Both the position numbers and the translations under genes were made by a program. Under the pieces are notes generated by a model that saw only the letters and a program-made list of their open reading frames with translations, made no database searches and had not been told where the DNA came from. A stretch of 64,000 bases of DNA from Terriglobus roseus (GTDB lineage Bacteria; Acidobacteriota; Terriglobia; Terriglobales; Acidobacteriaceae): NCBI RefSeq assembly GCF_900102185.1, contig NZ_LT629690.1, positions 3,224,001 through 3,288,000 of the forward strand, read 5' to 3'. Below, in pieces: positions 1 through 64,000 of the stretch (within the stretch, counting starts at the first letter, position 1; the number at the start of each line of letters is the position of its first letter).

Positions 1-74
1 CTGAAACTCTTCGCCCGCCGCAGCCCGAATTGCTCCAGGCCACCTGCTCCGAAGACCCCCAACGGCTCACCTAA
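1..74 (+). CDS. possible C-terminal tail of an upstream gene (partial)
   Basis: A plus-strand frame enters from the left edge and stops at a TAA at 72-74, giving a tail ending ...SEDPQRLT. About 24 residues are visible, too few to identify a family, and the alternative frames cannot be excluded. Bases 75-221 contain no recognisable gene. It is recorded only because the frame is open from the first base and ends cleanly. Confidence 0.2.
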   Translation, partial: ETLRPPQPELLQATCSEDPQRLT

Positions 75-221
75 GAGCCGACGTCCGCAGGATCCACCGC
101 GTCACTGCCTCCGCATCCCCAAATGCCCAAAGGGCACAGGCATGCAGACGCAAGTCTGCGCGAGTTCATAGAATAGCCGGTATCCGAACGGGAGTCAACA
201 TAGATACTCCCTGAAATTGCG

Positions 222-1730
222 CTACCCCGGTGAAACCGGCAACGCCTTTGCCTTCTTATGTTTTCGCTGCGGCGTGACCCCGTCCTTGGCATCCAATCGA
301 TACACAATCATCACGTTCCTATCGGGATCATCCATTGCCGGAAACTCCGCCACGCGCGTCAGCCGGTAAAACTTGTTCAGCGCCTCCATCTTGTCGTCTT
401 CAATGGAGTTCCAAGACACGAACCACCCCGGCTTGTACGCCGCAATGCGATCTTCCAGATCCATCGTGCCAAAGTCGTCGCAGATGCTCGGCACCCCAGT
501 CATCAAAGACAGGTCACTCCCCGAGATCGACAGCACCGTATGACTATGCGTCGGATCAGATTCCACAATCCGCTCAATCCGGTTCGCCGCCGTCTGAAAT
601 GTGTACTCCGGGTGTCGCACGTAGCTCCACGTCACATGCGCCTCACGCCCAACCAGCAGCACCAGCAGCGAAGCAAACGCCAGTGAAGCCGACGGATGCC
701 ACGCAGCAATATGCAATGCCGCGCGAGCCATCAGCAGAATCAGCGGCACCGCAACTACCACGTAATACCTCGGCTGCATGTTCGCGTGATACGCCAGAAA
801 GAATAGATACCCCGTCACCCACAGCAGCAACGACACAAACAGAGGATCGCGCCACGTCTTCTTATGGAAACCCGCCAGCACCACCAACGCAATCGCCAGC
901 GGATACAGCAACTCCCCCATCCACACGCCATTCTTCAGCGTGTCGCCAACTGTCTCCCAGAACGGCAGCCCTGCAATGGTCGTATTGTTCGCCGCGAACA
1001 GATAACGGAAATCATTCCAATAGCCGCGATACAGCAGCCACGCAATGTAACTACCCCAAAGTATGGCGACAGTCCCGCCCGTCACAGCCGCAATGCGCAA
1101 CACGCGTCGACGTTGCCACGCAGCGGCATCCGCCAACATGTACGCCACAGCAGGCAACAAAAACACCGCGGTCGTCTTGGTGCCAATCATCAACGACACC
1201 AACACACCCACAAGAACAGCAAACAAAACACGCTGTCGTTCCGTGGAAGCACTTCGTATCGCCTGCGCCGCCAGCAACGACAACAACGTCAACAACACCA
1301 GCAACGGCTCAAGAATCGCCATCCGCGTAAACACGTACAGGAACGAACTCGCCGCCATCAGCAACACAGCGGCAGCAGTAAAGATCCACCGCAGATATTT
1401 CGATTCGTCCTCCCGCGCCTCATGCTGCAGCACCACAAACGAACACACCAGCACTCCAGCAAACACAAACACGGTCAGCGCACGCGCCGCCACAATCCCC
1501 ACGCCAGCAAATCGAAAGACGAATCCCTCTAACAAAGGCCATACAGGCAACGCCGCAGCAGGATTGAAGTCACCAGGCAATCGCCAAGTCCCGCGCAGAT
1601 AATGCCGGATGGCCGCATCGCCATACCACCCCTCATCGGTGTACTTAGCCCAATCCACCCAAGGCGACCGATTCGGAAAATCCGCACGCAAATGCACCAG
1701 GTGCAAAGCCCAGAACGCCGCTGCAACCAA
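222..1730 (-). CDS. polytopic membrane glycosyltransferase, GT39/ArnT-like
   Basis: The product is an inner-membrane protein with about ten hydrophobic segments. Near its N-terminus, in the first periplasmic loop, is the acidic motif DEGWYGDAA (about residues 32-40), typical of PMT/ArnT-type enzymes that use polyprenyl-phosphate sugars. It likely transfers a sugar to a lipid or protein at the periplasmic face; the substrate cannot be read from sequence. The first conventional start in frame is the TTG at 1730, but the signal-anchor appears to begin earlier (RRLLPAIFLL...). A good Shine-Dalgarno (GAGGAG, minus strand, 1823-1828) sits 8 bases before an in-frame ATC at 1814 with no ATG/GTG/TTG nearby, so the true start is unclear. 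The C-terminus is hydrophilic and lysine-rich. Confidence 0.75.
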   Translation of the reverse strand: MVAAAFWALHLVHLRADFPNRSPWVDWAKYTDEGWYGDAAIRHYLRGTWRLPGDFNPAAALPVWPLLEGFVFRFAGVGIVAARALTVFVFAGVLVCSFVVLQHEAREDESKYLRWIFTAAAVLLMAASSFLYVFTRMAILEPLLVLLTLLSLLAAQAIRSASTERQRVLFAVLVGVLVSLMIGTKTTAVFLLPAVAYMLADAAAWQRRRVLRIAAVTGGTVAILWGSYIAWLLYRGYWNDFRYLFAANNTTIAGLPFWETVGDTLKNGVWMGELLYPLAIALVVLAGFHKKTWRDPLFVSLLLWVTGYLFFLAYHANMQPRYYVVVAVPLILLMARAALHIAAWHPSASLAFASLLVLLVGREAHVTWSYVRHPEYTFQTAANRIERIVESDPTHSHTVLSISGSDLSLMTGVPSICDDFGTMDLEDRIAAYKPGWFVSWNSIEDDKMEALNKFYRLTRVAEFPAMDDPDRNVMIVYRLDAKDGVTPQRKHKKAKALPVSPG

Positions 1731-2000
1731 AAGAAAGATAGCTGGCAGTAGCCGTCGCGCAATGTTGCTTCCGTTGTCTGTCCCGAGTGCAGCTTTGTTC
1801 CCGTCGTGCTTGATCGTCTAGTCTCCTCAGACTACGTTTTCTCGTGCGGCACGCTTCCGCGCTGCTAGATCGGCTAAACGTGTCTGTCTTTCTTCTAGGC
1901 TATACTTGCCCAACATCCTAACGCTGCTGCAGGCAAAGGCCGCGGCCACACTTACGGGAGATTGCGTCACTTGCCACAAGCGCACGTCACTCATCCGCGA

Positions 2001-2459
2001 CGCGGCATCCCCAGCCTGGATGGCTGGCGCGCACTCCGCATCCTCTCTTCCTTTATCTAGATCTGGCTGTCGTTTTCGCAGTCTCTTTCGTTCCGGGCTT
2101 TCGCCTACGTGGAATTGTGAAAAGCAGAGATCGCGCAACGCTAACGCTCAATTTCCCCCGACATACTGGAGCATCTTTCTTGGCGCCGCCTTCGAACTGA
2201 GCACATCGGCCTGTTAATCTCCGCACCCGCTTTCCGGCGCTGGACGGGCTGCGCGCTTAAGTTCCTCGTATGGTGCGGGCAGAAAACCCATTCATTCGCA
2301 CTCGCCGGCGTTATCGCTTTGAGCGTAAACTTCGCCGTCACCTTCGTCGTATCCAAGATCAGCCACGACTATTTCGAGTCACGTTTCCTGCGCGGGAAGA
2401 AGCATTTCGAATACCACAAGGAACTCACGTCCCATCGTCACGCATTCGTCGTAGAGTAA
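2001..2459 (+). pseudogene. decayed acyltransferase-3 (OafA/YrhL-like) remnant
   Basis: In one plus-strand frame, 2001-2057 reads RGIPSLDGWRALRILSSFI then TAG. This matches the N-terminal 'PxLDGxRA' signature of acyltransferase-3 proteins. The same frame resumes at about 2160 and ends at TAA 2457-2459 with a hydrophobic helix followed by YFESRFLRGKKHFEYH, the typical C-terminal 'fE.pfLr.k..f' tail. Between them are in-frame stops and most of the roughly 350-residue family domain is missing, so this is a gene with a large internal deletion. An intact acyltransferase-3 lies just beyond on the other strand (2555-3697). Bases 1731-2000 hold only the upstream region of the glycosyltransferase and no recognisable gene. 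Confidence 0.6.
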
Positions 2460-2554
2460 ACCTCCACAACGAATGCAAACTTGCTATTTGCGGGGAAGAG
2501 CCGCACTCGCTTTCCAACTTTGAGCGAGCTGTGGGCTCGTCATTTTGGCCTGTC

Positions 2555-3697
2555 CTAGACCCGACTCCGAACAACTTCAAAGCGCGACTTCAACACAAGG
2601 AAGGGCCGTTCTACAACGTAGTAAGCCATCACCGCAAACGCTACATTGACCAGAAACACTACTGGAAGTTCCAGCATCTTCGGGATTCTATTGCGGCAAT
2701 AAATGAGAACAAGATAGGTCGCAAGAAGGTTGAACAGGTAAAGTCCATACGAGATCTTCCCTAGGAAGAGCATCCAGTTGGGGAAGCGTCTGGCAGAAAC
2801 TCCAAGGAATGCCCGGAACAAAGCGATCACTCCGATGCTGCCAAGAACGAACATCACGTTATAGGAAAAGATTCCCACGGAGAACGAGGGGTATTTCGGA
2901 TCAAAGCAGGAAGCTAGAAGCAGAGCTGCAAAACCGCCAATCGCCAACAGGAACCGCTTTGATCTGGACAACGCAGTGGGACGCCGTTCGCTCCACAATG
3001 CCAGCAGAGCGCCTAGTCCAAAGAACTGGACCTCTACGAATGTGTTGTAGAAGACACGCCCATGTTCCAGGTAAGGAATGGGCAAATGGGGCGTGACCAT
3101 GAGCAGCAGGATGGCCGCCTGAGAAATCGCAATAGTCGCATAACCGATGTTCTTTACGACTCGGCGATTTCCGCTGCGCATCATCAGCGGCCAGCAAACA
3201 TAAAACTGCTCTTCAATCGATAACGTCCACAACAGGGCAAGTGGTAGCCACACTCCATTGTGTGTGAGATACCAGTTCGCCACAAAGAACACTGCAGCTA
3301 ACCAGAATCCGCTGGCAACGGGATACCCCTGCAAATGCGCTATGCCGTAGCACAACAATAGGAATGCGAAGTATAGCGGCCATATACGAAGGGAGCGACG
3401 AAAGTAAAACGCCTTCAAGTTCAACCGTCTGGTTGTGTCCACCTCAATCAACAACAGACGGGTAATGAGGTAGCTACTCAGGAGAAAGAACAACTCCACG
3501 CCAAATGCGCCCACACAGTGTAGGGCCCAAACGAGTGTCACGAGCCACGGCTTGGCCGTTTTCAGAAACTCTAATTGATAAGGATTCGATTTATGGTGCA
3601 GTAACACGCCCAGAAATGCGACGAAACGCAAAGCATCCAATTCCGGCTGATAAAACCGTCTTCCTTTGAATTCTTTAGCGGGGACAGTTTCTTGCAT
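2555..3697 (-). CDS. acyltransferase-3 family membrane protein
   Basis: A 380-residue integral membrane O-acyltransferase of the OafA/YrhL type, which transfers acetyl or other acyl groups to exported polysaccharide or lipid. Visible signatures are ELDALRF (19-25), the catalytic His pair H34-H35 at the end of the first helix, and the central WTLSIEEQFYVCWP motif. The C-terminal tail is YYVVERPFLVLKSRF. Length fits the family core without an SGNH extension. The start is ATG at 3697. It sits between the glycosyltransferase and the permease/polymerase pair, so modification of a surface polysaccharide is a reasonable inference. Confidence 0.88.
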   Translation of the reverse strand: MQETVPAKEFKGRRFYQPELDALRFVAFLGVLLHHKSNPYQLEFLKTAKPWLVTLVWALHCVGAFGVELFFLLSSYLITRLLLIEVDTTRRLNLKAFYFRRSLRIWPLYFAFLLLCYGIAHLQGYPVASGFWLAAVFFVANWYLTHNGVWLPLALLWTLSIEEQFYVCWPLMMRSGNRRVVKNIGYATIAISQAAILLLMVTPHLPIPYLEHGRVFYNTFVEVQFFGLGALLALWSERRPTALSRSKRFLLAIGGFAALLLASCFDPKYPSFSVGIFSYNVMFVLGSIGVIALFRAFLGVSARRFPNWMLFLGKISYGLYLFNLLATYLVLIYCRNRIPKMLELPVVFLVNVAFAVMAYYVVERPFLVLKSRFEVVRSRV

Positions 3698-3790
3698 GTT
3701 CCCGAAAAGAGTAGCACGCCCATGGTGAATTTACTGTTCTCATAGGACAGACTTGAAACGCGGCCTCATCTATAGCGAAAAGCACTCACT

Positions 3791-4897
3791 CTATTCGTAA
3801 GCCAACGCGTCGATCGGGTCTTTCGCTGCTGCCTTCAAGGCAGGATACAGAGCACCAAGAGTTGCACCAACCAGAGCAATAATGACGGCAGTCAGAACCC
3901 ATGACGGCGTCACAGCAAACTCAAGCTGCGGTGTCTTCACGTGCAGAAGCGCGCGCAAACCGTACGTTGCGGAGACACCGAGAATAATGCCGCAGACGGC
4001 CAGCAGTCCGGACTCACGCAGAACGATACTGACGATGTAAGTGCGCGATGCCCCCAACGACTTCAGAATGCCGATCTCACGTGTGCGTTCCATCACGGCG
4101 GTGTACATCGACTGGAAGATCACAAGAAAACCAATGACTACCGCGATCCCGATCACCGTCCGCAGGCCGATGTTGAACCCTGGATACTTTTCGGGCGTGA
4201 GCTGGCTTAAGAACTCTTCCAGTGTCTGCACGTCCCACTGCTGCAGGCCATCCGTAGACTGAATCTCCTGTTTTACCGCAGCCTGCCACTTCGGTGGATC
4301 GTCCGTCTTGAGATAGAACACGCTGCAGCGATTCTCTGTGCCGTTGATGGCGTTCATCGTCTCAAGCGGAACAAACTTACGGCCGCCCTTGCCGTGCTCC
4401 ACAACACCGGACACTGTAAAGGTGTGTCCAAACAACTTCGTCTGGTCGCCCACATGCAGCCCCTTGCCACTGCTTGCTGCCACATCGTCAATGATGATGC
4501 TGTCTGGACCAGTGAATGGGCCGCCCTCCTTGAAGACGAACGGGCGAAGCGCGTTGAAGCTGTTGTATTCAACACCCCAGATATTTTCCAGCGTCCCACT
4601 GGCCGTTAGCTGGATATATACCGGAGCAGCAACCTGCACATGGGGCAGCTTCTCCAGCACGCCTTGCACCTTTGCCGATGCGGGAGCACCGCTGACACCG
4701 ATCAGGTTGGACGTGGTTCCGGGCTTGGCGATCATGTCGCCACCGATACCGGTCGTGCGAACTTTCTGGCCATTCAGCATGCCCAGCATGATCGCCGCAA
4801 TCGACAGAATCATGATGACTTCAATCGCAACCGCAAGCGCGGAAATCAAGGAACGCAGGGGGCGGTGGATAAGGTTGCCGACGACCAGTTTATTCAT
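3791..4897 (-). CDS. FtsX/MacB-type ABC transporter permease
   Basis: A 368-residue permease with one N-terminal membrane helix (about 16-36), a long periplasmic domain, and three C-terminal helices in an FtsX domain. The signature ERTREIGILKSLGAS follows helix 2. Such proteins work with a LolD/MacB-type ATPase in lipoprotein, peptide or lipid extrusion. No ATPase gene is adjacent, so the partner must be elsewhere. The open frame extends further upstream, but the start is set at ATG 4897 because MNKLVVGNLIHRPLRSLISA is the usual beginning of these permeases. This ATG overlaps the stop of the upstream gene as ATGA, implying translational coupling. Confidence 0.85.
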   Translation of the reverse strand: MNKLVVGNLIHRPLRSLISALAVAIEVIMILSIAAIMLGMLNGQKVRTTGIGGDMIAKPGTTSNLIGVSGAPASAKVQGVLEKLPHVQVAAPVYIQLTASGTLENIWGVEYNSFNALRPFVFKEGGPFTGPDSIIIDDVAASSGKGLHVGDQTKLFGHTFTVSGVVEHGKGGRKFVPLETMNAINGTENRCSVFYLKTDDPPKWQAAVKQEIQSTDGLQQWDVQTLEEFLSQLTPEKYPGFNIGLRTVIGIAVVIGFLVIFQSMYTAVMERTREIGILKSLGASRTYIVSIVLRESGLLAVCGIILGVSATYGLRALLHVKTPQLEFAVTPSWVLTAVIIALVGATLGALYPALKAAAKDPIDALAYE

Positions 4898-6408
4898 ATC
4901 TTCTCTTCGATTGTACGTGGGCTCAAGCCCAGCGAGGGAGCAGGTCTCGGCACAGGATCTACCGACAGAGGCAGGATCGTTCTGCGGACAGGGATCAATA
5001 GGGCACCAATCATCGGCAGGATATGCGTCGTCACGAACGCCGCCAGAACGACAGAGAACGCAACTACGCTGACAGCGATAAATGGTGCATTCATCATGCC
5101 TTCGGCAGCGCCATGTGCGAGGAAAAGAAGATAGATAGCGGCCCAGAACGTCTGCTTCGTGCTTCCCGTCAACGAATCCATGACCCAGAACATCGCGAGG
5201 TAGCAAGGAAACATGATCAGCGTCACACCCCACCACTGTACACAGTGGTAGGCGTCGGCGAAGGGGCTGAAGGAAATTCCAGTGGTCGTGTCATTGTCGG
5301 CCAACATGCCGATCTCGTGCGCATAGCGATTACCCCAATGAAGCTCGGCTTTCTGGCCCACAAAGTAACGCGGAATCATATTGAGTACATAGCTTTCAAT
5401 GGGGAGGATAGTTGCGGAATGCCCATCGTCGGTCAGGTGTATCAAAGCATCGTCAATCGGAAATACCGTCAGACGATCCAGCAATCCGTAGTTCTCATTG
5501 AACCAGTGGTAAGCGGTACTGATCTGCAATTGTTCAGCGACCAGCGCCTGGTACTCTTCCCGAGTACGCAATGGGTGGAACAGCATGTCCAGAGCCTTTT
5601 CCTGCGAATCTGGATCATCTTTGTAGACTCGTCCCAATTGCGAAAGCGGCGTGAGAAACGTTGCCATTGAAACGGCGAAAACGGTGACGAAGACCAATCG
5701 CCTCGTTGTCATCCAGTAGCCAGCGATCGTGGCAGCCAGTGCCCATGCAACAGAAGCTGTGAACATTCCCTGCTTAGAAAAAGAAAATATTCCCCAGAAC
5801 AGCGTGAGCCACACGGAAATAATAAAAGCCAAAACACTGAAAGAACGCCATCCATCGGTCTTCTGTGTGGTCCCATAAACCGCCAACATAATCGAGAGTG
5901 GCAGAAAGTTATTGACCTGGTTAAACGTAGAAAGAACAGCAACCGGGACTAAGAGGCCGCCAAACTGTCCGATCAGAGCGGCCCCCATTGCCGCTTGCTG
6001 AAACCGATCATGAATCTGTAATGACTGCAGAAACGGCTTTTTCCTGCGGATGCGCGCATTAATCCTCGCCGCAGTCCAAAGGCTGCACGCACCCACCAGA
6101 TAGACCATCATCGTTTTCTGCGCTGCGAGAACATTCGAATCCAATGGCTCGCCCAGCACTGTCTTTACTAGTCCACCCAGAATCATGGTCAAAAGCCCCA
6201 TGAAAAAAATGGCTGCTCCGCTGGGATAGACTAGGCCTCCGCACGCATTGAAGGCGTCTGACATCACCACGATGAATGCGCAGTAGGCTAGGGAGGCATA
6301 GATACTCGTCCCCTCGAGCATCTGCAGCGCAAAAAGGACAGCCACCACCCGAAAAACGTACCGCATGGGTACGTGTGTCGGTAGAGTGACCTTCATTGCG
6401 AACTTCAT
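4894..6408 (-). CDS. polytopic membrane protein, polysaccharide polymerase-like
   Basis: A 504-residue protein with about ten to twelve hydrophobic helices and a large soluble loop at roughly residues 260-370, containing acidic and tryptophan-rich stretches. This is the general architecture of O-antigen ligase/Wzy-type polymerases, but no diagnostic motif lets me name the family. The ATG at 6408 (MKFAMKVTLPTHVPMRY) may be preceded or replaced by the in-frame ATG four codons later. It ends in ATGA shared with the FtsX-like permease. Nearby glycosyltransferase and acyltransferase genes favour a surface polysaccharide role. Function is inferred from topology and neighbours only. Confidence 0.6.
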   Translation of the reverse strand: MKFAMKVTLPTHVPMRYVFRVVAVLFALQMLEGTSIYASLAYCAFIVVMSDAFNACGGLVYPSGAAIFFMGLLTMILGGLVKTVLGEPLDSNVLAAQKTMMVYLVGACSLWTAARINARIRRKKPFLQSLQIHDRFQQAAMGAALIGQFGGLLVPVAVLSTFNQVNNFLPLSIMLAVYGTTQKTDGWRSFSVLAFIISVWLTLFWGIFSFSKQGMFTASVAWALAATIAGYWMTTRRLVFVTVFAVSMATFLTPLSQLGRVYKDDPDSQEKALDMLFHPLRTREEYQALVAEQLQISTAYHWFNENYGLLDRLTVFPIDDALIHLTDDGHSATILPIESYVLNMIPRYFVGQKAELHWGNRYAHEIGMLADNDTTTGISFSPFADAYHCVQWWGVTLIMFPCYLAMFWVMDSLTGSTKQTFWAAIYLLFLAHGAAEGMMNAPFIAVSVVAFSVVLAAFVTTHILPMIGALLIPVRRTILPLSVDPVPRPAPSLGLSPRTIEEKI

Positions 6409-6613
6409 CTGCGTCAGTCTAGCAAGATATGGCTACAACAACAGTGCTATACCTCCCTGCCTCGTGAAACCGGAATATGGAAGCTGCGGAAAACAAACTA
6501 CATAGTCGGTGATATCACGTTGAAACCGTGTATCTTCCGCCTGTTTGGGATAAAGTGAAGACGTGCCTGCAGTTGCGGCGATCCCGACGAAATCCATACG
6601 GTCTTTCTGTTTC

Positions 6614-7390
6614 ATGATTCTTTTTGCGGTTCAGTCCGAAACGAAGCCTTTTTTCGCCAGAATGGCGCAACTGTCCCTCGCAGTATTGGGCAGCGCCGCC
6701 TGCGTGCTGGGCCTCAGTGGATGCGGAGTCGTCTCCAGCGGCACCACCAACGTTTCGCAGCTCCGCATCATTGATGCCACACCCGACGCGGGCGGCATCG
6801 ACATCTACGCCGGCAGCAACGTCCTCACCTACAACCTGGGATACGGCACCGTCACCTCGTACATCCCAATCAATCCAGGGACTTACACGCTTGCGGCGGA
6901 CTCCTCCGGAACGAAGACGGCGCTTTCCTCCGTGCGAGCCACGCTCCTGAATGGCAAACAGTACACGCTCCTGTTCAGCAGCGCAGCCGCCTCGCTCCAG
7001 GCTCAGGTACTCACAGACCAGTCGCAGCCCGCGCCGTCCGGCCAGATCGCGCTTCGCTTCCTGGACGAAGCGATCTATCCCGGCGCACTTGATCTTTACC
7101 TTGTCCCCAACGGCTCCACTATCGACAAGGTGAATCCCCTGCTGACCAACGTCAACTTCGGCAACACACCCACGTACGTCAACGTGCCCACCGGCACGTA
7201 CACGCTCTACATCGTCTCCGCTGGCACGGTCGTCTCCACCACCACGGTGCCCATGTACACGGGTGCCTCCACCACCTACCCCAGCGGCAGCGCCCGCACA
7301 TTTGTCCTGCTCGATCAGCAGATCCTCACCACCTCATCTGTTCAGGTAGTGATGGCGAACGACTACGACTCCGCCACGGCGACCCAGTAA
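6614..7390 (+). CDS. DUF4397 domain lipoprotein
   Basis: A secreted lipoprotein: a hydrophobic signal segment ends in the lipobox LSGC, followed by GVVSSGTTNVSQLRIIDATPDAGGIDIY, the start of a DUF4397 domain. The domain repeats in the second half (IALRFLDEAIYPGALDLYLVP...), so there are two DUF4397-like units rich in beta strand. The family is common in Acidobacteria; its biochemical role is unknown. Starts at GTG 6563, ATG 6614 and ATG 6662 are all in frame. I chose 6614 because it gives a positively charged n-region before the hydrophobic stretch and puts the lipid-modified Cys at about residue 37. Confidence 0.75.
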   Translation: MILFAVQSETKPFFARMAQLSLAVLGSAACVLGLSGCGVVSSGTTNVSQLRIIDATPDAGGIDIYAGSNVLTYNLGYGTVTSYIPINPGTYTLAADSSGTKTALSSVRATLLNGKQYTLLFSSAAASLQAQVLTDQSQPAPSGQIALRFLDEAIYPGALDLYLVPNGSTIDKVNPLLTNVNFGNTPTYVNVPTGTYTLYIVSAGTVVSTTTVPMYTGASTTYPSGSARTFVLLDQQILTTSSVQVVMANDYDSATATQ

Positions 7391-7537
7391 TCGCGACCCG
7401 AAACAACCCTTTTCATCCCCAAAAGTTGCCTTAAATCAGAAAAATATACTTTTCTCAACGACAGCAACTCCCGTTGAAGAAGCCGTGTCCATCCCGAACG
7501 TAAGCGGTGTTCGCAATCCGCCGAAAGGGAGACACAC

Positions 7538-7846
7538 ATGATGAAGCTTGCTACTTTTGCACTCGTTTCCACCCTCACGCTCACGGCCGCAGCGCAACAA
7601 GACATCAACCAGCGCAAGGTCAATCAGCAGGACCGCATCGCCAATGGCGTTCGGTCGGGCGAGTTGACGCCGCATGAAACCTCGCATATCGAACATCAGG
7701 AAGCCGCGATCAATCATGAGGAACACGCCATGCGCCAGGCTGACAACGGACACCTTACCCACGCTGATCGCAGCGCCCTGAAGAGCCAGCAGAACGCGGA
7801 GAGCCGCCGCATCTATCGCGACAAGCACAACGCCCGCGTCCGCTAA
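7538..7846 (+). CDS. small secreted Asn/Gln/His-rich protein
   Basis: A 102-residue protein with a cleavable signal (MMKLATFALVSTLTLTAAAQQ). The mature part is very hydrophilic and likely helical (DINQRKVNQQDRIANGVRSG, then ELTPHETSHIEHQEAAINHE). Two similar segments appear to repeat: 'R...NGvrSGELTphE' and 'Rq.DNGHLThaD'. This resembles a small exported family seen in Acidobacteria and Proteobacteria whose function is not known to me. ATG 7538 follows the purine-rich AAAGGGAGA, a good ribosome site. A hairpin terminator follows. Confidence 0.75.
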   Translation: MMKLATFALVSTLTLTAAAQQDINQRKVNQQDRIANGVRSGELTPHETSHIEHQEAAINHEEHAMRQADNGHLTHADRSALKSQQNAESRRIYRDKHNARVR

Positions 7847-7880
7847 TCAGCTTTCTCTTACGACTGGATTTCGATCAACT

Positions 7881-7910
7881 GAAAGGACCTGCCACACCGC
7901 GGGTCCTTTC
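7881..7910 (+). terminator. hairpin terminator after small secreted gene
   Basis: GAAAGGACC (7881-7889) pairs with GGTCCTTTC (7902-7910), extended by a T-G wobble at the loop. It lies 34 bases after the stop of the upstream gene and before the divergent-free start of the YVTN gene. There is no long T-run, so strength is uncertain. Confidence 0.5.
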
Positions 7911-7959
7911 CATTTCCCGGCTGTTCTACATTCACTGCGGCGTTCTATACTCGCTTCCC

Positions 7960-8949
7960 ATGCGCAACTTCCGGACGATCCTGCCGCTCTGTCTTGCTGT
8001 CACCTCCATCGCCACCGTATCGGCGCAGTCGCGTCTCCTGCTCACCTCGCAGCGCGACCACACCTTCCGCGTCTTCGATCCAATGACGATGGAACAGCTC
8101 AGCGCCACCGTGGAAAGCGACGACGCGGGCCACGAAGTCATGGCCACACCCGACGGCAAGACCGCCTTCGTGCCCATCTATGGCAACGCAGGCGTAGGCC
8201 GCGCCGGCACCGACGGCGACCATATCGACATCTACGACGTCGCCACCGGCAAGCTCACCGGCACCATCAAGTTCCCGCACGGCGTGCGTCCACACCGCCC
8301 CATCTGGAACGCCACCAACGGCACCTTCCTCGTCTCTGCCGAACTCGATAAAGCCGCAGCCATCATCGATCCCAAGACTGGCAAGATCATCGGCGAAGTC
8401 CCTACCGGCGCGGAACAGTCGCACATGATCACGCTGCTGCCCGGCGGCAAAAAGCTTTACTCCGCCAACGTCCATCCCGGCAGCGTGTCAGTAATGGACG
8501 TCCCCAATCGCAAACTCATCAAGGTCATCCCCATCTCTGACAACACGCAGCGCCTCTCCTGCTCCAACGACGGCGCCTACATCTTCACCGCCGACCAGAC
8601 CACGCCCGACCTCGTCGTCATCGACACCAAGACCGACACCATCAAGAAGCGCGTGAAGCTCCCCGCCATCGGCTACGGCTCCACACCCACGCCCGACGGC
8701 AAATACGTTCTCGTCGCCATGGCAAATCAGGACAACGTCGCAGTCGTCGATCTGAAGACACTCGAAGTCACCAAGACCATCCCCAGCATCGCTGGCCTCA
8801 ACGAGATCGTCGTCTCACCAGACAGCAAGTGGGCATGGGCATCCTCACCCAAGATGAACAGCCTCGCCAAGATCGACCTTGTAAAAGGCGAAACCGTGAA
8901 GACTGTTCCCGCGGGCAAATACCCTGACGGCATGTGGCTAACCAAGTAG
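7960..8949 (+). CDS. secreted YVTN-type beta-propeller protein
   Basis: A 329-residue protein with a signal peptide (MRNFRTILPLCLAVTSIATVSAQ), followed by about seven repeats of roughly 40 residues. The repeats carry 'xxVxVxDxxTxKvxxxIpxG' and 'xPDGKxxfV' elements (e.g. ATPDGKTAFVP, TPTPDGKYVLVA, VVIDTKTDTIKKRVKL). This is the YVTN/SMP30-like propeller fold; such proteins are exported and often sit near cytochromes or bind ligands. The next gene, on the other strand, encodes a cytochrome c/P460 protein and the two genes converge with only 11 bases between stops. The precise ligand is unknown. Confidence 0.82.
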   Translation: MRNFRTILPLCLAVTSIATVSAQSRLLLTSQRDHTFRVFDPMTMEQLSATVESDDAGHEVMATPDGKTAFVPIYGNAGVGRAGTDGDHIDIYDVATGKLTGTIKFPHGVRPHRPIWNATNGTFLVSAELDKAAAIIDPKTGKIIGEVPTGAEQSHMITLLPGGKKLYSANVHPGSVSVMDVPNRKLIKVIPISDNTQRLSCSNDGAYIFTADQTTPDLVVIDTKTDTIKKRVKLPAIGYGSTPTPDGKYVLVAMANQDNVAVVDLKTLEVTKTIPSIAGLNEIVVSPDSKWAWASSPKMNSLAKIDLVKGETVKTVPAGKYPDGMWLTK

Positions 8950-8960
8950 CCACACACCAC

Positions 8961-10013
8961 TCAGCGATGGCCGTACGACGTGAAGACATAGTCCTTGTTC
9001 TTCACGCTCGTATGGCACGCAACCCCGCACTTGGCATCATTGCCTTGCGGTGGTTTGTCACCTAAGTTGGCCAGCCGGAACGTTCCAGATGCGGCGTCGT
9101 ACTCAAAGGCGCCGTAACCCCATCCACCACTATCCGCAAACCGCTTGCTGTCCTTCAGCATGAAGTCCACATCATGTTGCGGCCCCGGCACCGTCGGCGC
9201 ACCCGGTTCCGTGGAATCCACCTTCGCAGTCCAATGCACCTTCGCCATCTTGGCTCCATCGGGAAAAGATTTTCCATTCCCCGGAATGCCTGCCTTGAAG
9301 GCGTCAATCATCTCAGGATTCCCAAGGATCGCCGCAAGCGCACCGCCGTTATGACTGATGGCAATCACCGACCATCCCTCGTATCCGCGGAACTCTGAAA
9401 ACGCCAACCCATTCGGAATCTTCAACGAGTACTTATCCTGCGACGAAGTAGCTGTTTGAGCCTGTGTAGAACCAGCCATCGAAGCAGAAGCAGCACCAGC
9501 CTTAGGCAGACTGTGGATGTAACGCGTCAGCTTCCAAGTGTCATTCGCGGAGATAGTCGACTTCCACGCAGGCATACCCGTCAGTCGCACACCGTTCTGA
9601 ATAATCCAGAACAACTCCGCATCGCTCCAATGCTGCACATGCGCTGAGGTAAGGTCCATCGCAGGCGGCGTCATGTTCCGCCCAACAGTGGTGTCTCCGC
9701 GAGCCTCTGCGCCATGGCATTGCACGCACTCCCCAAGAAACACTTCCTGCCCCTGGCTCACAATCTCATCCGACTCAGGCAGCGGGTTCTTCATCTTCCC
9801 CGCCTCTAACGGAATAGTGACATCCTTAGCCGCATTGGCCAGTCCTGTTTCCCCGGCGCCGGGCTGTGTAGCTGCAGAACAACCTACCAGGAACATCACC
9901 AGCAACACACCCACACCAAGCGTCAACGTGTGTTTCAACAACGCACTGTGATTGCGTTTGCTCGGACTGCCAACGCGCGGCAAACCCACGATATCTCTCA
10001 TCAACTCAGGCAT
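8961..10013 (-). CDS. cytochrome c / cytochrome P460 two-domain lipoprotein
   Basis: A 350-residue exported haem protein. The N-terminal region has a hydrophobic segment and lipobox FLVGC (Cys45). A class I cytochrome c domain follows with CVQCH (96-100) and a downstream GMP Met-ligand motif. The C-terminal domain (about 190-350) matches cytochrome P460-type proteins, with the haem motif CGVACH (329-334), which is CX3CH rather than CX2CH, near the C-terminus. Family knowledge suggests periplasmic electron transfer coupled to oxidation of a small nitrogen or organic compound; the substrate cannot be read here. The ATG at 10013 gives a long n-region, and a later start closer to the hydrophobic segment is possible. 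Confidence 0.82.
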   Translation of the reverse strand: MPELMRDIVGLPRVGSPSKRNHSALLKHTLTLGVGVLLVMFLVGCSAATQPGAGETGLANAAKDVTIPLEAGKMKNPLPESDEIVSQGQEVFLGECVQCHGAEARGDTTVGRNMTPPAMDLTSAHVQHWSDAELFWIIQNGVRLTGMPAWKSTISANDTWKLTRYIHSLPKAGAASASMAGSTQAQTATSSQDKYSLKIPNGLAFSEFRGYEGWSVIAISHNGGALAAILGNPEMIDAFKAGIPGNGKSFPDGAKMAKVHWTAKVDSTEPGAPTVPGPQHDVDFMLKDSKRFADSGGWGYGAFEYDAASGTFRLANLGDKPPQGNDAKCGVACHTSVKNKDYVFTSYGHR

Positions 10014-10098
10014 GGAGCTTTCCCCTCACAAGAAAGTTTCTGGTCCTATCCAGCTCGTACTACCCTTTTGAAAACGAAGATGTCCACAGAACTCAAAA

Positions 10099-10137
10099 GG
10101 ATTTTTTTCTCCCGACAACACAGGGAGATAAAAATCC
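10099..10137. promoter_or_regulatory. long near-perfect hairpin between divergent genes
   Basis: GGATTTTTTTCTCCC (10099-10113) pairs with GGGAGATAAAAATCC (10123-10137) through a 14-pair stem with one T-T mismatch and a 9-base loop. It lies between the divergent cytochrome P460 and osmC genes, within the 5' leaders. The T-run is inside the stem, so it is not a standard terminator. It could be an operator or an RNA structure. Confidence 0.5.
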
Positions 10138-10185
10138 GATGGTTTCGAATCGCGTCGATGTTCAAAAACCGGGGGATGAAAACAA

Positions 10186-10596
10186 ATGGTGATTGCAGCA
10201 ACCGTCTTAAGCGAAAACGGACAACACAAAACCTCAGTTCGCACCGGCAATAACCAGCAAACCCTCAGCATCCCCGCCAAAACCGAAGGACAAGGCTCCG
10301 CCGTCAACGGTGGCGAACTTCTTTTCCTCGCGCTCGCCACCTGCTACTGCAACGACATCTATCGCGAAGCCAAAGACCTCAACATCCCCATCGACTCCGT
10401 TCAAGTCGAAGTCACCGGCAGCTTCGGCGGTCGCGGCGAACCTGCACAAGACATCGAGTACCACGCCACAATTCAATCCAGCGCCCCACGCGAACAGGTC
10501 CTCGCACTCATGCACCACACCGACACCGTAGCGGAAATCCACAACACACTGCGCCAGGCCAATCGAGTCACTCTGCAAGAGTGCACCGTTCTCTAA
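10186..10596 (+). CDS. OsmC family peroxidase-like protein
   Basis: A 136-residue cytoplasmic OsmC/Ohr-fold protein. OsmC proteins reduce organic hydroperoxides using two cysteines. Here the conserved helix reads GGELLFLALATCYCNDIY, with C53 and C55 close together. The second canonical catalytic Cys, normally far downstream, is replaced by the C in LQECTVL near the C-terminus (about residue 133). The thiol pair may therefore be arranged differently from classical OsmC. ATG 10186 follows GGGGGATG at about 8 bases. It is divergent from the cytochrome gene. Confidence 0.8.
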   Translation: MVIAATVLSENGQHKTSVRTGNNQQTLSIPAKTEGQGSAVNGGELLFLALATCYCNDIYREAKDLNIPIDSVQVEVTGSFGGRGEPAQDIEYHATIQSSAPREQVLALMHHTDTVAEIHNTLRQANRVTLQECTVL

Positions 10597-10681
10597 CGCA
10601 CATTTCTTTGCAGAGCTCCTAACCGCGGTTCTATCTCTCTGTCTAATTCAGCGCGATAGAACGGGTCATAGGTGCTCAAAC

Positions 10682-11962
10682 ATGCGGCGCAGTAAAACAT
10701 TCCTACTGGGTTTCTTCCTCACAGTCTGTGTCCCTTCTTATGCAGGCTGCATTCACTTCATCAACGGCCATTGGTTCAACGGTCGTGCTTTCCCTCAGGA
10801 TGACTTCTACAGCGACTCCGGTGTGTTGACCCATACGCCCTGCCATCAATCTCTTCAAATCGACCTGAAGGGTGGCTATGTCGTCCCCCCATACGGAGAC
10901 GCCCACGAACACAACTTTGACAATCTCCAACGAGCGCAGGCGCAGGGAAAGCTCTATCTGCAGGATGGAGTCTTCTACGCACAAGGCATGACCGATGTCT
11001 CAACCGGCGCTGAAGCCGTCAAACAGGCAAAGCGTGTGAACACGCCATCCACCGTGGATGCCACCTATGCGCACGGCGGTCTCACCGGTTACAACGGCCA
11101 TCCCAAAGAGGTGTATGAATCCATCCCTCTCGGCTTCTTCTATCCCGTCACTGCCGAGCAGAAAGACAAAGTAGTGCATGCGACCAGCCGTTCCGGCTTG
11201 GCCTATTGGGAGATGGAAACGCCAGCGGAGTTAGATCAACTTTGGCCACGCATACTCGCATCCCATCCTGATCTCATCAAGGTGTATCTCGTAAACAGCG
11301 AAGAGTGGAAAGCCGCATCTTCATCCGATACACGACTCGGACTCGGTTTGAATCCCGCTCTTGTCCCTCTCATCACAACCAAAGCTCACGCGGCCGGTTT
11401 GAAAGTAGCCGCTCACGTCGATACAGCCACGGACGCAGCCATCGCGATTCGTGGAGGCGTCGACGAACTAGGCCATCTCCCCGGATACGGCCTCTCAGCC
11501 AAAGGCAATCCCACCACGGTTCGACTGCCAGATGAACTCATTCAAGAAGCAGAACAACGACACGTAAAAGTGCAAGCCACCGCAGGTATCGACGTCGACG
11601 AACACACAAGTGCTGCGGATCTCAAAGCAAGACAAGCATCGCAAATTGATAACCTCACACGACTAAAGAAGGCACACGTGCCCATCCTGATTGGCTCGGA
11701 TCACTACGGGCAGGATTCCGTACACGAAATGGATTACCTGCACAGCCTGGGAGTCTGGACAAACCTTGAGCTCTTAAAAATGGCCTGTGTAACCACACCG
11801 CAAGCAATCTTCCCCAAACGGAAACTCGGCGAATTGCGCCCCGGCTACGAAGCAAGCTTCCTCGTCCTCAGCAGCAACCCACTCACCGATTGGCAACACA
11901 CACACGCCATCATCGACCGATGGAAGCAGGGCGAGCACATTGTGATCGAAGACCAGCCATAA
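10682..11962 (+). CDS. secreted amidohydrolase-superfamily enzyme
   Basis: A 426-residue metal-dependent hydrolase with a signal peptide (MRRSKTFLLGFFLTVCVPSYAG). The fold markers are in order: GGYVVPPYGDAHEHNFD with metal ligands H75 and H77, KVAAHVDT in the middle, ELGHLPGYG, and IGSDHYGQD near the C-terminus supplying the catalytic Asp. The C-terminal FPKRKLGELRPGYEASFLVLS is the usual small beta-domain. This class includes imidazolonepropionase-, prolidase- and dipeptidase-like enzymes; the substrate is not predictable. The AraC gene follows on the same strand. Confidence 0.85.
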   Translation: MRRSKTFLLGFFLTVCVPSYAGCIHFINGHWFNGRAFPQDDFYSDSGVLTHTPCHQSLQIDLKGGYVVPPYGDAHEHNFDNLQRAQAQGKLYLQDGVFYAQGMTDVSTGAEAVKQAKRVNTPSTVDATYAHGGLTGYNGHPKEVYESIPLGFFYPVTAEQKDKVVHATSRSGLAYWEMETPAELDQLWPRILASHPDLIKVYLVNSEEWKAASSSDTRLGLGLNPALVPLITTKAHAAGLKVAAHVDTATDAAIAIRGGVDELGHLPGYGLSAKGNPTTVRLPDELIQEAEQRHVKVQATAGIDVDEHTSAADLKARQASQIDNLTRLKKAHVPILIGSDHYGQDSVHEMDYLHSLGVWTNLELLKMACVTTPQAIFPKRKLGELRPGYEASFLVLSSNPLTDWQHTHAIIDRWKQGEHIVIEDQP

Positions 11963-12083
11963 CGCTGTCACCATGAACCATTCTGTAATCGAGCTGCATC
12001 AGACGGTCGCCACAGGAATTACGGCTTTGCGTCTCTCCGACGCTGACTGAGAATCCTGAAAGGCACATCGAAGATCAGGGAGC

Positions 12084-12971
12084 GTGGACGTGGAAGGCTC
12101 AATTACAGTTCGGCAAGGCAGCGCAACCATTCCCATCGTGCCCAACGTGGTGCGAAGGCACGCACACCTTGCCACACGCGGCGTCCATGTAGAACACCAC
12201 GTCGTTGAGCCAACGGAATTCCCTGAGCGGGAGCTTCTGCAACACAACATCTTTCTCTACACAGGACAAGCGGCTCAGGCAGAAATCAAAAGCCCTGAGT
12301 TCACAGGCCTCCGCTGGATTCGTCCCGGTGCATTGTGGATCATGCCAGAGGGTTGCAGACATGGAGTCCGTTTTGAAGGCAAGGTAGAAGGCATTGCATT
12401 AGCGTTTGACCCTTCTTACTTCGACGATCTGGTTGAGTCTCACGGCGGAAAACGAAACCTCCCCATCATGCAATCTCTGACAGACTGCCCTCCCAAGATC
12501 GAACACCTCATGCGCGCGCTGCTGCTTGAAAGCACTGAATCAACAGAAGAGGGCATGGGCCTTGAGTGCATCGCCACAGCCATCGCTCTTTCCATCTGCG
12601 ACTACGCAGGAGCAACACGAACGCCAACAAAGACCGGACCAAAACTCACACCGCGACAGATGCGTGCTGTACAAACCTACGTGGAAGACCACCTGCACAA
12701 ACAGATTGCATTGGCTGATCTTGCCATCGTTGCCAAGCTAAGCGTCTTCCACTTTCTGCGCAGCTTCAAAGAAAGCCTCGGCACAACGCCCGCGCGGTAC
12801 GTTCTCGATCGCCGCTTGGAGAAGGCAAAAACATTGCTTGCGAACAGCCCTCTATCCGTAACGGAGATTGGTCTCAACGTGGGGTTTGAAGATGTCAGTC
12901 ACTTCTCGCGTGCCTTCCGCCGCGAAGTAGGCATGACACCATCGCTCTTTCGAGGGGGCGCGCAACAATAA
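12084..12971 (+). CDS. AraC family transcriptional regulator
   Basis: A 295-residue regulator with an N-terminal effector domain of cupin type (about 20-170) and a C-terminal pair of helix-turn-helix motifs. The latter run from LTPRQMRAVQTYVEDHLHKQIALADLA to the signature VTEIGLNVGFEDVSHFSRAFRREVGMTP. Starts at GTG 12084 or GTG 12090 are both possible after GGGAGC; the second has better spacing. It lies between the amidohydrolase and an alpha/beta hydrolase, both plausible targets. Confidence 0.87.
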   Translation: MDVEGSITVRQGSATIPIVPNVVRRHAHLATRGVHVEHHVVEPTEFPERELLQHNIFLYTGQAAQAEIKSPEFTGLRWIRPGALWIMPEGCRHGVRFEGKVEGIALAFDPSYFDDLVESHGGKRNLPIMQSLTDCPPKIEHLMRALLLESTESTEEGMGLECIATAIALSICDYAGATRTPTKTGPKLTPRQMRAVQTYVEDHLHKQIALADLAIVAKLSVFHFLRSFKESLGTTPARYVLDRRLEKAKTLLANSPLSVTEIGLNVGFEDVSHFSRAFRREVGMTPSLFRGGAQQ

Positions 12972-13114
12972 CGCAAGCAAAGGCAACCGACAGCAAGATC
13001 TGGTAACGGCTGCTGTTCTTTCTCACTTCAGAATTGCCTCAGAGACGGTCATCAAAGCCTCCCATGGTGGGATGAGTTAAGCCGTGGCTGTCTCGGAATC
13101 TGGAGGGAAGACTC

Positions 13115-13813
13115 TTGTCTCAAGCCATGCTTTCAAAAAACATCGTCCTCGTCCACGGCGCATTTGCAGATGGATCAAGCTGGTCGAAGGTAGTTCCCCT
13201 GTTGCTTGCTAAGGGATACAAGGTGACCGCTGTTTCAAACCCGCTGACATCCTTCCAGGACGACGTCGCAGCGACGAAGCGCGCAATCGCCGCGCAGGAT
13301 GGCCCCGTCACACTGGTGGGACATTCCTATGGTGGGGTGATCATCACGGAGGCAGGCAACGACCCCAAGGTGGCGAGCCTCGTCTATGTCGCAGCCTTCG
13401 CTCCAGACGCAGGACAATCCATCGTTGACATCAGCAAGCCGTTCCCTCCCCCGCCCGGCCCTCAGAAGGCTGCACCCATCGGTGATGGCTTCCTGCTGCT
13501 CTCTCCACAAGGTGTGGAAGAAGACTTCGCGCAGGATCTCAGCAAGGAAGAAAAGGCTCTCATGGTGGCAGGTCAGCCTCAGACCTCAGGCGCAATCTTT
13601 GTAGCCCAGCCAACCCAGGCCGCATGGCACACCAAGCCATCTTGGTACGTGGTCGCCACGAACGATCGCATGATCGCCCCAGAGCACGAGGCCAGCATGG
13701 CCAAACAGCTCAACGCCACCACCATCTCCCTGCCGTCGAGCCACGTCGTAATGCTGTCCCATCCAAAAGAAGTCGCTCAACTCATCGAGGATGCCGCATC
13801 GGGTAAGCGCTAG
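13115..13813 (+). CDS. alpha/beta hydrolase
   Basis: A 232-residue cytoplasmic hydrolase. Visible elements are the oxyanion-hole strand NIVLVHGAFADGSSW, nucleophile elbow GHSYGG with Ser71, a downstream acid (NDRMIAPEH region) and His in SSHVVMLSHP. The sequence resembles the RutD/esterase EstC-like 'VHGAFADGSSW' group annotated as alpha/beta hydrolase. TTG 13115 is chosen because GGAGGG lies 7 bases upstream; ATG 13127 is the alternative. Repeat element copy A begins 14 bases after the stop. Confidence 0.85.
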   Translation: MSQAMLSKNIVLVHGAFADGSSWSKVVPLLLAKGYKVTAVSNPLTSFQDDVAATKRAIAAQDGPVTLVGHSYGGVIITEAGNDPKVASLVYVAAFAPDAGQSIVDISKPFPPPPGPQKAAPIGDGFLLLSPQGVEEDFAQDLSKEEKALMVAGQPQTSGAIFVAQPTQAAWHTKPSWYVVATNDRMIAPEHEASMAKQLNATTISLPSSHVVMLSHPKEVAQLIEDAASGKR

Positions 13814-13826
13814 AAACACGAAACGC

Positions 13827-14063
13827 TGTCAAGTCCCCGAACCACTCAAACCAAACAAACGAAAAGAAATAGAGCTGGCATGGTATTTCCGCCAACTCAC
13901 TACAATAGAAGTAGCAACAAGATGGGCCGCGCGATGCGCGGCCCTAACTCGTTTAGAAAGACGATTTTGCCTCTAACCCCAATAGAAAGACGATTTTGCA
14001 GACACCAAAACCGTAACCCCAATGGAAAGACGATTTTAGAAAAACAGGGGGAGGGGGTACCCC
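13827..14063 (+). repeat. compound dispersed repeat, copy A
   Basis: A 237-base element that recurs at 50654-50918. Order: a left part starting TGTCAAG, a region containing AAAGAAATA, a 9-base-pair hairpin GGGCCGCGC-GAT-GCGCGGCCC (13924-13944), CTAACTCGTTT, then units containing (A/G)GAAAGACGATTTT at 13955, 13984 and 14024 (spacings 29 and 40), and a G-rich end GGGGGAGGGGGTACCCC (14047-14063). No open frame of gene quality and no transposase are present. It fills most of the 339-base gap between the hydrolase and the radical SAM gene. Confidence 0.85.
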
Positions 14064-14082
14064 ATACATCCACCGAAGCCCA

Positions 14083-14112
14083 AAGCAAAAGCCAGCGGGA
14101 AAACCCGCTGGC
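14083..14112 (-). terminator. rho-independent terminator of radical SAM gene
   Basis: On the minus strand GCCAGCGGG-TTTT-CCCGCTGGC (14112-14091) is a perfect 9-pair stem followed by TTTTGCTTT. It lies 41 bases after the stop of the radical SAM gene. A smaller hairpin (GGCAC...GTGCC, 14141-14153) abuts the stop codon. Confidence 0.75.
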
Positions 14113-14152
14113 TCGCTGACACGCCAAAGGCGTCCAGAACGGCACGAAGTGC

Positions 14153-15226
14153 CTAGCTGATCTGCACCAGATCGCCATGGCCGCTGTGCGCGGTTGGCGG
14201 CGTAATCTGCGAGGTCTGCGGCGCGCGCCAGTGATCGATGTAGCTCACCTGGTGCACGCACGAGATGGTGCAGTTCGGCGCGCAGCCCTTCTCCGTCAGG
14301 AATTCCCGCTTTACGTCCTCAGTCGTGTAATCCGCCAGAGGAGTCGCCGGATAACCGCGCTGCTGGCTGCAGTAATGCACCAGCCCGTTCTCGCAGACGT
14401 AGAGGTAGCGTCCACCCGCACGGCAACGCCAGTCGTTCGGCATACCGTTCGCAATGGCTTCCTGGAAGTGGTTGAAGCGGCTGTAGCTGCGACGGGTAAG
14501 CTTGCGGACGCGCTCCCAGACCGTACGCTCCTCGCCACCCAGCGGCTTCAACTGCCCGCTGCCATCGTGAATGATACCGATGGTCGACGAGAACCCAAGT
14601 CCCAGCGCACGGCTGGACACCGTGAACGCATCCTGCGGATTGGCAACACCGCCACCCACCACGGAGTTGATGTTCACATGAAAATCCGCATATTCCGCCA
14701 GCCAGATCAGGCGCTGATCCAGAACCTTGAGCGACTTCTTCGACACGGCGTCAGGCATCACGTTGTCGATGGAGATCTGCATGTGATCAAGGCCAGCCTT
14801 GTTCAACCGCTCAATGCGTTCCTTGTTCAGGTAGTAGCCGTTGGTGATCATGCCGGCCAAAGCACCTGTCTTGCGGATGCGCTTGATGACCTCATCCAGA
14901 TCCGGATGCATCAGCGGCTCACCACCGGAGATGGTGATCACCGTCGTGCCAAGCCGTCCCAGATGGTCAATGCGACGCAGCATCTCATCCAGCGGCGTGG
15001 GCGCGGAGTGGTCGTCGTACTCATTGCAGTAGGTGCAAGCCAGGTTACAGCGCCGCATCGGCACGATCTGCGCCATGTACGGATGACTGGTCGAGAGCAG
15101 TGCATGCCCAATGCCCAGTAGTTCGCGCATACGACGTGTAGCCGCCTTCCAGCGGCGACGAAGCGGCATGGGCCGGTGGCCGGGCTTGAGTTCCAGGGCC
15201 GGAGGTGTAGCAACTGCAGTCGACAT
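14153..15226 (-). CDS. radical SAM protein with C-terminal cysteine cluster
   Basis: A 357-residue enzyme with the 4Fe-4S/SAM motif CNLACTYC (C60, C64, C67) and the SAM-binding GGEP (101-104). The C-terminal part contains more cysteines (CRAGGRYLYVCENGLVHYC and CAPNCTISC), in the manner of SPASM/Twitch auxiliary clusters. Family members include peptide-maturing and hopanoid-related (HpnH-like) enzymes; the closest function is uncertain. It is monocistronic, with a strong terminator downstream. Start ATG 15226. Confidence 0.85.
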   Translation of the reverse strand: MSTAVATPPALELKPGHRPMPLRRRWKAATRRMRELLGIGHALLSTSHPYMAQIVPMRRCNLACTYCNEYDDHSAPTPLDEMLRRIDHLGRLGTTVITISGGEPLMHPDLDEVIKRIRKTGALAGMITNGYYLNKERIERLNKAGLDHMQISIDNVMPDAVSKKSLKVLDQRLIWLAEYADFHVNINSVVGGGVANPQDAFTVSSRALGLGFSSTIGIIHDGSGQLKPLGGEERTVWERVRKLTRRSYSRFNHFQEAIANGMPNDWRCRAGGRYLYVCENGLVHYCSQQRGYPATPLADYTTEDVKREFLTEKGCAPNCTISCVHQVSYIDHWRAPQTSQITPPTAHSGHGDLVQIS

Positions 15227-15336
15227 ACCCCTCCATTTTACCGGACCGCGCCACCGCGTGTGCTATTACCTTCTCTCCCCCCGGTTACGCCGCCAACATA
15301 CACCCTGACAGGCAAGAGTCCCTCCCGCCCCGGGAA

Positions 15337-16560
15337 CTAACGCGGCGTTGACACTGCTACCGCTCTCTCCGCGGTCGAGATCCGCTTTTCTGCTGTGGGA
15401 GATACGAAATAGCGCTTAAGCCGCAGGAAATGACGTTCGTACATCTCGTAAGACAGCCACGCGATTGCGACCAATGGAACAGCAACAAACGCACCACGTA
15501 GATACGCTACAACCGTATGTGATTTGATCAGCAACCGCACCGATGGCAGAACCCACCGATCGATTCCCTCTCCCACAAAGGGCTCCAACACATACATCCC
15601 GTAGCTGTACTTGCCAAAGAACCGAAGGACAGGATGCTCGAAGATTCTCTTTGCCGGCCCCGGCTGCAACGATACCCCAATCAACGCTGTCAGCATGATC
15701 GCAATCAGAGTGAATCCCAACGTGCTGCTAATGGGGCTCCAAAACATATACAAGCCGTGCATTGCTACGTACACGATTGCCAGAGGAATTCCCACACGCG
15801 CCAGCCACGTGCAGATCCACAACAGACGCCCACGCCAGTTCGATCGTATTCCGATAGCCAACGCCGCTCCGAACAACATGCCGTCCAGGCGAGCGGGCGT
15901 CCAGCAATAAAGAATTGTGGGATGCGCCTCTGTTAATCCGGAAAGCCCCATTCCAATCCGGAACAAGAGGCAGAAGGCTGCCAACCCCAGAGCAGCTTGC
16001 ACAATCCGTCGCTGCGTCTTCATGGCAAACAGCAGCACGGGCCAGAACAGGTAAAACTGTTCCTCCACTGCCAACGACCAGAAATGCCGAATATATACCC
16101 ATGACGCGTTCGTTACCGGAGATCCGCCCCAGTTCACCGCGTCAAAGTTATCCAAATAGGTGAACCATAGAATCAGGCGGGGAGACCAGTGGTATCCCGC
16201 CACCATTGTCCCGACAACAAGAACGATCAAAACACCGTAATACAACGGAAATGTTCGCAAGGCGCGGCGCGCATAAAAATTACGCAAAGCAGAAGGCTCG
16301 TTCTGCGTCTCAAACAGAATTCCAGTCAACAGAAATCCGGAAAGGGCGAAGAACAGGTCTACGCCCACCCATCCAGCTGCGGTGAGATGATTTAGCGTCC
16401 GCAGAAAGACTCCACCGTGGACAGTGAATACATCTCCCCATTCATGGCAAATCAACACCAGCAGAATCGCGGTGCCACGCAAACCATCCAGTGCAAGCAC
16501 ATGCTTGATTACCGGTGCCTCTTCGGCATGGCTCTGGTTTTCTTGTTGAACCACATCCAT
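15337..16560 (-). CDS. acyltransferase-3 family membrane protein
   Basis: A 407-residue O-acyltransferase with LALDGLRGTA (22-31), the catalytic H39 in ICHEWGD, the internal WSLAVEEQFYLFWP motif and the C-terminal tail SYEMYERHFLRLKRYF. About ten helices. The reading frame is open further upstream to 16788, but that would run into the esterase gene, so ATG 16560 (MDVVQQENQ) is used. It lies 89 bases downstream of the esterase on the same strand. A short disordered extension follows the last helix. Confidence 0.87.
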   Translation of the reverse strand: MDVVQQENQSHAEEAPVIKHVLALDGLRGTAILLVLICHEWGDVFTVHGGVFLRTLNHLTAAGWVGVDLFFALSGFLLTGILFETQNEPSALRNFYARRALRTFPLYYGVLIVLVVGTMVAGYHWSPRLILWFTYLDNFDAVNWGGSPVTNASWVYIRHFWSLAVEEQFYLFWPVLLFAMKTQRRIVQAALGLAAFCLLFRIGMGLSGLTEAHPTILYCWTPARLDGMLFGAALAIGIRSNWRGRLLWICTWLARVGIPLAIVYVAMHGLYMFWSPISSTLGFTLIAIMLTALIGVSLQPGPAKRIFEHPVLRFFGKYSYGMYVLEPFVGEGIDRWVLPSVRLLIKSHTVVAYLRGAFVAVPLVAIAWLSYEMYERHFLRLKRYFVSPTAEKRISTAERAVAVSTPR

Positions 16561-16649
16561 CTTGCGATTGTCGCTCAAAGTGGTTAAGTATCCTGCCGCG
16601 GCAGACGTCAAGATGGCTTCATCAGTCCTTGAGAACGTGTTGTCAGGTT

Positions 16650-18341
16650 TCAATACACCCAACTCTTCACATCCGCACCGGCGGGGGCTGTCTGCTTCAT
16701 ATGCTCCGTCATCAGCGGCAATAAGCGCTGAATCCAGTTCGCATTGTTCTGCTGCATGGAATATTCGCTTGGACCGCCGGTATAGCAATGCGGCATACCG
16801 GGTCCGTACTGAAACTCAGCATCGGAACGCGGATTTCGCGTCAGCTTCAACTGGTTATCCAGCAGATGCACTGCGTTGTTCAGGAAGTACGTATCTCCAT
16901 CGCCTACAGCGATATGCATCTTCCCTTCCACCTTCGGTCCCAGCGTCGACCAGTCGCGCTTCAGAATAGCGTTGATGTCGTAGTGCTCACGCCAATACTT
17001 CACGACATCTTTGTTAATTTCGCCGGTGATCGGGTCCAGCACATCAACCGGATAACCATCCTTATCCTGCGGCGAAAACACAGCCTGCCAGATGCCCCAT
17101 TGCTCTGTTGAGCGACCATGCGTTCCCAGCACATACTCGAACGCAAACTCATCACCGGTAGTAGCCAGAATGGATCCATCCGGCTTACGATCCGCCGGGA
17201 CCGGCACACTGCCAAAGTCACCATGGCGAAAGAACGCGTTCGGATCGTCGTATAGATTGATGTTCTGATACGCGTGGAAATCCACTGGATCAGGGCAGGC
17301 ACCCCACGTGCCGTTGTAGCCATCGGGATAGAAGACCTGCGTGGCAATCGCCTCCCAGCCGCCGGTCGAGCCACCCGCCGTAGCGCGCGCCCATCCTGCA
17401 CCAATACCGCGATACTTCGCTTCCACCGCAGGAATCAACTCATCATTGATCGCAGAACCATAAGGCCCCACATTCGCGGAATCCACGTCATACGAATCGT
17501 CGTAGTACGGGTTTGCATTCTGCACATACAGCACAATCGCGTGTGGCAAACGCCCCGTAGTCCAATCCTGAAAGAAGCGATAGCCGCTATCGCCGCGACG
17601 TCCGCCACCACCCGCTACTGCAGTAAATGCAGGCTGCATACCCGCGCTGTAATGTCCCTGCCAAACCACCAGCGGATAGTGCGCATCCGGATGTTCGTCA
17701 AACCCTTCGGGGAGTAACACCCACGCGCCCAAATACATATCGCGGCCCCAGAACTTCGACAGCTTCTCTGACTTGAAGCGCATGTATTTCAGCCACTTGC
17801 TCGTCGCCGGATCCTGCGCAATCACTTCGGGATCCTGTTTCGTTCCCTTGATCTCGGGAATGGTCTGATCAAGATTCAGCTTGATCGTGGAGTTGGCCTT
17901 GCCATCAAAATGCACCTTCATCGGCTTCGAAAATGGATTGCCGGGCTTGCGATTCCACTTCTGCCCTTCGCCCTTATCTGGCGGCAACCACGGTGATTTC
18001 CCGTTCGCCAGATGAAACTGCTCATACACATTGAAGACACCCTGCACAAAGTAATCGCCTGCGGGAATATCCGTCAGCGACCGCAGAGGGTAACCAAACG
18101 TCTTCGCATCCACCGTGACGGTCTTAGCCGACGGAATGCCATCAATGCCCACATCCACGCCGAAACCCTGTGCCGACTGATACTGCTCATTCATCTGCAT
18201 ACGTGGTTCTGACTTGCCATCCTTCGCAAACACAACAATCAAATGCCCATGCTGTGCAGCAGCGGGCAGTGTGACTTCTACCTTCTGTGCAAAGGCAGAT
18301 GTGGACAGGGCAAGCAGAGTGGTGAGGGCAATTTTCTTCAT
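16650..18341 (-). CDS. large secreted esterase-like alpha/beta hydrolase
   Basis: A 563-residue exported protein with a signal peptide (MKKIALTTLLALSTSAFAQ). The N-terminal 200 residues form a beta-rich domain. The catalytic half begins near FWGRDMYLGAWVLLPEGFDEHPDAHYPL and contains the nucleophile elbow ATAGGSTGGWEA with Ser325. A His-rich C-terminal segment (PGMPHCYTGGPSEYSMQQN) could supply the catalytic His. It resembles the esterase D/PHB-depolymerase-like group. ATG 18341 is chosen for the signal peptide; an upstream extension lacks one. It is divergent from the TIGR03435 gene, sharing a 121-base promoter region. Confidence 0.75.
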   Translation of the reverse strand: MKKIALTTLLALSTSAFAQKVEVTLPAAAQHGHLIVVFAKDGKSEPRMQMNEQYQSAQGFGVDVGIDGIPSAKTVTVDAKTFGYPLRSLTDIPAGDYFVQGVFNVYEQFHLANGKSPWLPPDKGEGQKWNRKPGNPFSKPMKVHFDGKANSTIKLNLDQTIPEIKGTKQDPEVIAQDPATSKWLKYMRFKSEKLSKFWGRDMYLGAWVLLPEGFDEHPDAHYPLVVWQGHYSAGMQPAFTAVAGGGGRRGDSGYRFFQDWTTGRLPHAIVLYVQNANPYYDDSYDVDSANVGPYGSAINDELIPAVEAKYRGIGAGWARATAGGSTGGWEAIATQVFYPDGYNGTWGACPDPVDFHAYQNINLYDDPNAFFRHGDFGSVPVPADRKPDGSILATTGDEFAFEYVLGTHGRSTEQWGIWQAVFSPQDKDGYPVDVLDPITGEINKDVVKYWREHYDINAILKRDWSTLGPKVEGKMHIAVGDGDTYFLNNAVHLLDNQLKLTRNPRSDAEFQYGPGMPHCYTGGPSEYSMQQNNANWIQRLLPLMTEHMKQTAPAGADVKSWVY

Positions 18342-18462
18342 GAGCTTGCATTGAATGTACAAGACAGCCGAGACGGAAACGTCTGAATCCGAGGAACCAG
18401 AGGTCTTAAACCGCCGTATTGCTCTCTCAGAACAATTCCGTTTTCTTCCGGAGACACCGACA

Positions 18463-19242
18463 ATGCTGCTGAAAACGCTCTTGCGCGCAACAGTCACCAT
18501 CGCACTTTTCTGCACTGCGACCACACGCGCACAGCAGTCTATGCCACCCGATGCGAAACCCGGCTTTGAAGTAGTGACGGTAAAGCCTGCGCCTCCCGAC
18601 GAAACCCACCAGGGCTTCGACCTGCAGGGACGTCATGTCCTGCTGAAGCGCGAATCCGTGCTGAACATCATCATTTTTGCCTACTCCCTTCACCCCAAAC
18701 AGGTGGTCGATGCGCCCGAATGGGTGAGCACGGAGTTCTTCGACATAGACGGTGTTCCCGACGTGGAAGGCGAACCCAACCTCGTCCAGTATCAGTACCT
18801 GCTGCAACGCCTGTTGACGGATCGTTTCGGTCTGCACATGCACAATGCCAAACGTGACCTCCCTGACTACTCACTGCGCGTCATCCCCGGCGGAATCAAG
18901 TTCGCAAAGACCGCGTGGACCAAAGACAACCTGCCACATCAGGGAGGCCACAACGGTGCAGATGGCCAAACGATGACATTCACCAACAGCACCATGGCCG
19001 ACTTCCTTCTGCTGGGAATACAGCACATCGTGGATCGTCCAGTGGTGGATGAAACCGGCCTGACGGGACGCTACGACTTCGCGCTCCACTGGCTGCCCGA
19101 TCAAATCAAAGCGCCAGAAGGCAATGCCGCTCCCGGCCTTTTCACCGCCATGCGTGAGCAACTCGGTCTAGAACTCAAAGCCACAAAAGGCCCGGTGGAC
19201 GTCCTCGTAGTCGACACAGTCCAGAAACCCGAAGCCGACTAG
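18463..19242 (+). CDS. TIGR03435 family secreted protein
   Basis: A 259-residue protein with signal MLLKTLLRATVTIALFCTATTRAQQ. The mature region shows the family hallmarks: FEVVTVKPA near the start, a block with LLQRLLTDRFGLHMHNAKRDLPDYSLRV, PVVDETGLTGRYDFALHW, and the C-terminal GLELKATKGPVDVLVVDTVQKP. The family is expanded in Acidobacteria ('soil-associated') and has no proven function. Start ATG 18463 is supported by GGAG nine bases upstream. It is one of three such loci in this window. Confidence 0.88.
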   Translation: MLLKTLLRATVTIALFCTATTRAQQSMPPDAKPGFEVVTVKPAPPDETHQGFDLQGRHVLLKRESVLNIIIFAYSLHPKQVVDAPEWVSTEFFDIDGVPDVEGEPNLVQYQYLLQRLLTDRFGLHMHNAKRDLPDYSLRVIPGGIKFAKTAWTKDNLPHQGGHNGADGQTMTFTNSTMADFLLLGIQHIVDRPVVDETGLTGRYDFALHWLPDQIKAPEGNAAPGLFTAMREQLGLELKATKGPVDVLVVDTVQKPEAD

Positions 19243-19461
19243 AACACGGCGACATTCGCCGTCACAGAAGGACGTGGGGCTTCGTAAGCTCCCACGCTGT
19301 CCCTGTGCTTACAGGAAATCATTCGATAACCGCCTAAAACTGCGCCAAACGAGCTCCCCGCGCTTCGCCCTTTCTCCTCTGAACCCGATACACTGAAAGG
19401 TGAACGTCCGCGGCGAAAATCGCCGTTTCGGAACATCCTCGCAACGGAGTGACATTCGCAC

Positions 19462-20862
19462 GTGCAGACCAGCTATAACGGCATCGCCCTTCCTCTGAAC
19501 GGAAAAGCAATCACCTACGAAAACGGCGCATACGTTGTGCCGGACACCCCCATCATCCCGTTCATTGAGGGCGACGGTGCGGGCCGCGACATCTGGAAGA
19601 ACGCACGCCGCGTTCTCGATGCCGCCGTTGCCAAGAGCTATGAAGGCAAGCGCCGCGTGGAATGGTACGAAATCCTCGCCGGTGAAAAGGCTTATCGCCT
19701 GCACAACGACTGGCTGCCGCAGGACACCGTGCAGGCATGCCTCGACTTCCGCGTCTCCATCAAGGGACCGCTTACCACGCCCATCGGCGGCGGCATCCGC
19801 AGCCTGAACGTCACGCTGCGTCAGACCATGGATCTGTACCAGTGCGTGCGTCCCGTGAAGCACTACCCCGGCGTGCCCAGCCCCGTGAACAACGCCGATG
19901 ACGTTGACGTGGTCATCTTCCGCGAAAACACCGAAGACATCTACGCGGGCATTGAGTTCAAAGCCGGCTCACTTGAAGTGCAAAAGCTGCGCGACTTCGT
20001 GAACAACGAACTCCTTGGCAACACCAAGAAGAAGCTGCGCGACGACGCAGGCATCGGCCTCAAGCCCATCAGCGAGCTCGGCTCCACGCGCCTTGTACGC
20101 GCGGCCATTCAATACGCCGTGGACCACGACCGCAAGGTCATGACCATCGTTCACAAGGGCAACATCCAGAAGTTCACCGAAGGTGCTTTCCGCGAATGGG
20201 GCTATGAAGTCGCCACCACCGAATTCCGCGACAAGATCGTCACCGAACGCGAATGCTGGATTCTCGCAGCGCTCGACAAAGACCCGAAGATCTCGCCAGA
20301 AGCCATCGCAAAGATCGTTGAGCCAGGCATCGACTTCGCACCTGCAGCTTTCGGCGAAAAGATCGTCGCTGAAGTGAAGGACGTCATCGCGAAGATCGGC
20401 GCAACCCACGGCAACGGCAAGTGGCGCGACCTCATCCTCGTCAACGACCGCATCTGCGACGCCATGTTCCAGGACCTGCTGATGAAGCCCGCGGAATACG
20501 ACGTAATGGCCACCACCAACCTCAACGGCGACTATCTCTCTGACGCCGCTGCAGCGCAGGTCGGCGGACTCGGTATCGCTCCCGGCTCCAACATCGGCGA
20601 CGGCTACGCTGTCTTTGAAGCAACGCACGGCACCGCGCCGCGCCTCGCCGATCAAGACGTCGTCAACCCCGGCTCGGTCATCCTCTCCGGCGCCATGCTG
20701 CTGCGCCTCATCGGTTGGAACGAAGCTGCAGACCGCGTCGAAAAGGCGATGGAAGAAACCATCCGTCAGAAGTACGTCACGGTCGACTTCGCCAAGAACA
20801 TGCCCGGTTCCACGCAGGTGGGCACCACGGCATTCTCTGATCGCGTGATTGAAAACCTGTAG
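19462..20862 (+). CDS. icd: isocitrate dehydrogenase paralog 1 (divergent cofactor residues)
   Basis: A 466-residue isocitrate dehydrogenase converting isocitrate to 2-oxoglutarate. It has the substrate loop [22 protein letters not shown], and the metal/cofactor segments [31 protein letters not shown] and [14 protein letters not shown]. At positions aligning with the E. coli NADP 2'-phosphate set (K344, Y345, Y391, R395) it has R394, L395, V441 and K445. The neighbouring paralog keeps K, Y, Y and R. The GTG start at 19462 begins MQTSYNGIA in both copies. A small hairpin (CGGCGA-AAA-TCGCCG, 19411-19425) precedes it. Confidence 0.9.
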
Positions 20863-20885
20863 AACGTAAACCCACGGTTAAAAGA

Positions 20886-20909
20886 AGGCCCGGATTTCCG
20901 GGCCTTTTC
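20886..20909 (+). terminator. terminator between the two icd genes
   Basis: AAGGCCCGG (20886-20894), loop ATTT, CCGGGCCTT (20899-20907) then TT. It is a perfect 9-pair GC-rich stem shortly after the first icd stop, so the two genes are probably separate transcription units. Confidence 0.8.
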
Positions 20910-21061
20910 TCATGTTTATCGCTAACTGCGCATATCCGCGCGTCATGCGGAGTAGCCGGTCGTTTGCCGCTCGGTCTATAGTGTCGTGCGTCTGCAGCGC
21001 CTCGCTTTTTCGCGTTGCCAGACAGCCATCTTGCAGGGCAATTCACGGAGCGATTCTCATC

Positions 21062-22462
21062 ATGCAGACAAGCTACAACGGCATTGCTGTCCCGACCGAA
21101 GGCAAGGCAATCGAGTACACCAACGGCAAATTCACCGTCCCTGACAACCCGATCATCCCCTACATCGAGGGAGACGGAACCGGTCGCGACATCTGGAAGG
21201 CCTCGCAACGCGTCTTCGATGCGGCCGTCGAAAAAGCCTACGGCGGCAAGCGCAAAGTCAATTGGTTCGAAGTTCTCGCCGGTGAAAAAGCCTATCGTCA
21301 AACACAGAACTGGCTCCCCGATGACACCGTCAAAGCCACGGTTGATTTCCGCGTCTCCATCAAGGGACCACTCACCACGCCCGTAGGCGGCGGCATCCGT
21401 TCGCTCAACGTGGCACTGCGCCAACTGATGGACCTGTATCAATGCGTGCGCCCCGTGAAGTACTACCAAGGCGTTCCCAGCCCCGTGAAGCATCCCGAAA
21501 AACTCGACGTTGTTCTCTTCCGCGAGAACACAGAAGACATCTACGCAGGTATCGAGTTCCGCGAAGGCACACCGGAAGTAAAGCAGGTCATCGACTTCTT
21601 CAACGACACGATGTTGAAGGGCGGTAAGAAGAAGATTCGCACCGACTCCGGCATCGGCATCAAGCCCATCTCCATCACTGGCTCCAAGCGCCTCGTGCGC
21701 GCGGCAATTCAGTTTGCCATCGCTAACGGACGCAAGACAGTCACGCTCGTTCACAAGGGCAACATTCAGAAGTTCACGGAAGGTGCCTTCCGCGAATGGG
21801 GCTATGAAGTAGCCACAGAAGAGTTCCGCGATCAGGTTGTTACCGAACGTGAAAGCTGGATCCTCGGCAATCTTGAAAGCAATCCGAATCTCACACCGGA
21901 AGAAAACGCAGCACTCGTCGAACCCGGCATCGAATTCGCTCCTAAAGAATTCGGAGATTCTGTCATCGCAGAAATCAAAGACGTCATCGCCAAAGTTGGC
22001 GCAACGCACGGCAACGGCAAGTGGAAGTCGAAGATCATGGTCAACGACCGCATCGCCGACTCCATCTTCCAACAGATCATCATCCGCCCCAGCGACTACA
22101 GCGTACTTGCCACCACAAACCTCAACGGCGACTACATCTCCGACGCTGCGGCAGCACAGGTCGGCGGACTCGGCATCGCTCCCGGCGCCAACATCGGCGA
22201 TGGTTTTGCATGCTTCGAAGCGACACATGGCACTGCTCCAAAGTACGCGGACCTCGACGTCATCAACCCCGGCAGCGTCATGCTGAGCGGCGTCATGATG
22301 TTCGACTTCCTCGGCTGGAGCGAAGCCGCACGCCTCATTGAAAACAGCATGGAAAAGACCATCCAGCAGAAGTTCGTCACCTATGACTTCGAACGCCAGA
22401 TGCAAGGCGCAACCAAAGTCAAAACCAGCGAGTTCGCCAGCAAGATGATCGAAAACATGTAA
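21062..22462 (+). CDS. icd: NADP-dependent isocitrate dehydrogenase paralog 2
   Basis: A 466-residue enzyme with exactly the same length as its upstream tandem paralog and co-linear throughout. It carries [30 protein letters not shown] and [14 protein letters not shown], then [10 protein letters not shown]. The residues aligned with the E. coli NADP set are K394, Y395, Y441 and R445, the canonical NADP-specific combination. The ATG at 21062 is used although the frame is open to 20912, since MQTSYNGIA matches the paralog's N-terminus. A terminator follows. Confidence 0.93.
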
Positions 22463-22486
22463 ACCACGCATCAGCCGCAACAAACG

Positions 22487-22516
22487 ACACGCCGCGGTGA
22501 ATCCGCGGCGTGTTTG
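22487..22516 (+). terminator. terminator after second icd
   Basis: ACACGCCGCGG (22487-22497), loop TGAAT, CCGCGGCGTGT (22503-22513), then TTG TTTC. Perfect 11-pair stem, 24 bases after the stop. Confidence 0.8.
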
Positions 22517-22550
22517 TTTCATCTGAAAAACGAAAGAGCCATAAAAACTC

Positions 22551-23075
22551 ATGAGCCAAGACCTGCTGACAACCATCCTGCCTCTTCTCGAACGCACACC
22601 TGCTGCTCTCGAAGCACAACTCCGCGGCCTGCCCGATGAATGGATCAACGCAACCGAGGGCGAAGGTAAGTGGAGCCCGCTCGTCGTTGTAGGACACATG
22701 ATCCACGCAGAAGAAGAAGACTGGATGCCGCGGCTGCGACGCATTCTGCAGCATGGCACCAGCGTCCCGTTCGATCCTTTTGACCGCGAAGCGCAATTCA
22801 CAAAGAGCGCAGGCAAAGGCATGGAGCAACTACTTCGCGAATTCCGGACAGCGCGTGAAGAGGGCCTGAAGGAATTACGCAAACTCAATCTGCAAGCTCA
22901 CCATCTCAACCAATGCGGTCTACATCCCACACTCGGCGAAACAACAGCGCATCAACTGCTGGCCACATGGGCTGCGCATGATCAGTCGCACCTCGTACAA
23001 ATTCATCGCACTCTCGCACGCCGCCTCAAACCCGAGATCGGCCCCTGGGCACAGTTCCTTTCAGTCATGCAATAG
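22551..23075 (+). CDS. DinB/YfiT-like four-helix metalloprotein
   Basis: A 174-residue all-alpha protein of the DinB family. The three His metal ligands are visible in the expected places: GHMIHAEEEDW near the N-terminus and AAHDQSHLVQIHR near the C-terminus. DinB-like proteins are metal-binding, often thiol transferases or hydrolases; the substrate here is not known. Start ATG 22551, after GAAAGAG. It converges on ahpD with a bidirectional terminator between. Confidence 0.85.
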   Translation: MSQDLLTTILPLLERTPAALEAQLRGLPDEWINATEGEGKWSPLVVVGHMIHAEEEDWMPRLRRILQHGTSVPFDPFDREAQFTKSAGKGMEQLLREFRTAREEGLKELRKLNLQAHHLNQCGLHPTLGETTAHQLLATWAAHDQSHLVQIHRTLARRLKPEIGPWAQFLSVMQ

Positions 23076-23095
23076 AAATAGCGAGACAAACAAGA

Positions 23096-23121
23096 AACGC
23101 CGCGGACAAACCCGCGGCGTT
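23096..23121. terminator. bidirectional terminator, dinB-like/ahpD
   Basis: AACGCCGCGG (23096-23105), loop ACAAAC, CCGCGGCGTT (23112-23121). Perfect 10-pair stem between the convergent DinB and AhpD genes; flanks are TTCTTC on one side and TTTCTTG on the other. Confidence 0.75.
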
Positions 23122-23143
23122 CTTCATGACACTCATAGAGCGA

Positions 23144-23680
23144 TTAAGCAGCCGTAGCAGCCTTCTCTTCCAGCACCGGCCCAATCGCGTGAATCACAGA
23201 ACACACACGGATCACCGCAGCAATCGTCTCTTCCGTTACGCCCTTCTGCCGCACCACATTCTCATGGCTGTCAACGCACTTGCCGCAACCATTGATTGCC
23301 GAAACCGCCAGCGACCACAGCTCAAAATCATTGTGGTCCACACCATGCGAACGCAACACATTCATGCGCAACTTCGCAGGCAGCGTGCTGTACTTCTCGT
23401 TCGACGACAGGTGATGAAAACGGTAGTAGATGTTGTTCATCCCCATGATGGCCGCAGCAGCCTTCGCTGCATCCAGTTCCATCGCCGAAAGATGATTCGC
23501 AGCCTCCGCCACAACAGCCGCAGTCAAAGCAGCATTACGCGTTGCAACAGCAGAAGCCACAACGGTTCCCCACAACTGCTGCTTGGTCAGTTCCGTATTG
23601 TTCCGTACCAGCGACGAGTAATTCAGACGAAGATCCTTCGCATAATCGGGAAGCGAGTCAATCAAAGCATCAAGAGACAT
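23144..23680 (-). CDS. ahpD: alkylhydroperoxidase AhpD
   Basis: A 178-residue AhpD-like protein with the CXXC active site CGKCVDSHE (C132, C135, proton-relay H139) in the C-terminal domain. AhpD recycles the peroxiredoxin AhpC. The start is set at ATG 23680 (MSLDALIDSLPDY) because AAGGA lies eight bases upstream; the frame is open eight codons further. It is the second gene after ahpC on the same strand with a 102-base gap, so co-transcription is likely. Confidence 0.92.
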   Translation of the reverse strand: MSLDALIDSLPDYAKDLRLNYSSLVRNNTELTKQQLWGTVVASAVATRNAALTAAVVAEAANHLSAMELDAAKAAAAIMGMNNIYYRFHHLSSNEKYSTLPAKLRMNVLRSHGVDHNDFELWSLAVSAINGCGKCVDSHENVVRQKGVTEETIAAVIRVCSVIHAIGPVLEEKAATAA

Positions 23681-23782
23681 ACAAACATTCCTTTCCGCAG
23701 CCACATGAATACAAGCCGCTGGAAGAAGCGGGTCACAGAAACACTCTGCGACCCGCGAGTTTCATTGCGTTAGGTAACAGAA

Positions 23783-24319
23783 CTAAGCGTTGATGGTCTC
23801 TTCGCCCTTCTGCCAGTTGCAGGGGCAAAGCTCATCGGTCTGCAGCGCATCCAGTACACGCAGAACCTCCTGCGGATTGCGGCCCACCGACAGGTCCGTC
23901 ACATACACAAAGCGGATCACACCCTGCGGATCAACCAGGAACGTCGCACGCTGCGCAACGCCTTCCTTCTCATCCAGAATGCCAAGCTGGCCGCACAGGT
24001 CACGCTTGATGTCCGCCAGCATGGGGAACGGCAGGTCCTTCAGGTCGTCGTGGTTGTTGCGCCACGCCAGGTGCACAAACTCGCTATCGATCGACAGTCC
24101 CAGGATCTGACAATCACGGTCTGCAAACTCACGGTTCAGCTTGCCAAATGCAGCAATCTCCGTCGGGCACACGAAGGTGAAGTCCTTCGGCCACGCAAAT
24201 ACGCAGAGCCACTTGCCCTCGTAGGTCGTGTTGTCAACGGTCTGGAAGGCATTGTTCTTATCGCGGGAAACAACCGCGGTCACGCGGAAGTCGGGAAACT
24301 GTTCGCCGATAGCAAGCAT
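23783..24319 (-). CDS. ahpC: peroxiredoxin AhpC
   Basis: A 178-residue thioredoxin-fold peroxidase that reduces H2O2 and organic peroxides. The peroxidatic cysteine is in DFTFVCPTEI (C51) and a C-terminal CPC (C165, C167) supplies the resolving cysteine. This is the AhpC type that partners with AhpD rather than AhpF, consistent with the downstream ahpD. ATG 24319 has AGGAGA seven bases upstream; the longer frame to 24421 is not supported. The divergent pectinesterase begins 222 bases away. Confidence 0.94.
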   Translation of the reverse strand: MLAIGEQFPDFRVTAVVSRDKNNAFQTVDNTTYEGKWLCVFAWPKDFTFVCPTEIAAFGKLNREFADRDCQILGLSIDSEFVHLAWRNNHDDLKDLPFPMLADIKRDLCGQLGILDEKEGVAQRATFLVDPQGVIRFVYVTDLSVGRNPQEVLRVLDALQTDELCPCNWQKGEETINA

Positions 24320-24541
24320 GGTAGTGATCTCCTTGTTTCGAATGGCTTCTATTGCTCTGGAGGGTGTTGCAGTACTGCAAAATTTCCCAAAAGCACAAAA
24401 CCCCACAAACCTATTGAACAAGAATTGTTATTGTCCAGCAATCTTTCGCATCCCCTTCTGTCCGAAGATCGCCCACCGCCCCCTATCCGGCTTTCCTGCA
24501 ATCACTTGCTGACTCATCGACGACGCTGCTCTACTAGCCGC

Positions 24542-25564
24542 ATGCGAAACGTTTTGAGCGCCATCCTCTTCGTCACCCTCGCAGCCCCATTCGCGTCCCA
24601 CGCGCAGGACGTCACAGTCCTCGTCCAGCCTGGCGCAAAGCCCAACGGCCCGGACGTCTACCCCACCATCCAGAACGCCATCGACCACGCACCGGAACCC
24701 GGCGCCAACGGCCGCGTAACCATCCGCATCACACCCGGCACGTACCACGAGCGCCTCTGGATTCCGCGCAACCGCCCCAACCTCACGCTCGTTGGCCTCG
24801 GCAAACCAGAAGACACCGTCATCACCTCGGACCACTTCGCAAAGCAAAGCGGTGGCACCTTCTTCACGCAAACGGTCGAGGTCCTGGGCGACGGCTTCCG
24901 CGCCGCCAACATCACCTTTGAAAACTCCGCAGGCAATGTAGGACAAGCCGTCGCAGTCGCAGTCCTCGCAGACCGCGCCATCTTCAAACACTGCCGCTTC
25001 CTCGGCTATCAGGACACGCTCTTAGCCAACTGGGGCCGCCAGTTTTACACCGACGACTACATCGAAGGCGCAGTCGATTACGTCTTCGGCAACGCCACCG
25101 CCGTCTTCAGCAAGATTGAGTTTCACACCGTGGCCCCGGGCTACATCACCGCGCAAAGCCGCCTCAGCGAAACCGAACCCACCGGCTACGTCATCCGCGA
25201 CAGCCACCTCACCTTCGCACCCGGCGCCGACGGCACAGCCATGACTGACAATGCCGCGCACAAGAGCGCCCACGGAGTCTTCTTCGGACGCCCTTGGCGC
25301 AACTACTCGCGCGTCATCTTTATCGACACGAACATCGACAAAGGACTGGAACCCGCAGGGTGGTCTGACTGGAACAACGGCGGCATCCTGAAAACCGCTT
25401 TCTACGCCGAACATAACTCCACCGGCCCCGGCGCCAGCCCCTCAACACGCACGCCCGACGCGCGCAAGCTCACCGCCGCAGACCTTAAACACTTCGAAAC
25501 CCGCGAGTTCCTCAAAGGCAAAGACAACTGGAATCCTGAAGCCGAAGCAGCCCAACTGCCGTAA
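24542..25564 (+). CDS. secreted pectinesterase (CE8)
   Basis: A 340-residue right-handed beta-helix enzyme with signal peptide (MRNVLSAILFVTLAAPFASHAQ). It demethylates pectin. Conserved elements: PTIQNAIDHAP, GTYHERLWI, the catalytic Gln/Asp region GYQDTLLA and DYVFGNATAVF, and GRPWRNYSRV with the substrate-binding Arg. The frame is open far upstream, but the signal peptide and family length fix the start at ATG 24542. It indicates plant cell-wall degradation. Confidence 0.92.
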   Translation: MRNVLSAILFVTLAAPFASHAQDVTVLVQPGAKPNGPDVYPTIQNAIDHAPEPGANGRVTIRITPGTYHERLWIPRNRPNLTLVGLGKPEDTVITSDHFAKQSGGTFFTQTVEVLGDGFRAANITFENSAGNVGQAVAVAVLADRAIFKHCRFLGYQDTLLANWGRQFYTDDYIEGAVDYVFGNATAVFSKIEFHTVAPGYITAQSRLSETEPTGYVIRDSHLTFAPGADGTAMTDNAAHKSAHGVFFGRPWRNYSRVIFIDTNIDKGLEPAGWSDWNNGGILKTAFYAEHNSTGPGASPSTRTPDARKLTAADLKHFETREFLKGKDNWNPEAEAAQLP

Positions 25565-25567
25565 CGA

Positions 25568-25597
25568 AAGAAGCCCACCAACCAAGGTGGGCTTCTT
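25568..25597. terminator. bidirectional terminator after pectinesterase
   Basis: AAGAAGCCCACC (25568-25579), loop AACCAA, GGTGGGCTTCTT (25586-25597). Perfect 12-pair stem four bases after the pectinesterase stop and 16 before the stop of the convergent aldo/keto reductase. Confidence 0.8.
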
Positions 25598-25612
25598 CTC
25601 ATAGCGACGGTT

Positions 25613-26473
25613 TTAAGCAGCCTTCCCGATCCCATCCAGCCGAGCCACAACATCCGCGCTCAGTACCAGATCCGCTGCAGCGAGATTCTCGCGTAGATGT
25701 CCCACCGATGACGTTCCCGGAATCAGCAAAACGTTCGGCGACCGATGCAACAGCCAAGCCAACGCCACCTGCATCGGCGTCACCTTCAATTCCGCGGCAA
25801 CATCGTTCAGCGCAGAAGATTGCAACGGCGTAAATCCACCCAACGGGAAGTACGGAACATACGCAATGCCCTCCTCTGCAAGGAAATCAATCAACGCATC
25901 ATCCTCTCGATGCGCCACGTTATACAGGTTCTGCACACACACCACCGGTGCAATCGTCAGCGCCTCTTCCACCTGCACACGCGACGCATGGCTCAGTCCC
26001 AGATGCTTGATCTTGCCTTGTTCACGCAGCTTCGCCAACGCAGCAAACCGCTCCGCAATCGACTCTTCATTCACAACGTGACCATTCGCACCCCACAGGC
26101 GCAGATTCACCACATCCAGCGCATCCACCTTCAGATTGCGTAGATTGTCTTCCACAGCGCTCTGCAGCTCCGGCACACTCTGCGCCGGTATCCACGACTT
26201 ATCTTCACCGCGGCGACCACCCACCTTCGTCACCACTGTCAAGCCCTCATACGGATGCAGCACTTCGCGCAGCAACGCATTCACCGTATGCGGACCATAG
26301 AAATCGCTGGTGTCAATGTGATTCACGCCACTCGCAACAGCCTCACGCAACACAGCTTCTGCCGCAGCGCGATCCTTCGGCGGACCCCACACACCTGGCC
26401 CTGCAAGCTGCATCGCACCATATCCCATGCGGTTTACTGCAACATCACCCAGAACATACGTTCCTGCACTCAT
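25613..26473 (-). CDS. aldo/keto reductase, PdxI-like
   Basis: A 286-residue TIM-barrel NADPH oxidoreductase. The tetrad Asp and Tyr are in HIDTSDFYG and the Lys in VVTKVGGRRG. The usual catalytic His ('L.H.P') is replaced by DVVNLRLWG, as in E. coli YdbC/PdxI-type reductases that act on pyridoxal. The C-terminal IPGTSSVGHLRENLAAADLVLS is a standard cofactor segment. Start ATG 26473. It is divergent from the TetR gene, 71 bases away, and is a plausible target of that regulator. Confidence 0.85.
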   Translation of the reverse strand: MSAGTYVLGDVAVNRMGYGAMQLAGPGVWGPPKDRAAAEAVLREAVASGVNHIDTSDFYGPHTVNALLREVLHPYEGLTVVTKVGGRRGEDKSWIPAQSVPELQSAVEDNLRNLKVDALDVVNLRLWGANGHVVNEESIAERFAALAKLREQGKIKHLGLSHASRVQVEEALTIAPVVCVQNLYNVAHREDDALIDFLAEEGIAYVPYFPLGGFTPLQSSALNDVAAELKVTPMQVALAWLLHRSPNVLLIPGTSSVGHLRENLAAADLVLSADVVARLDGIGKAA

Positions 26474-26544
26474 CTCTCATCTCCACGCCACAAATCGCGG
26501 CACGTACACTTAGATGAAGAAACCTTCAGCTTTGGAGTTCGCAT

Positions 26545-27174
26545 TTGCCAGCCACCGTCGCCATTGCATTTCAGCCAAGAAAGACGCCCGTTCAGTCGCG
26601 TTCGGAAGCCACCGTCGAGGCTATTCTGCAGGCAACGCTTCAGGTTCTGGTCAGCGTCGGCAAAGAAAAACTCACCACCACACTCGTCGCGCAACGCGCT
26701 GGAGTCTCCGTTGGCACGCTCTACCAATACTTCCCCAACAAGAGCGCGCTTCTGCAGGCAACGTTACGCCGCCACATGGACCACGTCATCGCCGCCGTGG
26801 AAGACACCTGCAAATCTGAGTGCAACCGCAGCATCTTCGATCAGGCCACGGCGCTCATCGACACCTATCTTGACGCCAAGCTTAACGACGTGAACAACAG
26901 CGCGAGCCTCTACGCCATTGCCACCGACGTAGACGGCATGCGCATCGCACGCAACGTTGGCAACCGCGCGCATCGCAGCACCACCGCACTCTTCAGCACA
27001 GCAACGGAACGCCTTACCTGCGAACCGGAACTCATCACCACCATGGTTCTTTGCTGCATCACCGGCGTCACGCGTCGCCTGCTGGAAGACAAACCCACAC
27101 AAAAGCTCCTGCCTGCCATCCGCGAACAACTGCTCAACATGGTCCACGCCTACCTGAAAACCTGCACGCGCTAA
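26545..27174 (+). CDS. TetR family transcriptional regulator
   Basis: A 209-residue repressor with N-terminal helix-turn-helix: SRSEATVEAILQATLQVL, then TTTLVAQRAGVSVGTLYQYFPNKSALL. The C-terminal ligand domain is not assigned to a subfamily. The start is a TTG at 26545 with GGAG six bases upstream; no better start exists in frame. It is divergent from the aldo/keto reductase, the classical arrangement for local repression. Confidence 0.85.
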   Translation: MPATVAIAFQPRKTPVQSRSEATVEAILQATLQVLVSVGKEKLTTTLVAQRAGVSVGTLYQYFPNKSALLQATLRRHMDHVIAAVEDTCKSECNRSIFDQATALIDTYLDAKLNDVNNSASLYAIATDVDGMRIARNVGNRAHRSTTALFSTATERLTCEPELITTMVLCCITGVTRRLLEDKPTQKLLPAIREQLLNMVHAYLKTCTR

Positions 27175-27303
27175 CCACAAACAAAACGCTTCAAAACATC
27201 TCCCCAGAGCGAAGGCAACACTTACAGCTTTGACCGCCTGTAAACCCGTCCTGTATCTCCTCTGCGATATCCTTCCATCGACCCTAAGCAGGAGCATTTT
27301 CCG

Positions 27304-29478
27304 TTGCGCAAACTCATCGCCATTGCAGCCCTTTTCGTAGCAGCCACCACCTCGTATGCGCAGCAGAAATCCCCCGTCGACGAAGTGGACACCACCATCG
27401 GCAACGTCGGCATCCTGCTTGTTCCCACGCGTCCCACGGCCTATCGCCCCAACAGCATGGTGCGTGTTTACCCTGTGCGCAAAGACGCGCTTGACGATCA
27501 GATCCAGTACTTCCCGCTGACCATCCTTTCGCATCGTCAGCCCGATCTCTTCGCAATCCTTCCCGGCGACGGCACACCACAGAGCTACGACAACGAACAC
27601 GCAACGCCGTATTTCTACACCAGCCGTCTCGATCAATCGAAGATTGACATCCAGTTCGCACCGTCACATCAGTCCGGTATCTTTCGTTTTCATTACGACA
27701 CCGATACGGCAACCGTAACGCTGCGTAATCTGCATCCCGGCTCGCTCAAGGTAGAAGGCAAAGACGCCATCTCTGGTGAAGAGAAAGCCATGGGCCTAAC
27801 CGCCTACTTCTACGCCGAGACAAACCATCCCGTCACCGCAACACCCGGCGAAAAGAAGCTGACGCTGACCGCGCACACCTCTGATCTCGAACTCCGCTAC
27901 GGCGTTTCCTTCATCTCCGCAGAGCAGGCAAAGAAGAACCTGCACCGCGAAATCAATCACTGGGACCTCACGCGCACCAGCGAAGAGGGCCGCGCGGAAT
28001 GGAACAAGGCACTCGGCCAGATCGACATCGAGGGCGGCACACCGGAACAGCGCCGCGTCTTTTACACCTCGCTCTATCGCTGCATGGAGCGCATGATCCT
28101 CATCACAGAAGACGGCAAGTACTACAGCGCTTACGACCACAAAGTCCACACCGACGCGCGCCCCTTCTACGTGGACAACTGGCTGTGGGACACCTTCCGC
28201 GCCATGGAGCCGTTGCAGACCATCCTGAATCCTGACATGCAGGCCGACAAGATTCAGTCCTACGTCCGCATGTATCAGCAGGGCGGCATCATGCCCACCT
28301 TCGCTCTCGCATCCGGCCCCGGCGCCACCATGAACGGGTACCACGCCGCCCCATGGATCGCCGACGCATACAACAAGGGCGTCCGCAACTTCGACCTACC
28401 CACTGCCTACGAAGGCCTTCGCAAGCGCGCGCTCGACACCACAGTCCTCCCGTGGGAGCTCGGCCCCAGGACTTCACTCGACGACTTCTACAGCACTCAC
28501 GGCTACATGCCTGCACTGCATCCTGGCGAAAAGGAAACCGTCGCAGGCGTCAACGACTTTGAGAAACGCCAGGCCGTTGCCGTCACTTACGAAATCAGCA
28601 CAGACGACTGGTCCATCGCGCAACTCGCCACAGTGTTGAAGAAGCCGGAAGACCGCGAACTCTTCCTCAAGCGCAGCACCAACTACCGCAATCTCTTCCG
28701 CGCCGACAAGGGTCTCGCATGGCCCAAGGATGACAAGGGCAACTGGATCAACATCGATCCCAAGTTCGACGGTGGCATGGGTGGCCGCGACTATTACGAC
28801 GAGAACAACGCCTACACCTACACCTGGGACGTCGTCCACGACTACGACGGTCTCTTCGACCTGATGGGCGGCAAGCAGAAAGCCATCGCCAATCTCGATC
28901 AACTCTTCCGCGAACCGCTGCCTGCGAACAAGTACACCTTCCAGGCCAAGTTCCCGGACAGCACATCCATGATGGGCGAATTCAGCATGGCCAACGAGCC
29001 CTCGCTTCCCATCCCATACGTCTACAACCGCCTCGGCCAGCCATGGAAAACGCAGAAGCGCATCCGCTCACTGATTGAGTCCTTCTTCCCCGCCACGCTG
29101 CAGGGCATCCCCGGCGACGAAGACGGCGGCGGCCTCACCGGCTTCGTAGTCTTCTCAATGATGGGCTTCTACCCCATCTCGCCAGGCGTCCCGGTCTATG
29201 ACATCGGAAGCCCCATCTTCAGCAAGGTCACCATCCACCTGAAGAACGGCAAGGACTTCATCGTCAGCGCTCCCAACACCAGCCGCGACGCGAAGTACGT
29301 CCAGTCCGCCACATGGAACGGCCAACCGCTCAACCGCCTCTGGTTCACCCACAACACCCTCACCTCGGGCGGCACGCTCAACCTGAACATGAGCAACATC
29401 CCCAACACGACCCTCGGCACAGCAGACGCAGACCTGCCCCCGGCCAGCATCCACACCGACCCAACCAAGTTCCAGTAA
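27304..29478 (+). CDS. secreted GH92 alpha-mannosidase
   Basis: A 724-residue exported exo-alpha-mannosidase. A signal peptide (MRKLIAIAALFVAATTSYAQQ) is followed by the N-terminal beta-sandwich beginning VDEVDTTIGNVG, then the helical catalytic domain. Conserved GH92 blocks include YVDNWLWDTFRAMEPL, MPTFALASGPGATMNGYHAAPWIADAY and GDEDGGGLTGFVVFSMMGFYP, where the acidic residues bind calcium and the catalytic machinery lies. TTG 27304 is the best start because it opens the signal peptide. GH92 enzymes act on mannans and mannosylated glycans. Confidence 0.9.
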   Translation: MRKLIAIAALFVAATTSYAQQKSPVDEVDTTIGNVGILLVPTRPTAYRPNSMVRVYPVRKDALDDQIQYFPLTILSHRQPDLFAILPGDGTPQSYDNEHATPYFYTSRLDQSKIDIQFAPSHQSGIFRFHYDTDTATVTLRNLHPGSLKVEGKDAISGEEKAMGLTAYFYAETNHPVTATPGEKKLTLTAHTSDLELRYGVSFISAEQAKKNLHREINHWDLTRTSEEGRAEWNKALGQIDIEGGTPEQRRVFYTSLYRCMERMILITEDGKYYSAYDHKVHTDARPFYVDNWLWDTFRAMEPLQTILNPDMQADKIQSYVRMYQQGGIMPTFALASGPGATMNGYHAAPWIADAYNKGVRNFDLPTAYEGLRKRALDTTVLPWELGPRTSLDDFYSTHGYMPALHPGEKETVAGVNDFEKRQAVAVTYEISTDDWSIAQLATVLKKPEDRELFLKRSTNYRNLFRADKGLAWPKDDKGNWINIDPKFDGGMGGRDYYDENNAYTYTWDVVHDYDGLFDLMGGKQKAIANLDQLFREPLPANKYTFQAKFPDSTSMMGEFSMANEPSLPIPYVYNRLGQPWKTQKRIRSLIESFFPATLQGIPGDEDGGGLTGFVVFSMMGFYPISPGVPVYDIGSPIFSKVTIHLKNGKDFIVSAPNTSRDAKYVQSATWNGQPLNRLWFTHNTLTSGGTLNLNMSNIPNTTLGTADADLPPASIHTDPTKFQ

Positions 29479-29495
29479 CAAAACACAACAAGCCA

Positions 29496-29527
29496 AATGC
29501 CCAGGTTCGCAACAGAACCTGGGCATT
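29496..29527 (+). terminator. hairpin terminator after GH92 gene
   Basis: AATGCCCAGGTTC (29496-29508), loop GCAACA, GAACCTGGGCATT (29515-29527). Perfect 13-pair stem 18 bases after the stop; no long T-run follows. Confidence 0.7.
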
Positions 29528-29610
29528 CCTGTCTGGAAGCGCCAACGAAGCTCACACGCCCCGAAAAAAGCGTCATCGCTGAACAAGCGGAGCTTATACG
29601 GCCAAAGGCC

Positions 29611-29641
29611 GTCATCCTGAGCGAAGCCGAAGGACCTGCAT
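29611..29641 (+). repeat. CATCCTGAGCGAAG-type intergenic repeat
   Basis: The intergenic stretch between the GH92 and thyX genes contains CATCCTGAGCGAAG followed by a GAAGGACCTGC-like tail, preceded by the palindrome GGCCAAAGGCC. From memory this motif occurs in many copies in Acidobacteria and some other phyla. Only one copy is seen in this window. Confidence 0.5.
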
Positions 29642-29715
29642 TCTTTCCCACACTACGATTCCCCTGGATGCCAATCGAACGACCCCACTGACTTGCTATC
29701 CTTTCCCTACCGCCA

Positions 29716-31437
29716 ATGAGCCCTTTCCAGAACGAAACAGACGTCTACGCCATCCACGGGGCCGACCCCGAAGTCCTCGCCTACGCCATGGCCAAGTACT
29801 CCCGTTCCGCACTCACCCTGCGCGAATCGCTGGCGGAAATCTCCTCGCAGAAGGCTGAGCAGTTCCTCAACACCTTCTACTTCCAGTACGGCCACCGCTC
29901 CATCGCGGACCTCGCGCACGTCGCCTTCGCCATCGAGCGCCTCTCCCTCCTCGCCGCCATCGACCTCGTCGACGAACAGCGCTGGGACGGCCAGGAACGC
30001 AGCACGCGCTACCAGAACTTCCGCAAATCCGGCTACTACACGCCCACCTTCGACGACCCCGAACAGCAACCCGAATACAAAAAAGTCATCGACAGCCTCT
30101 TCGACGGCTACACCGAAATCGGTGAAGGCATGCTCACGGAGTTGAAGGCGCACGCACCGCGTCCTGAAGGCATGGACGAAGCCGCATACACGCGCACCCT
30201 CCGCGCCCGCGCTTACGACATGGCGCGCTATCTGCTGCCGCTGGCCACCAACACCTCGCTGGGCCAGATCACCAACGCCCGCACCCTCGAAGGCCAGGTA
30301 GCCCGCCTTCTCGGCAGCGACTACCCCGAGATCCGTGCGCTCGGTGAAAAGCTGCGCGACGCCGCTGCAGGCCCCGCCTGGCAGGTCAACGAAGCCGCCT
30401 GCAACGATCTTGTCGAAGCCATCCGCGCACTCGAGCCCGAAATCGCGCAAACCGCTGACGACCTCATGCTGCGCGAAGTCCGTGTAAGCCCCACGCTGGT
30501 CAAATACACCACGCCCAGCGAGTTCACGCGCGCCACCAAGCCTTTGCTCCAGCAGGCCGCAGCCGAACTCCTCGGTGGCGAATCCATCGTCCCGATGCCG
30601 CCGGACTCTCCCAACGTCGAACTCATCGCACCGCCCACAGGCGAAACACTCTCGCTTGAGATCGACCTCGCAACCTCGCTGCTCTACCCGCACACGCAGT
30701 ACCGCTTCCGCCAGATCCGCAACGCCGTCGCCGCACTCAGCGAAAAGCGCATCAGCGAAATCATCGACCTCGGCCTGCAGCACCGCGGTCGCCACGACGA
30801 GCTGCCCCGCGCCTTCGCCGCCGCCAACGGCCTGCGCTTTGACATCCTCATGGACATCGGTGGCTTCCGCGACATGCACCGCCACCGCCGTTGCACGCAA
30901 CTCCTGCAGCCCTGGACCACGGCGCACGGCTACGAACTGCCAGACTTCCCCTCGCAACCCGCGCTCTCCGCATCGCCTGTCTTCGCGCGCTATACAGAAC
31001 TCATCCAGCAGGCATTCGCCTTCCACGCCAAGGCCACTGGCGTCCCAGCAAACGCAACAGCAGCAATCACTTCACCCAAGCTCGCGGCGCATTCAGCAGC
31101 CGCCGTGCCGTTGCCGCATTTCAACGGGCAAGGCATCCAGATGAAGTGGGCAGCGCCTTCCAGCGCAACCTCCGCCACAGACAACAAGCCGCACAAATGC
31201 AATCCGCACGCAGCCGACTACGTGCTGCCGCTGGCCACGCGCTGCCGCTCTCTCTTCACCATGGACTTCGCAGAAGCCGTCTACATCAGCGAACTCCGCA
31301 GCACCCCGGCAGGCCACTGGAGCTACCGCAACGTAGCGTGGCAGATGTACTCGGAAGTAGCGAAGCAATATCCATCGCTGGCAAAACACTTCCGCATCCG
31401 CGACCCGCACAAACCCATCGACCTTCTGGTCCGCTAA
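29716..31437 (+). CDS. thyX: double-length FAD-dependent thymidylate synthase (ThyX)
   Basis: A 573-residue protein made of two ThyX-like halves; ordinary ThyX is about 220-250 residues. The first half has FYFQYGHRSIADLAHVAFAIE and then DLVDEQRWDGQERSTRYQ, where the ThyX 'RHR' dUMP/FAD motif is replaced by DEQ but SxRY is kept. The second half carries MHRHRRCTQ (RHR at 389-391), matching the start of the motif. ThyX methylates dUMP using FAD, NADPH and methylenetetrahydrofolate. The fused form may build one composite active site. Start ATG 29716; no folate-enzyme neighbour. Confidence 0.85.
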   Translation: MSPFQNETDVYAIHGADPEVLAYAMAKYSRSALTLRESLAEISSQKAEQFLNTFYFQYGHRSIADLAHVAFAIERLSLLAAIDLVDEQRWDGQERSTRYQNFRKSGYYTPTFDDPEQQPEYKKVIDSLFDGYTEIGEGMLTELKAHAPRPEGMDEAAYTRTLRARAYDMARYLLPLATNTSLGQITNARTLEGQVARLLGSDYPEIRALGEKLRDAAAGPAWQVNEAACNDLVEAIRALEPEIAQTADDLMLREVRVSPTLVKYTTPSEFTRATKPLLQQAAAELLGGESIVPMPPDSPNVELIAPPTGETLSLEIDLATSLLYPHTQYRFRQIRNAVAALSEKRISEIIDLGLQHRGRHDELPRAFAAANGLRFDILMDIGGFRDMHRHRRCTQLLQPWTTAHGYELPDFPSQPALSASPVFARYTELIQQAFAFHAKATGVPANATAAITSPKLAAHSAAAVPLPHFNGQGIQMKWAAPSSATSATDNKPHKCNPHAADYVLPLATRCRSLFTMDFAEAVYISELRSTPAGHWSYRNVAWQMYSEVAKQYPSLAKHFRIRDPHKPIDLLVR

Positions 31438-31457
31438 CAACGAAATCGACAAAAACA

Positions 31458-31492
31458 AACTGCCCAGGTCTCGCACTGAGACGTGGGCAGTT
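31458..31492. terminator. bidirectional terminator, thyX/cytochrome c
   Basis: The arms 31458-31472 (AACTGCCCAGGTCTC) and 31478-31492 (GAGACGTGGGCAGTT) form 14 pairs with one G-G mismatch and a 5-base loop. It lies between the convergent stops of thyX and the cytochrome c gene. Confidence 0.75.
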
Positions 31493-31511
31493 GCACAAGC
31501 GAACGGATTCG

Positions 31512-32492
31512 TTAGGGCTTCAAAGAAGCCAGATAAGCCGACACATCCACAATGTCGCTATCCGAAAGCCCAGCCACCACGGGCTTCATCGCCGCAGCAT
31601 TTTTGCCATCGCGCGAGCCACTCCGGAAATCAAACAACTGGCGCGCCATAGCCGTAGGCGAGTGCCCTGCGAGCGACGGGAACGCATCGCCCATCCCCTT
31701 CAAATCCGCACCATGACACATCGTGCAAGCCATCTTGCTCGCACCACCACTCTTTACCAGCGCCTCACCGCGAGCAATGCTGCCCACAGGAACGTAAGCA
31801 ACAAAACCAGTGGAAGGATCGCGCAGCTTCGTGCGCTCCACATTCTCTGACACTTCCACAATGCGCGTACCAAGCGGCGCACGAGCACCCGATGGATCAG
31901 GCAGCTGAATCGTATGCGGCCCCGGATGCGTCACCGGCGCATCCGCAGACTCCACCACCCGGATATGTTCAACCGGCGGAACCGAATGGAAATACTCCGC
32001 TGCCTGCCGCGCCTCTTCCGGCGTCAACGCCTTCGCAATCGCAACCATACCAGTCAGGCTCGAAGGCACATATGCGGGATGACGACGATCATTCTTCATA
32101 TCGTCCAACTGCTGCAGCAGGTAAGCCACCGGCAACCCTTGCAGATCACCCGTCTCAGGCTTGCCCACGCCATTCATCAGGTGACACGTGCCACACGCCT
32201 TGTACTTCTCCGTGCCCGTGATCACCGGGGCAGGAGGCGTCGGATGCGACTTCGGAAACCAGTCAATCGTCGCGTTCACACGGTTAATCTGCGTATCCGT
32301 AAACGCCTGCGACGTGCCCGGCAGGTGATACAGCTTGCCATCATCAGGTCCCGGCTCATCGTGAACGCCCTGCGGATACGCCCACGCAGGAACCTTCGGC
32401 GCATCAGCCGGATACGCATGAACAACGGACGAGCCAAGCGCAGCAACTGCCAGCGCGGCAAATAACGCAGTAAAAACCTTGTGTGAATTCAC
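31512..32492 (-). CDS. dihaem cytochrome c
   Basis: A 326-residue periplasmic protein with two haem c sites, CGTCH (100-104) and CTMCH (256-260), each starting a cytochrome c domain of about 90 residues. A signal peptide (NSHKVFTALFAALAVAALGSSVVHA) precedes them. It probably transfers electrons in the periplasm. The start is taken as GTG 32492 because AGGA lies seven bases upstream; ATG 32510 is the alternative. It is convergent with thyX and divergent from the GAF-domain gene. Confidence 0.85.
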   Translation of the reverse strand: MNSHKVFTALFAALAVAALGSSVVHAYPADAPKVPAWAYPQGVHDEPGPDDGKLYHLPGTSQAFTDTQINRVNATIDWFPKSHPTPPAPVITGTEKYKACGTCHLMNGVGKPETGDLQGLPVAYLLQQLDDMKNDRRHPAYVPSSLTGMVAIAKALTPEEARQAAEYFHSVPPVEHIRVVESADAPVTHPGPHTIQLPDPSGARAPLGTRIVEVSENVERTKLRDPSTGFVAYVPVGSIARGEALVKSGGASKMACTMCHGADLKGMGDAFPSLAGHSPTAMARQLFDFRSGSRDGKNAAAMKPVVAGLSDSDIVDVSAYLASLKP

Positions 32493-32560
32493 CCAGCCAT
32501 CCTGCCGCATTCCACGCCCATCTGGCAACGTCACCGCGAGGAAAAGCGCACAATAATTGC

Positions 32561-33040
32561 ATGAGCCTTTACAACGGCATCCTCGAAGAGATCACCACCT
32601 TCGCCGCCACCGCCCCATCCCTTGAATCCCTGCAGAACTTCGTCGTCGACATCATCCCGTCGCGCCTGCCGCATTACAACTGGACCGGCTTCTACATGCT
32701 CGACCCCAACGACGCAGAGATGCTCGTCCTCGGCCCCTTCAACGGCGCACCCACAGAGCACACGCGCATCCCCATCCATCAGGGCATCTGCGGAGCCGCC
32801 GTCGCGCAAAATCAAACCGTCATCGTCGACGACGTCCACTCCGACCCGCGCTATCTCGCCTGCTCCATCGAAACCAAATCCGAGATCGTTGTGCCCATCC
32901 ACGCCCACGGCAAAGTCATCGGCGAAATCGACATCGACAGCCACGACGCCGCAGCCTTCACCGCCGCAGATCGTGACTTCCTCGAAGCATGCGCCACCAT
33001 CATCGGCGGCTTCATCGAGCGCACTCAGACTTCAAAGTAA
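32561..33040 (+). CDS. GAF-domain protein, free-methionine-(R)-sulfoxide reductase-like
   Basis: A 159-residue single GAF domain. The segment GICGAAVAQNQTVIVDDVHSDP, then CSIETKSEIVVPI, closely follows the fRMsr pattern 'GvCGtA...DVH....iACd..s.SEIV.P'. C77 and C101 correspond to the E. coli fRMsr cysteines C94 and C118, the latter catalytic; the third (C84) is absent. If active it would reduce free methionine-(R)-sulfoxide. Start ATG 32561. Its 3' end overlaps the convergent CHY gene by 16 bases. Confidence 0.82.
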   Translation: MSLYNGILEEITTFAATAPSLESLQNFVVDIIPSRLPHYNWTGFYMLDPNDAEMLVLGPFNGAPTEHTRIPIHQGICGAAVAQNQTVIVDDVHSDPRYLACSIETKSEIVVPIHAHGKVIGEIDIDSHDAAAFTAADRDFLEACATIIGGFIERTQTSK

Positions 33041-33390
33041 AAGTGATAGTGGTTCCGGCAACCGGGATTGAACGCAGCCTCACAACGCGGACACCGGTTG
33101 CCGCATTCCATGTACTCGTGGATCGTCAACTCATAACCGCATACGCCGCAAAGCACCGCACGAGTATCCCACTGCAAACGCGGCCACACCGCAATCGCAT
33201 GGTCAGCCACTTCTTCATGGCAATCCTTGCAGGCGAAATACTCTCCACAACAAGCCATGCGAATCGCAATCACATCCAGCACTGAGCGATAGCGAGCGCA
33301 ACGCGTCTGCGCATCCACTCCCACACCCCGCACCTGCAATCCGAAGACATCCACGCAATCTATCGCAACACATCCGCGAAAGATTTGCAT
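33025..33390 (-). CDS. CHY zinc-finger protein
   Basis: A 121-residue protein with a dense Cys/His pattern: TRCARY, then ACCGEYFACKDCHEE, AVWPRLQWDTRAVLCGVCGYELTIHEY and CPRCEAAFNPGCRNHYHFYF. This is the CHY zinc finger, expected to bind several zinc ions; its role in bacteria is unknown. Two starts compete: ATG 33390 and GTG 33408, the latter overlapping the stop of the upstream ADOP gene as GTGA. Either way it is probably in the same operon as padR and ADOP. It overlaps the end of the opposing GAF gene. Confidence 0.85.
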   Translation of the reverse strand: MQIFRGCVAIDCVDVFGLQVRGVGVDAQTRCARYRSVLDVIAIRMACCGEYFACKDCHEEVADHAIAVWPRLQWDTRAVLCGVCGYELTIHEYMECGNRCPRCEAAFNPGCRNHYHFYFEV

Positions 33391-33404
33391 GAAGCCTCTT
33401 GCGA

Positions 33405-36056
33405 TCACTCCATTCGCAAAGCTCGCATCGGTTCAATGCGCGAAGCCCGCCAAGCAGGCACAAGGCAAGCACACATCGCCACCACCAGCAGCGTTCCAAC
33501 CACACCGAACAACACTGCCGGATCAAGCGGCTTCGTTCCGAATAGCATCGATTGCAACACGCGCGTCACCGCAAAGCTCGCAACCATACCCAGCCCAAGC
33601 CCGAACAGCGCCGGCTTCATACCATCCACCAACATCTGTTGCAGCAACTGTTCGCGTTGCGCACCCAGCGCCATCCGAATACCAAGCTCCTGTGTCCGCT
33701 GCACGGCCAAGTAAGACAACACACCATACAAACCAACAGAAGCCAGCAACAACGACAACACAGCAAACGCCAGCACCAGCCCCGCACTCAAACTCTGATT
33801 GCCCAGCGACTCACCGACAACCTGATCCATCGTCCGCACATCTGCCACCGGCAATCCCGGATCAAGCGACGCAATCTGTTTCTGTACCGGCAACGCAAAC
33901 TGCAGCGGATCATACTGCGTGCGCACTGCCAGCGTTGCACCGCTCATCGTTCCATCCAGCAGCGGGAAGTACATCATCGGCTTAGCTTCCTTACCCACCT
34001 GGTAGATCACATCGTCGACTACGCCCACAATCTCGTAATCCAATGCATCCGGCTTACCTTTCAGTGCATGAGCGGCAATATGCAGATGTCTGCTGATCGC
34101 ATCCTCGCCCGGAAAGTAACGATCCGCCAGTTGCTTACTGATGATCACCTTGTCGGCACGGTCCAACTGATCCTGGATCGTGAAGAATCGCCCACGTATC
34201 AACGGAATTCCCAGCCCCGTGAAGTACCCAGGATCAGCCCATCGCTCCAATCCAACTTGTATGGGTGCCCCAGCCTGAAGAGGAGGATGCTCCTTCACCG
34301 TGAACACAAAATCTCCCCAGTAGCCAGCAGCAGGAACGGTATTGCCCAGCGCCACGGCCTTCACTCCTGGCAACACGCGCACGCGCTCCAGCAGCGATTG
34401 ATGAAACGCATTGATCTTCTCCGGCGTGTCGTACTCTTTGCTCGGCAGGCTGTAACGAAGCGTCAGCACATCCTTCGTCACACAACCAACATCTGTTGCC
34501 CGCAGCTTCAAAAAGCTCTTGCCCAGCAACCCCGCCGCAACCAGCAACACCACCGTAATCGCAATCTCCGCCGTCAGCATCCACTTGCGCAACGCCGTAC
34601 GCCCAAGGCTGCTGGCACCAGTGCGCGCAGAACTCTGCATCGCACTCAGCATCGTCTTGTCAGTAGACGACAACGCAGGAAGCAACCCTGCAACCAGTGC
34701 TGCCACACAAACCAACGCGCATGCGAAAGCAATCACTGTTCCATCCAGATGAATGCTCTGTACGCTGGGCAAATCCTTCCATGCATGCGCAAGGGTCTGC
34801 GTCGCCAGCACCGACAACGCAACGCCAAGCGTGCCACCAGCAATGCAGATCAGCACGCTCTCCGTCATCTGTTCGCGGATCAACGCACCACGCTGCGCAC
34901 CCAAAGCACTGCGTATAGCCACCTCACGCTGCCGCGCTGCACCACGTGCCACCATCAGGTTCGACACATTCAAACAGCCAATCAACAACATGCACGCCAC
35001 TGCGCCCAGCATCAATTGCAGAGGCTGTTTCACGTCACCCGTCACGTCCTCATGCATGGGCCGCACTTCCACCAGGTCATGCACCGGCTGCTCTGGATAG
35101 GCAAGGTGAAGCTGCATCTGCACCGCTTGCACCTGCGCCACCGCACTCGCCAGCGACACGCCATCCTTCATACGCGCAATCACCTGGCTCTGGTGGTAGT
35201 CATGGTGCTGCAGTGTCTCTCCCATATCGCCCTGATACGGCACCCACAACACAATCGACGCATCGGGATACCGAAACCACGACGGCAACACACCCACTAC
35301 CGTATACGGCTTGTCATCCAGATGAATCTGGCGTCCCACAATCGACGCATCACCACCAAACCGCCGCTGATACACGCTCCACGTCAGCATCACTACGGTG
35401 CTGCCCGGCTTATCTTCTGCCTCTGTGAACCAGCGTCCCACCGCAGGCTGCACACCCAGCAGCCGCATCAGGTTCCACGACCCTGCAGCAGCAACCACCG
35501 ACTCCGGCAATTCACCATGCTCGCCCGTTAGATTGAAGCCATCGCCACGCGTCACGGCCATGTCCTCAAAGCCATGCGTCTTCGATCGCCAATCGTAAAA
35601 GTCCGCAGGAGACACCGGGTTATACGACGGCTTTGCAGGAGGCACGCCATTCTTCGTCCGAGCCTCGTACAACATCACCAGCTTGTCCGGATCATGAAAC
35701 GGCAACGGACGCAGCAACACCGAACGCGCAATCGTAAACAACGATGTCGCTGCACCAATGCACAACGCCACTACCAGCACTGCAAGAAACGAAAATCCCG
35801 GCGTACGTCGCAGCGTGCGACTCGCAAATTTCACATCGCGCGCAACACTCGCCAATGGCTGCAATGAGTTCTGCTCCCACAACGATTCGCGCACCTTCTC
35901 CCTGCTACCCAACTTCACATAAGCCTGCCGCCGCGCCTCTTCCTCTGACATCCCACGCGCAACATTGTCCGCCATCTCCTCATTCAGAAACGACGCCATC
36001 TCTTCCTGCAACTCGGCATCGGAACGCTTACGACGAAAGAACCGGAACCAGCTCAT
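33405..36056 (-). CDS. ADOP-type (duplicated orphan) ABC permease
   Basis: An 883-residue permease. The N-terminal 55 residues (RKRSDAELQEEMASFLNEEM...) are the soluble segment typical of Acidobacterial duplicated orphan permeases. Two MacB/FtsX units follow: the first with helix FSFLAVLVVALCIGAATSLF and periplasmic MacB-PCD, the second ending in QRTQELGIRMALGAQREQL and GLGLGMVASFAVTRVLQSML. Family members usually lack an adjacent ATPase, as here. ATG 36056 overlaps the padR stop (ATGA) and has a strong GGAGG site. Expression is likely controlled by PadR. Confidence 0.92.
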   Translation of the reverse strand: MSWFRFFRRKRSDAELQEEMASFLNEEMADNVARGMSEEEARRQAYVKLGSREKVRESLWEQNSLQPLASVARDVKFASRTLRRTPGFSFLAVLVVALCIGAATSLFTIARSVLLRPLPFHDPDKLVMLYEARTKNGVPPAKPSYNPVSPADFYDWRSKTHGFEDMAVTRGDGFNLTGEHGELPESVVAAAGSWNLMRLLGVQPAVGRWFTEAEDKPGSTVVMLTWSVYQRRFGGDASIVGRQIHLDDKPYTVVGVLPSWFRYPDASIVLWVPYQGDMGETLQHHDYHQSQVIARMKDGVSLASAVAQVQAVQMQLHLAYPEQPVHDLVEVRPMHEDVTGDVKQPLQLMLGAVACMLLIGCLNVSNLMVARGAARQREVAIRSALGAQRGALIREQMTESVLICIAGGTLGVALSVLATQTLAHAWKDLPSVQSIHLDGTVIAFACALVCVAALVAGLLPALSSTDKTMLSAMQSSARTGASSLGRTALRKWMLTAEIAITVVLLVAAGLLGKSFLKLRATDVGCVTKDVLTLRYSLPSKEYDTPEKINAFHQSLLERVRVLPGVKAVALGNTVPAAGYWGDFVFTVKEHPPLQAGAPIQVGLERWADPGYFTGLGIPLIRGRFFTIQDQLDRADKVIISKQLADRYFPGEDAISRHLHIAAHALKGKPDALDYEIVGVVDDVIYQVGKEAKPMMYFPLLDGTMSGATLAVRTQYDPLQFALPVQKQIASLDPGLPVADVRTMDQVVGESLGNQSLSAGLVLAFAVLSLLLASVGLYGVLSYLAVQRTQELGIRMALGAQREQLLQQMLVDGMKPALFGLGLGMVASFAVTRVLQSMLFGTKPLDPAVLFGVVGTLLVVAMCACLVPAWRASRIEPMRALRME

Positions 36057-36406
36057 TGCGCACCTCCCTCTTCGCCCATCACCAACCCAATCGCGCGAGT
36101 CATCTGTCGCCACCGCGTTACTTCACGTGCTAATTGCTTACGCCCTTCCGCAGTCAGCTTGTAGAACTTCGCCTTGCGATTGTTCTCACTCACTCCCCAA
36201 TACGAAGAAACCCAACGCCGATCCTCCAACCGATGCAGCGCCGGATAAAGCGATCCCTGTTCCACTTCCAGCACATCTTCTGATGTGTGCTCAATCACCT
36301 TGGCAATGGTGTGACCATGCGCGTCGCCACCCACCAGCGTCCGCAGAATCATCATGTCCAGCGTGCCTTTCAACATCTCGCTGTCCACCTGGTTCTTCTT
36401 CGCCAT
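36053..36406 (-). CDS. PadR family transcriptional regulator
   Basis: A 117-residue winged-helix repressor: MLKGTLDMMILRTLVGGDAH, GHTIAKVIEHTSEDVLEVEQ, GSLYPALHRLEDRRWV, and KAKFYKLTAEGRKQL are standard PadR blocks. ATG 36406 follows GGGGAG by seven bases; two GTG codons just upstream are alternatives. It is coupled to the ADOP permease gene by an ATGA overlap, the usual arrangement for this pair. A direct repeat upstream (36419-36467) is a candidate autoregulatory operator. Confidence 0.92.
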   Translation of the reverse strand: MAKKNQVDSEMLKGTLDMMILRTLVGGDAHGHTIAKVIEHTSEDVLEVEQGSLYPALHRLEDRRWVSSYWGVSENNRKAKFYKLTAEGRKQLAREVTRWRQMTRAIGLVMGEEGGAQ

Positions 36407-36418
36407 CACCACTCTCCC

Positions 36419-36467
36419 CTCGAATTCCTATGGGAGTGAATACTACACCACTCGAATTTCTATGGGA
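36419..36467. promoter_or_regulatory. direct-repeat candidate PadR operator
   Basis: CTCGAATTCCTATGGGA (36419-36435) and CTCGAATTTCTATGGGA (36451-36467) are 17-base direct repeats differing at one base, spaced 32 bases start to start (about three helical turns). They lie immediately upstream of padR, overlapping the likely promoter. Confidence 0.6.
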
Positions 36468-36603
36468 AACAGAAAAGCCGTCTGGAATTAGCGCTGTTCC
36501 CCCAAAACTCACTGTAGAAATCCTCAAATTCAGAAATACAAACCACTTACGCTGACGACACGCGCCTTGTATCTCATACCCTCGACCGCTACAATCCACG
36601 TCC

Positions 36604-38250
36604 ATGCACCTGCGTTTCGGCTTTCGGACTCTCATCGCCATCTGCGTCACGCTCGCCGTCCTCCTCGGCGTCGTCGCATTTGTGCAATACCGATGGTCAA
36701 AACGTGTACTCACCGCCGATCTCCAACGCGAACGCGAACATCTCGATCTCTCCGCCTCACTCTTCGCATCACGCTTCAACCGCAACGTCGCAGATGCCGT
36801 CAGCTTCATTCAGAACGACGCGCAAACCGCATGGACCACAAACGCACCACTTCCGTCTCTTCCGACACTGATAAAAGAGCTCTACCTCGTCGACATCTCG
36901 AGCGCACAACCTCACGTCCTCCGCGCAAACAACGACGGCACATTCGCAGCAGTGGCAACTCCCAACTGGATGCATCCCGAAGAATGCGCCGCGACTATTT
37001 CCCAGCAACCACTCGCCGTCACGACGCCGATCTTTCAACCCCTTGTCCAAAAGACGAAACAAGGCCAAAGCCTCTTTCTCATCTCGCATGCTAATCACTG
37101 CTTCGTCGCATTGCTTGACGAAGACTTCATTAAGACCACACTCGTTCCGAATCTCCTTCAACAAAGCTTCGGAAAATCTTCCATGAGCGATTACGATTTC
37201 GCCATCGTCCCGCGCCACCGCGATGCACAGCAAATCTACGGCCCCAGGATCAAACCGGATTTCAGAAAGCCTTTCTTCTCCGTATCGTTGCGAAATCTGC
37301 CGCCCATACCAGGTCGCCCATCAACCGCACCAACTCCTCCCGGCAGAATCATCCAGCGCTATCAGATTCAAACCGAGAGCCACGGCCCTCCTTCACCACC
37401 AAACGACATCTGGGAACTGCAAGTCGCGCATCGTGGCTTGCCGCTGGCCGCTGCCTTCCGTCGTGAACGCAAACAAGAACTCCTGCTCGTAGTCGCGGCA
37501 GAATTTCTTCTCGGCGCATCCATCATCCTTCTGGTTCTAAGCGCTCATCGCATGCAACGCTCTGCCGAACAACGAATGCAATTCGTAGCAGCCGTCTCAC
37601 ATGAACTGCGCACGCCCGTATCCTCCATCTCCATGCTTTCGCGCAATCAGGCAGACGGCCTAGTAACCGGCGCAGACAAGGTCACGCAATACGGCGAACT
37701 CATCCACCAGCAATCACGACGCCTCAGCGAAATGATCGAGCAGACGCTTCAATACGCCGGCATCCACTCCAACCTCGGCACAAAAACACGCACGCCAGTC
37801 AACATCGCGAACATCATCTCCACCGCGCTATCTGCGCACTACGACGAACTAACCCGCGCACAATTTCAAGTCGAACAAAACATCCCCAACAACCTTCCGA
37901 CAATTCAAGGCGACGTCAACTTACTCCGCATCGCCATCGACAACCTGCTGTCCAACGCAATCAAGTACGCAGCCAGTGGTCAATGGATCGACATCCGTGC
38001 CGAATACTCCACAAGCAATCGCGCCATCCTCGTACACATCTCCGACCACGGCCCGGGCATTGAATCCATCGATCGCGAACATCTGTTCGAGCCTTTTTAT
38101 CGCGGCCACGCAGCAACAGAAACAAACATCCCCGGCTCCGGCATCGGCCTCAGCCTTGTACGCTCCGCAGCAGAAGCACACGACGGTTCGGTCACCGTCG
38201 AAAGCACACCGGGACAAGGCAGCACCTTTACACTGAGAATCCCCGCATGA
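36604..38250 (+). CDS. membrane sensor histidine kinase
   Basis: A 548-residue kinase. An N-terminal helix (about 8-28) and a second helix (about 297-318) bracket a sensor domain of about 270 residues with no motif I recognise. The dimerisation domain contains VSHELRTPVSS with phospho-acceptor H333. The ATPase domain has NLLSNAIKYA, DHGPGI and GSGIGLSLV. The gene overlaps its response regulator as ATGA. The stimulus is unknown; the sensor is proline-rich around residues 238-268. Confidence 0.92.
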   Translation: MHLRFGFRTLIAICVTLAVLLGVVAFVQYRWSKRVLTADLQREREHLDLSASLFASRFNRNVADAVSFIQNDAQTAWTTNAPLPSLPTLIKELYLVDISSAQPHVLRANNDGTFAAVATPNWMHPEECAATISQQPLAVTTPIFQPLVQKTKQGQSLFLISHANHCFVALLDEDFIKTTLVPNLLQQSFGKSSMSDYDFAIVPRHRDAQQIYGPRIKPDFRKPFFSVSLRNLPPIPGRPSTAPTPPGRIIQRYQIQTESHGPPSPPNDIWELQVAHRGLPLAAAFRRERKQELLLVVAAEFLLGASIILLVLSAHRMQRSAEQRMQFVAAVSHELRTPVSSISMLSRNQADGLVTGADKVTQYGELIHQQSRRLSEMIEQTLQYAGIHSNLGTKTRTPVNIANIISTALSAHYDELTRAQFQVEQNIPNNLPTIQGDVNLLRIAIDNLLSNAIKYAASGQWIDIRAEYSTSNRAILVHISDHGPGIESIDREHLFEPFYRGHAATETNIPGSGIGLSLVRSAAEAHDGSVTVESTPGQGSTFTLRIPA

Positions 38251-38927
38251 AATGCATTCTCTTCATCGAAGACGAACACGCCTTCGCCATCGGCCTCATC
38301 GACCGCCTGCGTGCAGAGGACTATGAAGTGCAATGGGAGAGCAACGGAAACGCAGGCCAACAAGCCGCATCCGCCAACACGTTCGACCTCATCCTGCTCG
38401 ATGTCTCACTCCCCGCCAAGAACGGCTTCGACATTTGCCGCGATCTCCGGCGCGACAACATCTCCACGCCGGTACTCATGCTCACCGCACGCGGCGAAGT
38501 CATCGACCGCGTCCTCGGCCTCAAACTCGGCGCAGACGATTACGTGCAAAAGAACTGCGAACCCATCGAACTCATGGCACGCATCGAGGCCTTACTACGC
38601 AGATCACAACCCTCTGCAACGTCACCCGACATCACAACCCTCGGCGACATCCGCATCGACTTCCGTCAACACGAAGTTTCACGTGCAGGCATTGCCGTAA
38701 TCCTCACACCTATCGAGTTCCGATTGCTTAAGTACCTTAACCAACATCGCGGCAACATCATCACTCGCGAAGAGCTATTGGAAAACGTGTGGGCGGCAGA
38801 CGGCAGCATGCTCAGCCGCACTGTCGACGTTCACGTTGCAGGCCTGCGCAAGAAGATCGAAGAAGACCCGCGCTATCCGCGCTTCCTCCTCACGATCAAA
38901 GGCGCCGGATACAAACTCGCTCTTTGA
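38247..38927 (+). CDS. OmpR/PhoB-type response regulator
   Basis: A 226-residue regulator with receiver domain (acidic E8, D9; phospho-acceptor D52 in LLDVSLP; T80; K102) and a C-terminal winged helix (SRTVDVHVAGLRKKIEEDP...IKGAGYKLAL). After K102 the usual Pro-Phe is replaced by N-C-E-P (VQKNCEP), a small departure from the 'DDYxxKPF' consensus. It is translationally coupled to the kinase by ATGA. The TIGR03435 gene 72 bases downstream is a possible target or read-through product. Confidence 0.93.
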   Translation: MKCILFIEDEHAFAIGLIDRLRAEDYEVQWESNGNAGQQAASANTFDLILLDVSLPAKNGFDICRDLRRDNISTPVLMLTARGEVIDRVLGLKLGADDYVQKNCEPIELMARIEALLRRSQPSATSPDITTLGDIRIDFRQHEVSRAGIAVILTPIEFRLLKYLNQHRGNIITREELLENVWAADGSMLSRTVDVHVAGLRKKIEEDPRYPRFLLTIKGAGYKLAL

Positions 38928-38999
38928 TCCCGCCACACCTTTACATTCCTTACATACAATTTGCATGCCTGACCTGCACATCGCGACACAATCAGGCTC

Positions 39000-39836
39000 A
39001 TGAAATTCCTCTCGGTTCTTCCGCTCGTACTCGTCGCATCTTTCGCGGTCGCAACAGCGCAACACCCACAAAGCAACCTGTCGTTCGAAGTTGCCTCCAT
39101 CCGTCCCGGCGCCGACGCAGATGCGGAGATGATCGCAATCCGCATGAACGCGGAACGCTCCATGATCCATTACGTCAACGTTTCGCTGCGCGACATGATC
39201 CGCGTCGCTTACAACATCAAAGAGTTTCAAGTCACCGGCCCCGACTGGATCCGCAATCGCTTCAACATTGAAGCCAAATACCCCGCCGGAGCCACAGAAG
39301 ATCAAGTGCCAGAGATGTTGCAGTCTCTCCTACGTGATCGCTTCAAACTCCAGTTCCACAACGAAACGAAAGACCATGCCGTATTCGCACTCGTCGTAGG
39401 CAAGAACGGACCAAAGCTCAAGCCATCCGAAGTCAAAGCAACGGACTATCCCGACAGCCCCAACCGCAAACCCGGCACGCCCGTACGAGGCGATCTCCAG
39501 ATCATGGGCAGCCCCACCGGTATGCACTTAAAAGGCCCCGCCCTAACCCTCAGCCGCCTCTGCGAAACGCTATCCATGTTTGTCGATCAGCCCGTCGTAG
39601 ACCGGACAGGCCTGCCGGAACGCTACGACATCGACCTCACCTTCATGCCAGAAAACATGCGCATGCGCGGAGGCCCCGGTGGCCCGGGACAAGGAGCCGA
39701 CGGAGGCACAGAGGCACAACCACGCATCACCCTCTTCGAAGCAATACAGGACCTCGGTCTAAAACTCGAACCACGCAAAGCACCACTACAAATGCTCATC
39801 GTGGACCACATCGAAAAAGCACCCACAGAAAACTAA
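39000..39836 (+). CDS. TIGR03435 family secreted protein
   Basis: A 278-residue protein with signal MKFLSVLPLVLVASFAVATAQ. Family blocks are FEVASIRPGADA, VNVSLRDMIRVAYNIKEFQVTGPDW, LLRDRFKLQFHNETKDHAVFALVVG, PVVDRTGLPERYDIDLTF and the C-terminal GLKLEPRKAPLQMLIVDHIEKAP. A Gly/Met-rich linker (MRMRGGPGGPGQG) lies before the last block. Function is unknown. ATG 39000 follows the two-component pair on the same strand. Confidence 0.88.
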   Translation: MKFLSVLPLVLVASFAVATAQHPQSNLSFEVASIRPGADADAEMIAIRMNAERSMIHYVNVSLRDMIRVAYNIKEFQVTGPDWIRNRFNIEAKYPAGATEDQVPEMLQSLLRDRFKLQFHNETKDHAVFALVVGKNGPKLKPSEVKATDYPDSPNRKPGTPVRGDLQIMGSPTGMHLKGPALTLSRLCETLSMFVDQPVVDRTGLPERYDIDLTFMPENMRMRGGPGGPGQGADGGTEAQPRITLFEAIQDLGLKLEPRKAPLQMLIVDHIEKAPTEN

Positions 39837-39853
39837 ATGAGGAACGCGCTGCG

Positions 39854-40090
39854 ATGAAACTCATACTCGCAACAACATTGCTGCTCTCATGGATTCCCCA
39901 CCCCCACCATGCACCACGAATCATGCGACCAGCGAACAATGGCACACCTGCACTCAGACTGTCTTTTCAGTTAGCAATAAATACCAACTTAACCAGTCAC
40001 CAAGAAGGTAATCCGATAGTGAGTGTGATCGTCGCGAACATCACGCTAAGAAGCCGACAGATACCGATCAACGTAACTCTAACCATCTAG
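39854..40090 (+). CDS. short open frame, possibly a truncated exported protein
   Basis: A 78-residue frame 18 bases after the TIGR03435 gene. It begins with a signal-like segment (MKLILATTLLLSWIPHPHHA). Its tail (LRLSFQLAINTNLTSHQEGN... INVTLTI) recalls the first strands of beta-sandwich domains of the 'sxxkGepipitvtltN' kind and then stops abruptly. It may be a remnant of a larger gene. I cannot assign a family; coding status is uncertain. Confidence 0.35.
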   Translation: MKLILATTLLLSWIPHPHHAPRIMRPANNGTPALRLSFQLAINTNLTSHQEGNPIVSVIVANITLRSRQIPINVTLTI

Positions 40091-40207
40091 TTACTTCATA
40101 ATTGGTCCTCGACTATATACAAGACTGGCCCCACCCATACAAACCAATTGACCCTGCATCCTGTCACAGGTTAGCTTCGAGTCTGCTCTGACAGGAGAGA
40201 TCGAACA

Positions 40208-41164
40208 TTGACGAAATGCATGGCTGGTTCAACATGGACTATGCTCCTATCGCTTGCACTGGGCACTGCCGCAGCACAGTCCGCTTCTCCAGACGTCGCC
40301 ACCTTGCACACAAGCGCCCACCTCGTTCCAATTGCCACCGTGGTAAAGGATAAAAATGGTCTTCCTATATCTGATCTAACGAAAGACGACTTCATTCTGA
40401 AGCAGGACGGCAAGGAAGAGAGCATCCGTTATTTCTCCGTTGCGGAGCAACTACCAATCACATTCGCAGTTCTCGTCGACGTGAGTGCCAGCCAAAGCAC
40501 CATGGTAGAAGACGAAGTAAAGGCGAGCGACATCTTCTTTGAAACGATGTTACAGCGGCCGCAAGATCGAGCCATGCTGGTTCAGTTCGATACAACGATC
40601 CAACAGCTGAAAGCATTAACCAACCAATACGCTCTGCTTCATCTCGCTCTTGGCTATGTGAAGAGTGGAGCCGAAGCTAAGAACGGCACACGCGTGATGG
40701 ATGCTGTAGCTGGCGTAACAGAGAAGGTATTAGCAAAAGAGAACGGCCGCAAGGCGATCATCTTGATCACCGACGGCGGCGACACCGATAGTCGCGTTAC
40801 TCTCAAGTCCACCATCGAAGAAGCCCAGAAGGCAGATGTAGCCGTTTATTCCATCTGCTACAGAGCGACCGATGCTGGACTCTCAGGTGCTCCATCGCAG
40901 GTCATCAACTCCATGGTGGACCGCTCCAATGACATCCTCAGAAAACTCGCAGGTGAAACCGGTGGAGATACTTTTCGCGTAACTCGCCAAATGACCTTGC
41001 AGAAAATCTTGGCACAGATTGCCGACGGGCTAAACAAGCAATACGAAATTGGTTACATTCCGCCGCCGAATACATCCACCAACCGCTTCCACAAGCTGGA
41101 ACTCAAAACGAAGGATCCTCACCTTAAAGTGCAAGCCCGCACCGAGTTTTTCGCCGCGCCATAA
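40208..41164 (+). CDS. VWFA-related Acidobacterial domain protein
   Basis: A 318-residue exported protein. After a hydrophobic start (TWTMLLSLALGTAAAQ) comes a short beta domain (VPIATVVKDKNGLPISDLTKDDF), then a von Willebrand A domain with the MIDAS motif VDVSASQS (D91-x-S-x-S95). Later markers are AIILITDGGDTDSRV and LAGETGGDTFRV. The architecture matches the VWFA-related Acidobacterial family (TIGR03436). TTG 40208 is eight bases after GGAGAG; ATG 40220 is an alternative. The role is unknown, probably protein or surface binding. Confidence 0.85.
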   Translation: MTKCMAGSTWTMLLSLALGTAAAQSASPDVATLHTSAHLVPIATVVKDKNGLPISDLTKDDFILKQDGKEESIRYFSVAEQLPITFAVLVDVSASQSTMVEDEVKASDIFFETMLQRPQDRAMLVQFDTTIQQLKALTNQYALLHLALGYVKSGAEAKNGTRVMDAVAGVTEKVLAKENGRKAIILITDGGDTDSRVTLKSTIEEAQKADVAVYSICYRATDAGLSGAPSQVINSMVDRSNDILRKLAGETGGDTFRVTRQMTLQKILAQIADGLNKQYEIGYIPPPNTSTNRFHKLELKTKDPHLKVQARTEFFAAP

Positions 41165-41254
41165 AGAACATCTGATGATGTTCATGCCAAGGTAATCCCA
41201 TTCACGGCACTGCCTAATAACGTAGAAAACTATCGCAGAAACGATGCCAGGCCT

Positions 41255-41983
41255 CTACTGAGTTGAGACCTTCGTCGGTCGCTGAATCTCAACAGCCCGC
41301 AAACTAAAACTAGCAACCGCAGCAGGATTTGACTTCGGACGCATGTACAAAGTGCCCAACACTTCCCGCGCCTCGGGCGTCTGATCTCGCAATCGAAAGA
41401 CAATCAACCCCGGCTCCACTTCCTTCGCCGACAACAAGCTGAAACCACCAGTCTGCCCGCGTAACTCCATCTGCGCCGCCGCCGTCGCAGCCACAGCATC
41501 ATTGGGCAAAGCATCTTCCAGGTCCGAATAACTGTTCTGGTTAAACGCAGCCAACCACCGATACAACAGATGCCCCGCAGGACTATCTGGAATCAATCCC
41601 GACTGTTCTCCAAACCGAGGCAGATGCACGATCACCGTCGCATGCACATTGCTGATCCGCTGCCCCTTCTTCGCAGGCACAGGAGCATCTCCTGCATCGC
41701 CCAGCACAATCGTGTCCACCTGCGAAGGGTCGTCATCGTCATCGTCGTCCGCGTGCGAGCCACTTGAAGAAGAACCACCACCAGTGCGCGAAGCACTGCC
41801 ACCTTCATCACTTCGAAAGTGCCGCGCACGGCCATGCCCCAATCCCATGGCAACCATCGACAGAGCGCCGCCAGCAATCATCACCGCCAACAGCACCGCA
41901 GAAGGCCGCATTGGCTGCCGAGCCATTACGGAGAAACTCGGCACACTCTGAGGACGCGACTCTGTAACCACCGGCGGCTGCAT
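41255..41983 (-). CDS. membrane-anchored protein with poly-Asp linker and hydrolase-associated domain
   Basis: A 242-residue protein: a cytoplasmic tail, one helix (about 29-48), a low-complexity linker of Gly/Ser and seven consecutive Asp, then a C-terminal domain (about 128-230). The block LLYRWLAAFNQNSYSDL...MELRGQTGGFSLLSAKEVEPGLIVFRLRD resembles the 'F..l..aFNsgd...LreqTGGf.l..i' domain often fused to S41 peptidases and beta-lactamase-like enzymes. Here it stands alone with no catalytic partner. Start ATG 41983. Function unknown. Confidence 0.65.
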   Translation of the reverse strand: MQPPVVTESRPQSVPSFSVMARQPMRPSAVLLAVMIAGGALSMVAMGLGHGRARHFRSDEGGSASRTGGGSSSSGSHADDDDDDDPSQVDTIVLGDAGDAPVPAKKGQRISNVHATVIVHLPRFGEQSGLIPDSPAGHLLYRWLAAFNQNSYSDLEDALPNDAVAATAAAQMELRGQTGGFSLLSAKEVEPGLIVFRLRDQTPEAREVLGTLYMRPKSNPAAVASFSLRAVEIQRPTKVSTQ

Positions 41984-42167
41984 CAGTGAATCGGCTCCTC
42001 AGGGCGCGCCACTCCGCACATCGGCGCGAACCGTGGCCCCAGTGTAGCGCCCCATCAACTCACAGATCCCGCCGCGCGAAACCGACAGCTGACCGACTTA
42101 TGCATCACGCAAAGTGCAATCCACCACCGCACCAGAAACATGCCCCATCGCAAAACAATCCTTTTGA

Positions 42168-42240
42168 GGCATGCGTGCATGCCAGTCCAGGTCAATACTG
42201 GATCCCGTACAACGGCGCTAACCAGGATTTACCTGGATCC
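42168..42240. promoter_or_regulatory. palindrome plus paired 19-base sites upstream of SDR cluster
   Basis: GGCATGCGTGCATGCC (42168-42183) is a perfect palindrome with 7-base arms. Two related sites follow, CCAGGTCAATACTGGATCC (42187-42205) and CCAGGATTTACCTGGATCC (42222-42240), 35 bases apart and each with internal dyad symmetry. They lie in the 302-base gap before the first SDR gene; no gene is seen in that gap. Confidence 0.45.
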
Positions 42241-42285
42241 GCCTTACTCAAACAGCATGATTTGTGAACAGAAAGGTGGAGCAAC

Positions 42286-43029
42286 ATGTCTCATCCTCTT
42301 GAGGGAAAGATCGCATTCGTAACAGGCGGATCACGCGGAATCGGCGCTGCGATTGCCAAACGTCTCGCATCTGATGGAGCCAGCGTAGCCATCACATACG
42401 CAAAGGACGCAACTGCCGCTTCGGCAGTAGTCAAGGCAATCCAGGACGCAGGTGGAAAAGCCATCGCGATTCAGGCGGACGCAGTCAGTGCAAAAGCAAG
42501 CGTCTCCGCAGTTGAGAAAGCCGTCAGTGAACTCGGCAAGCTTGACATCCTCGTCAACAACGCAGGCACGGCAATTCCAAAACCATTCGAAGAGGCCACT
42601 CTTGAAGAAATGGAACACGTCATCAATCTCAACATTCGCGGCGTGTTCGTCACCACGCAAGCAGCACTGAAACGCATGAACAACAACGGCCGCATCATCA
42701 TGATCGGTTCATGTGTAGGTGAAAAAAATCTCACGCCCGGACTGGCCGCTTACTCGGCGACCAAGGGCGCCGTGAAGATGTTTACGCAAAGCCTATCCAG
42801 AGAAGTTGGCGACCGCGGCATTACGGTGAACAATGTTCAGCCTGGCCCTATCGACACCGACCTCAACCCCGCTGCGGGCGATTGGGCGACACCTCAGATA
42901 GCTGTCACTGCTCTGAAGCGATACGGACGCGCCGATGAGGTCGCAGCTCTCGTCGCATTCGTCGCCAGCCCGGAATCGTCATACATCACCGGCGCAAATC
43001 TAACTGTAGATGGCGGCACAAACGCATAG
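42286..43029 (+). CDS. SDR family oxidoreductase 1
   Basis: A 247-residue classical short-chain dehydrogenase. Rossmann motif TGGSRGIGAAI (about 13-23), NNAGTA, and catalytic YSATKGA with an upstream Ser. The C-terminus ITGANLTVDGGTNA is standard. The Ala-Thr pattern suggests NADP(H). It starts a run of three SDR genes on the same strand, 67 bases before the next. Substrate unknown. Confidence 0.9.
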   Translation: MSHPLEGKIAFVTGGSRGIGAAIAKRLASDGASVAITYAKDATAASAVVKAIQDAGGKAIAIQADAVSAKASVSAVEKAVSELGKLDILVNNAGTAIPKPFEEATLEEMEHVINLNIRGVFVTTQAALKRMNNNGRIIMIGSCVGEKNLTPGLAAYSATKGAVKMFTQSLSREVGDRGITVNNVQPGPIDTDLNPAAGDWATPQIAVTALKRYGRADEVAALVAFVASPESSYITGANLTVDGGTNA

Positions 43030-43096
43030 TGGGTAGCGGCCTCATCAGGACGATTCGTACCGGAGGCCGCTGCACTGCTTCAAAGGAGTCGCAATC

Positions 43097-43858
43097 ATGT
43101 TGAAGAACAAAGTAGCTCTCGTAACCGGTGCTTCAAGAGGCATCGGACGCGCCACAGCCATCGCTCTCGCTGAGGCTGGCGCACGCGTTCTCGTTCACTA
43201 CGGCCGCTCCGCACAGGAAGCCGAATCGCTCGTTGCCGCCATCCGAACAAACGGAGGACAAGCAGACGCTTTGTCATCTGATCTTGCAACGCCCAACGCA
43301 GCGATCGAGATCGCAACAAAAGTAAGCTCACTCACGAGCGGTCAACTAGACATCGTGGTGTTAAACGCGGGCATCAGCAAGGCCGCACGCATCGCCGACT
43401 ACACTGCAGAGGATCTCGATACTCTCTTTGCAACCAACGTCCGCGGGCCATTTCTGCTTGTTCAGCAACTGCTTCCATTGCTTCGAGAGGGCGCAAGCAT
43501 CATCGCCATCACTTCCGTTGTGGCTCGCGAAGTAGTCGGCAATCCCGCGCCTGACAAGCCATCCATCCTCGCCTACGCCTCCACCAAAGGAGCACTTGAA
43601 ACCCTCGTGAAAAATTGGGCCGCAATGCTTGGCCCGCAGGGCATTCGCGTGAACGCAGTAGCACCCGGAGTGATCGACACCGACATGTCGAACTTCACCA
43701 AGACGGAAGCGGGAAGAGAGACAGCCCTGGCCATGCAGGCACTGAAACGCATCGGCAAACCAGAAGACGTAGCTGATGTCGTCGCCTTCTTAGCCTCCGA
43801 CGCATCCCGATGGATCACAGGCGCCAGTATTCCAGTAGATGGCGGATCGAAGCTCTAA
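43097..43858 (+). CDS. SDR family oxidoreductase 2
   Basis: A 253-residue classical SDR with TGASRGIGRATA, the NAG motif in LNAGISKAA, catalytic YASTKGA and terminal ITGASIPVDGGSKL. It resembles 3-oxoacyl-ACP reductase (FabG)-like and glucose dehydrogenase-like SDRs. GGAG precedes the ATG at 43097. It is the middle gene of the SDR trio and less similar to its two neighbours than they are to each other. Confidence 0.9.
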   Translation: MLKNKVALVTGASRGIGRATAIALAEAGARVLVHYGRSAQEAESLVAAIRTNGGQADALSSDLATPNAAIEIATKVSSLTSGQLDIVVLNAGISKAARIADYTAEDLDTLFATNVRGPFLLVQQLLPLLREGASIIAITSVVAREVVGNPAPDKPSILAYASTKGALETLVKNWAAMLGPQGIRVNAVAPGVIDTDMSNFTKTEAGRETALAMQALKRIGKPEDVADVVAFLASDASRWITGASIPVDGGSKL

Positions 43859-43949
43859 TTCTTCTCGAAAACACGCTCCTTCAGATTTCAAGTGCCTTAG
43901 TGCGCAGCAAATGTTTCAATGGCACGCAAACAGTTTTAGGAGATTAGCG

Positions 43950-44690
43950 ATGGCAAGTTTGACCGGCAAATCAGCTTTGGTAACAGGCGGCTCCCGTGGC
44001 ATTGGCGCTGCCATTGTGCAACGACTCGCAAAAGAAGGCGCGCGCGTAGCGTTCACCTACAGTGCCTCCAGCGAACAGGCCAACCGTCTTGTTGAACAAA
44101 TTGCAAAAGATGGCGGCGAAGCAATCGGCATCAAGGCAGACGCGGCCGATCAAGCAGCAGTACGCGAAGCAGTACAGCAGGCCGCAAATCATTTCGACAA
44201 GATCGACATCCTCGTAAACAACGCGGGCATCATCGTTCTCGGCCCCATCACCGACATCAAAGAAGAAGACTTCCAACGCATTCTCGCCATCAACGTGCAC
44301 AGCGTTTTCACCGCGACACAGGAAGCAGTACGCCACATGCCCGATGGCGGACGCATCATTCACATCGGCTCGGTAAACAGTGACCGCATGCCTTTCGCAG
44401 GTGGCTCGGTCTACGCTCTCACCAAGGGAGCCATCTTCAGCTTCACCAAAGGCCTCGCGCGCGACCTCGGTCCCCGCAACATCACCGTCAACAACATCCA
44501 GCCAGGCCCCGTCGACACCGACGCCAATCCCGCCAACGGCCCATTCGCAGAAACAATGCTCGGCCTCATGGCCCTCAAGCGTTACGGCAAAGGCGAAGAG
44601 ATCGCTGGACTAGTAACCTATCTCGCTGGCCCCGAAGCTGGATACATCACCGGAGCAGGCATCCTGATCGACGGCGGCTTCGACGCCTAA
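43950..44690 (+). CDS. SDR family oxidoreductase 3
   Basis: A 246-residue classical SDR closely related to SDR 1: TGGSRGIGAAIVQRLAKEGA, NNAGIIVLGP, YALTKGAIFSF and ITGAGILIDGGFDA. The frame is open back to 43839, overlapping SDR 2, but ATG 43950 has TAGGAGA seven bases upstream and begins directly at the Rossmann fold. The third in a row, 91 bases after SDR 2. Gene duplication between SDR 1 and 3 is likely. Confidence 0.9.
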   Translation: MASLTGKSALVTGGSRGIGAAIVQRLAKEGARVAFTYSASSEQANRLVEQIAKDGGEAIGIKADAADQAAVREAVQQAANHFDKIDILVNNAGIIVLGPITDIKEEDFQRILAINVHSVFTATQEAVRHMPDGGRIIHIGSVNSDRMPFAGGSVYALTKGAIFSFTKGLARDLGPRNITVNNIQPGPVDTDANPANGPFAETMLGLMALKRYGKGEEIAGLVTYLAGPEAGYITGAGILIDGGFDA

Positions 44691-44747
44691 AGCCCGCAAG
44701 ACGAAACGCAGAGAGGAACATTGCAACATGCAATTTCCTCCTGCGTC

Positions 44748-45839
44748 TTACTCTTTCTGACGGACGGCAGACCACTGACCATCAGCACGACCATCCACCT
44801 TCATGCGACCGCCAGCCTTGTCATCATCAATCCATCCAGCCAACGTAGCCACCATAGGAACTGCAGTAGACTTCGGATCATCCTGCCAGCCTCCTGCGAA
44901 ACTAAGCTCCACATAGCCATCACGCCACGTCCCCGTGACTGCTAATTCTTTTCCGAACGCTCCGCTCCACGTGCCAGTGATCTTCTTGCCATCGCGATGC
45001 AGATTCATCACGCCCTCAAAGCGTCCGTAGTCGCTTGCGAACACAGCATTCCACTTTCCATCAACTTCACCACTGTTCTTAATCGGAAGTGGATTCGAAG
45101 GAGAGATGCGCAGATTCGAAAAATAAGACTCTTCGCCAGGATAGCTCCAAAGCCCAACACCGCCCCGCAGGTCCTCACCTTTGAGTCCATTAACAACAAG
45201 GCTGGGAGTATTGGAGTTATTCACAAATAACTGCGCAATCCGTCCATGGATTTCGATCTTCACATGTGTCCATGTTTCAGGTTTGAGATCAGCCCACGAT
45301 TCATAAACCCAAGGCCACTGGCGACGAAGCGGATACCAGTCGTAGTCAGGCTTGGCCACATACTGGACCGAGTGGTTGCGCATCGCCTGGTCATCCGATT
45401 GAGCGTTCTTAGGCCGAAGATAAAACATGTCGTACTTCGAGCCGTCAGGACGCGAACGGAAGGTAACACCAGTAAAACCCGGCATCCGAACACCCGGAGG
45501 CGTGGTGATCTTCACCGCAACATCGACCTCGATGACACCGTCCTGAATGGAAGAACCATTCACGTAAGCAAAGATGACGTTATTGGCCTGTGTCGTCAGG
45601 CGGACAGCTTTCCGACCAAGATATTCAACAGCTTCTGCCTTGCCACCAGTAACAGAAAGTCCAACGGTATCAGCGAGTGCAAATTTCTGCTGAGCAAGCG
45701 AATTACCACCGGAGACATTCTGAGCACGGCAAGAACACGCTACGAACAGAGACAGCAGAAGTGAAAGAGCAGAAACAAATCTGCTCTCAAGCGAGCGCGA
45801 GAACACAGAACCAAAGAACACCACACGATGAGTTTTCAT
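44748..45839 (-). CDS. secreted protein with concanavalin-like (DUF1080-type) domain
   Basis: A 363-residue exported protein. The signal region (MKTHRVVFFGSVFSRSLESRFVSALSLLLSLFVACSCRAQN) ends near a Cys that could be a lipobox. Two parts follow: a jelly-roll lectin-like domain (about 55-255; GVIEVDVAVKI, WTHVKIEIHGRIAQLFVNNS, GGVGLWSYPGEESYFSNLRI) and a C-terminal beta domain (DGKKITGTWSGAFGKELAVTGTW). The fold suggests carbohydrate binding. ATG 45839 is preferred to the longer frame. It faces the alpha-galactosidase across a shared intergenic region. Confidence 0.7.
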   Translation of the reverse strand: MKTHRVVFFGSVFSRSLESRFVSALSLLLSLFVACSCRAQNVSGGNSLAQQKFALADTVGLSVTGGKAEAVEYLGRKAVRLTTQANNVIFAYVNGSSIQDGVIEVDVAVKITTPPGVRMPGFTGVTFRSRPDGSKYDMFYLRPKNAQSDDQAMRNHSVQYVAKPDYDWYPLRRQWPWVYESWADLKPETWTHVKIEIHGRIAQLFVNNSNTPSLVVNGLKGEDLRGGVGLWSYPGEESYFSNLRISPSNPLPIKNSGEVDGKWNAVFASDYGRFEGVMNLHRDGKKITGTWSGAFGKELAVTGTWRDGYVELSFAGGWQDDPKSTAVPMVATLAGWIDDDKAGGRMKVDGRADGQWSAVRQKE

Positions 45840-45970
45840 GTTTGCCTCGGAACCAACAGTCACTGGACGCAAACCAATGCATGCAGGCAAGATGCCATTC
45901 GAAGTAAGAGGCAAGTGGCTGAATAAAGCAAAATTGCCAACTCCAGAACGCAGATGAGAACGACATAAGT

Positions 45971-46007
45971 GTGCGATCTCGCACAGGACCTGTTCAAAAT
46001 TGAACAG
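45971..46007. promoter_or_regulatory. two adjacent perfect palindromes in divergent promoter region
   Basis: GTGCGATCTCGCAC (45971-45984, 6-base arms) and CTGTTCAAAATTGAACAG (45990-46007, 8-base arms) lie in the 425-base gap between the lectin-like gene and the GH27 gene. They are candidate regulator sites for either gene. The rest of the gap (45840-45970 and 46008-46264) shows no gene. Confidence 0.5.
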
Positions 46008-46264
46008 TAACGAAAACGATCGCAGGATTGGTCACTTATCTCACCATCACGCCTGATCCGCAGTAGTTGCTGCTATAGGAAACGCGCTACCTCGTTTTCC
46101 TAACGATAATTCCGTCAGGCCGACCGATCCATACAATCTGAGACAGTTTCCGAAACGCATTCAGCGGAACCACCAGGTCTGGTTTTGTTCTTCTAGCTCC
46201 ATCGCTTGCCGTTCCCACACAAACAGCGATACGCTTCTCCCCATCTCACGACGAAGGATGTAGC

Positions 46265-47602
46265 GTGCACGCCAACTGGAAACGAATCGCGTTCTTCGCC
46301 ACCGTTCTCGCCAGCTTCGCAACACCACTCACGCCCGCACAACACCTCGCTCCAACACCACCGATGGGTTGGAACAGTTGGGATTCCTATGGAACAACGG
46401 TCCGCGAATCAGAGGTCAAGGCAAATACAGATGCCATGGCCGGGCTGAAACGCTTCGGATGGGAATACATCGTCGTTGACATTCAATGGTATGAACCCAA
46501 TGCAAAGGCTCATGGCTATCGCGCGGGCGCGCAGCTCGCCATGGACAGCAACGGTCGGCTCGTACCTGCAGCCAATCGCTTCCCATCCGCGAAGGATGGA
46601 GCCGGCTTCAAGCAGTTAGCGACATACGTTCACAGCAAGGGATTGAAATTCGGAATTCACATCATGCGCGGCATCCCGCGGCAAGCGGTGGCGCAGAACA
46701 CGCCAATCAGGGGCACAGCACTTCACGCCGCAGACGTTGCAGATCGCAACAGTGTTTGCACCTGGAACACCGACATGTACGGTGTCGACATGACAAAGCC
46801 CGGCGCCCAGGCATACTACGATTCACTCGTTGCCATGTATGCAAGCTGGGGCGTCGATTTCATCAAAGCCGACGACATGCTCCGTCCCTATCACGATGCA
46901 GAAATCGAAGGTCTTCACAAAGCCATCGTGCATTCGCGCCGCCCCATCGTACTAAGCCTCTCGCCCGGCCCCGCCCCTGTTGATAAGGTCGCATCGCTCC
47001 GCGCAAACGCGCAGATGTGGCGAATCGAAGATGACCTATGGGACGACTGGAAGTCAGTCAGGAACATGGCTTCTCGAATGGAGAACTGGTGGCAACTCGT
47101 CGAGCCCGGCCATTGGCCCGACGCCGACATGCTCCCTCTTGGACACATCGGTATCCGCGCCGAACGGGGAGATGACCGCCAATCGCGGCTGACGCAGGAC
47201 GAACAGAAAACGATGATGACTCTCTGGGGCGTCGCGCGTTCTCCGCTCATGTTCGGCGGCGACCTTGCCACGCTTGATCCATTCACGCGCAGCCTGCTTA
47301 CAAATGTCGACGTGCTCGCAGTAAATCAACACGGCAACGGAAACAAACTGGCCTACAAAGAAAAAGACCTTCGCATATGGACTGCTCGAACAACAAAGGG
47401 TGGCGCGTCCGACTACATCGCGATGATCAACTTAGGAGATCAACCCATCGAGCTGGATCTGCCATGGGCGAGCATCGGAATCACAAACCCCAATAAGCCT
47501 TTGCGAGACACATGGACCGGCACAACATTACCGGCAAGCCCCACGCTGCACATCCGCCTCAATCCCCACGCATCCATGCTCCTCTCTAGCAAGAGCAAAT
47601 GA
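46265..47602 (+). CDS. secreted GH27 alpha-galactosidase
   Basis: A 445-residue exported glycosidase with signal MHANWKRIAFFATVLASFATPLTPAQ. The GH27 start TPPMGWNSWDSYG is followed by VVDIQWYEP, and the nucleophile is in VDFIKADDM (D203). The probable acid/base Asp is in RIEDDLWDDW. The C-terminal beta-sandwich begins near TRSLLTNVDVLAVNQ. The strand after GLKFGIHIMRGIPRQAV differs from the typical 'GIYSDAG' and marks a bacterial subfamily. GTG start at 46265. It removes terminal alpha-galactose from plant glycans. Confidence 0.9.
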   Translation: MHANWKRIAFFATVLASFATPLTPAQHLAPTPPMGWNSWDSYGTTVRESEVKANTDAMAGLKRFGWEYIVVDIQWYEPNAKAHGYRAGAQLAMDSNGRLVPAANRFPSAKDGAGFKQLATYVHSKGLKFGIHIMRGIPRQAVAQNTPIRGTALHAADVADRNSVCTWNTDMYGVDMTKPGAQAYYDSLVAMYASWGVDFIKADDMLRPYHDAEIEGLHKAIVHSRRPIVLSLSPGPAPVDKVASLRANAQMWRIEDDLWDDWKSVRNMASRMENWWQLVEPGHWPDADMLPLGHIGIRAERGDDRQSRLTQDEQKTMMTLWGVARSPLMFGGDLATLDPFTRSLLTNVDVLAVNQHGNGNKLAYKEKDLRIWTARTTKGGASDYIAMINLGDQPIELDLPWASIGITNPNKPLRDTWTGTTLPASPTLHIRLNPHASMLLSSKSK

Positions 47603-47659
47603 AAACTCACGAACAGCTCAGATCTGAGCGCACAAAACCAAATCGCTTCAAGGTGATTT

Positions 47660-47941
47660 TCACGCCACGGTACGTTGCGGGTGCTTATCACCAGAAGCTC
47701 TCAGCCACGTCACAGAAGCAAATGCGCCCAGCCATGATCCTATGGCGGCGAAGACAACGTAGACCCAATGTCTCGTGTAGCTAATGACCGCGAACGCCGA
47801 GAGAAGATACCAAAGGCTGCTCCAGGTGGCTGCCCTCACTCGCATGCGCGAAGCGACAGCAGCGGTGAAGAGCACATAGACAGCATCCGTAGCAGCTGTA
47901 GACGCCACAACGGCGAGCGCAAGCATCGGTTGAACAACCAT
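47660..47941 (-). CDS. small integral membrane protein
   Basis: A 93-residue protein with three hydrophobic helices: MVVQPMLALAVVASTAATDAV, TWSSLWYLLSAFAVISY and WVYVVFAAIGSWLGAFASVTW. ATG 47941 has AAGAGGGA eight bases upstream; the longer frame to 48010 is less convincing. The pattern resembles small conserved membrane proteins of unknown role. Its stop lies 57 bases beyond the convergent alpha-galactosidase gene. The 188 bases upstream (47942-48129) hold only a short hairpin (GGCACT...AGTGCC, 48022-48037). Confidence 0.6.
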   Translation of the reverse strand: MVVQPMLALAVVASTAATDAVYVLFTAAVASRMRVRAATWSSLWYLLSAFAVISYTRHWVYVVFAAIGSWLGAFASVTWLRASGDKHPQRTVA

Positions 47942-48129
47942 AAGCCGAGTCCCTCTTGCTAGGCAGTATGGGACAGCCCCTAAGGCTTGTCGTGACAAAT
48001 CTCGGCACATGTCCCACTCATGGCACTGCCGAGTGCCACTTATGACGAGGCCCTATCGCAGTCAGGAATGGGGCGGCATTGCGCTAGATATCGGCGTTTC
48101 CGGTACGTCCTCGCATTTGAGATTGTCCT

Positions 48130-48564
48130 TCATATCGACCACTTGTTTGCGCGCATGCACCGTCTTAGTACATAGGAAGCAAAGACGAACGCCATGACGA
48201 GAATCGGATCAAATTTATCCCATGGACTCCCCCCACTATTCAGTTGTGAATAGAACGCGAGTAGGAGATCGATCGAGAGAGCAGCATAAATCCACTCAGT
48301 CAGTCGAGGCACATTGGGAATCAGAAGGCCCACGCCGCCAAGGATGTGGGTCACGCCAATCAGAGGGATGATATAGGCCGGGTATCCGAGTTGCTGATTG
48401 GCGATCCTCCATTCGTCGGGATCGTGGATCAGATATAACCTTCCGAAGTACACCCAGGTGAAGGCGGCGAGGCCGGTTATGACCATCGCGGCTATTTGAG
48501 TTGCTCGACCTGCCCGCGCGGGTTTATCGGTTGTGAGTTCGGCTTTCATATTTGACGTTCGCAT
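48130..48564 (-). CDS. DoxX-like membrane protein
   Basis: A 144-residue protein with four helices. The first includes AAMVITGLAAFTWVYFGRLYLI; later come LIGVTHILGGVGLLIP and LTEWIYAALSIDLLLAFY. This fits the DoxX-like/SURF4 group, whose members are linked to respiratory quinone or thiosulfate processes but are mostly uncharacterised. The start could be ATG 48564 or ATG 48549. It lies downstream of the NmrA-like gene on the same strand, with a 126-base gap. Confidence 0.75.
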   Translation of the reverse strand: MRTSNMKAELTTDKPARAGRATQIAAMVITGLAAFTWVYFGRLYLIHDPDEWRIANQQLGYPAYIIPLIGVTHILGGVGLLIPNVPRLTEWIYAALSIDLLLAFYSQLNSGGSPWDKFDPILVMAFVFASYVLRRCMRANKWSI

Positions 48565-48690
48565 CCTTCTTTTCTTGTTAAATGCTCGGCCATGGCCGAG
48601 CAAGGCAGGAACCGCCGGTCGAACACGAAGCCGCAGTGGTCGCGTCTGGCTGTTCCCGCCTCTAAGGCGCTGAAGCCGCCTGCCCCAGAC

Positions 48691-49563
48691 TTATGACTTG
48701 ACGGCGTTCTGTGCAGCCGCAAAGACATCGCGTGCGGATGTCGTACCTGCTACGAGCTCAGTACCCGGGACTCCGAGAGCCATCCATCCCTCGTTCACGG
48801 CATCGAACATTTCTTCGGCTGGTCCAGTGTGGCCCTTTGGGACGCCGAACTGTTCGAACGTTTCCGCCCAGCCTGCACGAGGGACGGCAAAGGCCTTTAC
48901 GTCGAGTGTGAGGACTTCACCCAGTTGTGAGGCCACTTCATCCGCGCTTACCATCGAACCCAGTTCGATGACGCGATGCCCTGACCACGTCGGCCCGGTG
49001 AGAAGTGTTGCCACTTCTGCGCCGATGTCGTCTGATGCGACCATTGTCGATTTCTGGTTTGTAGGGTTGTAGAAGACCGGCAGTGTTCCGCCCCGGGCAA
49101 CCTGTAAACCGTAAAGAAAATTTTCAAAAAAGCCGCCAGCGCGCACAAATGCGACCGGATAAGGCAAGCTGCGAAGCCCCTGCTCCAGGAGTGATAAGGC
49201 CGTGATCATCCCCATCCCGCTTGTTCTATTCGCGCCCATCGACGAGAGAGCTACCACCCGCGGAGGCACTACTCTGGTCAATGCCTCGACATAGTTCGCA
49301 ATCACGCCCTTTGCCTCTTTGTAATCAGGCGAGGGCGCCCATACAGACGGCAACATAACAAAAGCGCCATCAACACCTTTAAGAGCGGTCGCTATGGCTG
49401 TCGCATCATTCCAATCTCCATCCACCAACTCCACGCCTTGATCTGCCCACTTCGCCGCTTTCTCGCGATCACGCACAAGCGCTCGCACCTGTTTGCCCTG
49501 CTTCACCAGATGCCGCGCAGTGGCGCCGCCAACTTTTCCCGTAATGCCCATGACTAGATACAT
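48691..49563 (-). CDS. NmrA-like NAD(P)-binding protein
   Basis: A 290-residue atypical SDR. The N-terminal dinucleotide motif is MGITGKVGGATARHL (GxxGxxG at about 6-12). Further conserved parts are GVDGAFVMLPSVWAP, VVALSSMGANRTSGMG and VRAGGFFENFLYGL. Such proteins act as redox-sensing regulators or quinone/isoflavone reductase-like enzymes. ATG 49563 has AGGAGA seven bases upstream; the frame to 49698 is not used. It is divergent from a TetR gene across a dyad operator, implying repression by that regulator. Confidence 0.88.
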   Translation of the reverse strand: MYLVMGITGKVGGATARHLVKQGKQVRALVRDREKAAKWADQGVELVDGDWNDATAIATALKGVDGAFVMLPSVWAPSPDYKEAKGVIANYVEALTRVVPPRVVALSSMGANRTSGMGMITALSLLEQGLRSLPYPVAFVRAGGFFENFLYGLQVARGGTLPVFYNPTNQKSTMVASDDIGAEVATLLTGPTWSGHRVIELGSMVSADEVASQLGEVLTLDVKAFAVPRAGWAETFEQFGVPKGHTGPAEEMFDAVNEGWMALGVPGTELVAGTTSARDVFAAAQNAVKS

Positions 49564-49634
49564 GCTCGTTTCTCCTTTTGCCTCGTATTTGGCCGCCAAT
49601 TCAATGAGCGACCTGACGATTAGAGGTGAATAGT

Positions 49635-49688
49635 AACCAATGGTTGCAAAATAATCGGTGGTTTTATAACCAACGGTTATAAAACCAC
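49635..49688. promoter_or_regulatory. TetR-type operator dyads between nmrA-like and tetR genes
   Basis: GTGGTTTTATAACC (49658-49671), spacer AAC, GGTTATAAAACCAC (49675-49688) is a perfect inverted repeat with 14-base arms. Its core AACCAACGGTT (49668-49678) is repeated as AACCAATGGTT at 49635-49645, 33 bases away. A weaker ACCACATTTGGT follows. It sits in the 166-base region separating the divergent starts. Confidence 0.8.
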
Positions 49689-49729
49689 ATTTGGTCACAT
49701 AAAGCGTGAAAACGGACTAAGCTATTGAA

Positions 49730-50410
49730 GTGACATCCACATCGCCAAGTCGACGGGTAGAGCGCAAGGAAAGGTTGCGGGGCGAGATTCTTGCGGCTGC
49801 CAGCAAAATGTTTGCCGATCGCGGCTACGAAGCTGTGACGCTTCGCGAGATCGCTAAAGAGATCGGCTATACCCATGCCGTGATTTATCAGCATTTCCCT
49901 GACAAATGGCACATTCTTGTTGAGTTGAGCCGCGAGACGATCGGGCTGATGGTTCAGAACTTCGACGAGATTGCCGCTAAACACCCTGCGCCGAAAGAGC
50001 GTCTTTTCGCGACTTCACGCGGCTTGATTCAATTCTGCATTGCCCATCCACAACAGTTCCGCAACGTCTTCTTCGGGCCTGAGAATCGCAACGGTGTCCG
50101 CGCCGGACAATATATCAACGACCTTGGCGCGCCGTTGTTCGGACGTTTCGTGCAGCTCTTTTTCGATGTTGCCAAGGAAGAAGGATTGCCAAACAGGGAT
50201 GACATAGTGGTAGCTCACACCTGGTGGTTTTCGATCTTTGGCCTCGCCACGCTTTTCGTTATCCAAGGGGCTGTGCCAGACTTGCCTGACCAGACTCTGG
50301 TGGTAGAACAAACGATCGCAACGCTTTGGGCCGGCGTCCAGACTGTTCCGCGATTGCCCAAGAGCGCAATCCCGAAGCAATCCAGCCGCTCCCGTGCCTC
50401 AAAGCAATGA
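49730..50410 (+). CDS. TetR family transcriptional regulator
   Basis: A 226-residue repressor. The N-terminal HTH domain reads RLRGEILAAASKMFADRGYE, then VTLREIAKEIGYTHAVIYQHFPDKWHIL. The C-terminal ligand-binding domain includes IQFCIAHPQQFRNVFFGPENRNGVRAG and the TetR_C-like VVAHTWWFSIFGLATLFV. The start is GTG 49730. The gene faces the NmrA-like gene over a 14-base-arm inverted repeat that is almost certainly its operator. Confidence 0.9.
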   Translation: MTSTSPSRRVERKERLRGEILAAASKMFADRGYEAVTLREIAKEIGYTHAVIYQHFPDKWHILVELSRETIGLMVQNFDEIAAKHPAPKERLFATSRGLIQFCIAHPQQFRNVFFGPENRNGVRAGQYINDLGAPLFGRFVQLFFDVAKEEGLPNRDDIVVAHTWWFSIFGLATLFVIQGAVPDLPDQTLVVEQTIATLWAGVQTVPRLPKSAIPKQSSRSRASKQ

Positions 50411-50653
50411 TGTTCTCGTTTTGCGCGAAATCACTAATGCACCCATCGAGGCGGAATTCGTAATAGGAAGTCGGCTTATCGTCTTCAAAGGCCGATAACA
50501 TGGGAGGTCGCATCGACAGGATGAAAACCGCTCCTCGCTCAGGTTTGAGAGGAAAGCATTCGGATTGAATTCGCCGCATGCCCCGTCGACTCATCGCCGA
50601 CTTGGAACTTAGTAGCTGTCCCACGCGAAGGCGTCGAGAACCGCACGAAGTGT

Positions 50654-50918
50654 TGTCAAGCCCCTGTCCCACCCAACCCCAACAAACCAAAGAAATACAG
50701 TTGGCATGCTATTTTCACCAAACCTCTAGAATAGAAACAGAGAGAAAGGGCCGCGCAAAAGCGCGGCCCTAACTCGTTTAGAAAGACGATTTTGCCTCTA
50801 ACTCCAATGGGCAGACGATTTTGCCTCTAACTCCAATGGGCAGACGATTTTACAGCCACCCAAAACGTAAACCCAATAGAAAGACGATTTTAGAAAAACA
50901 GGGGGAGGGGGTACCCCC
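50654..50918 (+). repeat. compound dispersed repeat, copy B
   Basis: A 265-base element homologous to 13827-14063. It has the same order: TGTCAAG start, AAAGAAATA region, hairpin GGGCCGCGC-AAAA-GCGCGGCCC (50748-50769), CTAACTCGTTT, then AGACGATTTT units beginning at 50780, 50809, 50838 and 50878 (spacings 29, 29, 40), and GGGGGAGGGGGTACCCCC (50901-50918). It has one more 29-base unit than copy A, explaining the size difference. It ends 10 bases before the manC stop. The preceding 50411-50653 holds no gene I can support. Confidence 0.88.
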
Positions 50919-50928
50919 AACTCCCGCC

Positions 50929-52074
50929 TTAGATCAAATCCAGACGTTGCCGCTTCGTAAGCTCACTTACAACACGCCCAACTTCCTGCGAATGCGCGCG
51001 CGTTGTAATCAGGATCGCGTCGTCGGTTTCCACCACAACCAGATCGCTCACACCCAGCAGCGCAACCGTCTTGCCCGGCGAATAGACGTAATTGCCAAAC
51101 GCCTCCAGATGCAGCGCCTGGTCGCACTCCACAATGTTCCCGTGGCCACGACTTACGCCGCCCTTCGCCATGGCATGCTCGTGCAGAGCCGTCCATGAAC
51201 CAAGATCGTTCCAGCCGAAATCTGCAGGCAGGCAATAGATGTTGCTGGCCGCACCCTTCGCGGAACGTGGCTCCAGCACTGCATAGTCGATGGAGATGTT
51301 CTCCACCTTCGGATACTCGGCGGCGAACACAGCCTCGAACTCCGGCGTTCCGTAAGCTGCGGCAATCGTCTCCAGCGGTCCAGCAACCGCAGGCCGATGC
51401 TCGCGGATGGCATTCGCCAGCGTCTTCGCCGACCACAGGAAGATGCCTGCATTCCAGGCATAATTCCCATCCGCCAGGAACTCGATAGCGCGGTCAATCT
51501 GCGGCTTCTCTGTGAACCGCTGCACGCAGCGCGCTGTCATGCCCAGATCGGCAAACTCGCCTGCGACCGTTCCCTGCTTGATGTAGCCGTAACCCGTCTC
51601 AGGGCGTGTCGGCGGCGCACCCAACACCACAATATTCTCGCCCGCGGCGGCAATCTGCATCGCTGCACGGATCACCTGCTGGAAACGCGCATCATCCGTC
51701 ACCACATGGTCTGACGGGAAGACACCCAGAATCGTCTCCGGCGCGGTCCGCTCCACAATCATGGCCGCCAACGCACAAGCCGGAGCTGTATTCCGTGCCA
51801 TCGGCTCACACAGGATGCGGCTGTGAGGAATCTCCGGCAACTGCTCCCGAATCGTCCCGACCAGCAACCCGTTGGTGATCACCAGGAAGTCATCCGCAGG
51901 AGCCAGCGGCAGCAGCCGCGCCACCGTCTCCTGGATCATGGTCTCCGTGCCGCCGGACAGCGCCAGCACCTGCTTCGCCCGCGACTTCCGCGAGCGAGGC
52001 CAGAACCGTGTACCACTACCACCGGCAAGCACCAGCGGCGTCAGCTTCAGGGACTTCGTGACGGAGTCGCTCAT
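50929..52074 (-). CDS. manC: mannose-1-phosphate guanylyltransferase
   Basis: A 381-residue enzyme making GDP-mannose from mannose-1-phosphate and GTP. The nucleotidyltransferase signature is LAGGSGTRFWP (about 16-26), followed by EPMARNTAPA, FTEKP and NYAWNAGIFLW. The C-terminus ends after the beta-helix region with no phosphomannose isomerase cupin, so this is the short monofunctional form. ATG 52074 lies four bases after the aminotransferase stop, so the two genes are probably co-transcribed. Works with the phosphomannomutase encoded at 55168. Confidence 0.92.
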   Translation of the reverse strand: MSDSVTKSLKLTPLVLAGGSGTRFWPRSRKSRAKQVLALSGGTETMIQETVARLLPLAPADDFLVITNGLLVGTIREQLPEIPHSRILCEPMARNTAPACALAAMIVERTAPETILGVFPSDHVVTDDARFQQVIRAAMQIAAAGENIVVLGAPPTRPETGYGYIKQGTVAGEFADLGMTARCVQRFTEKPQIDRAIEFLADGNYAWNAGIFLWSAKTLANAIREHRPAVAGPLETIAAAYGTPEFEAVFAAEYPKVENISIDYAVLEPRSAKGAASNIYCLPADFGWNDLGSWTALHEHAMAKGGVSRGHGNIVECDQALHLEAFGNYVYSPGKTVALLGVSDLVVVETDDAILITTRAHSQEVGRVVSELTKRQRLDLI

Positions 52075-52078
52075 AGGT

Positions 52079-53290
52079 TTAGGCCAGCCCCGCGAAGAAG
52101 GTACGCATGCGTTCAATGCCCTTGTCGATCACGTCTGCCGATGTGGCATACGAGAACCGCAGATGATGCTCCGTACCAAACGCCTCACCCGGCACGCACA
52201 CCACGTGGGCCTCGTTCAGCAGCCGCGATGCAACCTGTGATGCAGTCGCCGCGCCTTCGCGTCCCAGGAACGCCGAGATGTTCGGGTACGCGTAGAACGC
52301 GCCCTGCGGCACCGTGCAGGTCAGCCCCGGAATGGTGGCAAACCCGGCCAGCAGGCGGTCACGCAGCTTGATGTAGTCCACCTTCATGTCTTCGACGCAC
52401 TGTTGCGAGGCGGTCAGTGCCGCCACCGAAGCATACTGCACCGGCGTGGACACATTGCTGGTGCTCTGCGACTGCAGCTTAGCGATAGCGGCCACAATGG
52501 CCTTCGGCCCGAGGGCGAATCCGGCACGCCAACCCGTCATGGCATAGGTCTTGGACAGCGTACCCAACACCACCACATGCTCCTTGCAGTCCGTGAACGA
52601 CCCACCGCTTACCGGCTTCCCGATGAAGTTCAGGTAGGTGTAGCACTCATCCAGCAACATGTAGATGCCCTTGCGATGTGCCAGGCGGATGATCGCCTCC
52701 ACATCCCCGGCACTCATCACCGCACCAGACGGGTTGGAGGGCGAGTTCAGGATGATGGCCTTCGTGCGGTCGGTGATGGCCGCCTCAATCATGGCCGGCG
52801 TCACACGGAAGTTGTCAGCCTCATTGGCCTGCACAAACACCGGCGTACCGCCAGCAAACTGGATGATGTCCTTGTACGACACCCAGTACGGCACCGGCAC
52901 AATCACCTCATCGCCATGGTCCACCAGGCACTCGATGGCGTTGAACAGGGCCTGCTTGCCACCTGTGGCAAAGCAGCACTCCTCCGGCGTGTAGTTGGAA
53001 CCGAAGTCCTCTGCATGACGGTCAACCACGGCGCGACGCACCTCGGGGATACCCGCCACCGCCGTGTATTTGGTGTAGCCCTTCTCAATCGCCTCAATTG
53101 CCGCGCGCTTAATGTGCTCCGGCGTTTGAAAATGCGGTTCACCCGCGCCAAAGTCGGCAAGATCAATGCCGCTCTGTTTCAGGCGAAGTGCCTCCGCCGT
53201 AATGGCCATGGTGGCCGAAACTTCAATGCGATTAATGCGATCGGAAAAGGTCTTCTTTCCGGCAAGGACTTCTGCGGCTGCTGCGCTCAT
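52079..53290 (-). CDS. class I/II aminotransferase, aspartate-type
   Basis: A 403-residue PLP enzyme. Substrate and cofactor elements: FGAGEPHFQTPEHI, NSPSNPSGAV, DECYTYL and the Schiff-base Lys in GTLSKTYAMTGWRAG (K247). The C-terminal RFSYATS carries the substrate-binding Arg. This is the AspC-like subgroup common in thermophiles and Acidobacteria. Start ATG 53290. It is followed at four bases by manC. Confidence 0.92.
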   Translation of the reverse strand: MSAAAAEVLAGKKTFSDRINRIEVSATMAITAEALRLKQSGIDLADFGAGEPHFQTPEHIKRAAIEAIEKGYTKYTAVAGIPEVRRAVVDRHAEDFGSNYTPEECCFATGGKQALFNAIECLVDHGDEVIVPVPYWVSYKDIIQFAGGTPVFVQANEADNFRVTPAMIEAAITDRTKAIILNSPSNPSGAVMSAGDVEAIIRLAHRKGIYMLLDECYTYLNFIGKPVSGGSFTDCKEHVVVLGTLSKTYAMTGWRAGFALGPKAIVAAIAKLQSQSTSNVSTPVQYASVAALTASQQCVEDMKVDYIKLRDRLLAGFATIPGLTCTVPQGAFYAYPNISAFLGREGAATASQVASRLLNEAHVVCVPGEAFGTEHHLRFSYATSADVIDKGIERMRTFFAGLA

Positions 53291-53340
53291 GGCTCCGATT
53301 CTAACCGGAGCGGGTATGGCTTTGCCCGAACGAAGTGCTA

Positions 53341-53868
53341 TTACACCTCCCCGGGAACCTCGCCACCGAGGGGAACCGTCTTCGCAGAACGCTTCTCCTG
53401 CAACCGCTGCAACACCAGCGGAGGCACCAGTTCACGGATGTCGCCATTGAGCTGATACACGCCTTTAATAAGTCGCGACGATACATACGTGTACTTCTCG
53501 GCTGGCATCATGAAGACCGTCTCTAACGACTTGTCCAGCTTGCGGTTCATCATGGCCATCTGGAACTCGTATTCGTAGTCCGAAATAGCACGGATACCAC
53601 GCAGCACAGCACTGGCCTGCTTCATTCGGGCAAAGTCAACGAGGAGGCCGTCAAATGTCTCCACGGTGACATTTCCCAAGGGAGCCGTGACTTCCTGCAG
53701 CATCTCCGCACGTTCCTCTGTGGTGAACAGAGGAACACCCTTGCTGGTGTTGCGCAACACCGCAACCACCAACTCATCAAAGATCTTCGCCCCACGGCTG
53801 ATCAGGTCCAGATGTCCGTTCGTCGGCGGATCGAAGGTGCCGGGGTAGATGGCGCGGATAATTCCCAT
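53341..53868 (-). CDS. coaD: phosphopantetheine adenylyltransferase
   Basis: A 175-residue enzyme of coenzyme A synthesis (4'-phosphopantetheine plus ATP to dephospho-CoA). The nucleotidyltransferase TxGH motif is in [15 protein letters not shown] (T16-N-G-H19). Further motifs are [19 protein letters not shown] and [11 protein letters not shown]. The start is ATG 53868 ([12 protein letters not shown]), the usual N-terminus. It lies 50 bases upstream of the aminotransferase on the same strand. Confidence 0.95.
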
Positions 53869-53917
53869 GACAAAAGGAAGCATACGCGACCCGGTCGATA
53901 GTCGCTTTAAGGAATAA

Positions 53918-53944
53918 GAAAGGGCCGCAGTCTGCGGCCCTTTC
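53918..53944 (-). terminator. terminator after recA
   Basis: GAAAGGGCCGCA (53918-53929), loop GTC, TGCGGCCCTTTC (53933-53944). Perfect 12-pair stem 19 bases after the recA stop on the minus strand, followed on that strand by TTATTCC. Confidence 0.8.
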
Positions 53945-53963
53945 CATGACTACTTTTGAGTGA

Positions 53964-55040
53964 CTATTTCCGCGAAGGCCGCACGGCTTCCTGCGCCTTT
54001 TCCTCACCGTCCGCAGGCGCGGCTGGTATCGGAGCAACGGAAGACGCGCCAATCTTCAACTTGGCACGAAGTTCAACATCCATGCGCCCGAAGACTTCCG
54101 GATTGGACTTGAGGAAGTTACGCACATTCTCGCGCCCCTGGCCAATGCGTTCGCCCGCATAGCTGTACCAAGCGCCGCTCTTCTCCACAATATTGTTCGC
54201 TACCGCGAGGTCAAGTACATCACCTTCGCGCGAGATACCTTCGCCGTACAGGATGTCGAACTCGGCTTCGCGGAACGGTGCAGCAACCTTGTTCTTCACA
54301 ATCTTGGTCTTGGTGCGAGAACCGACGACAACGTCGCCTTCCTTCACTGCACCAATGCGACGAATGTCTACACGAACCGACGAGTAGAACTTCAGCGCAC
54401 GGCCACCGGTGGTGGTTTCGGGGTTGCCGAACATAACACCGATCTTTTCGCGGATCTGGTTGATGAAGATGAGGCAGGTGCGGCTCTTCGAGACGGTGCC
54501 AGTCAGTTTACGCAGTGCCTGCGACATCAGACGTGCCTGCAGACCCACGTGCGAATCGCCCATTTCGCCATCAAGTTCGGCCTTGGGAACCAAGGCAGCA
54601 ACAGAGTCAACCACCAACACATCGATCGCGCCAGAGCGGACGAGTGCTTCCGTGATTTCCAGAGCCTGTTCGCCGTAATCCGGCTGCGAAATCAGCAAGT
54701 TATCCGTATCCACGCCCAGCTTGCGCGCATACACCGGATCAAGCGCATGTTCCGCGTCGACAAAGGCAGCCAGGCCGCCCTGCCGCTGCGCCTCAGCAAT
54801 GATCTGGAGCGTAATTGTCGTTTTACCCGAGGATTCCGGGCCGTAAATCTCAACCACGCGACCACGTGGCACACCGCCGACACCCAGCGCGGCGTCGAAG
54901 GAAATGGATCCTGTCGAGATCACTGAGATCGGTACGATCGCATCGCGCGCGCCCAGGCGCATGATGGAACCCTTGCCAAATTGCTTCTCAATGCCCGCCA
55001 GGGCAAGTTCTACGGCTTTGCTGCGTTCGTCCACGGCCAC
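53964..55040 (-). CDS. recA: RecA recombinase
   Basis: A 358-residue DNA recombinase. Walker [10 protein letters not shown] (67-75), [17 protein letters not shown], the Walker [16 protein letters not shown], the L1/L2 DNA-binding loops ([20 protein letters not shown] and [16 protein letters not shown]) and the C-terminal acidic/variable tail are all present. GTG 55040 has GAAGGAG ten bases upstream and starts [14 protein letters not shown], typical for RecA; the frame continues to 55073. A LexA box was not found in the leader. It is divergent from the phosphomannomutase gene. Confidence 0.97.
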
Positions 55041-55167
55041 GCTGATGATTCTCCTTCGTACAGTGAACCTCATCCTAGCATCCGTCGTCGCTGCATGGCA
55101 AAGAAAAAGCGAAGTAATTCCCTACACCCAAAATCACCGGGAGGGTCTATAAAATCATGGAACCTGT

Positions 55168-56619
55168 ATGAGCGAAGCCACTTCCAACGCCACCTTCTCC
55201 AGCCCGGTTAAGTTCGGAACCGACGGCTGGCGCGGCATCATCGCCGATGACTTCACCTACGCCAACGTCCGCGTCGCCGTCCGCGCCATTGCCAATTACG
55301 TGCTGGCGCATGAAGACGCCTCGAAAGGCGTCTGCATTGGTTACGACACACGCTTCGGCTCGCCGCAGTTTGCGCGCGTTGCGGCACAGGTGTTGAGCGA
55401 GGCGGGTATCCCCGTGTTGCTGGCGAAGGACGTCACCGCCACGCCCGCACTCAGCTATGGCGTGGCACATCGGAAGGCTGCCGGCGGCATCATGATCACT
55501 TCGTCGCATAACCCGGCGCAGTGGAACGGCGTCAAGTACAAAGCCAGCTACGGCGGTTCCGGATCGCCGGGCATCATCAAGAGCATCGAGACCTACCTTG
55601 GCAAAGACGTTCCTGTCGCCAAAACTCCCGCTGCCATCACCGAAGCAGACTTCATGCCCGATTACATCGCGGCAGTCGAAGCATTTGCCGACCTGCCGTT
55701 GATCGCCAAGGCGAAGCAGCGCTTCCTTATCGACAGCATGTTTGGCGCAGGCGCAGGCGTGTTGAAGGGCATCTTCGAACGTGCTGGTGTGGATTGCGTG
55801 GAGATTCGCGCAGAACGCAACCCCCTCTTCCCCGGCATTAACCCCGAACCCATCTTGCCGCACATCGCGCTCACGCAGAAGAAGGTTGTGGAAGAGAAGT
55901 GCGCCGCTGGCCTAATCACTGACGGCGACGCTGATCGCATTGGTTCCGTCGACGAAAACGGCAACGTAGTTGACGCGCATAAGATCTTCTCCATCCTGTT
56001 GTGGTGGCTACTGGAAAAGAAGAAGTGGCCGGGCGAAATCACCCGTGCCTTCAACACCACCAAGATGCTTGATCGCATCGCCGCGAAATACGGTCGCAAA
56101 CTTCATGAGCATGGCATCGGCTTCAAGTACGTCTGCGATCTGATGCTGACGGAAGACATCCTCATCGGCGGTGAGGAATCTGGCGGCGTCGGTATCAAGC
56201 GCCATTTGCCTGAGCGTGACGGTATTCTGAATGCACTGTTGCTTGCAAATGTGATGGCAGAAGAAGGCAAGACACTTGGCCAGCTCGTCGCCATGCTGCA
56301 GGCTGAGTTCGGCGAACACCAGTACGGACGTATCGACATGCACATCGATGATCGTCTGAAGAAGTCGGCCATCGATCGCGCATCCAGCGGACTCACGGAA
56401 ATCGCAGGCTATCGCGTGTTGAAGACGGAAGACATGGATGGCATCAAGTTCTTCCTCGACAATCCCGAAGCAAAAACCAAGCCCAACGCTGCCGAAACAT
56501 GGCTTCTGCTCCGCGCCTCAGGAACCGAGCCGCTACTGCGTGTGTACAGCGAATCCACTTCGCAGGAAGCCGTGCAGAAAATTCTTAAAGCAGCAGAGCA
56601 ATTCGTACTGGAGGGCTAA
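55168..56619 (+). CDS. phosphoglucomutase/phosphomannomutase
   Basis: A 483-residue alpha-D-phosphohexomutase. The phosphoserine loop is MITSSHNPAQWNG (TSSHNP 111-116), the metal loop DGDADR is at 252-257, the sugar loop GGEESGGVG, and the phosphate-binding loop RASGTEPLLRVY at the C-terminus. It interconverts hexose-1- and -6-phosphates and would feed ManC. ATG 55168 lies 128 bases from the divergent recA start. The next gene begins two bases after the stop, so an operon is likely. Confidence 0.93.
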   Translation: MSEATSNATFSSPVKFGTDGWRGIIADDFTYANVRVAVRAIANYVLAHEDASKGVCIGYDTRFGSPQFARVAAQVLSEAGIPVLLAKDVTATPALSYGVAHRKAAGGIMITSSHNPAQWNGVKYKASYGGSGSPGIIKSIETYLGKDVPVAKTPAAITEADFMPDYIAAVEAFADLPLIAKAKQRFLIDSMFGAGAGVLKGIFERAGVDCVEIRAERNPLFPGINPEPILPHIALTQKKVVEEKCAAGLITDGDADRIGSVDENGNVVDAHKIFSILLWWLLEKKKWPGEITRAFNTTKMLDRIAAKYGRKLHEHGIGFKYVCDLMLTEDILIGGEESGGVGIKRHLPERDGILNALLLANVMAEEGKTLGQLVAMLQAEFGEHQYGRIDMHIDDRLKKSAIDRASSGLTEIAGYRVLKTEDMDGIKFFLDNPEAKTKPNAAETWLLLRASGTEPLLRVYSESTSQEAVQKILKAAEQFVLEG

Positions 56620-56620
56620 C

Positions 56621-57067
56621 TTGGCCTCCGATGGATTTGAAAAGATCACGCCTCGGCGCATCGCAGGTATTTCTGCGCGCTGCGTCAACAGCCAGCCCGA
56701 AACCATCCACGCACTGTGGGCGCAGTACACACAACAAGACATTCCCGCGCGGTTGCAAGGCAACGGTATGTACGCTGTGTACTTCGAGTACGAGAGTGAC
56801 TTTTCAGGACCGTACACACTGTTGCTCGGACAGCATGTTGAAGACGATGCGCCACTGCCGGAAGGCATGCGTGATGTCTTTCTGGAGCCGGGGGACTATG
56901 CCGTGTTCGACGCCGTGGGACCATTTCCCCAAAGCATCGTGGATGCCTGGTCTCGCATTTGGAGCAGCAGTCTCCAACGAACGTACCGAACTGATTTTGA
57001 AATGTATCTGGGACCGGAGCGCGCAAGCATCTTCGTAGGCGTCTGGGAGAGTGAGAATTTGTTGTGA
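56621..57067 (+). CDS. GyrI-like small-molecule-binding protein
   Basis: A 148-residue protein of the GyrI/effector-binding (SOUL-like) fold: PRRIAGISARC, then GMYAVYFEYESDFSGPYTLLLGQHVE, FLEPGDYAVFDAVGPFPQSIVDAWSRIWSSS and a C-terminal EMYLGPERASIFVGVWE. No DNA-binding domain is attached. TTG 56621 has GGAGG six bases upstream and one base beyond the mutase stop. The stop overlaps the HAD gene start as GTGA. The ligand is unknown. Confidence 0.85.
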   Translation: MASDGFEKITPRRIAGISARCVNSQPETIHALWAQYTQQDIPARLQGNGMYAVYFEYESDFSGPYTLLLGQHVEDDAPLPEGMRDVFLEPGDYAVFDAVGPFPQSIVDAWSRIWSSSLQRTYRTDFEMYLGPERASIFVGVWESENLL

Positions 57068-57732
57068 GTAAGATTCAGGTGCAGGCACAGGGCCTGCTTT
57101 TCGATATGGATGGCGTGCTCATCAGCTCCATCGCATCTGCCACCCGATGCTGGAAGCGGTGGGCCAAGCTGTACGAGGTGCCAAACGCAGATAACTTCGT
57201 TCTGCCACACGGCCGTCCCGCACGCGATATCGTCATCATGCTTCGCCCGGATATTGATCCGGACGAGGGCCTTCGCGTGATCGAAGACATGGAGATTGAA
57301 GACGTAGGCGACATTGAAGTACTGCCCGGCGTGCGTGAACTGCTCGCTAGCTTGCCGCCTGATCGCTGGACGGTGGTCACCTCCTGCACGCGTCGCCTGC
57401 TGGAAGCTCGATTGAGGGCTGCAGGACTGCCGGAGCCGCCAAAGCTCGTCTCTGCAGACGACATTTCTAAAGGCAAGCCCGATCCCGAACCCTACATCCG
57501 CGGCGCAGAAGCGCTGGGCTTAAAGCCCGAAGACTGCATCGTTGTGGAAGACGCCGTATCTGGCGTGCAGAGTGGCATTGCCGCTGGCTGCCGCGTTCTG
57601 GCCGTGCTCAGCTCCACGCCACGTGCAGAACTCAAGGCGGCAACATGGATCGCGCGATCACTTGCAGTGGTGAAGGTCACTTCCGATGCGAACGGCCTGC
57701 AAGTGGACATCCCGCTTGCAAGAAAGAACTAG
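57064..57732 (+). CDS. HAD-superfamily phosphatase
   Basis: A 222-residue hydrolase of the beta-phosphoglucomutase/sugar phosphatase-like HAD group. Motif I is LLFDMDGVLISS (D14, D16), motif II VVTSCTRRL, motif III K in KGKPDPEPY and motif IV VVEDAVSGVQSG. It likely dephosphorylates a sugar phosphate or similar. The GTG start overlaps the preceding stop (GTGA). It probably forms an operon with the mutase and GyrI-like genes. Confidence 0.9.
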   Translation: MSKIQVQAQGLLFDMDGVLISSIASATRCWKRWAKLYEVPNADNFVLPHGRPARDIVIMLRPDIDPDEGLRVIEDMEIEDVGDIEVLPGVRELLASLPPDRWTVVTSCTRRLLEARLRAAGLPEPPKLVSADDISKGKPDPEPYIRGAEALGLKPEDCIVVEDAVSGVQSGIAAGCRVLAVLSSTPRAELKAATWIARSLAVVKVTSDANGLQVDIPLARKN

Positions 57733-57750
57733 CCGCCAACGAAGCCAAGA

Positions 57751-57783
57751 AAAAGGCAGCGCTCACACTGAGTGCTGCCTTTT
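57751..57783. terminator. bidirectional terminator, HAD/kdsB
   Basis: AAAAGGCAGCGCT (57751-57763) pairs with AGTGCTGCCTTTT (57771-57783), including one G-T wobble, with a 7-base loop. It has A-rich and T-rich flanks on both sides and lies between the convergent stops. Confidence 0.85.
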
Positions 57784-57787
57784 GGTT

Positions 57788-58531
57788 TTAAGCCCCGAAA
57801 CGCTCCTGTAGCAGCGCTTCCACGCGCGCCACGTCTGCTTCGGTATCCACGCCCACCGTATCGAACTCCACGGCTTCCACATACAGCGCCAGCCCGTTCT
57901 CCAGCAGCCGCAACTGTTCCAGCCGCTCCGTCTGCTCCAAAGGACTCGCCGCCAGCGTGCCGAAGCGCAACAACGCATCGCGTCGATACGCATACAGTCC
58001 CAGATGCTTCCAGTAGGTAGCCTTCCCTGCACCATCGCGGTCGTAGGGGATGGTGGCACGCGAAAAATACAGAGCGCGACCGTCAGTGGCGTGCACCACC
58101 TTCACCGCATTCGGATTATGAACATTCTCCGGGGCGCAAAGCGTCTTCACCGTGCTGCATTCGACATGCATACCGCGCGAGAACGGCCGCAACAACGCGT
58201 CAATGTGTTCCGGCTTCAGCAGCGGTTCATCACCCTGAATATTCACGTAGATGTCCGCCTCACGCTCCAGCGCCACAGCGCGCATGCGGTCTGTTCCGCT
58301 GGGCAGCGCGGCGTCCGTCATCTGCCACTGCCATCCATGCGCCTGGCAGAGCGCCCCAACCTCCTCAGAATCCGTCGCCACGACGACTTCCTGCAGTTGC
58401 GGACACCGTTGCGCCGCCTCCACCACCCACTGCAGCATGGGTTTACCCAATAACGGGCGCAGCACCTTACCGGGGAGGCGCGTGGAAGCAAGGCGTGCGG
58501 GAATCACTCCCAAAATGCGTGTTTCACTCAT
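57788..58531 (-). CDS. kdsB: 3-deoxy-manno-octulosonate cytidylyltransferase
   Basis: A 247-residue CMP-KDO synthetase that activates KDO for lipopolysaccharide. Motifs: ILGVIPARLASTRLPGK, VVATDSEEV, YVNIQGDEPLL, and YWKHLGLYAYRRDALLRF. The C-terminal VEFDTVGVDTEADVARVEALL is the standard end. ATG 58531 is used; ATG 58543 four codons earlier is possible. Its presence indicates an outer membrane with KDO-containing LPS. Confidence 0.93.
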   Translation of the reverse strand: MSETRILGVIPARLASTRLPGKVLRPLLGKPMLQWVVEAAQRCPQLQEVVVATDSEEVGALCQAHGWQWQMTDAALPSGTDRMRAVALEREADIYVNIQGDEPLLKPEHIDALLRPFSRGMHVECSTVKTLCAPENVHNPNAVKVVHATDGRALYFSRATIPYDRDGAGKATYWKHLGLYAYRRDALLRFGTLAASPLEQTERLEQLRLLENGLALYVEAVEFDTVGVDTEADVARVEALLQERFGA

Positions 58532-58648
58532 GCGTGCAATCATCCGGACGACGGCAATTTGAGCCGAAGCCCGACTTCCAGTAAACTACATCGAGTGCCT
58601 AGTGCGCGGCTCCCCGCCGCCTTAACCGCAAGGTACGTCCCACACCAT

Positions 58649-58725
58649 GGCGGTGTAGCTCAGATGGTTAGAGCGACGGACTCATAACCCGTAGGTCACT
58701 GGTTCGATTCCAGTCACCGCCACCA
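58649..58725 (+). tRNA. tRNA-Met (CAT anticodon)
   Basis: A 77-base cloverleaf: acceptor GGCGGTG (58649-58655) pairs with CACCGCC (58715-58721), then discriminator A and an encoded CCA. D-loop GCTCAGATGGTTAGAGC, anticodon loop ACTCATAA, T-arm GGTTCGATTCC are all standard. The 5' G and elongator-type features fit tRNA-Met; a lysidine-modified tRNA-Ile(CAT) cannot be excluded from sequence alone. Confidence 0.93.
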
Positions 58726-58738
58726 CTTTCTGTACATC

Positions 58739-60346
58739 TCAATTCGCCGTCGGCGTCTCTTCCACGTGGTCGATCACAAGCACCTGTACTGGTCGCTTCG
58801 TCTTCACCATCTTCAGGCCCAACTGGCTATGCATCGCCTCATCTAGAGTCACCGCGCCATCCGGATCGCTGGACACAGGCTGTCCCGGTGCAGGAGGCGG
58901 CTTCAGCACAGTCAGGCTCGCCGAACTCCACGCCATCGTCAGGTCGTACCGTCCCGTCAGCCCCGTGGCATCCACAGGCAGCGTGTACACGTAGCCCGTC
59001 GCAAACTCTGCCAGTTGCGCTGCCAGTTCTCTCATAGACACGTTCTGGCAGGTAAACAGTGCCGTCAGCATCGGGTTCGCCTGCCTCGGGTCCTTGCCAT
59101 CCGGTCCCGGCCCCTCCTTGCAGTGCGTCCGCGACGTTGGATCAGCAGCCTTCAACTTCGGATGGTCCGCATAGATGGTGTACGCCTCAATGGGTCGCTC
59201 CTCCATATGCACCTTCATGTTGAAGCGCTCCATCAGCAATTGCTGCAGCATCAGCCGCAGTTCGCGATCTTCAATCTGCGGCGGTAGCTGTCCTGCAACA
59301 GGTTCAGGCATTGCAGCCTTCGCCACAATGTCAAACTTGTCGGTCTCGATCCACGCAGGCATGTTCACAATCATCTGCGGATCATTCGGGTTAAAGTCCC
59401 ATGCATACGTGAGCAAAAACTTGATCGGAATCATCGACAGAGTCATCTGCCCATTACGAATCATGCCGCCCGGCTTAGAATTCGGCCCGCTCGGCTTAAT
59501 CGTCGACACCTCAAACTGAGGCATTGGTAACGGCGGCAATTCCTTCGCAACTGCAGGCGAGTTTGGTGTTGGGGTCTCGCTCGCACGATCCACAATCCAC
59601 ACCGGTCGTGGCGCCGTCTTCCGTTCCAGCATCAACCCCAGGTCATTCTGTACGGAATTGAAGATCGAAACAGCCTCAGCGCCAGCCTTCGCCCTCTGCC
59701 GCATATCCGTCCACTTGATCGTAAACTCCCACTTCCCTTCCAGCCTTGTCTGGTTCAGCACAGGGTCAGGCAGGTAGTTGTTCGCTACCTGCGCCAGCAA
59801 CGTTGCAATCTCATCCGCGCTGAAGCCGCTGCACGAAATCACATTCAGCGGGGCACCACCCGCCATCTCTTGTCCATTTTGCGGCTTACAATTGCGCTCT
59901 GCATCCTCGGGGCTCTGCTTCATCTTCGTCTTGCCACCGGGAGCCGTCAGCACATACGCCGGCAAGGGTGCTTCGCCCTTGTGCATCACCAATCCAAATC
60001 GCTCTGCCAGTAGCGACTGCAGCATCAGCTTCTGGTCCGCTTCAGATGTCTTTGGATCGGCCTTCGCCACAACATCAAAACGCCGCATCTCAAGCCAGCT
60101 CGGCCCCCCCTGCACCATCTCCGGCTTCACGCCATAGGCCAGCGCAATGATGTCCACCAGTGTGGACTGCCGCAAGTTATAGCGGTCTCCATGCATCGGT
60201 CCGCCAACGGAGTACACCTGTCGTGCATACGGGCTGTCATGCACATCCGCAATCACAAACGAAGGTTTCGTGGCAGGCTTTTCCTGCGCCAACGCCACAG
60301 CACTCACGACACAGAACATTCCCAGGACAGAAAGCAAACGCTTCAT
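58739..60346 (-). CDS. two-domain TIGR03435 family secreted protein
   Basis: A 535-residue exported protein with signal MKRLLSVLGMFCVVSAVALAQ. Two TIGR03435-like units are present: the first (about 27-265) from FVIADVHDSPYARQ to RKTAPRPVWIVDRASETPTPN; the second (about 280-535) from QFEVSTIKPSG to GLKMVKTKRPVQVLVIDHVEETPTAN. Each shows LMLQSLLAERFGLVMH or LMLQQLLMERFNMKVH. Most family members have one unit. Its stop lies 14 bases beyond the end of the convergent tRNA. Confidence 0.87.
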   Translation of the reverse strand: MKRLLSVLGMFCVVSAVALAQEKPATKPSFVIADVHDSPYARQVYSVGGPMHGDRYNLRQSTLVDIIALAYGVKPEMVQGGPSWLEMRRFDVVAKADPKTSEADQKLMLQSLLAERFGLVMHKGEAPLPAYVLTAPGGKTKMKQSPEDAERNCKPQNGQEMAGGAPLNVISCSGFSADEIATLLAQVANNYLPDPVLNQTRLEGKWEFTIKWTDMRQRAKAGAEAVSIFNSVQNDLGLMLERKTAPRPVWIVDRASETPTPNSPAVAKELPPLPMPQFEVSTIKPSGPNSKPGGMIRNGQMTLSMIPIKFLLTYAWDFNPNDPQMIVNMPAWIETDKFDIVAKAAMPEPVAGQLPPQIEDRELRLMLQQLLMERFNMKVHMEERPIEAYTIYADHPKLKAADPTSRTHCKEGPGPDGKDPRQANPMLTALFTCQNVSMRELAAQLAEFATGYVYTLPVDATGLTGRYDLTMAWSSASLTVLKPPPAPGQPVSSDPDGAVTLDEAMHSQLGLKMVKTKRPVQVLVIDHVEETPTAN

Positions 60347-60503
60347 CCAAACGCCCACCGATTCACAAGAAGTGACCTGCTACAGCAAACCATGCATTGG
60401 AACGTGATGCGACCAGCCTATACCGTTGCTGCATAGACGCAGCCACATCAGTTTCGTCGTGCACTCGCCGCCGATTCCTATTTTGGTGCATCCTACTGAG
60501 TGC

Positions 60504-61460
60504 ATGACGAACCTTCCCGTTCCCGAAACCCTGCTGGATCAGGCACCGCTGGCCTATGAAAATGACGATTTCCTGAAAACCCCGGACGCGCGCATCTTCC
60601 GCATCCTGGCGGAATACCAGGAGCCCATGACGCGTTTTCGCCGCGAGCGCATTCAAGACACAGTGGTGTTCTTCGGCTCAGCGCGGTTCGCTGCGCTGGA
60701 CGTGGCGAACCATGAGATGGAGCTGTTGGCGAACTCTTATTCCAACAATCCTGCACCGCCTGAGGAACAGCCTGACAGTTCGCCGGAGGCAAGCGATCTA
60801 CAACGCAAGCGCGCCGAAACCGCCATTGAAATGGCGCGCTATTACGAAGACGCGCGCAAACTCGCCTACTTGCTCACGGAATGGTCAAAAGATCTTCCCG
60901 GTCGACGTCATCGCTTTGTGGTGTGCAGCGGAGGCGGCCCCGGCATCATGGAAGCTGCCAATCGCGGCGCATACGAGGCAGGTGGCAAGACCATCGGCCT
61001 GAACATCGCTCTGCCCTTTGAGCAGCGGCCTAATCCGTACATCACGCCGGCGCTCAACTTCCAGTTCCATTACTTTTTCATGCGCAAGTTCTGGTTCGCG
61101 TATCTGGCGAAAGCGCTCGTTGTCTTCCCCGGCGGCTTTGGCACGCTCGACGAAATGTTTGAACTGCTGACATTGGCACAGACGCACAAGATGGCGAAGG
61201 AACTAACCATCATCATCTATGGTCGTTCGTACTGGAGCGGCGTCATTAACCTGGAATTGCTTGCAGAGAAGGGTGCTATCTCCGTCGGCGACACAGATCT
61301 CTTTCGCTTTGCCGATACGCCCGAAGAGGCTTTCGCCATTTTGCAGGAAGGTCTGCAAAAGTACTGCCCGACATGCGGTCCGGACGAACGAGTTCCGGAC
61401 ACCCCGGCACCGAGCGCACAGGAATTGCTAGGACCAGACATCTCTGCCACACGTTCCTAA
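60504..61460 (+). CDS. LOG family protein
   Basis: A 318-residue protein of the LOG/lysine-decarboxylase-like fold. The nucleotide-binding motifs are VVCSGGGPGIMEAANRGA and VVFPGGFGTLDEMFELL (PGGxGTxxE), which in plants and bacteria define cytokinin riboside 5'-monophosphate phosphoribohydrolases or PpnN-type nucleosidases. An N-terminal extension of about 110 residues precedes the core. ATG 60504 is chosen; the upstream frame has no support. Substrate is probably a nucleoside monophosphate. Confidence 0.85.
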   Translation: MTNLPVPETLLDQAPLAYENDDFLKTPDARIFRILAEYQEPMTRFRRERIQDTVVFFGSARFAALDVANHEMELLANSYSNNPAPPEEQPDSSPEASDLQRKRAETAIEMARYYEDARKLAYLLTEWSKDLPGRRHRFVVCSGGGPGIMEAANRGAYEAGGKTIGLNIALPFEQRPNPYITPALNFQFHYFFMRKFWFAYLAKALVVFPGGFGTLDEMFELLTLAQTHKMAKELTIIIYGRSYWSGVINLELLAEKGAISVGDTDLFRFADTPEEAFAILQEGLQKYCPTCGPDERVPDTPAPSAQELLGPDISATRS

Positions 61461-61492
61461 ATTCTTGCGTCGTGATTTCGAGCAAAAACATC

Positions 61493-61520
61493 AGCGGCAT
61501 TGCATAACAGCAATGCCGCT
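61493..61520. terminator. bidirectional terminator, LOG/hydrolase
   Basis: AGCGGCATTGC (61493-61503), loop ATAACA, GCAATGCCGCT (61510-61520). Perfect 11-pair stem between the convergent genes; followed by TTC on plus and by GATGTTTTTGC on minus. Confidence 0.75.
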
Positions 61521-61556
61521 TTCATTCACGAATGACATTGAGTCGAAATAGCGACT

Positions 61557-62468
61557 CTATTTCGTACTCAGAAAGTCTTCGACGACCTTCACAAACCGTT
61601 GCGGCTGCTCCAGCGAAGGTATGTGCCCACTCTCATCAATGGTGACCAGCTTCGCCTGCGGTATCGCCTTTGCGAAAGCCTGTCCTGTTGCAATTGGCAC
61701 AAGGGTGTCCTGCGCGCCCCACACCACCAAGGTGGGAATCGTAATGGTGGAAGCCTTCTCGCCCAATGCCTCTCCACGCACTGCAGGATTGCCGGTGAAC
61801 GCACTCGTCGCCATCGCGTCATCGGCCGCCAGCTTCGTGATGAAACGACGCCGTGCAACCTCTTCCGTGATCAACGACTTGTTATAGAAGACCGCTCGCA
61901 GTCCTGTAACGACATCGCCGACGGTGCTCACTGAAAAGTGAACACCCGCGTTTGAAGAAAGCACGTTCTCTGGAACAGAAAAGCCAACAGCATCTTCCAG
62001 GATCAATCGGGTTGGCTTCGGCAACGTACTTCCAGAAGTTAACGACTGTTGCGCATAAGCGGCAGCAGTCCATCCACCCAGTGATTCGCCAAGCAAATCA
62101 AAATGCGTAATGCCCTGGGTACGCAGAAACTCCGCAAGAAACTCCACATACGTCTGCACGCGATATGCAATCAGCGGCTTCGCGCTTTGTCCTGCGCCAA
62201 TTTGATCCATCGCAATCACGCGATAGTGTTTCGCCAACAACGGAAGCGACGGGCCGAAGTCCACATCAGCCTGTGAACCATAACCATGCAACAGGACCAG
62301 CACCGGCTCACCAGCCTTAGCAGTACCCATGTCGTAATAGGCAATCTCTTGTCCGAAGACACGCGTGTGTTTTTGTGCGGGAAGCGGATGGCCGAAGATA
62401 TCGGCGTTCTGTGCAAGGGCTGCGGAAGATGCGAGGAGGCAGGCTGCGAGGCAGAGTAGTGTCTTCAT
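61557..62468 (-). CDS. secreted alpha/beta hydrolase
   Basis: A 303-residue exported hydrolase with signal MKTLLCLAACLLASSAALAQ. The core has VLVLLHGYGSQADVDFG (oxyanion hole), nucleophile elbow LLGESLGG (Ser129), Asp in WGAQDTLVP and His in DESGHIPSLE. It resembles the epoxide hydrolase/haloalkane dehalogenase-like subgroup with a helical cap. Substrate unknown. Start ATG 62468. Confidence 0.87.
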   Translation of the reverse strand: MKTLLCLAACLLASSAALAQNADIFGHPLPAQKHTRVFGQEIAYYDMGTAKAGEPVLVLLHGYGSQADVDFGPSLPLLAKHYRVIAMDQIGAGQSAKPLIAYRVQTYVEFLAEFLRTQGITHFDLLGESLGGWTAAAYAQQSLTSGSTLPKPTRLILEDAVGFSVPENVLSSNAGVHFSVSTVGDVVTGLRAVFYNKSLITEEVARRRFITKLAADDAMATSAFTGNPAVRGEALGEKASTITIPTLVVWGAQDTLVPIATGQAFAKAIPQAKLVTIDESGHIPSLEQPQRFVKVVEDFLSTK

Positions 62469-62527
62469 TATGTTTAGTGGCCGCCTTCATCCGAAGGTCG
62501 TCCCTCTTGCATTGAGATTACACCCTA

Positions 62528-63046
62528 TTAACGTTGCAACGGTGTAAACAGAAACTGCCCAATCAGCTTCGGAGCCAACAAAAGATCGCGTGCAAACGAA
62601 CGCTGTTCACCAATCACAAACGCTCCGCGGCGCATTGCAAACCAGTTAAATCCTGATGCAAACGACGCGAAGATAAACGAAGCAATCAGCCCCGTACGCA
62701 CATGCTGCGTTCCCATGGCGCGATGCACCAATGCCTGCGCTGTCAATAGTATCGATGGAATCCCCAGCCACACCACGAACGCCGTATTCCTTACTGGCTC
62801 TGCGTGGCGGAGTCGCTGTAGCGCTGCACCCGCCACACCTGCTGCGAACGTTCCGTAAATAAACTCCGTCATCACAGCTCTTGCTGCAGCATGGTGCGTG
62901 CCGTGAAGATTTGCGAAAAGGAAAAATAAACTACGCAGAATTGCAGAGAAGGATGCGGCCTTCCAGTTCCATCCGCGCAGTAGCCGCAGCGGATGGCGCA
63001 ACATCTCTGTCAATACACGATGAAGCGGAACGGGATCGTTCGACAT
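62528..63046 (-). CDS. conserved membrane protein of unknown function
   Basis: A 172-residue protein with several hydrophobic helices: FSAILRSLFFLFANL, FIYGTFAAGVAGAALQRL, AFVVWLGIPSILLTAQALVH, and LIASFIFASFASGFNWF. The N-terminus is amphipathic (LHRVLTEMLRHPLRLLRGWNW). I do not recognise the family. Start ATG 63046, divergent from the glycosyltransferase gene 33 bases away, so they share a promoter region and may both act on the cell envelope. Confidence 0.65.
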   Translation of the reverse strand: MSNDPVPLHRVLTEMLRHPLRLLRGWNWKAASFSAILRSLFFLFANLHGTHHAAARAVMTEFIYGTFAAGVAGAALQRLRHAEPVRNTAFVVWLGIPSILLTAQALVHRAMGTQHVRTGLIASFIFASFASGFNWFAMRRGAFVIGEQRSFARDLLLAPKLIGQFLFTPLQR

Positions 63047-63079
63047 AAATGTGCAAACAGTCTCTCATGCAGAAGTGCT

Positions 63080-64000
63080 ATGGTGTCGTGCATGGGGACT
63101 GCGCCGCGCGTTGCGTTCTTTCCGGATTCGTTCCACGAGGTAAACGGTGTCGCGCATACCGCGCGCAACTTTACCGCGTATGCAAAACGCCATAGCCTTC
63201 CCATGCTGTGCATCCGAGCTGGCGCTCCCGGTGTTCGCGGCAAAGTAAATCTGAATACAAACGGCTCCGTTACTGAAGTTGATCTGCCGCGTAGCGCTTT
63301 CAGCATTGCGATGGAAAAGGATCTTAGCTTCGATCCAACATTCAGTCGTTATGCCGTCACCATCAGCAGAGAGTTGGATCGTTTTAACCCTGATCTAATT
63401 CACATCACGGGCCCCAGTGAACTCGGCATCTTCGGCGCGTACTTCGCATGGCGCAGAAACATTCCATTGGCAGCAAGCTGGCATACCAATGTTCACGAAT
63501 ATGCAGGCCGCCGGAGCGCCCCGCTAGCCAAGTTACTAACGGACGCACCGCAATGGATCGAATCGGGCGCGCTCCACGCAACATCACGCTTCTATCGGCT
63601 GGCAAAGGTGCTTTACGCGCCCAACGAAGAACTGTGTACATTACTGGAAAGCAAGACGCAGCGCACATGCCACGTGATGCGGCGTGGTGTAGACACGGAA
63701 CTCTTTTCCCCCACGCGAAGAACACGCCACCTCGATAGCGATGAACTGATCTTTGGTTACGTAGGTAGGCTTTCCATCGAGAAGAATGTCGCCCTTCTTC
63801 CCCTTCTTCAACAGGCACTCGACGCCGCAGGAATCAATGCACGCTTCTGCATCATCGGGCACGGCGGTGAAGAAGCGGCTCTCCGGCAAGCGTTGCCAAA
63901 CGCAGATTTCGTTGGCGTATTACGCGGCGAAGCACTCGCAACGGCTTACGCCAACATGGATCTATTCGCCTTCCCATCTGAGACCGATACCTTCGGCAAC
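63080..64000 (+). CDS. glycosyltransferase family 4 (partial, runs off right edge)
   Basis: At least 307 residues are visible with no stop before the edge. The start is VSCMGTAPRVAFFPDSFHEV, then NGVAHTARNFTAYAKRH, typical of GT4 (GT-B fold) enzymes such as MgtA-like mannosyl- or glucosyltransferases. Later parts are DLIHITGPSELGIFG, SWHTNVHEYAG, RRGVDTELFSP, FGYVGRLSIEKNV, IIGHGGEE and LFAFPSETDTFGN, the donor site with the EX-like motif near the edge. ATG 63080 has AGAAG nearby; ATG 63092 is also possible. It is divergent from the membrane protein gene. Confidence 0.9.
   Translation, partial: MVSCMGTAPRVAFFPDSFHEVNGVAHTARNFTAYAKRHSLPMLCIRAGAPGVRGKVNLNTNGSVTEVDLPRSAFSIAMEKDLSFDPTFSRYAVTISRELDRFNPDLIHITGPSELGIFGAYFAWRRNIPLAASWHTNVHEYAGRRSAPLAKLLTDAPQWIESGALHATSRFYRLAKVLYAPNEELCTLLESKTQRTCHVMRRGVDTELFSPTRRTRHLDSDELIFGYVGRLSIEKNVALLPLLQQALDAAGINARFCIIGHGGEEAALRQALPNADFVGVLRGEALATAYANMDLFAFPSETDTFGN

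Follow-up and report, generated by a model that had tools for sequence, protein, structure and literature searches.

A dispersed multi-box element of Terriglobus genomes that keeps one gene on its G-run side while DNA is exchanged on its TGTCAAG side

The window, the whole stretch of 64,000 nucleotides of Terriglobus DNA analysed here, belongs to a genome (G000) that is complete in one contig of 4,851,966 bases (4.85 Mb). Two copies of a compound element, copy A and copy B, lie in it with their TGTCAAG boxes starting at 13827 and 50654, and each has a gene on the minus strand on its 3' side. The features at the two sites are as follows.

13115-13813, plus strand: gene 5' of copy A, alpha/beta-hydrolase-like by reading of its sequence
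13826-14063, plus strand: copy A, whole element (locus L019)
13827-13833, plus strand: TGTCAAG 5' end box of copy A
13875-13906, plus strand: bipartite box of copy A (CTGGCA, 20 bp, TACAAT)
13924-13944, plus strand: hairpin of copy A (9-bp stem, loop GAT)
13945-13968, plus strand: unit 1 of copy A
13974-13997, plus strand: unit 2 of copy A
14014-14037, plus strand: unit 3 of copy A
14047-14063, plus strand: G-run and GGTACC end of copy A
14153-15226, minus strand: core gene 3' of copy A, radical SAM protein (PF04055)
48100-50467, no strand: stretch 5' of copy B that does not align with genome G007 (2,368 bp here, 2,434 bp in G007), ending 186 bp before the element
50626-50653, plus strand: second repeat, CGAAGGCGTCGAGAACCGCACGAAGTGT, abutting the 5' end of copy B
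50653-50918, plus strand: copy B, whole element with four units (locus L001)
50654-50660, plus strand: TGTCAAG 5' end box of copy B
50701-50732, plus strand: bipartite box of copy B (TTGGCA, 20 bp, TAGAAT)
50748-50769, plus strand: hairpin of copy B (9-bp stem, loop AAAA)
50770-50891, plus strand: four units of copy B, starting at 50770, 50799, 50828 and 50868
50901-50918, plus strand: G-run and GGTACC end of copy B
50929-52116, minus strand: core gene 3' of copy B, mannose-1-phosphate guanylyltransferase-like (PF00483, PF22640)

The initial annotation had described the two copies as sharing one order of parts and one stem, with different loops and unit spacings, and we confirmed each of these points where it had placed them. 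Both copies have the 9-bp stem GGGCCGCGC/GCGCGGCCC, closed by GAT in copy A and by AAAA in copy B, and their units are spaced 29 and 40 bp apart in copy A and 29, 29 and 40 bp apart in copy B. The run GGGGGAGGGGGTACCCC closes copy A at 14063, and an identical run with one extra C ends copy B at 50918. A search of the genome with copy B recovered copy A at E = 2.1e-49, so the likeness between them is not a matter of chance. The annotation had also held that neither a transposase nor an open frame was present. No transposase partner was found among the few families searched; mechanically called open reading frames of at least 90 amino acids, on the other hand, overlap both copies. The unit spacings of 29 and 40 bp are not multiples of three. 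The ends of copies A and B do not form an inverted pair, the only such pair being the internal hairpin in copy B.

The two copies belong to a family of elements of about 237 bp with at least 46 copies in G000, in keeping with the suggestion of a compound dispersed family and more than the two copies in the window. With copy B as query, 49 match rows (40 of 56 candidates scored) grouped into 40 copies, to which five were added through AAAGACGATTTT and one through the box pattern; AAAGACGATTTT itself has 81 exact matches in G000 and none in the reversed control. Of the 19 members of the genus searched, seven matched the DNA query; G007 gave 48 rows and G013 gave 47, and in these two we counted at least 40 and 36 copies, respectively. 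Our locus set comprised 120 loci (45 from G000, 40 from G007 and 35 from G013), all of them matched by the profile and nearly all at full length; one G013 locus, L142, carries two elements. T. roseus (G004) gave 35 match rows with one of its own elements as query, and G005 gave 17. Variants occur in T. roseus and, among the matches listed, in named Edaphobacter records; most rows listed in that scan were unrelated chance matches, and only the Terriglobus and Edaphobacter rows were used. A pattern of two units 29 bp apart that leaves the unit core free matched 26 of 300 genomes of the family, in 12 of 79 genera, with no match to the reversed control among those listed. In a draw across the phylum it matched nine of 396 genomes, nine of 44 in the window's family and none of 352 outside it, with one control match. 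Two G013 contigs, C1 and C5, begin inside an element, from base 13, so copies may break assemblies. The idea of a replication-polar element was set aside, as the 29 of 46 G000 copies that point to the contig start (assumed to be the origin) make a weak signal.

An alignment of 44 of the 45 G000 copies (L059 was left out) and spacing counts over the 120 copies gave the anatomy of the element: CTGTCAAGCCCC; TTGGC, 20 bp and TAnAAT; a free, often hairpin-forming slot; three units of about 25 bp; and a G-run ending in GGTACC. Several boxes at set distances from one another make up the site, and the hairpin in its slot is optional. In the 117 copies whose TGTCAAG box was located with at most one mismatch, the first T is kept in 98% and GTCAA in 100%. 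The distance from TGTCAA to TTGGCA is 47-49 bp in 107 of 112 copies. The spacer of the bipartite box, first counted with 19-21 bp allowed and then again with 8-35 bp allowed, is 20 bp in 108 of the 114 copies having the box, six copies without it being left out. Three units are present in 111 of the 120 copies, two in seven, one in one and four in one; of 232 unit spacings, 114 are 29 bp and 112 are 40-41 bp. End modules around a variable number of tandem middle modules (three units in copy A, four in copy B) make a layout of the BOX type. The slot is mostly about 37 bp and sometimes about 48 bp long, and the distance from TAnAAT to the first unit core is 50-54 in 90 copies, 62-65 in 17 and 73-74 in two, with single cases of 43, 80, 81, 95 and 326, of which 80 and 81 stem from a degenerate first unit that the expression missed.

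The T. roseus group has the same architecture: across 20 loci, the box spacer is 20 bp in 19 (only 19-21 bp being allowed) and the units lie 29 and 41 bp apart. Slot lengths in these loci are 37-39 (six), 47 (four), 51 (three), 55, 58, 61-62 (three), 104 and 109; they do not support helical phasing of the slot, which we keep only as a hint. Searched through G000, TTGGC-N21-TAnAATnGA gave 35 matches, all 35 inside elements, and one in the reversed control; as the strict box is found only within elements, it is not an ordinary promoter. A sigma-54 or sigma-70 promoter was rejected for the same exclusiveness and because the spacing of the box does not fit the consensus spacing of either. Two loci depart from the common plan. 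In L059 (G000, 3338256-3338769) an insertion of about 300 bp occupies the slot, with both halves of the element intact by the profile, and in L033 (G014) the 5' half alone, from TGTCAAG to TAnAAT, stands with a hairpin before a small open frame, without units.

The flanks of the units are common to the family, and the 6-nt unit core is specific to the genome: it is TCTAATTTTT in T. roseus (G004) and G005 and mostly GCAGGATTTT in G009, in the same layout. Over all 102 rows listed for the core-free pattern (a first count had used 57 of them), identity of the six core bases was 0.870 within and 0.391 between genomes, a difference that none of 1000 shuffles reached. On the 73 rows that remain once close relatives are pooled and the G000 group is excluded, the values were 0.808 and 0.314, again with 0 of 1000 shuffles. 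In four locus sets among the 41 loci compared, the G000 group and either T. roseus or G005 have the element on the same side of the same gene, and its core differs between them. The genes are the radical SAM gene of copy A (PF04055) and, by reading of their sequences, a ribosomal protein L28-like gene, a rimO-like gene (G013 only) and a small Cys/His-rich gene. The radical SAM gene adjoins elements also in G007, T. roseus (L332) and G005 (L333). L322 and L029 were rejected as a further shared gene because their adjacent genes differ. In Terriglobus (L011, L323) the element precedes the small Cys/His-rich gene, and at L286, in another genus, a similar small gene comes after CTGTCAAGCCCC, a TTGGCA-N20-TACAAT box and a terminator-like hairpin, with no units.

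The gene downstream of the element ends at it in 70 of the 120 copies and starts from it in 50, and the upstream genes point to it in 73 of 120 (counts of our own simple gene caller, with orthologs counted). Integron cassettes are more uniform in orientation than that. We rejected a 3' UTR of the adjoining gene because 50 of the 120 downstream genes point away from the element. Of the 45 downstream genes of G000, 30 were scanned as proteins and 27 had Pfam matches, including ThiC, GcvT, RuvA, an EngA-type GTPase, biotin carboxylase, IMPDH, QueC, DsbD and methionine synthase domains; no functional theme ran through the genes scanned. Eight of ten upstream genes scanned had matches, namely TetR (twice), PadR, an eCIS core protein, a beta-lactamase-like protein, DUF4435, FtsX and a cation efflux protein. 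Judged from these names and from the flank comparison, the downstream genes are core and the upstream genes accessory.

The element is polar: its G-run side stays with one gene between genomes, and DNA is inserted or exchanged at its TGTCAAG side. We matched the flanks of each element (mostly 1.5 kb in G000) to the element flanks of another genome at more than 400 bits. For the 45 copies of G000 against G007, both flanks matched in 26, the downstream flank only in nine, the upstream flank only in none, different partners in two and neither flank in eight. The corresponding figures were 13, 18, 0, 0 and 14 for the 45 G000 copies against G013, and 11, 14, 0, 1 and 14 for the 40 G007 copies against G013. 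In total 41 comparisons kept the downstream flank only and none the upstream flank only; these comparisons share loci, are not independent and require an element in both genomes. The unit and G-run side keeps its gene whichever way that gene reads. Among 37 G000-G007 pairs, the upstream side had no match or differed by at least 300 bp in 17 and the downstream side in none, and in every one of the 37 the downstream alignment began no more than 85 bp from the element. Against the two-element locus L142, L069 and L105 were without close downstream alignment. In 20-kb comparisons of eight sites, collinearity spanned the gene and the element and ended between the 5' end of the element and about 250 bp before it; at one example site, 4,973 bp in G000 stand against 70 in G007.

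Insertion or swapping at the 5' side is far more frequent than at other gene borders. In 400 kb compared, with 37 indels of at least 300 bp in all, five of the six shared elements had such an indel on the 5' side (four of four tandem, one of two convergent) and none had one on the 3' side. Element-free gene pairs, as delimited by our own gene caller, had one in 15 of 190 tandem, 13 of 47 convergent and three of 48 divergent cases. The indel at copy B starts 186 bp from the element and that at L059 extends into it. Copy A has no indel relative to G007 and has extra sequence on its 3' side relative to T. roseus; its 5' flank is kept in G007 and has no match in G013. Outside this clade the test of polarity is very small: among 15 loci each from G004 and G005, the T. 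roseus group, the downstream flank was common in four and the upstream flank too in three of these, L322 giving an ambiguous double match. At one locus (L028 in G000, L096 in G007, L117 in G013) the element is inverted relative to its flanking genes in G007 as compared with G000 and G013.

We then compared the elements themselves, leaving out 12 divergent or broken copies of the 120 from identities and segments. Orthologous copies had a mean identity of 0.871 (33 G000-G007 pairs) and 0.779 (26 G000-G013 pairs), other pairs 0.74-0.77. For L009 and L061, respectively, 23 and 24 G007 copies were closer than the ortholog. Where the upstream DNA had changed (16 pairs), the two 5' segments of the element were 0.80 and 0.81 identical, against 0.87 and 0.89 where it had not (17 pairs), with one-sided p of 0.031 and 0.015, uncorrected for the five segments. 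In the same 16 and 17 pairs, the two 3' segments were not less alike where the upstream DNA had changed, and the middle segment, which is the slot, gave no significant difference (p 0.22). Breaks fall between TGTCAAG and TTGGC in L011/L094 and L062/L103, and between the slot and the first unit in L009/L092 and L055/L108. In L065/L106 both flanks are kept and the interior differs, and the two flanks of L008 adjoin different elements in G007, as do those of L013. In several swaps, then, new upstream DNA brought a different 5' half and the unit half stayed. Exchange also occurred with no change of the 5' half (L003, L006, L008, L016 and L017), so insertion may be independent of the element.

We tentatively favor the element as a DNA-level junction at which a fixed core gene meets exchangeable DNA, probably bound by protein and shaped by recombination from element to element. 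Exchange takes place, and the element may promote it. Incoming DNA that carries an element would recombine with a resident one, and the element would act as an exchangeable link that joins cargo with its 5' half to the 3' half with the core gene. Exchange from copy to copy would homogenize the unit core within a genome and allow it to drift between species. The one-sidedness might come from a putative protein that binds the units, or from purifying selection that keeps the 3' half beside the core gene. The few families searched in G000 yielded no binding protein, recombinase or partner gene.

A non-autonomous mobile repeat of the MITE or BOX kind, with no host role, which spread in bursts and whose boxes are sites for a transposase supplied in trans and perhaps since lost, is a somewhat unlikely explanation. 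The many intergenic copies limited to one family, the modular build with its varying unit number and the mere four gene sets that T. roseus and the G000 group share in 41 loci would suit such a repeat, as would L087, a copy present only in G007 among the three genomes. L087 looks like a clean empty site in the comparison with G000, with no clear target duplication seen; G013, however, has 117 bp of other spacer there, so the copy may have been either gained or lost, and with L021 no better we rejected it as a clean empty site. Terminal inverted repeats are absent in copies A and B, nearly all copies are full length, and a mobile repeat would not be expected to show one-sided turnover. The 4.85-Mb genome has no rve transposase (no PF00665 match at E 1e-5, six of 14 control genomes being positive), which also led us to reject a Tn7- or Tn402-type transposon end, and none of the nine tyrosine recombinase matches in G000 lies within 6.8 kb of a copy.

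We regard as unlikely that the element is a cis-acting boundary of the core gene (a terminator, an insulator or a regulatory site), with selection keeping the site and accessory DNA landing beyond it. The 3' side is always near the same gene, many of the 27 downstream proteins with Pfam matches out of 30 are housekeeping, and the hairpin, to judge from its sequence, could terminate transcripts leaving the gene. The 70 copies at which the gene ends and the 50 from which it starts would also suit a boundary. No single cis role, however, fits both gene orientations. The downstream genes are without a functional theme, and the internal breaks and copy-like 5' halves would call for recombination in any case.

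The hairpin had been taken as a sign of selection on structure, which the family bears out in part. Among 112 copies of the three genomes (the best of four loop lengths being taken and eight of 120 copies being unusable), at least seven of the nine stem pairs are kept in 62, five or six in 14 and four or fewer in 36, so the hairpin is optional. The 62 stem-keeping copies have 34 different loops, and their 558 cells include ten two-sided compensatory, 11 wobble and 12 broken ones, counted without a shuffle control in copies selected for at least seven pairs and with orthologs included. A separate count found a perfect stem of at least six in 50 of 98 parsed slots, against about 5% in shuffles (22 of the 120 slots were unparsed). 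A structured small RNA or leader RNA, which the initial annotation had offered as one reading, is nonetheless highly improbable: the stem with its varying loops, the compensatory cells and the similarity of TAnAAT to a -10 box speak for it, whereas 36 copies are without the stem, the slot sequence is free and the spacings of the boxes (20; 29 and 40 bp) are the tightest feature, the strict box never occurs outside elements, and Rfam 15 at gathering score matched only a tRNA in the window (58649-58722) and gave only sub-threshold matches in six loci.

Returning to the junction that we favor, a fuller form of it would have the Acidobacteriaceae possess genome-wide, polar gene-exchange junctions, with a fixed unit side, a TGTCAAG side that accepts accessory DNA by element-to-element recombination, a candidate protein that reads the core, and the core as a dialect favoring relatives; we consider this fuller form quite unlikely. 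If it is right, the turnover of accessory genes beside core genes gains a visible, sequence-defined border in a large soil phylum and a testable mechanism, and next to uptake sequences there would be a further motif whose copies change together throughout a genome although some of the sites stay in place. Even if it is no more than a repeat, the family is large and relevant to the annotation of these genomes.

The annotation had placed the element in no described family, and this held: Rfam gave no match at gathering score, and our searches of the open-licence literature of PubMed Central gave no description. We rate the element as a modular interspersed repeat, a kind known from BOX, in a family that we did not find described. 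BOX of Streptococcus pneumoniae, boxA-boxB(n)-boxC, is likewise an intergenic repeat of end modules and a tandem middle module of varying number, present in about a hundred copies and over-represented between convergent genes (PMC3049150). By their description its modules seem unrelated to ours, and it has terminal inverted repeats; in the parts of that account available to us, neither a genome-specific core nor a fixed core-gene side is reported (PMC3049150). The dialects of the DNA uptake sequences of Neisseriaceae, as far as the portion consulted goes, are similar in being a genome-wide motif with concerted species differences that is linked to recombination among relatives, and differ in having thousands of copies (PMC3630211), against about 46 elements of mostly three units here. 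The 81 exact matches of AAAGACGATTTT fall short of the hundreds to thousands typical of uptake sequences. REP/REPIN and tyrosine-transposase repeats are also small and intergenic, and the paper on them, in the sections seen, mentions Acidobacteria with tyrosine transposases and terminal repeats (PMC3733652). Compared by length and layout, REPs, which a published abstract describes as palindromes of 20-40 bp with GTAG or CGTC tags, are unlike the mostly non-palindromic element of 237 bp. In hotspots of horizontal gene transfer, too, accessory genes come and go at set positions next to core genes, and many hotspots are without mobile elements and recombine at flanking core genes; their definition, in the excerpts at hand, rests on gene content and does not involve a DNA element shared at one border (PMC5635113).

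In L153 the elements at 14694-14930 (plus strand) and 18938-19189 (minus strand) face each other about 4 kb apart around the ruvA-side genes, and L154 has the same facing layout, an arrangement common to G000 and G007. A second repeat (GGCGTCGAGAACGGCACGAAGTGC) precedes 20 of 118 elements in the same orientation at a distance of up to 40 bp, L002, L006, L007 and L016 among them. In 18 of those 20 the repeat, which ends in GAACGGCACGAAGTGC, stops 1-3 bases before TGTCAAG, and it has nine occurrences in each 400-kb stretch. Repeat and element could form a composite unit, or the repeat could be a preferred insertion point. The second repeat is also found at 14129-14152 of the window, between copy A and the radical SAM gene, where G007 has it as well and T. 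roseus and G005 do not.
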